From positions 1 through 31,501 of the IMG/VR virus record IMGVR_UViG_3300025326_000144: a DNA stretch of 31,501 nucleotides. One strand, 5' to 3'. Shown here piece after piece: positions 1 to 31,501 of the stretch. Position 1 is the stretch's first letter; each line of letters opens with the position of its first letter. The notes below the pieces were generated by a model. That model had not been told where the DNA came from, ran no database searches, and worked only from the letters and a program-made list of their open reading frames with translations. This stretch comes from a virus. The position numbers and the translations under genes are program-made.

Positions 1-1
1 G

Positions 2-310
2 GACCATGATTTACTTATCACCTTGAATGCCAAGGTAGATGGCCTTATAGTAGAGGTTAAATCCATGCAAGACGGTGTGGGCAAGGAAATTGCTAACCAT
101 GAAGTAAGGATCCGGAAGATAGAGGCGGTACATGATGCGGTAAAACCAGAGGAAGCGTTAAAACAGTTAAATGGTGTTATCCAGAAAGTCCATGATTTTG
201 AGGTGTCTGCCAATGTTTTCAGAATTTTAGCTGGTGTTTTGGGAGGTACGATTTTCTACATCCTGACACAAATCCCGATACTACTGCGGAGTTTTAATTT
301 GATTCCCTGA
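2..310 (+). CDS. XhlA-like membrane protein, holin accessory candidate (5' partial)
   Basis: The reading frame is open to the left edge, so the true start lies outside the window. A TTG at 23 is in frame, but the residues before it (DHDLLITLN) continue the pattern seen at the N-terminus of XhlA/haemolysin-like phage proteins, so I treat it as internal. The visible part is a charged helical region of about 65 residues with heptad-like spacing, then one hydrophobic segment near the C-terminus (about VFRILAGVLGGTIFYILTQI) and a short tail. It lies 1 base before an endolysin, which supports a lysis or membrane-anchoring role. The family link is by pattern only and the function is inferred. Confidence 0.7.
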   Translation, partial: DHDLLITLNAKVDGLIVEVKSMQDGVGKEIANHEVRIRKIEAVHDAVKPEEALKQLNGVIQKVHDFEVSANVFRILAGVLGGTIFYILTQIPILLRSFNLIP

Positions 311-311
311 T

Positions 312-1220
312 ATGATATACCCCTTTGAACCGTTTAAAATTGACCAGAAATTCGGCGATGTAACCAGCTACGGATTTCATGGAGGAATCGACATAAACGG
401 GTTGGGTGGCGGCAATACAGATCTGGGAACTCCATTGAAAGCAATTTATCCCGGCATTGTGACTTCGGTTCATAATCATACGACTGGCTTCGGGAAACAC
501 CTGCATTATAAGATTTCAGGCCCGTGGGGATCTGTTTGGTGTCATTATGCCCACTGTCGATTGGTTCTGGTTAAAGAAGGGGATGCAATTACGGAGGGTC
601 AGGTGATAGCTGAAATGGGCAGTACCGGCAATTCAACGGCAGCACACCTCCACTTTGAAATAAAGGTATCCCCGCTACTGGGTACAGATGCTGTTGCCAA
701 GAGAAAAGAGGAGTTGATAAGCTGGTCGGATCCGCTGAAATTTATAGAAAAATGGAAAAATGCTACAATAGATGATATGCCGGTATGGGTAAAGGGCTAT
801 TTTCAGGAAAGAAATATTGATCTGGAAAAAGAGGGAGATGCCAGAGCTAAACTGGGTGAGGTATTCCAAGATGCAACAAAGTATGCAGAAGCAGAAAAGG
901 CCAGGTTGAAGGCAGAGCGTAACGCCGCAGAGGCTATAGGGACAGCTGCTAAATGGGAGGAGAATTTTGTCAATTCCCAGTCAGAGATTAAAAAGTTGAA
1001 TAGTGAAATTGATAATCTAGGCCAGAAGGTTGTTGCCAGAGATAAACAGATAGGTGATTTGGAAACCCGTGTACGCCAGTTAGAAGCCATGACACCCGCT
1101 AGTGGCACAGTTATTGTCAGCAAGGAGGAATATGCCAGCCTAAAGGCACAGGCGTTGTCTGGCGTTAAATCTACGACCTTACTGATGGAGATAATTAGGC
1201 GGATTTTCGGACGAGGTTGA
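312..1220 (+). CDS. M23-family metallopeptidase endolysin with C-terminal coiled coil
   Basis: This is probably the peptidoglycan endopeptidase used for lysis. The N-terminal 120 residues form a LytM/M23 domain. H23 and D27 (HGGID) and H114 of H112-L-H114-F-E are the expected zinc ligands, and H81 (HYAH) with H112 are the expected catalytic histidines. Residues about 185-270 are rich in E, K, A and Q and look like a coiled coil, followed by a short basic C-terminus. No signal peptide is visible, so export would depend on the holin. The gene lies between two membrane proteins (2-310 and 1225-1458), a typical lysis cassette. The coiled coil is where many endolysins have a wall-binding domain, so it may oligomerise or bind the host envelope. 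Confidence 0.92.
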   Translation: MIYPFEPFKIDQKFGDVTSYGFHGGIDINGLGGGNTDLGTPLKAIYPGIVTSVHNHTTGFGKHLHYKISGPWGSVWCHYAHCRLVLVKEGDAITEGQVIAEMGSTGNSTAAHLHFEIKVSPLLGTDAVAKRKEELISWSDPLKFIEKWKNATIDDMPVWVKGYFQERNIDLEKEGDARAKLGEVFQDATKYAEAEKARLKAERNAAEAIGTAAKWEENFVNSQSEIKKLNSEIDNLGQKVVARDKQIGDLETRVRQLEAMTPASGTVIVSKEEYASLKAQALSGVKSTTLLMEIIRRIFGRG

Positions 1221-1224
1221 AACA

Positions 1225-1458
1225 ATGGCAGAATATTCATTAACCAGGGCAGATCAACAGAAATGGCTGAATAATGCTCTGATCTTTTTGGCTCCGCTGT
1301 TTGTACTGTACTTGGTCTTTGTGCAAACCGGGATTACCAGTAACGGGGTGGACATCACAGACTTTATCCCGACCCAGGAGGTTGTAGGCGGTCTGATTCT
1401 GTATGCCATAAACACCCTGTTGGATCTTTTACGCAAGTTGATTGCCAGCTCAAAGTAA
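1225..1458 (+). CDS. Holin candidate, small two-helix membrane protein
   Basis: This 77-residue protein has two hydrophobic segments, about residues 18-36 and 50-67, separated by a polar loop (TGITSNGVDITDF), and ends in a short basic tail (LRKLIASSK). Size, topology and position 4 bases after the endolysin fit a class II holin. A GAGG element lies about 8 bases before the ATG. Small holins are too diverse to assign to a named family by eye. Another small membrane protein with no lysis role remains possible. Confidence 0.7.
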   Translation: MAEYSLTRADQQKWLNNALIFLAPLFVLYLVFVQTGITSNGVDITDFIPTQEVVGGLILYAINTLLDLLRKLIASSK

Positions 1459-1467
1459 TGGGGGGGT

Positions 1468-1683
1468 ATGAGTTTAGAACACCTGGATATTATTATCACC
1501 CCCCACGAGGCCACCAGACGGCTCAGGATGTTCGGGATTAGCTTTCAGGGCATCTCTATACTTGCGACAGAAAGTGCGGATGCTAGTTCACATGAAATGA
1601 AGGCTCTTGCAAAAATCGCTATCGGTAAAACTCCCGAAAATCTGAAACAGGTTTATATCAGTGAAAGACTACGTGATCTCTGA
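1468..1683 (+). CDS. Hypothetical protein, 71 aa
   Basis: I do not recognise this protein. It is soluble-looking, with no membrane segment or cysteines. The ATG follows a run of seven G bases that can act as a ribosome-binding site, and the gene starts 9 bases after the holin candidate, so it is likely the last gene of the lysis transcript. The region after it changes character and contains hairpins rather than genes. Confidence 0.6.
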   Translation: MSLEHLDIIITPHEATRRLRMFGISFQGISILATESADASSHEMKALAKIAIGKTPENLKQVYISERLRDL

Positions 1684-1689
1684 TACTGT

Positions 1690-1716
1690 TTGTACTGGAA
1701 AGTGCTAGTTTACAAT
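1690..1716 (+). promoter_or_regulatory. Weak promoter candidate
   Basis: TTGTAC at 1690-1695 and TACAAT at 1711-1716, with a 15-base spacer. It would drive RNA through the hairpin leader at 1748-1849 into the gene at 1861. The spacer is short, so this is tentative. Confidence 0.3.
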
Positions 1717-1747
1717 GTGATTCATAAATTGTAATCTTACAATGCTG

Positions 1748-1849
1748 TGACACAAGCATTTTTGACCCCGACTGTTACCCCTGATAGAGCCTCCTCTGTC
1801 TTCTGGTGCTTGTGTCATTGTGCCAGGGGGAACACAGTCGGGGTTTTTT
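1748..1849 (+). terminator. Interleaved hairpins ending in a T-tract, leader or attenuator
   Basis: Two inverted repeats interleave. Arm A (1748-1758, TGACACAAGCA) is the exact reverse complement of 1807-1817. Arm B (1766-1775, CCCCGACTGT) is the exact reverse complement of 1834-1843, and CCCCTG at 1778-1783 can extend it with CAGGGG at 1824-1829. Arm B is followed at once by six T (1844-1849), as in an intrinsic terminator. Because the A partner lies inside the B loop, the two stems form either a pseudoknot or two competing folds. The T-tract ends 11 bases before the chosen ATG at 1861. Confidence 0.75.
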
Positions 1850-1860
1850 AATGAAAAAGT

Positions 1861-2127
1861 ATGTGGTGGTACAAATATCGGAACAAGCCGGAGATATTAA
1901 AAGGTATTGTCACCGATCTGTTGACCGGGGAGCAAAAGTTCAGCGAAGAGTTTTGGGAGAAACAGTGGCAGATCCTCCAAAAATATGGCCGGAGTTCGAT
2001 AAGCGGTTTGTCTTCGGCCTGGCGGAAGAGATTCTGGGATTTGGATACCGAAAGAAAGGCATTATCCAAGCCATTACTTCAGGACGCAGTAGCAATATTA
2101 GACTATTTGGGAGGGGAAAATGAGTGA
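1861..2127 (+). CDS. Hypothetical helical protein, 88 aa
   Basis: I do not recognise this protein. It is rich in W, K, E and L, with alternating charged and aromatic residues (FSEEFWEKQWQIL), and looks like a small helical domain. Its stop overlaps the start of the ATPase gene by 8 bases, typical of coupled phage genes, which favours this frame over the alternative frame starting at 1851. The start follows a hairpin/T-tract leader with no clear Shine-Dalgarno sequence. It may be a loader or partner of the downstream ATPase, by position only. Confidence 0.6.
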   Translation: MWWYKYRNKPEILKGIVTDLLTGEQKFSEEFWEKQWQILQKYGRSSISGLSSAWRKRFWDLDTERKALSKPLLQDAVAILDYLGGENE

Positions 2128-3538
2128 GGAACTGACCGAATCCCAGAAAATCATTATTAAGAAATCTTTAGGTGATAAAGCCAAAAATATTAGGTCAAAA
2201 GAAGATAATAATATTATATATACTTCTTATTATGAAGATGATACTTATATCCTAGAGCAAATTTCTCTTTCCCCACGTTCCCCATATTCCCCACGTCAAA
2301 TCGGCATTGATAAACCTGGGTTTGTTAAATACTCAAAGCTAGATGATACTTGGGAGATAGTAGATGAGTTTTATACTGATGACAAGGTCTATAGACCTAT
2401 AGATGATAAAGTTTATTGGAATGGTGGTGTTCAACTTCCCTCTGGAGTTGAAGAATATAAAAGTATCTCCGAAATGGTAAAGGAAATAAAAGAATTTATA
2501 CACGAGGGAGCGGAAATACCATCTCTATATGAAAATCTATTTCCCTACCTTGCAATGTTTTACTGGGCTTATGAAAGATTCCCATTTATTCCCTATATTC
2601 AATTCGTCGGTGGGACAGGGACGGGTAAAACAACGGCAATGGAAGTATTCGGTAGTATCTGTTACAAGCCTATCGACACGACTGGATCGCTGACTATCTC
2701 CTCAATTTTTAGGTTAGCTACAAGATGGAAAGGTACACTGTTGATAGATGAGTTCGATTCAGTCGGGGAACATTCCCGGGAGATGGTATCGTTCCTCAAG
2801 TCCGGAGTTTCGGATAGGTTGGTATATAGGACGGAAGGAGATGTGAAGAATTTCGACCTTGGGGTCTATATCGTCAAGGCTCCGAAACTATTCACATCAG
2901 AGAAACCTATCGATGATGCCGGCTTGCAATCTAGAACGATAGTAGTAGAAATGGAAAAGAATAAAAGAAAAATCCCACTTTACAAACTCCCGAAGTATTA
3001 TGACAAGGCCATGTCTATAAGAAACAAGTTGCTTCTATGGCGATTGAGGAATTTAAGTAAGATTGATCTGACGGATGTTGAATATGGATTTCCAGAACTT
3101 GAGACATTCGATAGACGAGTACAGCAAGTGATAACTCCCATTTACTATTTCTCGGACGAGGAGGCGAGGCAGGAGATCAAGATAATGGCTAAGGAACAAG
3201 AGGAGGATACTCTCCGTGAGCGCAGGGAAAGTGACGAGGGAAAGATTTTTGAAGCCATTGTTGATACTTATAATGTGAACATGGCAATTTCTCTAGGGGA
3301 AATAGCGATAATACTGAATAAAAACAAAAGAATTCCAGTTCAGGAGAGGATGATAGGTCAGATCATAAGGAAGATTTTAGGATTTGAGATAAAGAGGGTG
3401 GGAACGGGAGCGGACAAGAAATCTATTGTGATAATCGAGAGCATCCGGGATATTTCCAGGATAAATGATTTGGCATCCTATTATGGTACTCCAATCCAGA
3501 TTTTACGTGGGGAAAGTGGGGAAAGTGGGGAAGGATGA
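2120..3538 (+). CDS. P-loop ATPase, replicative helicase or helicase-primase-like
   Basis: This 472-residue protein has Walker A GGTGTGKTT at 164-172 (K170), Walker B TLLIDEFD at 206-213, a sensor-like PKLFTS near 255-260 and an arginine-finger-like SRTIVVEM near 271-278. The order resembles AAA+/SF3-type and DUF3631-like helicase modules of mobile elements. The C-terminal part (about 375-455) reads as a winged-helix domain. The N-terminal 130 residues are unassigned and contain the repeat SPRSPYSPR. A likely job is phage DNA replication or unwinding. GGAGGGGAAA before the ATG is a good ribosome-binding site. The N-terminal SPR triplets and the C-terminal GES repeats are encoded by mutually inverse 9-base repeats. 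Replication helicase is the best reading, but DNA packaging or another ATPase role is not excluded. Confidence 0.75.
   Translation: MSEELTESQKIIIKKSLGDKAKNIRSKEDNNIIYTSYYEDDTYILEQISLSPRSPYSPRQIGIDKPGFVKYSKLDDTWEIVDEFYTDDKVYRPIDDKVYWNGGVQLPSGVEEYKSISEMVKEIKEFIHEGAEIPSLYENLFPYLAMFYWAYERFPFIPYIQFVGGTGTGKTTAMEVFGSICYKPIDTTGSLTISSIFRLATRWKGTLLIDEFDSVGEHSREMVSFLKSGVSDRLVYRTEGDVKNFDLGVYIVKAPKLFTSEKPIDDAGLQSRTIVVEMEKNKRKIPLYKLPKYYDKAMSIRNKLLLWRLRNLSKIDLTDVEYGFPELETFDRRVQQVITPIYYFSDEEARQEIKIMAKEQEEDTLRERRESDEGKIFEAIVDTYNVNMAISLGEIAIILNKNKRIPVQERMIGQIIRKILGFEIKRVGTGADKKSIVIIESIRDISRINDLASYYGTPIQILRGESGESGEG
2269..2296 (+). repeat. Three 9-base TTCCCCA repeats
   Basis: TTCCCCA occurs at 2269-2275, 2278-2284 and 2287-2293, exactly 9 bases apart and in frame as SPR-SPY-SPR. 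The last copy reads TTCCCCACGT, the exact reverse complement of ACGTGGGGAA at 3505-3514 at the other end of the same gene. An iteron-like protein-binding array is possible. Confidence 0.65.
3505..3532 (+). repeat. Three 9-base TGGGGAA repeats, inverse of those at 2269
   Basis: TGGGGAA occurs at 3508-3514, 3517-3523 and 3526-3532 with an exact 9-base period. It encodes GES-GES-GEG at the C-terminus of the ATPase. Orientation is opposite to the TTCCCCA array near the start of the gene. Confidence 0.65.
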
Positions 3539-3705
3539 GTTATTTCAAACCTTGTTGGTCTTGTGGTAGTAAGGGAGCTTGTTATGGGGACTGTGAGTGT
3601 GCTAAGTGTGTTGATCCTGGAGAATATGAAGAGTGGAAAAGAAATTCCCCCGAAGAGTATGAAGAATGGAAAGAAAAACAGAGAGGATATGATCCAGATG
3701 AATAA
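3535..3705 (+). CDS. Small cysteine-rich protein, 56 aa
   Basis: The start overlaps the ATPase stop as ATGA. The N-terminal half carries the cysteines CWSCGSKGACYGDCECAKC, consistent with a compact zinc-binding knuckle. The C-terminal half is acidic and holds a repeated EYEEWK (EYEEWKRNSP, then EYEEWKEK). No family is recognised. Overlap and codon pattern support translation. Confidence 0.6.
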   Translation: MSYFKPCWSCGSKGACYGDCECAKCVDPGEYEEWKRNSPEEYEEWKEKQRGYDPDE

Positions 3706-3716
3706 TTATCTGATAC

Positions 3717-3744
3717 TTGACAAATTACCCCATTAGTGTATAAT
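3717..3744 (+). promoter_or_regulatory. Sigma70-type promoter for a leaderless gene
   Basis: TTGACA at 3717-3722, 16-base spacer, TATAAT at 3739-3744, then nine bases to the ATG at 3754. The predicted transcription start falls at or just before the start codon. The promoter and the first codons are nearly duplicated at 6525-6571. Confidence 0.85.
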
Positions 3745-3753
3745 AATCGTACA

Positions 3754-4128
3754 ATGACACAAGGGTTTAAATCTATAAAGGAAATAATGGACGACATGGT
3801 TACTGCTGGGAATCGAAATTATGCCCGGATGTCGGATAAAAATGAGTCTGGTATGGCGTGTGGTTTCTGCGGGCGTGATTTGGTAGAGGAGGTATTATCC
3901 TCCGACTTAGACGGGAACCGCCGTGAAATCGTCTGGTATTGCCCCAACAAGTGCGATAAAGAGGAGATGTGTGGCTATGATAGCACTGTACCCGCCACTG
4001 GCGAATGCTGGGCCTGTCATACACCGTTATGCGATACTTGTGGCCATAGGGATCCGGATGGCAATAAATACTGCCATTTTTGCTGGGAGGGTATTACCAC
4101 AGCTCTATCCGGAGAGGGAAAAGATTAA
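3754..4128 (+). CDS. Multi-zinc-ribbon protein, 124 aa
   Basis: Start chosen at 3754, nine bases after a consensus -10 box. An upstream in-frame GTG at 3736 overlaps the promoter and is rejected. Cysteine pairs lie at 36/39, 63/67, 85/88, 93/96 and 107/110, with a further cysteine at 73, enough for two or three zinc sites of ribbon or treble-clef type. The N-terminal 30 residues are polar and helical. No catalytic motif is visible. Likely an early nucleic-acid- or protein-binding factor. Confidence 0.75.
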   Translation: MTQGFKSIKEIMDDMVTAGNRNYARMSDKNESGMACGFCGRDLVEEVLSSDLDGNRREIVWYCPNKCDKEEMCGYDSTVPATGECWACHTPLCDTCGHRDPDGNKYCHFCWEGITTALSGEGKD

Positions 4129-4132
4129 GAAT

Positions 4133-4336
4133 ATGTTAAGAGTTGCCCTAGTCTATAAAAAGGATAAATACATACTCCGGGAATATAGGAATGGTGAAAG
4201 TACAAAAATCAGAGATAAATCCAGAGAGTATGGTGAATACGCCTTTTTGGAAGATGCCATTGAAGAATTATCTCGGATATATCCGGAGCAGGAAGAATTT
4301 ATATTTAAGATGGTCGGTTTTATAGATAAAAAATAA
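4133..4336 (+). CDS. Hypothetical protein, 67 aa
   Basis: I do not recognise this protein. It is a compact mixed alpha/beta sequence with an N-terminal strand-like stretch (MLRVALVYKKDKYILREY), an acidic helix (LEDAIEELSRIY) and a C-terminal strand. It starts 4 bases after the previous stop and ends with a 1-base overlap with the next gene. The frame stays open upstream, but that part lies in the shadow of the zinc protein, so the ATG at 4133 is chosen. Confidence 0.6.
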   Translation: MLRVALVYKKDKYILREYRNGESTKIRDKSREYGEYAFLEDAIEELSRIYPEQEEFIFKMVGFIDKK

Positions 4337-4500
4337 TGACAATCAAAGATGCCAAACAGTATATAAGTTTCGGTATTAAGGAGGGTTACTATTCACCAGA
4401 GGATTTTGATGGCTGGTCTGATGAAAAGTTGGTTGAGTTTGCGCAACGGGAATCTGACAGGGGTGATGCCTACGAACCGGAGGATGAGCATGAAGGTTAA
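4336..4500 (+). CDS. Small acidic protein, 54 aa
   Basis: The start codon shares one base with the previous stop (TAATG). The composition is acidic (SPEDFDGWSDEKLVEFAQRE, then EPEDEHEG). It overlaps the next gene by 11 bases, and that gene's ribosome-binding site lies inside it. No family recognised. It is supported by its place in an unbroken chain of overlapping genes. Confidence 0.5.
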   Translation: MTIKDAKQYISFGIKEGYYSPEDFDGWSDEKLVEFAQRESDRGDAYEPEDEHEG

Positions 4501-4768
4501 ACAGATTACCTTGGGTAAAGATTTCAAGGTTGGCCTACCCTCATTCTCAAATTTGACTTTAACCTGTCACATGACCTTTGAATTGGGAGAAAATGAGGAG
4601 CTGGAATGGGACAAAATGTGGGATACTATCAATTACCAGATGTATATTCAATCGTCAGGTATAGACCAGAGCTGGATTATAAGTAAAGAATATAAAAACT
4701 TTTTCAGGACTGTAGTCAAATCGGTTAAAACTGGGGAATTAAAATATAATGAAAAAAAGCAGGAATGA
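4490..4768 (+). CDS. Hypothetical protein, 92 aa
   Basis: Start chosen at ATG 4490 because GGAGG at 4479-4483 lies six bases upstream. Another in-frame ATG is at 4484. The N-terminal half has alternating hydrophobic residues (FSNLTLTCHMTFELG), suggesting a small beta sheet, followed by a helix. Layout is reminiscent of small phage beta-sheet proteins near recombination genes, but no family is claimed. Confidence 0.6.
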   Translation: MKVKQITLGKDFKVGLPSFSNLTLTCHMTFELGENEELEWDKMWDTINYQMYIQSSGIDQSWIISKEYKNFFRTVVKSVKTGELKYNEKKQE

Positions 4769-4902
4769 AAACAATCGGCCCCTTCAACTATCGCAAAATC
4801 CGCCTCTGGCTTCGGAATAATGATTGCCTGATTTGGCTGACTATAATTATTTTGATTTTCATAATTAGTGAATCATTAAGATTTGCAGAGGGGGTGAGAT
4901 AA
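4765..4902 (+). CDS. Small single-helix membrane protein, 45 aa
   Basis: The start overlaps the previous stop as ATGA. One strong hydrophobic segment (LIWLTIIILIFIIS, about residues 23-36) follows a basic N-terminus with R and K, so the N-terminus is probably cytoplasmic. Function unknown. Early small membrane proteins of phages are often host-takeover or exclusion factors, but nothing here shows that. Confidence 0.55.
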   Translation: MKTIGPFNYRKIRLWLRNNDCLIWLTIIILIFIISESLRFAEGVR

Positions 4903-4905
4903 AAA

Positions 4906-5217
4906 GTGGGTAAACTAGCTGAATTAGCCAAAAAAATGTCAACATTCCTGAAAGTCCTTCCCGGTGAGGAAGAACAAGTGGTATATGTCGGCTTTAAAGA
5001 TATCCCAAATAAGTTCGACCCTGAAAAAACAACCATCCAGTACGTTTTTATGGTTGGTGGTGAAAAAAAGTTCTGGGAGAACGGTTCACCAAAAGTGGCT
5101 TTGTTTTTTGATGACAAGAATGAGGGGGATATAATCTCCATCAAGAATGTCGGAGATGAAAAGAAAGCTAAGTATGAATTGGCTCCTGTTATCACACAGG
5201 AAAAAGCCAAGAAGTAA
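4906..5217 (+). CDS. Hypothetical protein, 103 aa, possible beta-barrel fold
   Basis: GTG start with a GAGGGGGTGAG ribosome-binding region upstream. After a short N-terminal helix, several strand-like segments alternate with turns (EQVVYVGFKDIP, TIQYVFMVGG, KVALFFDD, DIISIKNVG), which would fit an OB-fold or similar small barrel. It lies three genes downstream of zinc and replication-type genes, so single-strand DNA binding is a reasonable but unproven guess. The gene is followed by the regulatory stretch at 5218-5360. Confidence 0.6.
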   Translation: MGKLAELAKKMSTFLKVLPGEEEQVVYVGFKDIPNKFDPEKTTIQYVFMVGGEKKFWENGSPKVALFFDDKNEGDIISIKNVGDEKKAKYELAPVITQEKAKK

Positions 5218-5246
5218 AAACAGGACTGCGGTAGCGGATTTTTCCC

Positions 5247-5264
5247 GGAGCAAAGGCTCCACTT
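5247..5264 (+). terminator. Terminator-like hairpin
   Basis: GGAGC at 5247-5251, loop AAAG, GCTCC at 5256-5260, then ACTTTT. A short five-pair stem with a weak T-tract placed 30 bases after a stop codon. Modest support. Confidence 0.45.
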
Positions 5265-5277
5265 TTACAAGTTAACG

Positions 5278-5288
5278 GATACCGTATC
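5278..5288. promoter_or_regulatory. Short dyad, operator candidate
   Basis: GATAC, one base, GTATC forms a perfect 11-base dyad between two hairpins and about 35 bases before the -35 element of the next gene. A repressor or activator site is possible. No second copy was noticed. Confidence 0.3.
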
Positions 5289-5298
5289 GTGGTTGAAA

Positions 5299-5320
5299 GC
5301 CCCGGGCTAAAATCCGGGGC
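5299..5320 (+). terminator. Strong GC hairpin without a T-tract
   Basis: GCCCCGG at 5299-5305 pairs with CCGGGGC at 5314-5320 around an eight-base loop. No run of T follows, so this may be a transcript-end stabiliser, a leader structure or a protein-binding hairpin rather than a classical terminator. Confidence 0.5.
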
Positions 5321-5322
5321 AA

Positions 5323-5351
5323 TTGAAATTTAAAGTTAAATAGTGTATAAA
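5323..5351 (+). promoter_or_regulatory. Promoter for a leaderless gene
   Basis: TTGAAA at 5323-5328, 17-base spacer, TATAAA at 5346-5351 preceded by AGTG as at 3739 and 6547, then nine bases to the ATG at 5361. Spacing to the start codon equals that of the other two promoters. A second TATAAT at 5354-5359 lies too close to the ATG to be the main -10. Confidence 0.65.
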
Positions 5352-5360
5352 AATATAATA

Positions 5361-5891
5361 ATGGATCAGGAAGAATCAGACATATTCCGGAAACTGGCAG
5401 ACCCCCATTTCCCGATAGATGAGTTACCTTGGGATGTAAAGGTGGCCGCCCTGTCGAAACTGGTGGAAGCCCGGGAAACTTACCAGAAAGTAGTGGCCCG
5501 GCTGGCGGCATCCTTGCCTGATGATAAGCCAGGTATGGGATCTAAAAAGCATATACATAAACTTGCAGCTGCCATAGAGGACGCAACTGGACGGAAGATG
5601 TCGGTAAATACCCTGCATAAATACCGCCAGGTTTACAGGGCAGTGGCAGCATTTCAGGAAAAGATACCTTTGGATTGGCCCTTCCGGGCGTGGGTTTACT
5701 TGTCACGGGAGGATGAGCCAGGGGTTTGGATAGATAGGGCTGTGGCCGAAGGATGGAGTGGAGCGGAACTGGTTAGGGAGTTGAGGATATCAAATCCCCC
5801 AGAAAAAAGGCTGAAGATTTGCCGGCGTTGCGGTAGTGTCCAGCCGGATCCGGTAACCTGCCTCTCTTGCGGTCAACCCCTGAATTTTTAA
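5361..5891 (+). CDS. Putative DNA-binding protein with C-terminal zinc ribbon, 176 aa
   Basis: Start chosen at ATG 5361 from promoter spacing. An upstream in-frame GTG at 5343 lies inside the promoter. The body is mostly helical. Residues about 60-95 (AAAIEDATGRKMSVNTLHKY) resemble a helix-turn-helix. The C-terminus carries a clear zinc ribbon with C154, C157, C167 and C170 (CRRC ... CLSC). It is followed one base later by a resolvase-like nuclease. A regulator or replication/recombination accessory role fits. No named family recognised. Confidence 0.65.
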   Translation: MDQEESDIFRKLADPHFPIDELPWDVKVAALSKLVEARETYQKVVARLAASLPDDKPGMGSKKHIHKLAAAIEDATGRKMSVNTLHKYRQVYRAVAAFQEKIPLDWPFRAWVYLSREDEPGVWIDRAVAEGWSGAELVRELRISNPPEKRLKICRRCGSVQPDPVTCLSCGQPLNF

Positions 5892-5892
5892 G

Positions 5893-6237
5893 ATGATTAA
5901 ACACGCTAAAGCTAAGGGTTCGTTATGGGAGCGGGATTTTGCCAAGTTCCTGCGGGATAGTGGTATAGAGAAATATGCCCAGCGTCAGCCATTGTCGGGG
6001 GCTGTCAGTATGTTGCCGGGGGATATCCATTCGAGGATGTTTACGTATGAGTGCAAGAGCTACAGCAAGTTTGCAGGTATGAAGATAATAGATCAAGCCA
6101 AAAGGGCTGCCACTGCCACTAGGCCGCCTGTGGTTGCACTGAAAACTAACAATCACAAGCCGATCATCATAATGGAAATAGACGACTGGGGGGAAGTCAT
6201 GGCATTTGCTCTAAAAGGTGGCTATGGCAATAGATAA
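5893..6237 (+). CDS. PD-(D/E)XK nuclease, Holliday-junction-resolvase-like
   Basis: This 114-residue protein has the spaced acidic motif of small resolvase-type nucleases: G9-S-x-x-E13-R14 near the N-terminus, G36, then G43-D44 and E53-C-K55 (YECKS). This order (E, D, ExK) matches archaeal Hjc-type and phage VRR/RecU-like endonucleases. A likely role is resolving branched DNA before packaging, or recombination. It overlaps the next gene by 14 bases. Which subfamily it belongs to cannot be told by eye. Confidence 0.8.
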   Translation: MIKHAKAKGSLWERDFAKFLRDSGIEKYAQRQPLSGAVSMLPGDIHSRMFTYECKSYSKFAGMKIIDQAKRAATATRPPVVALKTNNHKPIIIMEIDDWGEVMAFALKGGYGNR

Positions 6238-6535
6238 AAATCTAAAGGAAAAAATAGACTCTATCCCTTCTACTCAACCCAAAGGGTTGAAATTGGGTGG
6301 ATGTGCCAGATGCCGGGAATACGGTAGGTTGACCCGTGTACCCTGGGAAGATCCTTACACTGGGGAAAGCGGCTGGGGTTGGCTTTGCAGGGAATGTATC
6401 GAAAAGTCAGAATCTGTTAAAAGACTGGCTAAAAAATTCTACGGTGTCAGGTTTGGAGATACCCCGGATTTATCTAAGTCGTTTAATCCTGTCCCCAAGC
6501 CCAAAAAGAAAGATCGCAAGAAACTTGACAAATAA
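6224..6535 (+). CDS. Zinc-ribbon protein, 103 aa
   Basis: Start chosen at ATG 6224, with AAAAGG about six bases upstream. A GTG at 6218 is possible. C27/C30 and C55/C58 form one zinc site around a W/G-rich loop (ESGWGWLC). The C-terminus is very basic (PKPKKKDRKKLDK), suggesting nucleic-acid contact. The -35 box of the next promoter overlaps its last codons. Confidence 0.65.
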   Translation: MAIDKNLKEKIDSIPSTQPKGLKLGGCARCREYGRLTRVPWEDPYTGESGWGWLCRECIEKSESVKRLAKKFYGVRFGDTPDLSKSFNPVPKPKKKDRKKLDK

Positions 6536-6552
6536 AACCATTAGTGTATAAT
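6525..6552 (+). promoter_or_regulatory. Sigma70-type promoter for a leaderless gene
   Basis: TTGACA at 6525-6530, 16-base spacer, TATAAT at 6547-6552, nine bases to ATG 6562. The stop codon of the preceding gene lies in the spacer. The stretch from -35 to the third codon is a near copy of that at 3717-3762. Confidence 0.85.
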
Positions 6553-6561
6553 GATCCTACA

Positions 6562-6846
6562 ATGACACAACAGACTATAGGTACAGCTTTTATAACTATC
6601 GGATTCTTTCTTATAGGACTCGGAGCTGGTATAAGATACGCAAACTCCCGCCGGGTGGTCGTTTATCCTACTTCTAAGCCTACCTTCTATGATATTGCTT
6701 TGGAATGTCAGCGACTGTCAGCCCAGACTATAGATAAGTCACGAATACAGGATGAAAAACAGGTTGTATTCACCTATAAGTCCTGTGTGGAAAAATTACT
6801 CAAGGCAGCTCAGAAAACGAACATTAACGATGCCAATTTTTTATAG
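6562..6846 (+). CDS. Small membrane-anchored protein, 94 aa
   Basis: Start chosen at 6562 from the promoter. The upstream GTG at 6544 overlaps the -10 box. Residues about 6-26 form one hydrophobic helix (TAFITIGFFLIGLGAGI). The rest is polar with two cysteines and would face one side of the membrane. The layout resembles a single-pass anchor protein. No function is recognised. Confidence 0.6.
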   Translation: MTQQTIGTAFITIGFFLIGLGAGIRYANSRRVVVYPTSKPTFYDIALECQRLSAQTIDKSRIQDEKQVVFTYKSCVEKLLKAAQKTNINDANFL

Positions 6847-6866
6847 AAAGAAGGTGAATATTTAAC

Positions 6867-7370
6867 ATGGTCAGAAAATCAAAACGGTTTATTAAGTCCC
6901 CCACAACTTTGTTGGAAATCTATGATTTTTTCAATGAATGTATGGATTTCAAAAAAACTGCTGCCCATTTTGATATCAGCTACGCTCAAACACACTCTTG
7001 GATAACGGCCATTAATGGGATGCTTGCGGGAGAACCGAATCCTCGTATAAAAGGTAGAAGGGTTTTAGATGTAGCTGTTAAAACGATCAAAGCCGGGGTT
7101 AGAGTTTCGGATGTTAGGGATTCTAAACCTGGAAACGTTGCGATACCAATTTCTCTCACGAATGTAATAACTCCGGAGAGAGCTATGACTACGGAACAAA
7201 GAGTGGATTTTATCTGGAACCAGCTTCTTGAAGCTATTGGTCAACTGGCAACAGAAATGGCTGATGAAAAAGTAAAAGATATCAGGGATGAATATGAATC
7301 CCTGAAGGCAAATGCCCAAAAGTCCAATATTGTCGGGTTTATCAAAACCAGATGGTCAACTCGGACATAG
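6867..7370 (+). CDS. Putative helix-turn-helix protein, 167 aa
   Basis: Residues about 18-50 (FKKTAAHFDISYAQTHSWIT) read as a helix-turn-helix of the kind found in phage regulators and small terminase subunits. A basic linker and a helical C-terminal region (VDFIWNQLLEAIGQLATEMA) follow, which may oligomerise. It lies immediately before the HAD/kinase/HIT cassette, so it may control it. A small-terminase role is less likely because a better candidate sits next to the large terminase. Confidence 0.55.
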   Translation: MVRKSKRFIKSPTTLLEIYDFFNECMDFKKTAAHFDISYAQTHSWITAINGMLAGEPNPRIKGRRVLDVAVKTIKAGVRVSDVRDSKPGNVAIPISLTNVITPERAMTTEQRVDFIWNQLLEAIGQLATEMADEKVKDIRDEYESLKANAQKSNIVGFIKTRWSTRT

Positions 7371-7423
7371 TTTTTTGTGGTCGGTTTCCCTTCGGGAGAA
7401 CTGGAAGCCGATCAGGAAAAAAT

Positions 7424-7747
7424 ATGAAAAAGAATAATCTGATTCAAATTGATTTTGACGGTGTGATACATGATGCCCTACTGGGTAATATTAACGGTCA
7501 AATATATGGCAATGCTGTTGACGGAGCAAGACGGACAATCGCCAATCTATTAAAAGCTGGTTATGAAATTGAGATATTAACATCAAGATCTCCTGAAGAA
7601 TGGGCTATGGTAGTTGACTGGCTGACTGAAAAAGATTTCCCCTCAGATTTGCGGGTTACCAACATCAAAAAACCAGCTCTTGCATACATAGATGACAGAG
7701 CAATTAGGTTTATCAGTTGGGCAGATGTCGCCCACTATTTCCTATGA
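7424..7747 (+). CDS. HAD-superfamily phosphatase-like protein
   Basis: This 107-residue protein carries the HAD signatures: motif I IDFDGVI with D10 and D12, motif II T53-S54 (LTSRS), a lysine near 82-83 for motif III, and motif IV IDDRA with D90 and D91. All four are present although the protein is short, so it is a minimal HAD fold without a large cap. Start chosen at ATG 7424, with AGGA upstream; a longer frame runs into the previous gene. It overlaps the kinase-like gene by four bases (ATGA). A small phosphoester or nucleotide is the likely substrate. Confidence 0.85.
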   Translation: MKKNNLIQIDFDGVIHDALLGNINGQIYGNAVDGARRTIANLLKAGYEIEILTSRSPEEWAMVVDWLTEKDFPSDLRVTNIKKPALAYIDDRAIRFISWADVAHYFL

Positions 7748-8472
7748 GTTTCATTCTAAAAGAAAAACTAATATCACAGGGAATTCAGTCAGAGATCGAG
7801 ATCGGAGAATGGGACGGTAAACCGGCAATCCGCAAGATCAGTGGTAAGGGACTAAACAAGAGAGAACTGGATACCGTAGCCAATGCAGTTAATCCGTATC
7901 GGGATAATTTGCAAAGAGTGGGGGTCGATGTCCCCCGGAATCACCAAGTAAGTCGGGTGAATGGAACAGTAGAAACGATTGACGAGTTTATATCGGGTGA
8001 ACTGGTATATGACAGTGCAAAACATGGAAGTTTGTCGGGCTGGTACAAAATGCTTCACTCAGTGTTGTGCGCTGACGGTGGCCAGACATTTGTGGATGCA
8101 AAACCTCAAAACTACATAGAGAACAATGGCAAAGCGATATATATAGATACGTTCCCGCCTATGTTGCGTCACCATGACGACATCAGCCCCTGGATTCAGG
8201 CACTATATAAACGTGATCGGAAGATGATGGCTTTTAATTTTGGTGATATCCGGGGACAGACTACAAAAATGTTATCCCTGGCAAAAAGAGAAAACCCGCA
8301 ATATTATCAGGAAATAGCGATAAAAACCTTGGAGTTTCTGAATGGCAAGATTCCCCAAAGTGATTGGCTTTACATTTGTGAGCAAGTTGAACGTGGATTT
8401 CCTGATATGAACGAAATGTATGCAAATCCTGATAATGCTAAAAAGGTTGTCTATCGTATAAAAACTAAATGA
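7744..8472 (+). CDS. APH/protein-kinase-like phosphotransferase, 242 aa
   Basis: The motif FVDAKPQNY (D118, K120, N123) followed 12 residues later by YIDTFPPM (D135) matches the catalytic loop (HxDxxxxN, with F for H) and metal-binding D of the aminoglycoside-phosphotransferase/kinase-like fold. K26 and K31 (GKPAIRKIS) could be the N-lobe nucleotide-binding lysine. It starts and ends in four-base overlaps with the HAD and HIT genes, so the three are made together. A kinase acting on a small molecule, nucleoside or RNA end would fit. The exact substrate is unknown. Confidence 0.65.
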   Translation: MSFILKEKLISQGIQSEIEIGEWDGKPAIRKISGKGLNKRELDTVANAVNPYRDNLQRVGVDVPRNHQVSRVNGTVETIDEFISGELVYDSAKHGSLSGWYKMLHSVLCADGGQTFVDAKPQNYIENNGKAIYIDTFPPMLRHHDDISPWIQALYKRDRKMMAFNFGDIRGQTTKMLSLAKRENPQYYQEIAIKTLEFLNGKIPQSDWLYICEQVERGFPDMNEMYANPDNAKKVVYRIKTK

Positions 8473-8954
8473 AAACAGATCAATTGAAAATGCTGTCCCG
8501 GAAGCAATACGAGGAATGGCTAAAATCATTTCCCCCTGACTATTGTTCATTCTGTGATTGGCCTCATAACCAAATAACCTTGCATGAGGGTAAGAACTGG
8601 ATTTGGATTGCCAACCGTAGTCCATACTGGTATTGGCATACCATGCTGGTTACTAAACGCCATGTCCGGGAATTTGACCAATTATCTGTAATAGAGGCTG
8701 GGGAACTGGTGGAAATGTACGGGTATATTGTTAAAAAATACCGGGAAGCCGAATTAAAAAGATCGGACAATAGCCTGATTAAAAAATACGTTTTCTTCTG
8801 GCGACTCCGGGATGATCTGTACGATCCTATATCCGGCAATATGCGACCTGACCATTTCCATATCCATATTGCACCGGATAAAGACCATCTTTGGGATCCA
8901 TTATTGGAAAAGGACGCTTATTTACAGGATGTAGTTGGTAAACTAGGCAAATGA
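8469..8954 (+). CDS. HIT-family (histidine triad) protein
   Basis: This 161-residue protein has the HIT signature HFHIHIA (H129, H131, H133) near the C-terminus, plus the typical upstream segment with a proline/aromatic loop and HTMLVTKRHVREF. C26/C29 (CSFC) with H65 may bind zinc, as in many HIT proteins. HIT enzymes hydrolyse or transfer nucleoside phosphates (AMP-lysine, Ap4A, GalT-like uridylyl transfer). It overlaps the kinase-like gene by four bases and is followed by a very short membrane peptide gene. It belongs to the HAD/kinase/HIT cassette. Confidence 0.85.
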   Translation: MKTDQLKMLSRKQYEEWLKSFPPDYCSFCDWPHNQITLHEGKNWIWIANRSPYWYWHTMLVTKRHVREFDQLSVIEAGELVEMYGYIVKKYREAELKRSDNSLIKKYVFFWRLRDDLYDPISGNMRPDHFHIHIAPDKDHLWDPLLEKDAYLQDVVGKLGK

Positions 8955-9022
8955 ACGAAATTGTATTTGCTGTTCTAATGGGTGCAGTACTAATACTGGT
9001 TTTTATTTATATATCACGATGA
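8951..9022 (+). CDS. Very small membrane peptide, 23 aa
   Basis: The start overlaps the HIT stop as ATGA, and its own stop overlaps the next start the same way. The product is almost entirely one hydrophobic helix (EIVFAVLMGAVLILVFIYI). The two-sided overlaps argue that it is translated, at least for coupling. No function is known. Confidence 0.45.
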   Translation: MNEIVFAVLMGAVLILVFIYISR

Positions 9023-9195
9023 AATATAAGAAAAAGAGTATGAAAAATAAAGAAGAGAAGATGCCAAAATTTGATTCAGTTTCTGCTACCATGATTTATG
9101 CCGAAGCTGGTGGTATGAGTAAAAAAGATTTGGGAAAACTATTTGTAAAAACGGCTAACAGACTAAAGGCGTTATTGGCAGAGAAAAAAGTATGA
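9019..9195 (+). CDS. Small basic protein, 58 aa
   Basis: ATGA overlap at both ends. It begins with a lysine-rich stretch (MKYKKKSMKNKEEK) and continues with a helical segment. Internal ATGs at residues 8 and 15 are alternative starts. No family recognised. Confidence 0.5.
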   Translation: MKYKKKSMKNKEEKMPKFDSVSATMIYAEAGGMSKKDLGKLFVKTANRLKALLAEKKV

Positions 9196-9458
9196 AAAAT
9201 AGGACATACGAAGAACATCTTAAAAAGTGGAATAGAGCTAGAAATTTAGTTAAAAAACATAACGACAAACTTATTTCTAAATGGAGGTCTACACCTTGGT
9301 GGAAATTTTGGGATAGACCTAGTTTTGAAGAACAAAAACTAATCATTATTAGTAACTGGAAAGAATTTGAGAGATTACCAGTACCTAGATTGTCAGACTA
9401 TTTTCCAATGCCCATAAAGAGGTATGAACTTTTGGTGCTTATTATTCGGACACGCTAA
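9192..9458 (+). CDS. Small aromatic, basic protein, 88 aa
   Basis: Starts in an ATGA overlap. A helical basic N-terminus is followed by a tryptophan-rich stretch (WRSTPWWKFWDRPSFEEQ). It has no cysteines or membrane segment and is not recognised. Its 3' end overlaps the next gene by 35 bases, the longest overlap in the region, but both frames look coding. Confidence 0.5.
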   Translation: MKNRTYEEHLKKWNRARNLVKKHNDKLISKWRSTPWWKFWDRPSFEEQKLIIISNWKEFERLPVPRLSDYFPMPIKRYELLVLIIRTR

Positions 9459-9648
9459 AGGATTAACCCCTGAAGGTTTGGAGATACTGCCAGTGGGTGG
9501 GCATATAAACCGCCTATATAACTGTGGTCCACTTTGGCCTATCATCATAAAAGATGACCAGGTGTATCCCGATGGCCTATTCGACAGTTATAGTCAAGAA
9601 ATATTTACTTGCCCCCGATGTGGGAAACAACTGGTACATCATCTATGA
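9424..9648 (+). CDS. Zinc-knuckle protein, 74 aa
   Basis: GAGG before the ATG. The N-terminus MNFWCLLFGH and the C-terminal CPRCGKQL (C63/C66) follow a common pattern of small phage zinc proteins. C5, H10, C34 and the C-terminal histidines could complete a site. A zinc-binding adaptor is likely. Function unknown. Confidence 0.6.
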   Translation: MNFWCLLFGHAKGLTPEGLEILPVGGHINRLYNCGPLWPIIIKDDQVYPDGLFDSYSQEIFTCPRCGKQLVHHL

Positions 9649-9701
9649 CTAAACCTAACCCCACCTCCGAAGCGGGCAAGAAAAAGAGAGGGGGGAAATG
9701 A
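9645..9701 (+). CDS. Micro-ORF, 18 aa, gene-boundary relic or coupling peptide
   Basis: ATGA overlaps at both ends link the genes at 9424 and 9698. It encodes MTKPNPTSEAGKK and a basic tail. The PTSEAGKK piece is the same as that in the N-terminus of the gene at 10608. It also holds the GAGAGGGGGGAAA ribosome-binding site of the next gene. It is probably a duplicated fragment used for coupling rather than a functional protein. Confidence 0.35.
   Translation: MTKPNPTSEAGKKKRGGK
9659..9680 (+). repeat. PTSEAGK-coding repeat, copy 1 of 3
   Basis: CCCACCTCCGAAGC at the core, followed by a purine-rich stretch, also found at 10643-10664 and 10761-10779. All three copies are in frames that encode PTSEAGK. 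Confidence 0.6.
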
Positions 9702-10126
9702 CTAAATTAAATTCTATAAAAGGGGAGAAAGAGAAAGTGAAATACTGTCCAAATTGCAATAGATATGAACTAACTGAATATGGTCAATGCAAGGGGTGTA
9801 GTTTTTACCCTGCCAACTGTTATTGCGACAGCCTAGAAGAAGTAAAGGCCAATACAAATTCAAGGGAAGAAATAATAAGGGAGGCGGACAGGATAATTGG
9901 TGTATATACGATTCATGCCACGAGAAACAAACTACTTGAATGGGTGGATAAATGTGTACTCCCTCAAATTTGGGAAGAGAAAGACAAGATAATTTTTTTA
10001 GCCGAGGCAATGATAGAAGAAGCCCCCATAAGGTGCAAAACACCAGACGGATGTTCTGGATGTTCCTATGCGGAAGGATACGTAGATAGCCTAAACGAGT
10101 TAATTAAAAGAATCGAAAGCAAATGA
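9698..10126 (+). CDS. Cysteine-rich zinc protein, 142 aa
   Basis: Strong ribosome-binding site GAGGGGGGAAATG. C17/C20 and C31/C34 form a zinc ribbon (CPNC ... CKGC), with an additional C41/C43. A second cysteine cluster (CKTPDGCSGC) is in the C-terminal third. The middle is helical. It overlaps the next gene by four bases. Nucleic-acid or protein binding is likely, with no enzyme motif seen. Confidence 0.65.
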   Translation: MTKLNSIKGEKEKVKYCPNCNRYELTEYGQCKGCSFYPANCYCDSLEEVKANTNSREEIIREADRIIGVYTIHATRNKLLEWVDKCVLPQIWEEKDKIIFLAEAMIEEAPIRCKTPDGCSGCSYAEGYVDSLNELIKRIESK

Positions 10127-10611
10127 CCCCCCAAGTCCTACCAAGAGAAAAAAGTATGATTAAACCAACTTATAGAAATTACAGTTCTACAACAATCAGG
10201 GCTGAAAACACCCAGGCTGACATTAGCCGGGAGTTAGCAAAGTATGGGATTCAGTCAGTCCAACATACCTCTATGCCGGGGGGTTTCTCAGTGGCCTTCC
10301 AGGCTGAAGTTCAAGAGGTAAATCGGCCAATCACAATTCGCATTGATATTCCTTGGAATCAGGAGAAAGACAAAGAAGACCATTATGGTTGGAGGGACAA
10401 AAGGATTAAATATCGAGTGCTGTTTTACTACATAAAGTCCCTTTTAACGGCTTGGGACAATGGGCTGAAAGCGTTTACCGACATCTTCATGCCGCACATC
10501 GTCTTACCGGGCGGGAGAACCGTCTCGCAAGACCTTTTACCCAAGTATACAATGGCCATCGAATCAGGGGAGATAGGAGATATTAAATTTTTACCAGGAG
10601 TTGACCAATGA
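10123..10611 (+). CDS. Hypothetical protein, 162 aa
   Basis: ATGA overlap with the previous gene; an ATG at 10156 (MIKPTYRNY) is an alternative start. The protein looks like a compact alpha/beta domain with strands around residues 45-80 (FSVAFQAEV, ITIRIDIPW) and a helix (YRVLFYYIKSLLTAWDNG). The first ten residues (MTPQVLPREK) resemble those of the next gene (MTPKTKGREK). No family is recognised. Confidence 0.6.
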   Translation: MTPQVLPREKSMIKPTYRNYSSTTIRAENTQADISRELAKYGIQSVQHTSMPGGFSVAFQAEVQEVNRPITIRIDIPWNQEKDKEDHYGWRDKRIKYRVLFYYIKSLLTAWDNGLKAFTDIFMPHIVLPGGRTVSQDLLPKYTMAIESGEIGDIKFLPGVDQ

Positions 10612-11204
10612 CCCCCAAAACCAAAGGACGTGAGAAGGGCAACCCCACCTCCGAAGCAGGGAAGAAAATACGGGACAAAATCAGAGACATCCTCCACGAC
10701 GACCTTTTAGGGAACGATGACGTAGAGCGGAGAATAACTGAGGAAATACTATCTATTTTACCCACCTCCGAAGCAGGGAAACAGGAAGGTTGGGAGCAGA
10801 GGTTTGATGAAAAGTTTGCTTTCAAGGAATCACCTGTTGAGCCAGAGGTAGAACACCTGTACTTCAGGATGGAAAATGAGTGGGGATGGCGGGTTTCAGA
10901 AACGGAAGACATTAAAGACTTCATCCGTACTCTTTTAGAAACCTCCAAAAAAGAAGCCATAGAGGAAAACGAAATAGACTTCACCAAACGCATGGAGCAG
11001 GTAGCCAAGGACGTGAGGGAAGAGGTGGTGGAGGAGATACGGGGGATGAAAGTGGGAACATGGAAAGAATGGATTACGGCAACTAAACCTTACGGGGGGA
11101 TCAAGGAAGAATATAGCAAACTACAAAACAGAAAAACCCATGATGAAGTAATAGACGACATCCTCTCCCATCTCCAATCAGATAAGGGGGAAGATGAGAA
11201 ATAA
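10608..11204 (+). CDS. Acidic coiled-coil-like protein, 198 aa
   Basis: ATGA overlap at the start. The sequence is highly charged, with E/K/R-rich helices, and carries two PTSEAGK units (residues about 13-19 and 52-58). It ends in SDKGEDEK, a segment repeated in the next gene. No catalytic motif is seen. The repeat units suggest growth by duplication of short cassettes. Confidence 0.55.
   Translation: MTPKTKGREKGNPTSEAGKKIRDKIRDILHDDLLGNDDVERRITEEILSILPTSEAGKQEGWEQRFDEKFAFKESPVEPEVEHLYFRMENEWGWRVSETEDIKDFIRTLLETSKKEAIEENEIDFTKRMEQVAKDVREEVVEEIRGMKVGTWKEWITATKPYGGIKEEYSKLQNRKTHDEVIDDILSHLQSDKGEDEK
10643..10664 (+). repeat. PTSEAGK-coding repeat, copy 2 of 3
   Basis: Shares AACCCCACCTCCGAAGC with copy 1 and is followed by AGGGAAG. 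Located near the 5' end of the gene at 10608. Confidence 0.6.
10761..10779 (+). repeat. PTSEAGK-coding repeat, copy 3 of 3
   Basis: CCCACCTCCGAAGCAGGGAA, nearly identical to copy 2 and about 118 bases downstream of it, in the same frame and gene. Confidence 0.6.
11179..11197 (+). repeat. SD-plus-start cassette, copy 1 of 3
   Basis: CAGATAAGGGGGAAGATGA holds a strong ribosome-binding site (AAGGGGGA) and the ATG of the gene at 11194. It also encodes the end of the preceding protein (SDKGEDE). The same 19 bases recur at 11363-11381, and 18 of them at 11511-11528. Confidence 0.75.
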
Positions 11205-11538
11205 ACAAGACACGGTGGAAGATGTTATTAGGTGGATGGAAAGTAGATACCTCCATTTTTCAGATAATTGGGAAGCGAAAAACCTAAAGGTGGAAGAATC
11301 TATAGAACGATTTAAGTGGACTTTCGGGGGGGACGTATACACCTTGGTTGACTTGTATCTTTCAGATAAGGGGGAAGATGAAGAAAAGGAGTTGCCTATG
11401 GGAGTATCCCAATGGTGGGAACATGGGAAAAAATATGGCTACCAGGAGTTCTTTGCAAAGAAGTTAAATATCAGGAAAATTTTGAGACTGGCGGTGAAGA
11501 TTGAAGCGGCCAGTAAGGGGGAAGATGAAATCGGATAA
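11194..11538 (+). CDS. Hypothetical protein, 114 aa, possible fusion of two short genes
   Basis: Start 11194 follows a strong SD and overlaps the previous gene by 11 bases. Residues 1-57 form one helical, W-rich unit ending in SDKGEDEE. Residues 58-114 form a second unit ending in SKGEDEIG. The internal join contains a full SD-plus-ATG cassette identical to the one at the gene's own start. It therefore looks like two former neighbouring genes now read as one frame. Function unknown. Confidence 0.55.
   Translation: MRNKQDTVEDVIRWMESRYLHFSDNWEAKNLKVEESIERFKWTFGGDVYTLVDLYLSDKGEDEEKELPMGVSQWWEHGKKYGYQEFFAKKLNIRKILRLAVKIEAASKGEDEIG
11363..11381 (+). repeat. SD-plus-start cassette, copy 2 of 3 (internal)
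   Basis: Identical to 11179-11197, but here it lies inside the gene at 11194. Its ATG opens only a short frame that looks non-coding, so the cassette is probably a relic of a gene boundary. Confidence 0.7.
11511..11528 (+). repeat. SD-plus-start cassette, copy 3 of 3
   Basis: Matches the other copies apart from one missing base. It provides the ribosome-binding site and ATG of the gene at 11525. Confidence 0.7.
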
Positions 11539-11686
11539 AATAAATAAAATACTGAAGTTGCCTTGTGGACACGTGAGTATTCAAATAAAGGATAAAGCTG
11601 AGGATCAGTACATTATTTGTCCTAAGTGCATGAAAAAATTCTTGTTGGTTTGGTCGTTAAATCCCAAAATAAAATGGAGGGAGTAA
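11525..11686 (+). CDS. Small zinc-binding protein, 53 aa
   Basis: Start chosen at ATG 11525, nine bases after AAGGGGG. The longer frame upstream lies inside the preceding gene. C14-G-H16 and C32/C35 (CPKC) form a likely zinc site. The C-terminus is basic. Overlaps the preceding gene by 14 bases and the next by 13. Confidence 0.6.
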   Translation: MKSDKINKILKLPCGHVSIQIKDKAEDQYIICPKCMKKFLLVWSLNPKIKWRE

Positions 11687-11886
11687 TATATTTTATATTG
11701 GGTTCGGTTTGGACTTTGGCAGTGATGATGATAGCTAAACACTCCAAAACAGCCGATGTTGGTCATTCTATGGTCGAGCCAATCCCTGTTGGTGGTGCAG
11801 TCAAGGCAATTAGGCCAGAAGAAATAAAGGCGGAGCAGGAAAAAGGCTTCATTGGTAAAATGAAATCCATAATCGGGGATTTATGA
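11674..11886 (+). CDS. Small membrane-anchored protein, 70 aa
   Basis: Start chosen at ATG 11674, giving an N-terminal hydrophobic helix (VIYFILGSVWTLAVMMIA) and a soluble 50-residue tail. The tail has a P/V/G-rich linker and a short amphipathic C-terminal helix (GFIGKMKSIIGDL). Frame and overlap with the next gene (ATGA) support it. No function recognised. Confidence 0.55.
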   Translation: MEGVIYFILGSVWTLAVMMIAKHSKTADVGHSMVEPIPVGGAVKAIRPEEIKAEQEKGFIGKMKSIIGDL

Positions 11887-12335
11887 AAGATGTCCACCCC
11901 AGACTCATAAAAAAGGGCAGGGTCATGTGTCCTGTTTGTTTGCGGCATCAGGCTAATCGTGATCCGTTATATGGTGTTCTACCTTGCAATGTATGTAAAA
12001 AGAAAAGCAGAAGTTATAAAGGGAGTCAGCATATCCCGGAGTATATCCGGCAACAGCAAAAAGAACACCACAATGATTTTGTCCAGCCTCATAAAGTTGT
12101 GAATGGTAAGCCAGTGGTTAATGAAGAATTTGTAAAGCTGTACCCGGACAAAGCTCATACCTATTACACCCCGGAGGAAATGAAAAAAGCCGGTATGCCA
12201 AAACTAATAGACTATGGCCGGGAAGTTAAATATAAAGAGGCTATCGAAAAGCAGAAAATTGAAGCATATAAACAAAAAGTAATTCAGCAATATGGTAATC
12301 CGAGGGAAGCATTAAAAAAGATATTGGGAAAGTAG
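11883..12335 (+). CDS. Zinc-ribbon protein, 150 aa
   Basis: C16/C19 and C35/C38 form one zinc ribbon (CPVC ... CNVC) in a basic N-terminal domain. A polar linker leads to a charged helical C-terminal half (KYKEAIEKQKIEAYKQKVIQ). It may bind nucleic acid. Starts in an ATGA overlap and ends the long coupled operon before a new promoter at 12336. Confidence 0.65.
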   Translation: MKDVHPRLIKKGRVMCPVCLRHQANRDPLYGVLPCNVCKKKSRSYKGSQHIPEYIRQQQKEHHNDFVQPHKVVNGKPVVNEEFVKLYPDKAHTYYTPEEMKKAGMPKLIDYGREVKYKEAIEKQKIEAYKQKVIQQYGNPREALKKILGK

Positions 12336-12364
12336 TTGTTATTACTATATAATGGTATTATAAT
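12336..12364 (+). promoter_or_regulatory. Promoter for a leaderless gene
   Basis: TTGTTA at 12336-12341, 17-base spacer, TATAAT at 12359-12364, then six bases (GAGGTT) to ATG 12371. A second TATAAT at 12348-12353 lies nearby. The transcription start is expected at the ATG itself. Confidence 0.65.
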
Positions 12365-12370
12365 GAGGTT

Positions 12371-12532
12371 ATGAAGAAAACAACTGCTAAACCAATGCCA
12401 GTAGTTAGATTGAATTGTCCCAAATGTGGGGAATTACAGGTAAAAATATATCCGTATTCATCCTACAAACGGTTGGATGGTACACCTATATTGCCATGTC
12501 AAAAATGTGCCAATAGCACTTTGAAAAAATAG
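12371..12532 (+). CDS. Small zinc-ribbon protein, 53 aa
   Basis: C16/C19 and C43/C46 (CPKC ... CQKC) give one zinc ribbon, with strand-like residues between. Basic at both ends. It has its own promoter and no neighbour overlap. It sits directly upstream of the structured RNA region, so it might bind that RNA, by position only. Confidence 0.65.
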   Translation: MKKTTAKPMPVVRLNCPKCGELQVKIYPYSSYKRLDGTPILPCQKCANSTLKK

Positions 12533-12547
12533 CACCTTAAATTGTGG

Positions 12548-12603
12548 AGTCGCATAACAAGTCGCTATGCACGGCTAGTGCAATCCTGATGCCTCGTGAG
12601 AGG
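12548..12603 (+). other. Upstream hairpins of the structured RNA region
   Basis: GCATA (12552-12556) pairs with TATGC (12566-12570), and AGTCGC occurs twice (12548-12553, 12560-12565). CCTC-GTGA-GAGG at 12592-12603 is a perfect stem with a GNRA-type tetraloop. There is no coding potential that I trust here. These may be the 5' domain of the RNA described next. Confidence 0.4.
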
Positions 12604-12637
12604 TAATTGGGCTGGCGTAATAATCAAAGGTCAGTCT

Positions 12638-12748
12638 GGTTCCCGCAAGGGTGATGGAGGTTGGGAACCCATACCACAACGGGTTCGATTCCCGTCGGCC
12701 CCTCCACATGGGGCCGATAGCGGTATTAGTGCAGAGGGTTCCAATCTT
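12638..12748 (+). ncRNA. Permuted tRNA-like (tmRNA-like) RNA core
   Basis: A T-arm is present at 12679-12695 (ACGGG, loop TTCGATT, CCCGT). It is followed directly by CGGCCCC, T and CCA (12696-12706), as in the 3' end of a tRNA. Three bases later GGGGCCG (12710-12716) complements CGGCCCC exactly and is followed by a D-like segment containing GG. GGGTTCC-AATCTT (12736-12748) pairs with 12657-12670 (13 pairs including wobbles, one bulge), closing the junction where an anticodon stem or tmRNA helix P2 would be. The order is thus 3' half, then 5' half, as in permuted tRNA or two-piece tmRNA genes. Against tmRNA: no GGnTTCGAC D-loop and no standard tag was found. Another reading is a tRNA 3' end used as an attachment site. 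Confidence 0.45.
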
Positions 12749-12890
12749 GGAAGGCGCTTGGTTAGGTATTTGCTCGACTTTTGGAGGGCTGACTGGGGAA
12801 ACCTGGAAGGTCTAAGATTAGAAAGGCGGTATTTTTCCATTCCTTCCCTCCACAATTTAGGGTACTAAGGTCTTGGTTATGGTGATAGAA
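12749..12890 (+). other. Gene-free stretch downstream of the tRNA-like core
   Basis: No protein gene is supported here. Pairings include GGAAGG (12749-12754 or 12805-12810) with CCTTCC (12842-12847), and TGGAGGG (12782-12788) with CCCTCCA (12846-12852). These compete, so the fold is unclear. The open frame across this part (ending at 12868) also spans the tRNA-like core and is not considered coding. It may be the 3' domain of the RNA or the leader of the methyltransferase gene. Confidence 0.4.
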
Positions 12891-12896
12891 TATAAT
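12891..12896 (+). promoter_or_regulatory. -10 box upstream of the methyltransferase gene
   Basis: TATAAT followed by 13 bases to ATG 12910. No good -35 at standard spacing was seen. The short distance again implies a very short or absent leader. Confidence 0.5.
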
Positions 12897-12909
12897 CAGA
12901 CTATCAAGC

Positions 12910-14106
12910 ATGGCAGACATATTTTGGGACATATCAAAACTTCACGAATGGGACAAAAACCCCCGATCTATTTCAAAGGATGGATTTGAACGGCTAAAGA
13001 AACAAATTAAGAAGCTCGGCCAGTACAAACCGTTGTTGATAACCACTGACGGGACGGTACTGGGTGGCAATATGCGGCTTCGGGCATATAAAGAACTGGG
13101 TGTGGATAAAGTGTGGGTAAGTATCATCAATCCCAAAACCGAGAATGAAAAACTGGAATATTCGCTTAGCGACAATGACCGTGCAGGATATTATGATGAC
13201 GATCTGTTAACTAATCTCTCCCCTTATTACCCGGACTTCAATTGGAGTGACTATGCGGTAGACCTGAAAGAACCGACAAACCTAGATGAATTACTGGATC
13301 AGTTCAAAGAGGTGGTGGAAGATGAAGTACCGGAAGTATCCGACGAACCGGCGATATCAAAGCTGGGTGAGGTTTATCAACTAGGCAGACATAGGTTGAT
13401 GTGTGGGGATAGTACGAAGATAGAGGACGTTGAGAAGTTAATGGATGGGAAGAAGGCTGACATGGTGTTTACTGATCCTCCGTATGGGATGAATTTAAAC
13501 ACTAAAAATTCGGCTAGAAAAACTACCAGCGCCTTTGCTAAAGCAAAAGGTGTAAGTTCTGGCAGAGATTACGATGCTGTTATAGGAGATGATAAGGAAT
13601 ATGACCCGATACACTTATTTAAAATGTTTCCTGATGTAAAAGAAATGTTTTTATGGGGTGGGGATTACTACTCTGATTTAATTCCCAACAAAAAAGATAG
13701 TTCATGGTTTGTGTGGGACAAAAGAATAGAGGAAAACTTTGATAACATGATTGGTAGCAGTTTTGAAATGTGCTGGAGTAAGCAAAAACATAAGAGGGAA
13801 ATAATTAGAATAAGGTGGGTATTTATATTTGGGACAGAAAAGGAATTTGATAAGAAACGTCACCATCCAACACAGAAACCTATTGAACTTTCCGTGTGGT
13901 TCATAAACAAATTCAGTAAAGAAAACAATTTGATTATTGACCTCTTTGGTGGTTCAGGCTCTACCCTCATCGCTTGTGAACAAACTAACAGAATTTGTTA
14001 CATGATGGAATTAGACCCCAAATACTGCGATGTTATTAGAAAAAGATATGCAAATTTAATAGGGAAAGGAGACTCATGGCAGACGGAAACGCCAGTAATC
14101 CTGTAA
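12910..14106 (+). CDS. ParB-domain / DNA N6-adenine (or N4-cytosine) methyltransferase fusion
   Basis: Residues 1-95 form a ParB/Srx-like domain (GQYKPLLITTDGTVLGGN region and the R/A-rich helix after it). A linker and LGRHRLMCGDST (159-169) lead into a methyltransferase domain with DPPY at 189-192, then FGGSGST at 346-352. With the catalytic motif before the SAM motif, it belongs to the beta class. TQKP lies between them. No restriction enzyme lies nearby, so it is an orphan methyltransferase, plausibly protecting phage DNA or marking it for packaging. Its last 31 bases overlap the small-terminase candidate. 398 aa is a normal length for this fusion. Confidence 0.9.
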   Translation: MADIFWDISKLHEWDKNPRSISKDGFERLKKQIKKLGQYKPLLITTDGTVLGGNMRLRAYKELGVDKVWVSIINPKTENEKLEYSLSDNDRAGYYDDDLLTNLSPYYPDFNWSDYAVDLKEPTNLDELLDQFKEVVEDEVPEVSDEPAISKLGEVYQLGRHRLMCGDSTKIEDVEKLMDGKKADMVFTDPPYGMNLNTKNSARKTTSAFAKAKGVSSGRDYDAVIGDDKEYDPIHLFKMFPDVKEMFLWGGDYYSDLIPNKKDSSWFVWDKRIEENFDNMIGSSFEMCWSKQKHKREIIRIRWVFIFGTEKEFDKKRHHPTQKPIELSVWFINKFSKENNLIIDLFGGSGSTLIACEQTNRICYMMELDPKYCDVIRKRYANLIGKGDSWQTETPVIL

Positions 14107-14405
14107 AACAGGAAGAAAACAGGAAACCGGGGACATGGCTTCCGGGTCAATCCGGAAACCCTAATGGCAGACCGCCCAAAGGCCATTCTATAACGGATAC
14201 GCTTCGCGAAATGATGGATGAAAAGCCAGAGATAAAACGAGCATTGGGGGCAAAAATATTTAAATTGGCTCTAGAGGATGGAGATATGACGGCCATAAAA
14301 ACACTCTGGGCATATATTGATGGTATGCCATTACAGGGAATTGACGTGACCAGCAAAGGTGAGGCGTTAAATCCAATGGTCAAGATCGACACTGATGCAA
14401 AATGA
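14076..14405 (+). CDS. DUF5681-like protein, small terminase subunit candidate
   Basis: The N-terminal LPGQSGNPNGRPPKGHS matches the DUF5681 signature (GQSGNPxGRPKG), a basic segment found in proteins encoded next to large terminases. A helical C-terminal part follows. A strong SD (AAAGGAG) lies six bases upstream, although the start is inside the methyltransferase gene. Overlap of 11 bases with the large terminase. Small-subunit function is inferred from position. Confidence 0.75.
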   Translation: MADGNASNPVKQEENRKPGTWLPGQSGNPNGRPPKGHSITDTLREMMDEKPEIKRALGAKIFKLALEDGDMTAIKTLWAYIDGMPLQGIDVTSKGEALNPMVKIDTDAK

Positions 14406-15867
14406 TGAAATCAAATTTACCAACCTCGCCAATTTTCAGGAGAAACAGAAAACGGCGTGGTACACGTTACTCAACCCGAAATGCAAATACCTTCTATATG
14501 GTGGGGCAGCTTCTGGTGGTAAATCCTATTTCCTGCGCTGGTCTGCAATCGGTCTCGGAATGTACTACTTCGCCAAGTACGGAGCCGAGAACATCCCAAT
14601 TGGTCTATTTTCTGCCGACTATCCTACGCTAAAGGATCGTCAGGTAATAAAGATAAAAAACGAAGTCCCGGACTTTTTGGGGGAATTGAGAGAATCACGG
14701 GATGAGGGATATGTATTCCTGGGGGCTAAAAAATACGGATCGTTTCTGGTTCTGCTGCGTAATCTTGACGACCCATCCAAATATAAATCGGCAGAGTTTG
14801 CCAGTATATTGGTCGAGGAATTAACAGAAAATCCAGAATCAACATTTGATGACCTCCGGTTCCGTCTGCGGTATGGGAGTATTACTGATATCAAATTCGT
14901 GGGTGCTACCAACCCCGGAGGTATTGGGCATGGGTTTGTTAAGAGAAAATGGGTAGTACCGGATCTGGAAAACCCCGACAAAGAGCAAGACAGATTTTTC
15001 TTTGTCCCTTCCAAGTATGACGACAACAAATACACCACACCCGAATACGTCAAACAGTTAGATGCACTTCCAGAGGCCAAACGCCGGGCATATATGCAAG
15101 GAGACTGGGATATCTTCTCCGGCCAGGTATTTGATGAATGGAGAAATGAAAGGCACGTGGTGGAGTTTCCGGACTATCCCATTGAAATGTGCTACAGGAT
15201 CGTGGGCTTCGATTGGGGCTATAACCATCCAGGGTGTGCTGTCTGGATTGCATTCACACCGGATGGTCGGGCTTATGCTTACCGGGAACTGTATCAAACT
15301 AAGCACTCACCACAGGAATGGGCCGACCAGATGAAATTGTATTTACAGGTGGAAAAAGTAAGTGAGGTAGTACTACCACATGACTGTTTCTCACATCTGG
15401 GTGGAAATGAAACCATAGCTACCGTGTTTGATAACGCCTGGAAGGATTTGGGTGAGTTTCGTCCATTTATAGTCCGGGGTAACACAATGGGAACCCAAGC
15501 AGTTCAGCATCGGGTTGCTATTGCTCACCAATATTTGCGTAATGCTCCTGATGGTAAACCTTATTTTCAGGCATTGGCTAAATGCCAAAACCTTATCAGA
15601 ACAATCCCTGAACTAGTGTATGCGGAGAATAAAGTCGAGGGGATAAATAAAGCAGGAGAGGATCATGCTTTCGATGCCGTGTCCGTGGGTCTGATGCGCC
15701 ATGTCGAGGTGATGATGCAATCCGGTGGAGTTAAGCCAGAACTCAAATCGAAAGTTCTGTTTCCCACATTCTTCCAGGATGAAGAAGGACAAATTCAATC
15801 TCCGGACTTCTGGCAGGGTATGCGGGACAGTATGTTAAAAATGGGGCGATCCTGGGAGCATAAATGA
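14395..15867 (+). CDS. terL: Terminase large subunit
   Basis: This is the DNA-packaging motor and nuclease, 490 aa. Walker A GGAASGGKS is at 36-44, Walker B ILVEELTE at 138-145 and the coupling motif GATNPGG at 170-176. The nuclease domain begins around 265 with GFDWG (D273) and ends with GEDHAFDAV near 420-430, which supplies further acidic residues. The start ATG lies inside the preceding gene, typical of terminase pairs. Length and motif order are complete, so the protein should be active. Confidence 0.95.
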   Translation: MQNDEIKFTNLANFQEKQKTAWYTLLNPKCKYLLYGGAASGGKSYFLRWSAIGLGMYYFAKYGAENIPIGLFSADYPTLKDRQVIKIKNEVPDFLGELRESRDEGYVFLGAKKYGSFLVLLRNLDDPSKYKSAEFASILVEELTENPESTFDDLRFRLRYGSITDIKFVGATNPGGIGHGFVKRKWVVPDLENPDKEQDRFFFVPSKYDDNKYTTPEYVKQLDALPEAKRRAYMQGDWDIFSGQVFDEWRNERHVVEFPDYPIEMCYRIVGFDWGYNHPGCAVWIAFTPDGRAYAYRELYQTKHSPQEWADQMKLYLQVEKVSEVVLPHDCFSHLGGNETIATVFDNAWKDLGEFRPFIVRGNTMGTQAVQHRVAIAHQYLRNAPDGKPYFQALAKCQNLIRTIPELVYAENKVEGINKAGEDHAFDAVSVGLMRHVEVMMQSGGVKPELKSKVLFPTFFQDEEGQIQSPDFWQGMRDSMLKMGRSWEHK

Positions 15868-15870
15868 CGG

Positions 15871-15879
15871 TGATATAAT
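15871..15879 (+). promoter_or_regulatory. Extended -10 promoter for a leaderless gene
   Basis: TGATATAAT (TG, one base, TATAAT), six bases before ATG 15886. No clear -35, as expected for an extended -10. Same layout as 23495-23503. Confidence 0.7.
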
Positions 15880-15885
15880 TTTCTT

Positions 15886-16158
15886 ATGACCTCATTATCT
15901 AAAACTATGGGGGATAGACCCAAGATTTCTGTCTGGTTGGATGACAAAAAGAATGATGAACTAAAGAAGTTCCATTGTCTTCATTGCGGTAAGGTTGTAT
16001 TTGAATATTACAATTCAGCTAAGATAATTGTCCCGGGAGAAATGGGGGAAACAAAAAAATCCCCTATCGTGGTTCAATGCAACGGTGCTATGATGGAATA
16101 CGATAGTAGGGGTTATCAGTTTAATTCCCGCTGCAAGGCAAAATATTGGATCGAGTAG
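15886..16158 (+). CDS. Zinc-binding protein, 90 aa
   Basis: C31/C34 (CLHC) with C65 and C83 give one likely zinc site. The rest is beta-rich. It lies between terminase and portal, with its own promoter. Similar small zinc proteins occur repeatedly in this genome. Function unknown. Confidence 0.65.
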   Translation: MTSLSKTMGDRPKISVWLDDKKNDELKKFHCLHCGKVVFEYYNSAKIIVPGEMGETKKSPIVVQCNGAMMEYDSRGYQFNSRCKAKYWIE

Positions 16159-16186
16159 CTTGGATACTGAATAGAATTAGTCGATT

Positions 16187-16195
16187 TGGTATAAT
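16187..16195 (+). promoter_or_regulatory. Extended -10 promoter for a leaderless gene
   Basis: TGGTATAAT, then six bases to ATG 16202. Like 15871 and 23495 in spacing. Confidence 0.7.
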
Positions 16196-16201
16196 GTATA
16201 C

Positions 16202-16648
16202 ATGGGATTTAAATACATAAGAGTGTATATTCCTTCCCATCCATCAGCTAGTAGAACTGGTCATGTGTTGGAACATAGATTAGTTATGGAAAAAAAGATC
16301 GGTAGATATCTAAAAAAGGATGAGATAATTCATCATATTGATGGAGATTCCAAAAATAATGAAATTGACAATTTGGAGATAACTAGTGTTCATAATCATT
16401 TAAAATATCATTTACACAATTCTGAGATAAGAAGAAAAGCGGGAATTTCTATTAGCAAAGCTAAGAAAGGGAAACCTACACTTCAGTTTGATAAAGCGAG
16501 TAGGAAAAAGGGAGCAAAGACATTTTCAAAACTATGGAAAATTGGGAAAATATTTAGGAGAAGTTTTAGAGGGAAGAATAATCCGAATTATAAACATGGT
16601 GCATCAGTCGGGCTATGGGATAGATACTATAGAAATAAACAAAAATGA
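16202..16648 (+). CDS. HNH endonuclease, probable homing type
   Basis: This 148-residue protein has LEHRLVME near 24-31, then EIIHHIDGDSKNNEIDNLEI at 41-60 and H64-N65-H66, the order of the HNH_3-type homing nucleases. The C-terminal third is basic and contains NPNYKHG, as in DNA-binding regions of such enzymes. It looks more AT-rich than its neighbours and has its own promoter, both signs of a selfish insertion between terminase and portal genes. Confidence 0.85.
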   Translation: MGFKYIRVYIPSHPSASRTGHVLEHRLVMEKKIGRYLKKDEIIHHIDGDSKNNEIDNLEITSVHNHLKYHLHNSEIRRKAGISISKAKKGKPTLQFDKASRKKGAKTFSKLWKIGKIFRRSFRGKNNPNYKHGASVGLWDRYYRNKQK

Positions 16649-16655
16649 GGTGGGG

Positions 16656-16661
16656 TATAAT
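16656..16661 (+). promoter_or_regulatory. -10 box before the portal gene
   Basis: TATAAT, then 11 bases to ATG 16673. An out-of-frame ATG begins immediately at 16662. No clear -35. Confidence 0.5.
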
Positions 16662-16672
16662 ATGATTGATTT

Positions 16673-18715
16673 ATGGAGTATCCGGAAATCCCATCTGCGA
16701 CACAGGAACAGACAACAGAAGTGACAGTAGTTTCATCCCCTCTGACCTTGGATATTGATGATAACGACTTGGTTTCAGTAATTGAGTTCAAGATTTCAGA
16801 AGCAGAAGCATTTTATAAAAACGAACTGAAACTGGAATCCCGCCGGCGAACTAATGTGGAAATGTGGTTAGGTAAACAGTTGGATGAAAGTAAATTATAT
16901 GACTGGCAAGCCCGATACCAAGACAACATAATCTGGCAGGACTTGGAAACCCGGATATCCATAGCAGCCTCCCGGATGCCGGATATTATTGTTACCCCCT
17001 CTGATGAATCAGAGGAGAAAAGAGATATAGCAAAACAACTTGAAAAAGGTCTGGATATCAAAATTAAATCGGATTCGTCTAAAAGACTGATTAAGCATGG
17101 ACTTCGTAACCTTCATTTGTACTTGCAATCAGCAATCAAGTGTCGCTGGGATCCGAATAAGGGAAAAGATGGGGATTTTCTGTTTGAATTAGTCCGTCCG
17201 GCAAGAATGATAGTTGACCATACAGCCATTATTCCTGATGAAGGATTTACTGCAGATAACATGGAAATGATTGTGGAGTGGTTGGAAAAACCTGTATCAC
17301 TGGTTATGTCGGAATTTCCGGCAAAAAGAGATGAATTGATGCGTGAATTGGGAATAATCAAGGGTACGGCACGACAGATGTCTTCCAAAATCAAATATCA
17401 GGAGGTATGGTTTACTTGGTACGACAAACAGGGTAAGAAGTTTGACGGGGTGTGCTGGAAGTATAACAAACTAATTCTGGGTAAAATGAAAAATCCGTAT
17501 TTTGATTGGGAGGGCTACACAAAATCCAGACAAGAGCCAAATGTGGAAAACGGAATGACGGAAATGGATGAAAATGGACAGCCTTTGATGGTGGATACTC
17601 TATATCATAATCATTTTGACAGGCCCAGACCGCCGTATATATTCTTAACGCATCAAAACCTGGGCCGGAGTCCGGTAGATGATACCTCTGCCGTTGAACA
17701 GTCTATCCCCTTACAAAAGGCAGTTAATAAAAGAGGCCGGCAGATAACCGAGTTAGCAGACAGGTCTAATCCTAAACTGGGATTTGCCGGTAAATATATA
17801 ACTAAGGAAGATGCCCGGCGAGTCACTAACGATCCTGACGAACATATCTGGTTGCAAAATGCCGACAATATAAACCAGGCTATGACCTCAATTCCCGGTT
17901 CTCCCCCATCCCCTGTTTTATTAAATGATTTGTTGGTCAATAGATCGCAGATTGACAGTAAGTTTGCCACCCATTCAACAACTAGGGGAGAAATCCAACC
18001 TAACGAATCTGGTATATCCAAGCAAATCACTAGGGAGGGTGACTTAATGATTTCAGATGATTTGGCGAATATTGTGGTTGAAAGGGTAGTTTACGAAATG
18101 GCGAACTGGGCTACCCAAATGATGAAGGTCATGTATGACAAACCCCACTATGTAAAAGATCTGGGGGCAAACGGCGAACTATTACAGGCAGAACTGCAAC
18201 GGGACAAAATAGATGATGGTATCCTGGTCAACGTAAAGGCCAGCACTACAGATCAGCAACAGAAAAGAATGGATGCTTTGACACTGGCCGGACAGGGATC
18301 AATTGACCCGTTATCCTTAATAGAGGACTTGGATATGCCTAATCCCAAAGAACGGGCAAAGCGGCTGATTGCGTTTCTATCTAAGGACTTCCAGACCTAT
18401 GCCCAGACAATCGGGGTGGAGTTATGGGGAGGTGGTCAACCACCGCAGGAGGGTGTGCAATCGGGTATGCCAGGTCAGGGTGGTGGTCAGCAACAGGCGG
18501 TATTGGATATTCAAAGATTACAAGCCGGGGAGCAGTTTGAACCATCACCCCCGGATGCTGATTACGTTCAGACATTGATCGAGTATGTTAATTCTGATGA
18601 CTTTGCTAATCAGCCCGAACAGGTAAAGATGGCCTTCCGGGATTTTGTGGGCAAGCTAAAACAAACTCTCAGTGCCGGTCAGGAAACCACCCAACCCCTT
18701 GCGCCGGTGGTATAA
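16673..18715 (+). CDS. Portal protein
   Basis: 680 aa, in the expected place between terminase and scaffold/capsid. The helical N-terminal part and the central region with PRPPYIFLTHQNLGRSPVDD and a long helix (LQKAVNKRGRQITELADRS) fit the portal fold (wing and stem). The C-terminal 100 residues are rich in Q, G and P. Assignment rests on size, context and general sequence character, since portal proteins have no short catalytic motif. It forms the ring through which DNA is packaged. Confidence 0.85.
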   Translation: MEYPEIPSATQEQTTEVTVVSSPLTLDIDDNDLVSVIEFKISEAEAFYKNELKLESRRRTNVEMWLGKQLDESKLYDWQARYQDNIIWQDLETRISIAASRMPDIIVTPSDESEEKRDIAKQLEKGLDIKIKSDSSKRLIKHGLRNLHLYLQSAIKCRWDPNKGKDGDFLFELVRPARMIVDHTAIIPDEGFTADNMEMIVEWLEKPVSLVMSEFPAKRDELMRELGIIKGTARQMSSKIKYQEVWFTWYDKQGKKFDGVCWKYNKLILGKMKNPYFDWEGYTKSRQEPNVENGMTEMDENGQPLMVDTLYHNHFDRPRPPYIFLTHQNLGRSPVDDTSAVEQSIPLQKAVNKRGRQITELADRSNPKLGFAGKYITKEDARRVTNDPDEHIWLQNADNINQAMTSIPGSPPSPVLLNDLLVNRSQIDSKFATHSTTRGEIQPNESGISKQITREGDLMISDDLANIVVERVVYEMANWATQMMKVMYDKPHYVKDLGANGELLQAELQRDKIDDGILVNVKASTTDQQQKRMDALTLAGQGSIDPLSLIEDLDMPNPKERAKRLIAFLSKDFQTYAQTIGVELWGGGQPPQEGVQSGMPGQGGGQQQAVLDIQRLQAGEQFEPSPPDADYVQTLIEYVNSDDFANQPEQVKMAFRDFVGKLKQTLSAGQETTQPLAPVV

Positions 18716-18716
18716 T
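18708..18716 (+). promoter_or_regulatory. Extended -10 promoter for a leaderless gene
   Basis: TGGTATAAT overlapping the portal stop codon, seven bases before ATG 18724. Confidence 0.65.
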
Positions 18717-18723
18717 AAAAAAA

Positions 18724-18957
18724 ATGGCCTATTCAAAATCAATGCTTAAAGATATGGAAACTGTTGCTAAGGCAACTGGCAAAAGACAGCAAATGGGTAT
18801 GGGGGTTTCTAAAAAAGCAACTATGGGAGCAACGATGAGTGGATCGGCGGGGAGGCTCAGAATGGGTAGACAAATGTCGGTAGGGGAAGCTAAGGCAACG
18901 AGGCCGACTATCGGACAGCGGATTAAAAGAATGTTTGAACGAATTACCCAGTACTGA
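18724..18957 (+). CDS. Small basic, methionine-rich protein, 77 aa
   Basis: Rich in K, R, M, G and A, with no cysteines, and likely unstructured over much of its length (KRQQMGMGVSKKATMGATMS). A position between portal and scaffold suggests an internal or capsid-associated virion protein. No family recognised. Confidence 0.55.
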   Translation: MAYSKSMLKDMETVAKATGKRQQMGMGVSKKATMGATMSGSAGRLRMGRQMSVGEAKATRPTIGQRIKRMFERITQY

Positions 18958-18958
18958 T

Positions 18959-19210
18959 ATGCCACTTCCCCGAACAACTGATGTCGGTAAGATAATTAAA
19001 AAACTTAATAAAGAGGGTGGCCGTCCCCAAAAGCAGAAGGTTGCTATTGCATTAAGTGTCGCACGTAAAGCCGGTGCAGATATTCCTATGCCAATGCACG
19101 ACAAAAAGAAAATGCCAATGAAAAGGGAGGAAATGATGAAAGATAAAATGCCGATGCCAATGCACAATGAGAAAATGATGCGGATGCACGAAAGGGTAAA
19201 AACAGGATAG
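18959..19210 (+). CDS. DUF6496-like protein with Met/His-rich tail, 83 aa
   Basis: Start chosen at ATG 18959, one base after the previous stop. The N-terminal half (VGKIIKKLNKEGGRPQKQ, then IALSVARKAGADIP) fits the small DUF6496-type phage proteins. The C-terminal 35 residues repeat MPMH and MPMK units with many M, H, K and E, a composition that can bind soft metals. Probably a minor virion or assembly protein. Confidence 0.6.
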   Translation: MPLPRTTDVGKIIKKLNKEGGRPQKQKVAIALSVARKAGADIPMPMHDKKKMPMKREEMMKDKMPMPMHNEKMMRMHERVKTG

Positions 19211-19214
19211 TCAA

Positions 19215-19412
19215 ATGACTGAACAACGGGTTTGTGAGGACTGTCGATTCTTTGAGATTAATAAAGTTTCACTGTCTAATGGTTTTTCAGATCAATTCAA
19301 AATTTGTCACAATGGGGAAAATCCTTATGAAGAAGATATATGTATAAAGAAAGACAAAAAGAAGTTTGGAAATAATTATATGTCACCTTGGGAACCTGGA
19401 AAGAATTACTGA
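19215..19412 (+). CDS. Zinc-binding protein, 65 aa
   Basis: C7/C10 with C31 and C43 make one likely zinc site (CEDC ... CHNG ... C). It resembles small one-site zinc proteins often found in metagenomic phages. Function unknown. AGGA lies upstream of the ATG. Confidence 0.6.
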   Translation: MTEQRVCEDCRFFEINKVSLSNGFSDQFKICHNGENPYEEDICIKKDKKKFGNNYMSPWEPGKNY

Positions 19413-19413
19413 T

Positions 19414-19441
19414 TTGACATTTAACTTGATAAAACTATAAT
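19414..19441 (+). promoter_or_regulatory. Sigma70-type promoter for the scaffold gene, leaderless
   Basis: TTGACA at 19414-19419, 16-base spacer, TATAAT at 19436-19441, six bases to ATG 19448. One of the best promoters in the window, as expected for a scaffold gene. Confidence 0.85.
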
Positions 19442-19447
19442 CAAACT

Positions 19448-20125
19448 ATGGATCAGCCGAGCGCACCAGCGCCAGACGACAAAGGAAAAGAACTTCAGGC
19501 CATTCAGGATAGCATCAGCAAGCTCGGAGAAACAGTAAACACGGTGATGGGCAGGTTTGATGAATTTGAAAACAAATTTTCAGAAATTTCTACTCCACCA
19601 GATACTACACCGCCGTCCAATGAACCGAAATGGAAACCCTCTACCTGGGACGAATTCCCGGAAATGGCCCGTGAAGTAGCAAAAGAAGTATTAACAGAGG
19701 CAGAGCAATTACGATTACAGCAACAGGAAGATGCCAAGAAACAGGAACAGGATGTACTATCTCAGATTGATAAGGATTTCGATTCCCAATTGCAAAAATT
19801 GGAAAGTGACGGGTTGATTCCTCCGGTTAAAAACGCCAATGATCCGCAGGATCTTGGACGTTTGGTTCGCAAAGAACTATTTGCATTGGGAGTTAAATAC
19901 AATAGCCCCGACCTGACATCAATGGCTAACCTGCGAAATGAATTTGTCAGCAATGGTTTCTCGTTTGATTACAAAACAGGCAAGATATTGCGCAACCCTT
20001 CCCCACTGGGTGCAACTGCCCCGGTTGGTTCACCGTCCGGAGTCACGGGGGGCAACGACAAACCTTCCTATAAAGAAATCCATGCACTAAGTATGGACGA
20101 GATGATAAGGCGTTTTAATTCCTAG
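19448..20125 (+). CDS. Scaffolding protein
   Basis: 225 aa, acidic and mostly helical. Residues 1-50 form a coiled coil after a P/A/D-rich start, a P-rich linker follows, and a long E/Q-rich helix (EQLRLQQQEDAKKQEQ) occupies the middle. The C-terminal 50 residues are G/P/S-rich and end in DEMIRRFNS. Size and location directly before the major capsid gene fit a head scaffold that is removed during maturation. No protease gene was seen nearby. Confidence 0.8.
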   Translation: MDQPSAPAPDDKGKELQAIQDSISKLGETVNTVMGRFDEFENKFSEISTPPDTTPPSNEPKWKPSTWDEFPEMAREVAKEVLTEAEQLRLQQQEDAKKQEQDVLSQIDKDFDSQLQKLESDGLIPPVKNANDPQDLGRLVRKELFALGVKYNSPDLTSMANLRNEFVSNGFSFDYKTGKILRNPSPLGATAPVGSPSGVTGGNDKPSYKEIHALSMDEMIRRFNS

Positions 20126-20156
20126 TTGACATAACTATTTGACGTGGGTGTATAAT
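20126..20156 (+). promoter_or_regulatory. Promoter of the major capsid gene
   Basis: TTGACA at 20126-20131, 19-base spacer, TATAAT at 20151-20156 preceded by GTG as at 3736-3738 and 6544-6546. A second -35-like TTGACG at 20139 is too close. The start is predicted near 20163, so the leader is about 50 bases and carries a hairpin. Confidence 0.75.
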
Positions 20157-20173
20157 ACGGACAGAGCTTATGA

Positions 20174-20201
20174 AAGCCAGCCGAAAAGGGCTGGTTTTTT
20201 T
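20174..20201 (+). terminator. Hairpin plus T-tract in the capsid gene leader
   Basis: CCAGCC at 20177-20182 pairs with GGCTGG at 20189-20194 (loop GAAAAG), extendable by A/T and G/T pairs. Seven T follow. It looks like an intrinsic terminator but lies between the promoter and the capsid start codon, about 15 bases after the predicted transcription start. It may be an attenuator, or a 5' stabiliser with a U-rich ribosome-entry stretch. Confidence 0.8.
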
Positions 20202-20211
20202 ATTTCTGACC

Positions 20212-21291
20212 ATGACATTTTCCGAACGAGTTCTCTCACTAACCCAAGACTATTTACTTCCGAAGGTTGTTGATAATACCCTCAATTCCAATGTCCTTGC
20301 CTTCCGTATTCTGGGTAATGCCAAAGAAGGTAAAGGTGAAACAATCAAGAAAGCAATTAAGTACCAGTCATCTGGGACTGCAACCTCATTTGCAGGTATG
20401 GATACCTTCGCAGCTGCCCAACTTAATACCAAGGTTCGTATGTCCTTTGATATGCGGGGACTGCGTATCCCGGTAGGTATCTCCGGTATGGAGGCTGTAG
20501 CTAACGCCGTATCCGAAACCCAAGTCACGGATCTGGTCAAAGAAGCACTTGAGGAATCGCAACAGGAACTATTTGATAAAGTCGGTGATGTTGTCTACGG
20601 TGACGGAACATCCAACGGTAATAAAGATCCGCTTGGTTTGGCCGCCATTGTGGATGATGCCACCTCAGTTTCCACCTTCGGTGGACTTTCCCGCTCAACT
20701 TACCCGGTCTTAAAAGCTACCAGAACAGCCTCTGGTGGAACCCTGACCCTCGCAAAACTGGCAACCCTCTTCTCAAATATCTCCAGCGGTTCAGGCTTGT
20801 CTTCCCCCACCCTGATCGTTTCCAACGAAACTGTCTGGGATCTGTACGAAACCCTTTTGACTCCTTCCGTGCGTGAAAACTACACCATGTTCGGTTACTA
20901 CAACGTAGGTAGAAATGGCGGGGCAGTCAGACCAAAGGAAGGTCTGTCCGGTACACAGGGCTTTGTGGCAGTAACTTACAAGGGTATCCCCTGGGTCAGG
21001 GACGAGAAGTCCACTGCCCAAACCGTCTGGATGCTTAACGAGAATTGGCTGGACTGGTACGGCTGGGATTCACGGGGAATGTTCGGCTACAACAAAATCA
21101 GCCTTGGCAGCTCAACAGTCGAAGGTCTGTACGCAGAATCACCTATGAGTCAGTTCTCAGGATTCAACTGGTCCGGGTTCAGAGCACCAACCAACCAATT
21201 CGCTGGGATTGCTGATATAATTATTTTAGGTAATATGTGTTCATTCCAACCCCGGAGGCATGGTCGTCTGACCGGCGTAACCGGAGCATAA
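20212..21291 (+). CDS. Major capsid protein
   Basis: 359 aa from ATG 20212 (MTFSERVLSLTQDY). An in-frame ATG at 20170 would add 14 residues encoded by the leader hairpin and is less likely. The N-terminal helix, an E-loop-like region (IKYQSSGTATSFAGMDTF), a long central helix (TDLVKEALEESQQELFDKVG), and C-terminal beta strands fit an HK97-type fold. It lies immediately after the scaffold, with its own strong promoter. It would form the head shell. Confidence 0.85.
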   Translation: MTFSERVLSLTQDYLLPKVVDNTLNSNVLAFRILGNAKEGKGETIKKAIKYQSSGTATSFAGMDTFAAAQLNTKVRMSFDMRGLRIPVGISGMEAVANAVSETQVTDLVKEALEESQQELFDKVGDVVYGDGTSNGNKDPLGLAAIVDDATSVSTFGGLSRSTYPVLKATRTASGGTLTLAKLATLFSNISSGSGLSSPTLIVSNETVWDLYETLLTPSVRENYTMFGYYNVGRNGGAVRPKEGLSGTQGFVAVTYKGIPWVRDEKSTAQTVWMLNENWLDWYGWDSRGMFGYNKISLGSSTVEGLYAESPMSQFSGFNWSGFRAPTNQFAGIADIIILGNMCSFQPRRHGRLTGVTGA

Positions 21292-21295
21292 AAAT

Positions 21296-22027
21296 ATGAT
21301 ATTAACCTCACCAGCACAAATACTAGACTTCAGCCCGTACGAAATCCGCACAGAGGCCGAAGCCACACACAACATCGGTGAACTCATCTGGACAGGTGAT
21401 GGCCGGGCATTCCGTCATGCAACCGCCGGTGAGGCTTTGGCAGCCGGATATCTGACCACCGAACCGACAGGCAACACTTCACTGACCAATATGGCTGTGG
21501 TCACTGCAGCCCAGGGTGCTACATCTATCAACTTCACCAATGCAGCTACTACTACAACCGCCGGGTACTTTGACGGGGGATTCGTCTGTGTATCCTTCGG
21601 AACGGGGATTGGTCAGACATTCAGGATTACCAGAATGGATGCCTTGGTCAGCGGTGCAGCCTCTACCGTCTACATTGACGGACCCATCCCGGTAGCCCTG
21701 GATACTACATCCAAGATTGACATCGTAGCTAATCCCTGGCATCGGGTAATGCACACGGCAACCGCAACTTTGCAACCTACCGGAGTCCCGCTGGTGGCCG
21801 TAACCGCAGCCGGTGATTATGCCTGGCTACAAACCCACGGTGTCTGCGCAGTATTCTCAGACTCGACAGTAGCAGCAGGTTCCCGGGTAAATCAGGACGG
21901 GTCAGTTGCAGGTGCGGTAGAGATCGTAGTCGAAGCTGACTTTGTAGTAAACCCAGATGTCGGTTATGCATACCATATCGCAGGTGTGCAGAACTATGCC
22001 CACCCGGTGTTCTTAACAATTGACTAA
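21296..22027 (+). CDS. Capsid decoration or head-associated protein, 243 aa
   Basis: Beta-rich, T/A/G-rich sequence with TGDGRAFRHATAGEALAAG near residues 33-51, a pattern common in proteins encoded right after major capsid genes. The second half has strand-turn repeats and ends in HIAGVQNYAHPVFL. Starts 4 bases after the capsid gene, so co-expressed with it. A decoration or cement role is inferred. The sequence alone does not prove it. Confidence 0.6.
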   Translation: MILTSPAQILDFSPYEIRTEAEATHNIGELIWTGDGRAFRHATAGEALAAGYLTTEPTGNTSLTNMAVVTAAQGATSINFTNAATTTTAGYFDGGFVCVSFGTGIGQTFRITRMDALVSGAASTVYIDGPIPVALDTTSKIDIVANPWHRVMHTATATLQPTGVPLVAVTAAGDYAWLQTHGVCAVFSDSTVAAGSRVNQDGSVAGAVEIVVEADFVVNPDVGYAYHIAGVQNYAHPVFLTID

Positions 22028-22032
22028 GCGGT

Positions 22033-22059
22033 TTGACGAGAACGGATCCCGATTATAGG
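22033..22059 (+). promoter_or_regulatory. Promoter candidate upstream of a hairpin leader
   Basis: TTGACG at 22033-22038, 15-base spacer, TATAGG at 22054-22059. The -10 and spacer are weak, but the following hairpin/T-tract and ATG give the same layout as at the capsid gene. Confidence 0.4.
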
Positions 22060-22083
22060 GACTATTCAGGAGCCGCATAGACT

Positions 22084-22106
22084 AACCCTCTATGTGAGGG
22101 TTTTTT
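22084..22106 (+). terminator. Hairpin plus T-tract before a start codon
   Basis: AACCCTC at 22084-22090 pairs with GAGGGTT at 22096-22102 (loop TATGT), with T to 22106. The T-tract ends six bases before ATG 22113. It can end the capsid transcript, act on the next leader, or both. Confidence 0.8.
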
Positions 22107-22112
22107 AATAAA

Positions 22113-22253
22113 ATGCCAAAACTAAAAGACAATGATGAATCAAAAGTCGAGTTAAATCCCGAGGGTTTTGCTGATTATGGAGATTATTTGGCTGCAAAAG
22201 CAAAAAAACCATTAGAAGAACCAAAGGAAGAAGCCGAAAAGGCTGACGAATAA
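22113..22253 (+). CDS. Small acidic protein, 46 aa
   Basis: Highly charged (KLKDNDESKVELNPEGF, then a K/E-rich tail). Follows the hairpin/T-tract leader and ends 2 bases before the next gene. No family recognised. Probably a minor structural or assembly protein. Confidence 0.5.
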   Translation: MPKLKDNDESKVELNPEGFADYGDYLAAKAKKPLEEPKEEAEKADE

Positions 22254-22255
22254 AT

Positions 22256-23287
22256 ATGTCAAATGTAGCAGATCATTTTCCAGCATTCAAATTCGGGGCT
22301 AAGGTATATCCGCAGAATATGATATCAGCTCTAACTCCGGTTGAGGGTGGTAATGTATGGTTTGTAGACGGCGACAAGTCCGGGAGTGGTGCCGGGGGTA
22401 GAACCTGGGAAGATGCTTTCACCGAATCCGACTTTAATGGGAACATATCAACCTTGGGGGTTGTTGCAGGTGATGTAGTTTATGTCGCAGGAAGAACAAT
22501 GGCGGCAACTGACACTGACCCAATTAGCTATACGACCAATCTAGTTATCAACGTTCCTCAAGTTTCCTTAATCGGAGTTTCCAGAGGTAGAACCCAAGGT
22601 GGACTCCCACAACTCAAGGTCGGAGCAACCACAACCAGTCCTATTATTGAGATAAAAGCTCCTGGTGTAATGATAGCGAACATTGGTATTAACGGGGCGG
22701 GTGGAACAGGTGGAGGTATCAAACTGACTGATGACGGAGGTTCAACTTCCGCAGCTTTTGGTTGGTCAATTCTCGGTTGTCACTTCAAGAATTGTGTAGG
22801 CACAACTGCAACAAACGCACTAACAGGTGGAGCAGTTTGGATTGGTTCAGCGGGTGGAGCTTGGCAAGGACTTTTAGCAGGCAATAAATTCTACAAGAAC
22901 GTAGGAGACTTTGTTGTTGCAGGAACTTCAGGTTCAGTTCCACAGGATATTGTGCTTGAAGATAATATCTTCTCAAGCCCAGCGGCAAGCGTTGACGTTC
23001 CAGTTATTACTGGCGGATCTGGTGTTAATGGGATATTTATTAGAAACTGTGACTTCCCTGCTATGCCTACACTTACTTCAGGAACAACCAAAAGATACCT
23101 TGACCTGACTGGTTCGGTTGGGATAATGTCGGGTTGTCACTTTGGTTCAATCGTTTCACCTACGGGGTCAGAAAAAACCTTCGCTGAGGCTGGAACGGGG
23201 GCATTTATTCCCACAACAGTATACATTACTGACTGCTGGGGTGAAACTACAACCACAGGTGAAACTGGCGAGATATTCAGAACTTAA
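22256..23287 (+). CDS. Right-handed parallel beta-helix protein (pectate-lyase-like fold)
   Basis: 343 aa. The N-terminal GNVWFVDGDKSGSG and GRTWEDAF pattern, then repeated short strands with N/G/I turns (IIEIKAPGVMIANIGINGAG, WSILGCHFKNC, IFIRNCDFPA), fit the coiled beta-helix of pectate-lyase-type and spike proteins. Phages use such folds as tailspikes or head spikes that bind or cut polysaccharide. No catalytic residues can be named. Located among capsid genes, so a virion surface protein is likely. Confidence 0.7.
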   Translation: MSNVADHFPAFKFGAKVYPQNMISALTPVEGGNVWFVDGDKSGSGAGGRTWEDAFTESDFNGNISTLGVVAGDVVYVAGRTMAATDTDPISYTTNLVINVPQVSLIGVSRGRTQGGLPQLKVGATTTSPIIEIKAPGVMIANIGINGAGGTGGGIKLTDDGGSTSAAFGWSILGCHFKNCVGTTATNALTGGAVWIGSAGGAWQGLLAGNKFYKNVGDFVVAGTSGSVPQDIVLEDNIFSSPAASVDVPVITGGSGVNGIFIRNCDFPAMPTLTSGTTKRYLDLTGSVGIMSGCHFGSIVSPTGSEKTFAEAGTGAFIPTTVYITDCWGETTTTGETGEIFRT

Positions 23288-23299
23288 TAGGGGGCTGAT

Positions 23300-23497
23300 A
23301 TGGCCGCAACCAAGCAAAAACTCTTCAAACTTTGCTTACAATGTGGTGGTACAAAAGTAATGCCTATTACACTAACTACTCCCGAAGTTGGCGATTCAGA
23401 GACTGAGACAACTACAGTTGAGTGTAATAATTGTGCTGGTAAGGGACATATTTATTGGGGCTATTTGCGAATTCCTGAAACCCCAGAAGAGGAGTGA
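23300..23497 (+). CDS. DnaJ-type zinc-finger protein, 65 aa
   Basis: C12/C15 (CLQCGG) and C42/C45 (CNNCAGKGH) give a DnaJ-like CxxCxG double knuckle with one zinc. GGGGG precedes the ATG. It lies among virion genes and may assist assembly. Otherwise unknown. Confidence 0.65.
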   Translation: MAATKQKLFKLCLQCGGTKVMPITLTTPEVGDSETETTTVECNNCAGKGHIYWGYLRIPETPEEE

Positions 23498-23503
23498 TAT
23501 AAT
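23495..23503 (+). promoter_or_regulatory. Extended -10 promoter for a leaderless gene
   Basis: TGATATAAT overlapping the preceding stop codon, six bases before ATG 23510. Same layout as 15871-15879. Confidence 0.7.
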
Positions 23504-23509
23504 ACTTTT

Positions 23510-24019
23510 ATGACAGCGTTTGCGGATAATATCGACAGTGACGGAAGTCGCAGACCATTAACGGGAGATTACCCCTTCAGAACTAAAAGAACTATCACCT
23601 TTGCCGGAGCTACCGATGATGCCTGGGGAAACGATGGTGGAGCATTGGATGGAGCAGCTATTTTTACAGTTACAGGAGCCGTATTAGTAAAAGTACTGGG
23701 TGTTTGTACGACAAACCTGGCAGGGTCCGGGACTCATGCCGTAGGCTTTGCGGGACAAACTACTATTTTCCTGCCTACAGAGGCTGCTTTGGATATCAAT
23801 GCCGGGGATTTTGTAATAAATAACGCTACTGTCGCCGCTTATTTCATAACGGGTGAACAAGCCGCAGCCGCAGATAATCTTCCGGAGTATGCACTTAACG
23901 GGCAGGATATAATTTTGACGGTAGCCGGCGGAGCCAATATTGAATCAGGGGTGATTGATTACTATTGTTTCTGGAAACCGATTTCCGATGACGGCCAAGT
24001 TACAGCTACAACTACTTGA
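23510..24019 (+). CDS. Putative virion protein, 169 aa
   Basis: Beta-rich and G/A/T-rich, with alternating hydrophobic strands (AIFTVTGAVLVKVLGVC, FVINNATVAAYFITG, DIILTVAGG), typical of small phage capsid or fibre domains. It has its own promoter and sits in the structural region. No named family recognised. Confidence 0.55.
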   Translation: MTAFADNIDSDGSRRPLTGDYPFRTKRTITFAGATDDAWGNDGGALDGAAIFTVTGAVLVKVLGVCTTNLAGSGTHAVGFAGQTTIFLPTEAALDINAGDFVINNATVAAYFITGEQAAAADNLPEYALNGQDIILTVAGGANIESGVIDYYCFWKPISDDGQVTATTT

Positions 24020-24050
24020 TCTAATAGTGGAAGTGTAGTAGCATCGAAGG

Positions 24051-24539
24051 ATGGGGACTGCTTGGAATAAAGGATTTAAAACTGGGAAGTTGTCTCTCGA
24101 ACATCGCCGAAAAATACAACTAGCTTTAAAACTGGCATATAAAACGGGTAAAAGAACTAGTACTTTTGAAAAGGGACATACTCCCTGGAATAAAAATACT
24201 AAGGGAATAATGAGAGCAAATTCTGGTTCATTTATGAAGGGTCATCCAGCCCCCAAAACTGCTTTTAAAAATGGACAATTCGTTAACGAGTCAACTTGGA
24301 ATTGGAAAGGTAATGATGTTAGTTACATTGCCCTACATAGTTGGGTAAGAAGAAAATTGGGTAATCCAATTGAATGTAAAAGATGTAAAAAACCAAAAAA
24401 TAGATATGAATGGGCAAATATAAGTAGAAGTTATAAAAGAGAATTAACCGACTGGATTAGTTTATGTACGTCCTGTCATCAATATTGTGATTATCACAAA
24501 ATTGATTTGTCTGATTATTTAGTCGCCACCACGACATAA
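24051..24539 (+). CDS. HNH homing endonuclease with NUMOD3-like repeats
   Basis: 162 aa. The N-terminus holds NUMOD3-type DNA-binding motifs (WNKGFKTGKLSLEHRRKIQ, then TPWNKNTKG and KGHPAPKTAFKNG). The C-terminal HNH domain carries H96, the C109/C112 and C139/C142 zinc pairs, and SLCTSCHQYCDYHK. It lies between structural genes with a good GAAGG site upstream and looks more AT-rich than its neighbours. Free-standing homing endonucleases of this type spread between phages by copying into related genomes. No intron was seen around it. Confidence 0.85.
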   Translation: MGTAWNKGFKTGKLSLEHRRKIQLALKLAYKTGKRTSTFEKGHTPWNKNTKGIMRANSGSFMKGHPAPKTAFKNGQFVNESTWNWKGNDVSYIALHSWVRRKLGNPIECKRCKKPKNRYEWANISRSYKRELTDWISLCTSCHQYCDYHKIDLSDYLVATTT

Positions 24540-24540
24540 A

Positions 24541-25332
24541 ATGGATGTCAAAAAAGAAAGCCTAAAAGAGCTTCGCAATCGGATACTCAAACTCTTCGGA
24601 GAATCACTGGATGATTACATCAAAGACAGTGAGTCACTATCCCAACAAATACAGGTTTTAAATGGTTTAAGAGCCGACACACGGTCCGACATCGCCCGTT
24701 TAACCAGGGAGAGGGATGATATTACCTCTACTGTTACCAGATATCAGGAAATGAGGGATAAACTTAAAAAGGAACTGGAAATAGAGGCAAAGACTGTCAG
24801 GGAGGAAATTCAGAATACAAAAACCCAAGCTGATTCCGATTTAACCCGCCGGGAAGCCGAATTGAAGGTCAGAGAAGGTGCGGAAGCCGACAGGAATAGA
24901 CAAATAGCAGAAAAAGAAAATCTGATTTTACAAAAAGAGGCACAACTTGATAAAACTGAACGGGATTTGACCACTAAAAATAATGAAGTAAACCGTAAAA
25001 CACGGGAGAATAGTAAACTGGCGGAGGATTTAGCCAGGAAAGAAGTTGGCTTGCATGATTTTCAGCACGATCTTTTCGCTAAACTGGCAAAAGCCAAGGA
25101 ATTGGATGCCTTGTCACAGTCATTATCGGAACGTGAAACGAATCTTAAAAAACTGGAAGGTGAAGTTGATCTTAATCGTAAGAAAGCTACCACTGAACTG
25201 GAACGGTTGACCAACTACTCCCGGGAACTGGAAAACAGGGAGGAATTGTTGAATTCAAGAGAAGTTGAACTCAACAAAAAAGAAATCTGGCTGGATGACC
25301 GATTGAAAACATACAAAACCCACGTTGTATAA
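24541..25332 (+). CDS. Long coiled-coil protein, 263 aa
   Basis: Almost the whole length is heptad-patterned and charged (E, K, R, L, D, Q), starting at about residue 35 and continuing to about 250. It contains no cysteines or membrane segment. It could be a fibre shaft, tape-measure-like or virion structural rod. It starts one base after the homing endonuclease stop, so the endonuclease inserted next to it. Function inferred only from composition and location. Confidence 0.6.
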   Translation: MDVKKESLKELRNRILKLFGESLDDYIKDSESLSQQIQVLNGLRADTRSDIARLTRERDDITSTVTRYQEMRDKLKKELEIEAKTVREEIQNTKTQADSDLTRREAELKVREGAEADRNRQIAEKENLILQKEAQLDKTERDLTTKNNEVNRKTRENSKLAEDLARKEVGLHDFQHDLFAKLAKAKELDALSQSLSERETNLKKLEGEVDLNRKKATTELERLTNYSRELENREELLNSREVELNKKEIWLDDRLKTYKTHVV

Positions 25333-25333
25333 T
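25328..25333 (+). promoter_or_regulatory. -10 box for a leaderless gene
   Basis: TATAAT overlaps the preceding stop codon and is six bases before ATG 25340. No strong -35. Confidence 0.6.
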
Positions 25334-25339
25334 TGAAAT

Positions 25340-26707
25340 ATGGCCGATGCCAAAAAAGATGATAATAGAGTAACTACTGCTCTGGCTGTAACGAATGATG
25401 CCAATCTCACTCCAGAACTGCTCCGGGTAGATCCCTCCACATTCAGATTGCTGGTAAATTCCACAATTACAGGAACTTTGACGATAGACACGACAGGTCT
25501 GGCTACGTCTGCAAATCAACTACCAGACAATCATCAAGTAACAATTTCCAACGCTTCACTGGCAGTAACAGGCACCTTTTGGCAAGCAACTCAACCAGTC
25601 TCCGGTACCTTCTGGCAAGCTACACAGCCCGTTTCCATTGCCGCAACAGTCACGGTAGATGGGTCGGGAGTAACCCAGCCGGTGTCAAATGCCGGGTTAA
25701 CTGCTCTAAATGGAGCCATTACTGGCACGGAAGTCCAGGTTGATGTGTTGACCATGCCAACGGTAACAGTAACAGCTACAGATTTAGATATTCGCAATTT
25801 AACCTCAACCGATGTAGTCACGGTAACAGGAGGTGCAGGTCAGACCGCCGATGTAAAAATAACTCTTGATAGTGAAAGCGTGGCGGTAACCAATGCGGGT
25901 ATAACTACAATCGCCGGAGCTGTAGCGGGTACAGAAATGCAAGTAGACGTTTTAACTATGCCTACTGTCGCTGTAACAGGAACATTTTGGCAGACTACCC
26001 AGCCGGTATCACTGGCATCAGTTCCCTCACATGATGTCACAATTACTTCCGGTTCAGTCACCGCTGACACAGAACTTCCTTCCGCTGCTGCTTTGTCTGA
26101 TGGTCTTGCAAATCCAACTACTTCAACTATTGGTTCGATGTTAATGGGATGGTCGGGTGGAAGTTGGGACAGACTTTTCGCATTTGCACCTGCTGACGAT
26201 GCCAACAATGACAGGGGTTTGCTAACTAATTCAAGATTGATGGCTTATGACGGTGCAACTTGGGATATGGTAAGGGGTGATTCTTCAAATGGTCTTTTGG
26301 TGAATTTGGGTACAAACAATGATATTGGTATAAATGCCGGTACAAACGCTGTCGGTAAACTCTTACCCTCAGATGTAGATATCACCACTCATACGAATTA
26401 TGCTAAGAAATACTATACTTCGGCGGGGGCAGTAACAGACGGCATTATCTGGAGTCCAGGGGCGGGAAAAAGGTGGCACGTTACGTGTTTGTACTTAAAT
26501 GTCTCAGCGGCAGCGACTGTGACCTTAGAAGATGATTTAGGAGCTGGGGACTCGGCGGTTTGGAAAGGTGAATTGGCAGCTAACTCCGGGGTGGTTATTC
26601 CGTTTGGGGAAAAATATCCCTTAGCTTCCGGGGAAGATGCAGCTGATCTTCTGATTACCACAAGTGCTGGAAATGTCTACGTCACTTGTGTCGGGTACGA
26701 AATTTAA
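25340..26707 (+). CDS. Fibre-like virion protein with GTFWQATQPVS repeats
   Basis: 455 aa. GTFWQATQPVS occurs at 78-88 and 89-99, with a variant GTFWQTTQPVS at 214-224. A second repeat of about 27 residues (NAGLTALNGAITGTEVQVDV type) lies at 117-143 and 185-211. The T/V/S-rich N-terminal half is consistent with a beta-structured fibre shaft. The C-terminal half is a more globular domain (about 345-455). Probably a tail fibre or baseplate protein. Confidence 0.6.
   Translation: MADAKKDDNRVTTALAVTNDANLTPELLRVDPSTFRLLVNSTITGTLTIDTTGLATSANQLPDNHQVTISNASLAVTGTFWQATQPVSGTFWQATQPVSIAATVTVDGSGVTQPVSNAGLTALNGAITGTEVQVDVLTMPTVTVTATDLDIRNLTSTDVVTVTGGAGQTADVKITLDSESVAVTNAGITTIAGAVAGTEMQVDVLTMPTVAVTGTFWQTTQPVSLASVPSHDVTITSGSVTADTELPSAAALSDGLANPTTSTIGSMLMGWSGGSWDRLFAFAPADDANNDRGLLTNSRLMAYDGATWDMVRGDSSNGLLVNLGTNNDIGINAGTNAVGKLLPSDVDITTHTNYAKKYYTSAGAVTDGIIWSPGAGKRWHVTCLYLNVSAAATVTLEDDLGAGDSAVWKGELAANSGVVIPFGEKYPLASGEDAADLLITTSAGNVYVTCVGYEI
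25571..25636 (+). repeat. Tandem 33-base repeat
   Basis: Two adjacent 33-base units (25571-25603, 25604-25636) each encode GTFWQATQPVS. A third diverged unit is at 25979-26011. Synonymous changes have accumulated, so the protein sequence is under selection. Confidence 0.75.
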
Positions 26708-26709
26708 AC

Positions 26710-28185
26710 ATGGCTCTCGCTCTAAACACTAATGTTGGATTCGTAGCAACAGCCCCGACTGCTGACCCTGCCGGTGGTGATGCTGTCATTGATGGGGCAT
26801 CGGTAGTCACAAAAGATACAGCTCCCGCTGGGGCAGTAAAAATAACGCAAGTAGGTTGGTATCGTGGTTCTGGAACCGCCACTGACAATTTTGAAATCGC
26901 TTTATATGCGAATGAAAGCGATGTGGCAGGAACTAGACTTTTTGTTGATGCAACAAACTCAAGCGCATCCGGTGGCTGGATTACCACGGCGGTTGATTGG
27001 GCAATTACCCCTGGTACCGCTTATTGGCTTGGTTTACAGATGGATGCCCACAGCGGCTCAAGCACGGTTGATAGTGCGACCTCTGGTGGTTCGGGAATAG
27101 ATAGACGGACAGGTCAAACAACTCTGAATGACCCCTATGGTGGTGGTGCAGTAGCAGACGCAGACGGGATGTATGCTATTTATGCACTTTATAACACAGC
27201 TCCCACAGTTGTCCTCGACTCTCCTGATGACGCAGGTTCAACCTCTGATACTACCCCCGAGTTAACCTTTACGGGAACAGACGCTGAGGATGAGTCAATT
27301 ACTTATGATATCCAGATTGCATCAGCGGCCTTCCCAACAGGTTTAATTGCCCTCGATGACGACTTTAATGACAACTCTTTGGATTTGGTTATTTGGCCAA
27401 ACTCCTTTGATGTGGGAAATGTTACCCGGGAAGAAACTGGGGGAAAGATAAAGTTCACCTTACCGATCTCGGACGCAACTGGAAGCTTTAACGCCATCCG
27501 TTCAAAAAGCTTTGATTTTACAGGCAAGGGGGTACACGCTCAGCTTGTTACCACTCCCAATGCTGCAGTGGCAAGTGCCGAATGTTGGTTCACCTTGTCT
27601 ATAACTAATGACAACAAGATAGAATTTCAGGTTGTCGGTGGTACTTTGTATGCCAAGAAGACAGTCGGGGGAAGCCCTACCGAGATTACCTCAACGGCAT
27701 ACAATTCTTCTGTTCATAAATGGTTAAGGATGAGAGAGGATAGCGGCACAACATACTGGGACTACTCTACTAGCGGGTCATCGTGGAGCAACCTGACCAG
27801 TCAGGCAAACCCAATTACTATGACTTCTCTGGGGTTTGAAGTCGGAGCAGGATTGGAAGAGTCCCACGCCAGTCCGGGGGTTGCGGAATGGGATAATGTG
27901 AATGTCCCCCCGTTGGTTGAGGGTGCGGTTTCCAGTGTAGATACTGCTGCTTTCACTGGTTCCCCAGATAACTCGGACCCTTTTGCTTCAGGACAGGCAG
28001 TAACCTACACGGTCCAAAGTGCTTTAAGCCTTACTACTTACTACTGGAGAGTAAAGGGGATAGACCCTTCCGGCAGTAACACTTGGGGAAGTTGGGCAAC
28101 GGCCAGGAGTTTCACAGTCACATCGGAAGGGGGAACAGCAGTCAAAGACATTATCTCACCTGGCATAATAGCCTTTGCAAGATGA
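26710..28185 (+). CDS. Virion adhesion protein, lectin domain nested in an Fn3-like domain
   Basis: 491 aa from ATG 26710; an upstream in-frame GTG at 26686 lies in the preceding gene. Residues 1-155 form a beta-sandwich. About 165-205 starts an Fn3/Ig-like domain (VLDSPDDAGSTSDTTPEL, YDIQIAS) that is interrupted by a concanavalin/LamG-like region (about 218-405, DDDFNDNSLDLVIW to WDNVNVPP). The Fn3-like fold then resumes (SGQAVTYTV, TYYWRVKGIDPSGSNTW, then SFTV). Likely a receptor-binding or carbohydrate-binding virion protein. Domain limits are estimates. Confidence 0.6.
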   Translation: MALALNTNVGFVATAPTADPAGGDAVIDGASVVTKDTAPAGAVKITQVGWYRGSGTATDNFEIALYANESDVAGTRLFVDATNSSASGGWITTAVDWAITPGTAYWLGLQMDAHSGSSTVDSATSGGSGIDRRTGQTTLNDPYGGGAVADADGMYAIYALYNTAPTVVLDSPDDAGSTSDTTPELTFTGTDAEDESITYDIQIASAAFPTGLIALDDDFNDNSLDLVIWPNSFDVGNVTREETGGKIKFTLPISDATGSFNAIRSKSFDFTGKGVHAQLVTTPNAAVASAECWFTLSITNDNKIEFQVVGGTLYAKKTVGGSPTEITSTAYNSSVHKWLRMREDSGTTYWDYSTSGSSWSNLTSQANPITMTSLGFEVGAGLEESHASPGVAEWDNVNVPPLVEGAVSSVDTAAFTGSPDNSDPFASGQAVTYTVQSALSLTTYYWRVKGIDPSGSNTWGSWATARSFTVTSEGGTAVKDIISPGIIAFAR

Positions 28186-28208
28186 TGTATTTTTGTCAGA
28201 TAGTAAGA

Positions 28209-28236
28209 TTGACATATCACTTGTTACCAGTATAAT
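28209..28236 (+). promoter_or_regulatory. Sigma70-type promoter
   Basis: TTGACA at 28209-28214, 16-base spacer, TATAAT at 28231-28236. ATG 28257 lies 20 bases downstream. This is one of the few promoters with a short true leader. Confidence 0.85.
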
Positions 28237-28256
28237 AATTGACAGAGCTGTTTACC

Positions 28257-28904
28257 ATGCCAGACGAACCGCAACGCAAATCACACGAACTGGACGTTTT
28301 AATAGTCTGTAATCCGGATGTAAACTGCAACGTAATTGATACCGAGGAAAATTACCCCCATAGTGATTATTTCCAGGTCAGGTGGTCAGGCCACCCGCAC
28401 CGGATAGCCCCTGGACAGACCAAGAAAATGCCCAGATTTCTGGCCGAGCATTACGCTAAACACCTGGCAGATCATTTGCTGATGAAATTAGAGGAAGAAA
28501 CTAACAGAAAGGGTCTGATGCAGTCATCATTTGAAAGACCGAAAATGATATCAAGGATATTGTTGGGTGTGGATACGTACTTTCTAGGGGAGAGTGAGGT
28601 TGAGGAGGGGGAGAAGGTAGCTAAGACAGTTGAAACGCTGAATATGCCGGAGGAGAGGGCCATAGATTTAGGTCGAATACCTAACCCCATGATGGGAGTT
28701 CTCAAGTCCGAACCCCAGATTTTTGGTGTCCAGAATTTGCCCACGGATACAGTGGTCAAAGATACCCAAAAAACATCGCTCTGGGATGATTCCAAGCCTA
28801 AGCCGACCAGGGCTGAACTGATTACTGAAGCTGATAAACTGGGAATTGAACTGACGGGCAAAGAAAGAGTGGATGATTTGATAGCTAAAATCAAGGCATT
28901 TTAA
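28257..28904 (+). CDS. Putative virion protein with C-terminal SAP/HeH-like motif, 215 aa
   Basis: Start ATG 28257. An in-frame TTG at 28239 is too close to the -10. The N-terminal 60 residues are beta-rich and the middle is helical and polar. The C-terminal 35 residues (PTRAELITEADKLGIELTGK) resemble a SAP/HeH helix-extended loop-helix, often DNA-binding. It could contact packaged DNA at the connector. Function unproven. Confidence 0.55.
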   Translation: MPDEPQRKSHELDVLIVCNPDVNCNVIDTEENYPHSDYFQVRWSGHPHRIAPGQTKKMPRFLAEHYAKHLADHLLMKLEEETNRKGLMQSSFERPKMISRILLGVDTYFLGESEVEEGEKVAKTVETLNMPEERAIDLGRIPNPMMGVLKSEPQIFGVQNLPTDTVVKDTQKTSLWDDSKPKPTRAELITEADKLGIELTGKERVDDLIAKIKAF

Positions 28905-28905
28905 T

Positions 28906-29193
28906 ATGACAGACATTAAACCAAAAGTTCCGGAAACTAAGACTTTCAGTTTTAGCAAGGAAGATTTGGAGTTTCTTCAGGGTCGGCAAATGCTGATTAA
29001 CCAGCAAAAACTTCTGATAAATGACATAGATTTTGTCATGCAACAATTTATTATCAATTCAGTTATTCCCCGGATAGGAATAGACCCGAGTAAATGGAAT
29101 ATCAATTTTAATGTCAATGAAAACAAGATTTCATGTACCAAAAAGCCTCCGGAACTAATAAAGCCGGAGAACGGAATCGTAGTGCCTAAATGA
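28906..29193 (+). CDS. Hypothetical protein, 95 aa
   Basis: N-terminal helical part (SKEDLEFLQGRQMLINQQKL) followed by a short beta region and a K/P-rich tail with one cysteine. Starts 1 base after the previous stop and overlaps the next gene by four bases. No family recognised. Confidence 0.5.
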   Translation: MTDIKPKVPETKTFSFSKEDLEFLQGRQMLINQQKLLINDIDFVMQQFIINSVIPRIGIDPSKWNINFNVNENKISCTKKPPELIKPENGIVVPK

Positions 29194-29477
29194 TAGATAT
29201 TCTTCAGAGGAAAAGGGAACTTTTAGCCTCAATTGTTTTATTATCGGAGCAGGTTAAAGACTTGCAAAATTACAAAAAACGGGTGGAAATGTCTATCGTC
29301 CTGTTAAATCGGACTGCTAATAAAAAACAAAAAGAAATAACTACTCTATCGGATGAAATCAGGGAACTGAAACAGTCCATTGACAAAATAAGGCAGGATT
29401 TGGACGGTTACCGCCGGCAGGAAATTGAAAATGTGACAGAAGAGGTGACCAAAATCCGGGACCGGGGTAGTATATAA
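29190..29477 (+). CDS. Coiled-coil protein, 95 aa
   Basis: ATGA overlap at the start. Almost entirely heptad-patterned (VKDLQNYKKRVEMSIVLL, then ITTLSDEIRELKQSIDKI). Its last codons hold the -10 box of the next transcript. It probably pairs with another virion coiled coil. Function unknown. Confidence 0.55.
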   Translation: MIDILQRKRELLASIVLLSEQVKDLQNYKKRVEMSIVLLNRTANKKQKEITTLSDEIRELKQSIDKIRQDLDGYRRQEIENVTEEVTKIRDRGSI

Positions 29478-29478
29478 T
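29473..29478 (+). promoter_or_regulatory. -10 box for a leaderless start
   Basis: TATAAT at 29473-29478, seven bases before ATG 29486. That ATG opens only an 11-codon frame that runs into TGA at 29519-29521, in the frame next to the structural protein. Confidence 0.6.
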
Positions 29479-29504
29479 ATCTTTAATGGAAGGAGGGTAC
29501 AAAA

Positions 29505-30404
29505 ACGACAACTTGGGATGATGCTATCACTATTGCACAGACTTTAAGCTCGGATTCAACGTCTACCACGCTGACATATCTGAAATTGCTTATGAATATT
29601 GGCTATAAACTGGTATTAGCTGATCTGGGACGGCCTGTTACAGAGAAAACCGATACCAGTATTACTACAGTTGCCAGTACACAATTTTATAATCTGCCAA
29701 TGAACTGCCAATTTGTGAAGTCAATTGTGGTAACTGTCGGTTCGGTAAACTACACTTTGACCGAAGAAGAGAGTCAGGAGAACTGGGATTATCTAAATCA
29801 ATATACCCAGACCAGCTCTATACCGGAAAGGTTCTTTTTGAGACTTAATTTCGGTGTTGGCAGATCACAGTTCGGTATTTACCCTGTACCTTCAACCGCC
29901 GGCTATACTGTTACGGTAATTTACGAGGTTATTGACAAAGATTTGACCACGGATGTTTTCAATACCGGCAATGTCACTCTGACTAATGCTGACGAAACCG
30001 TTGCCCATTCAGCTGCCGGATTTACTGCGGCAATGGTCGGGCGATACATTAAGGCACCGGATGGGTTTTTCTACCGAATTGGAACCTTTACCAGTACTTC
30101 ATCTATTGAATTGGAAAATAAATATGAGGGATCGACAGTAACTACTGGGGCATTGATTTATGAAATGTTTAACCTACCTGAAGAAATGCAGATACTGCCT
30201 GTTTATTTTGCCCTGGCCCATTATTATGCAGTCAAAAAAGATACTAATCAGGAGAGTAAATACTGGACGCTTTATACCGCCAGCTTGGCATCCGGCAAGG
30301 TTAGGTATGGCACAAAGTCCAGGTCAGCTCTAACCCGTGGTAGTGCTTTTGTATCCAGGTGGCAAGCATGGTCCCCGCCATTCTTCCCACAATCAGCAAC
30401 CTAA
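29505..30404 (+). CDS. Head-tail connector candidate, start uncertain (ACG or frameshift)
   Basis: The coding frame extends upstream of the first in-frame TTG/ATG (29586, 29592), encoding TTWDDAITIAQTLSSDSTS, which reads like the true N-terminus. The only start-like codon after the ribosome-binding site AAGGAGG (29490-29496) is ACG at 29505, eight bases downstream. If one A of the AAAAA run at 29501-29505 were missing, the leaderless ATG at 29486 would join this frame. The 299-residue protein has helical N- and C-terminal parts around a beta-rich middle, and precedes the propeller-like gene, as in tail-accessory/connector pairs. Family link is tentative. Confidence 0.6.
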   Translation, partial: TTTWDDAITIAQTLSSDSTSTTLTYLKLLMNIGYKLVLADLGRPVTEKTDTSITTVASTQFYNLPMNCQFVKSIVVTVGSVNYTLTEEESQENWDYLNQYTQTSSIPERFFLRLNFGVGRSQFGIYPVPSTAGYTVTVIYEVIDKDLTTDVFNTGNVTLTNADETVAHSAAGFTAAMVGRYIKAPDGFFYRIGTFTSTSSIELENKYEGSTVTTGALIYEMFNLPEEMQILPVYFALAHYYAVKKDTNQESKYWTLYTASLASGKVRYGTKSRSALTRGSAFVSRWQAWSPPFFPQSAT

Positions 30405-30410
30405 GTATGT

Positions 30411-31501
30411 ATGAGCAAGAAAATACTAAACATAGAATATTTCAACGGGGGTCTGGCTGATTCGGAACGGGAAGGGATACGTGGAGCTTTCTTTTTTGCC
30501 AAAAATTTAAACATTTTCTCCGAGCCTACAAACCTGACGCTGATGCCAGAGGCAGTCAAGGAGTCGTCTACCACAGTAGTTGATTTGGTTAAGTGGATAG
30601 TTCCCGGGACACCCCATGATACTAATACATACGCTATCGGTGATACCGGCAAGTTTTATAAACGCACCTCTGCCGGATCGTGGTCGGTATTACAAACCAC
30701 TTCAAACTGCGTAGGGCAAGGAATGGAACTGCAGAATGACTATGTTTACTATACTCAGAATACCCAGATTGGTAGATACGGGCCGTTAAGTGGAACCCCT
30801 GCTTTTACCGATGCCTGGCAAACTGGTCTAAATGATACCTCAACTTCCAAATTTGCTCCCATTAAAGCCTTTTTGAACGGATTTGCTGTCGGTCACGGGA
30901 ATAAATTGTCCTGGTGGGATGGTTCAGTCTGGACACTGGCAAAACTGACCCTGCCGGCAGGATTTAATATCAGATCGTTAGAGGTCATTGATGAATATCT
31001 GGCTATTGGTACTTGGGTCGGGACATCTATAACTGCCTCTGAAAGCGGGTATGTTTTCTTCTGGGATGGAACCTCTACTACTTTTAACTTTTTTACCCAT
31101 ATTCCGGAGGGTGGAGTTAATGCTCTGCTGAATTCCAGAAATCGTCTTTTAACTGTTGCCGGATCTAATGGTTATATTTACTTGAATACTAATCCTTTCC
31201 AGAAGGTACATAAGTTCCCGAAGCTGGAATATTCCAAGAATGTCGAAGTGTATCCCGGTGCGGTTTCCAACTGGAAGGGTATAGCCAGTCTGGGGTTGGC
31301 AGGATCAACTGATTCCACATCTGTCGAGCAGGGTGTTTATGAATGGGGGTCCAAAAGTGATAAGTATGACGAAACTCTGAATTTGGGATATACCATTTCA
31401 ACGGGTACTACTCAGTCTATCACCGTCCAGATCGGGGCGATCAAAGGAATTGGCAGTATTATGCTTATCGGCTGGCGGGATAACACGACTTATGGTGTGG
31501 A
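30411..31501 (+). CDS. Beta-propeller-like virion protein (3' partial)
   Basis: Starts 6 bases after the previous stop and is open to the right edge, so at least 363 residues are encoded. Repeated W/G-rich blade-like segments (NGFAVGHGNKLSWWDGSVW, DEYLAIGTWVG, SGYVFFWDG, LLTVAGSNGYIYLN) fit a beta-propeller. Such proteins follow connector genes in P22-like and related phages (tail stabilisation or needle region). The C-terminus is missing, so assignment stays provisional. Confidence 0.65.
   Translation, partial: MSKKILNIEYFNGGLADSEREGIRGAFFFAKNLNIFSEPTNLTLMPEAVKESSTTVVDLVKWIVPGTPHDTNTYAIGDTGKFYKRTSAGSWSVLQTTSNCVGQGMELQNDYVYYTQNTQIGRYGPLSGTPAFTDAWQTGLNDTSTSKFAPIKAFLNGFAVGHGNKLSWWDGSVWTLAKLTLPAGFNIRSLEVIDEYLAIGTWVGTSITASESGYVFFWDGTSTTFNFFTHIPEGGVNALLNSRNRLLTVAGSNGYIYLNTNPFQKVHKFPKLEYSKNVEVYPGAVSNWKGIASLGLAGSTDSTSVEQGVYEWGSKSDKYDETLNLGYTISTGTTQSITVQIGAIKGIGSIMLIGWRDNTTYGV

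Follow-up and report, generated by a model that had tools for sequence, protein, structure and literature searches.

What would a phage do with a HAD phosphatase, a kinase-like protein, and a HIT-superfamily protein encoded back to back? The question is raised by the IMG/VR virus record IMGVR_UViG_3300025326_000144, which was analyzed as one stretch of 31,501 nucleotides (positions 1 to 31,501), here called the window. On its plus strand, ORF1 (7424-7747) encodes a protein of 107 aa which is, by its motifs, a cap-less HAD phosphatase, ORF2 (7744-8472) encodes the kinase-like protein of 242 aa, with K31, D118-A-K-P-Q-N123, and D135, and ORF3 (8469-8954) encodes the HIT-superfamily protein of 161 aa, with C26xxC29, H65, and H129-x-H131-x-H133. 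The original prediction described three genes linked by four-base overlaps and carrying HAD motifs, D-x4-N with a second Asp, and HFHIHIA, respectively, and all of these features are found at the three ORFs, which are joined by ATGA overlaps across 7424-8954.

Gene architecture and recurrence of the trio

Since the operon carries the same overlaps past the HIT gene, we discarded them as evidence for the trio. A further ATGA overlap leads to an ORF encoding a hydrophobic peptide of 23 aa (MNEIVFAVLMGAVLILVFIYISR; 8951-9022, plus strand, predicted membrane), which is ATGA-coupled on both sides and is followed by an ORF of 58 aa. The cassette is defined by its conservation across phages, not by the overlaps. 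The gene located 3' of the HIT gene differs in two of the related loci described below (L002 and L004), and the 23-aa ORF, which is not conserved with the trio, probably lies outside it.

In the gap which separates the HAD start from the stop codon before it, a strong RNA hairpin (7371-7421, plus strand; minimum free energy of -25.7 kcal/mol, z of -4.9) pairs the presumed ribosome-binding site (AGGA). It ranks second in stability on the plus strand of the window, where the most stable predicted RNA structure lies around 12661-12730, and an Rfam search returned no match for it. A different strong hairpin (z of -3.8) precedes the HAD gene in L004, and none was detected before that of L002, L003, L056, or L008. 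The hairpin of the window possibly serves translational control or acts as a terminator for the other strand; simple promoter and terminator scans were uninformative. The surroundings of the cassette are early or accessory genes, with genes for DNA methylase, HNH, and nuclease proteins close by.

Three relatives of the HIT protein found in IMG/VR led to the contigs L002, L003, and L004, each with a trio of divergent proteins, while L008/L009 was added by a profile scan and L056 by a scan with the HAD profile. Counting the window, and taking L008/L009 as one, these IMG/VR loci amount to six distinct records. The gene order of the window is kept in L002 (HAD at 886, kinase at 1194, HIT at 1894) and in L004 (HAD, kinase at 5297, HIT at 6001), so that HAD, kinase, and HIT genes are contiguous in three genomes. 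In L003, and again in L056, HAD and HIT genes of the window type flank a gene encoding a ParB-CE protein unrelated to the kinase. In L008/L009, the kinase gene is followed by an HTH gene and small ORFs and then by genes for a different putative HAD, called from its motifs only (DIDG, ISGR, and HEDE, with no Pfam or PHROG match), and for the HIT protein. A middle gene and a HAD-type gene near the HIT gene were found in all six records with the trio HIT subfamily. A wider HIT scan returned the trio loci again together with ordinary stand-alone phage HITs; the latter (L100 to L113) come without the trio, among the matches listed. In L111, at about 4040-5378, a trio-type HAD gene lies about 0.5 kb upstream of the ordinary HIT gene, without a middle gene.

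Because independent phages show the same motifs and order of genes, at 30 to 72% protein identity and with the differences between cassette versions falling mostly at third codon positions, the trio is not a chance arrangement. Nor is it confined to one phage lineage, since the terminase of the window has its sole match in L008/L009, at only 31%. Searches of INPHARED by tblastn with the middle protein, the HITs of the window, L002, and L008, and the ParB-CE protein gave no match, and neither did a single-sequence scan of IMG/VR with the middle protein. The original prediction left it to a neighborhood survey to decide whether the trio is restricted to this phage, and the survey shows that it recurs in at least five other divergent phage records.

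Predicted properties of the three proteins

The middle protein carries the motifs AIxK, DAKPQN, and YID, of which K31, D118, N123, and D135 are invariant in the four phages aligned; the kinase of L008 features DAMPGN, with Met replacing the Lys of the catalytic loop. Against Pfam, ORF2 matches DUF6206 (PF19709) with 22.4 bits, below the gathering score of 30.4 and over the catalytic-loop segment only. A profile built from the four sequences retrieved the protein kinase TTK (E of 0.015), the two being collinear at AIK, DxKPxN, and the DFG-type Asp. A first AlphaFold model, made from the four sequences, was of low confidence (pLDDT of 52), while a second one, for which DUF6206 relatives were added to the alignment, reached a pLDDT of 82.6 and a pTM of 0.80. 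The best structural matches of the second model, over 175 to 191 residues, are the KEOPS kinases Bud32/PRPK (Z of 12.1 to 13.9), followed by APH(3')-IIIa (11.5) and RIO1 (11.4); ordinary protein kinases score less than 10. The ORFs annotated around the trio include no evident gene for Kae1 or Cgi121, the partners of Bud32. According to this model, the middle protein is predicted to have a protein-kinase-like (PKL) two-lobe fold with the Lys, D-x4-N, and Asp in place; the structure prediction proposed to decide whether it is a kinase at all thus came out in favor of the kinase fold. The phage protein shares this compact fold and these residues with Bud32/PRPK, RIO1, and APH(3'), although at 9 to 16% identity, and the residues FNxxDxRG and PDM of its C-terminal substrate lobe are present in the phage family only.

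The bacterial DUF6206 proteins, the only ones returned by a genome-contig scan, are homologous to the phage kinase over 195 columns (HHalign probability of 96.6, by profile-profile comparison only), and the two have an N...(Y/F)xDTFPPML segment in common. In DUF6206 proteins, however, a His (HPTLRN) stands at the position of the catalytic Asp of the phage proteins. L012, L013, and L014 are such kinase-fold relatives with HPTLRN, and they may be inactive or operate by a different mechanism. In the phylum sampled, DUF6206 is seldom found, our literature search found no description of it, and in the three loci examined no HAD or HIT gene adjoins it, the neighbors being uninformative.

As the fold similarity of the middle protein reaches true protein kinases, it could be a regulatory kinase which phosphorylates host or phage proteins, with the HAD and HIT proteins as independent accessories travelling along. 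We deem this very unlikely: in five genomes, the middle gene has the same HAD and HIT genes on its two sides, in two of these it encodes a non-homologous protein, and the compact architecture of the kinase is of Bud32/APH type.

ORF1 harbors the motifs IDFDGV, LTSR, a Lys, and YIDDR, and hence all the residues of the HAD superfamily, namely DxD (D10 and D12), T53/S54, Lys, and D90-D91, in motifs which are invariant in the orthologues. It represents a minimal form of PHROG 1238 (E of 5.6e-15), has weak PDB relatives in 1xpj and 9iqw, and weakly resembles the capsule phosphatases EcbF/BcbF. The HADs of L002 and L004 match PHROG 415, named polynucleotide kinase, at 2e-7. Among the 100 immediate neighbors of 80 related phage HADs, enzymes of sugar and nucleotide-sugar metabolism are frequent, and the neighbors include epimerases, cytidylyltransferases (CTP_transf_3), RmlD, APS kinase, HpcH/HpaI, and glycosyltransferases. 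In another phage (L028, 2641-3849), a gene for an RtcB-like RNA ligase adjoins the related HAD gene.

An unlikely reading of the trio is the repair or modification of RNA (tRNA) ends, in which the kinase would act on an RNA hydroxyl, the HAD protein would be a PNKP-like end phosphatase, and the HIT protein would remove AMP from abortive ligations in the manner of aprataxin. The closest folds of the kinase, those of the tRNA-linked Bud32 and of the RIO kinases, fit this reading, as do the PHROG 415 match, the RtcB-like neighbor of one HAD relative, and the presence, among the matches of the first, low-confidence model, of structure 7vnx, that of the tRNA 2'-kinase ArkI (PMC9095486). In addition, the phage of L008 (contig L122, 2148-4050) encodes T4-type RNA ligase 1 (Rnl1) and Pnkp (HAD_PNKP) 3.2 kb upstream of its kinase and so carries both T4-type Pnkp-Rnl1 and trio-type genes. 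However, a full Pnkp is already available to this phage, and RNA ligase (PF09414) and RtcB are absent from five of the six trio records, the window included, although the records may be incomplete. Kinase and HAD phosphatase chemistry is common to the trio and T4 Pnkp-Rnl1 tRNA repair, whereas T4 Pnkp is a P-loop kinase fused to the HAD domain and the trio comes without a ligase. Furthermore, the window contains no tRNA genes, and the HAD neighbors are mostly sugar-type genes.

The HIT protein (motifs CSFC, KRH, and HFHIHIA) matches the Pfam HIT model with 21.7 bits, barely over the cut-off of 21.5. Its C26xxC29, H65, and H129xH131xH133 are invariant in the alignment of six phages, a set which we take to be typical of zinc-containing HIT enzymes whose active site is intact, and the protein therefore likely carries the zinc-binding residues. 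Its best NCBIfam models are ATP adenylyltransferase (mycobacterial-type Ap4A phosphorylase; 17.8 to 26.3 bits against a cut-off of 290) and, after it, GalT with its C-terminal HIT (12.8 to 19.6 bits against cut-offs of 102 to 448), all far under the cut-offs. Among the PDB profile matches, HINT-type proteins are on top and chains of GalT and Ap4A phosphorylase also appear. HxHxH is usual in HIT hydrolases, whereas most HIT transferases have HxHxQ; a transferase of GalT type would show HxHxQ and tandem HIT halves, and the trio protein instead has HxHxH in a single domain of 161 aa.

Dinucleoside polyphosphate hydrolases belong to the HIT superfamily, which lends some plausibility to an anti-defense role: the HIT protein would cleave a nucleotide or dinucleotide signal of the host, the HAD protein would dephosphorylate the product, and the kinase would modify the product or an alternative signal. 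The mobility of the cassette among phages and the DNA methylase, HNH, and nuclease genes in its surroundings point the same way. Yet the trio gives no more than chance-level hits in PADLOC-DB, no defense or counter-defense neighbor is conserved, and simple degradation needs no kinase, and we regard this role as improbable.

Exchange of the middle gene

In L003 (2598-3143; 182 aa) and L056 (4352-4918), the slot between the HAD and HIT genes is occupied by the ParB-CE protein. This assignment reflects the Pfam name (1e-13 in L003 and 1.3e-14 in L056) and the DGLHR motif; neither protein matches the solved ParB or SerK chains. Both share a conserved C-terminal TSECLRxNYRDLSxLGSxGRR, and a ParB-CE profile scan returned these two loci only. 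In the window itself, 12910-14106 encodes an N6/N4 DNA methylase with a fused ParB-like N-terminal region.

The HIT of L002, a kinase-type locus, is 72% identical to that of L003, a ParB-CE-type locus, and is nearer to it than to the other kinase-type HITs. HITs so similar beside unrelated middle genes imply an exchange between two folds capable of phosphotransfer, the Bud32/APH-like kinase and the ParB-CE protein. In the HIT tree, L003 groups with the kinase-type phages and not with L056, with modest support (81/80), while in the HAD tree L003 and L056 group together at 98/96. The HAD gene thus seems to go with the middle gene, whereas both types share the HIT gene. The replacement is informative because the ParB fold includes the metabolite kinases SerK and SbnI and binds ATP, GTP, or CTP (PMC12704722). 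By analogy with these enzymes, the ParB-CE protein appears to take over the kinase step in L003 and L056.

A candidate small-molecule pathway

Our preferred reading, to which we assign a probability of about 0.4, is that the trio is a metabolic cassette portable among phages and that its products would work one after another on a single small phosphorylated compound, most likely sugar-like or nucleotide-like. Acting as a compact kinase of Bud32/RIO/APH type that uses ATP, the middle protein would add a phosphate, the HAD phosphatase would take off another one, and the zinc-type HIT enzyme would put a nucleotidyl group onto the product or take it off; in two phages, the ParB-CE protein would provide the kinase step. 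The single substrate for all three proteins, the order of the reactions, the substrate class, and the ParB-CE protein as an equivalent enzyme are the parts of this scheme that we infer.

Such chemistry is that of a route which activates or salvages a small molecule; it resembles the activation of heptose or hexosamine by a kinase, a HAD phosphatase, and a nucleotidyl transferase, and heptose activation and NahK/GalT salvage are presumably its nearest analogies. The first of these routes uses like enzyme types in sequence (the HddA/HldE kinase, the HAD phosphatase GmhB, and the nucleotidyltransferase HddC), while hexosamine salvage employs NahK, a kinase of APH fold, and GalT, which belongs to the HIT superfamily. 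The trio differs from both in the HxHxH of its HIT protein, in its minimal, cap-less HAD of 107 aa, and in the absence of adjoining sugar genes: no sugar-nucleotide or glycosyltransferase genes lie beside the trio, and GT2 (PF00535) and GT1 (PF13692) gave no match in the records of the window, L003, and L004 (three of the six, which may be fragments). The nucleotide-sugar-like route offered by the original prediction receives some support from the sugar-type neighborhoods of the related HADs and from the weak likenesses to EcbF/BcbF, 9iqw, and GalT or ATP adenylyltransferase. Against a sugar route stand the closest fold of the kinase, which is Bud32/PRPK and not a sugar kinase, the HIT protein with its HxHxH and HINT-type top PDB matches, and the HAD match to the PHROG named polynucleotide kinase. 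A more specific and rather doubtful proposal is a novel phage pathway which, during infection, makes or destroys a specific nucleotidyl-linked small molecule, with phosphotransfer interchangeable between two unrelated folds and the phosphatase and HIT proteins fixed.

We found no counterpart of the trio among described systems, either in the databases (Pfam, PHROGs, NCBIfam, PADLOC, and INPHARED) or in the literature searched, which covered the minor part of the subscription literature. While the enzyme superfamilies are known, neither their combination in the trio nor the swapping of the middle gene seems to have been described. If our preferred reading is true, the accessory repertoire of phages gains a small, mobile module of metabolism, and there should be a small molecule which phages time and again phosphorylate and nucleotidylate, or clear. 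The swap between the kinase and the ParB fold can be used to test directly if ParB-CE proteins are nucleotide-using enzymes, and all three proteins of the trio are small enough for straightforward biochemistry.
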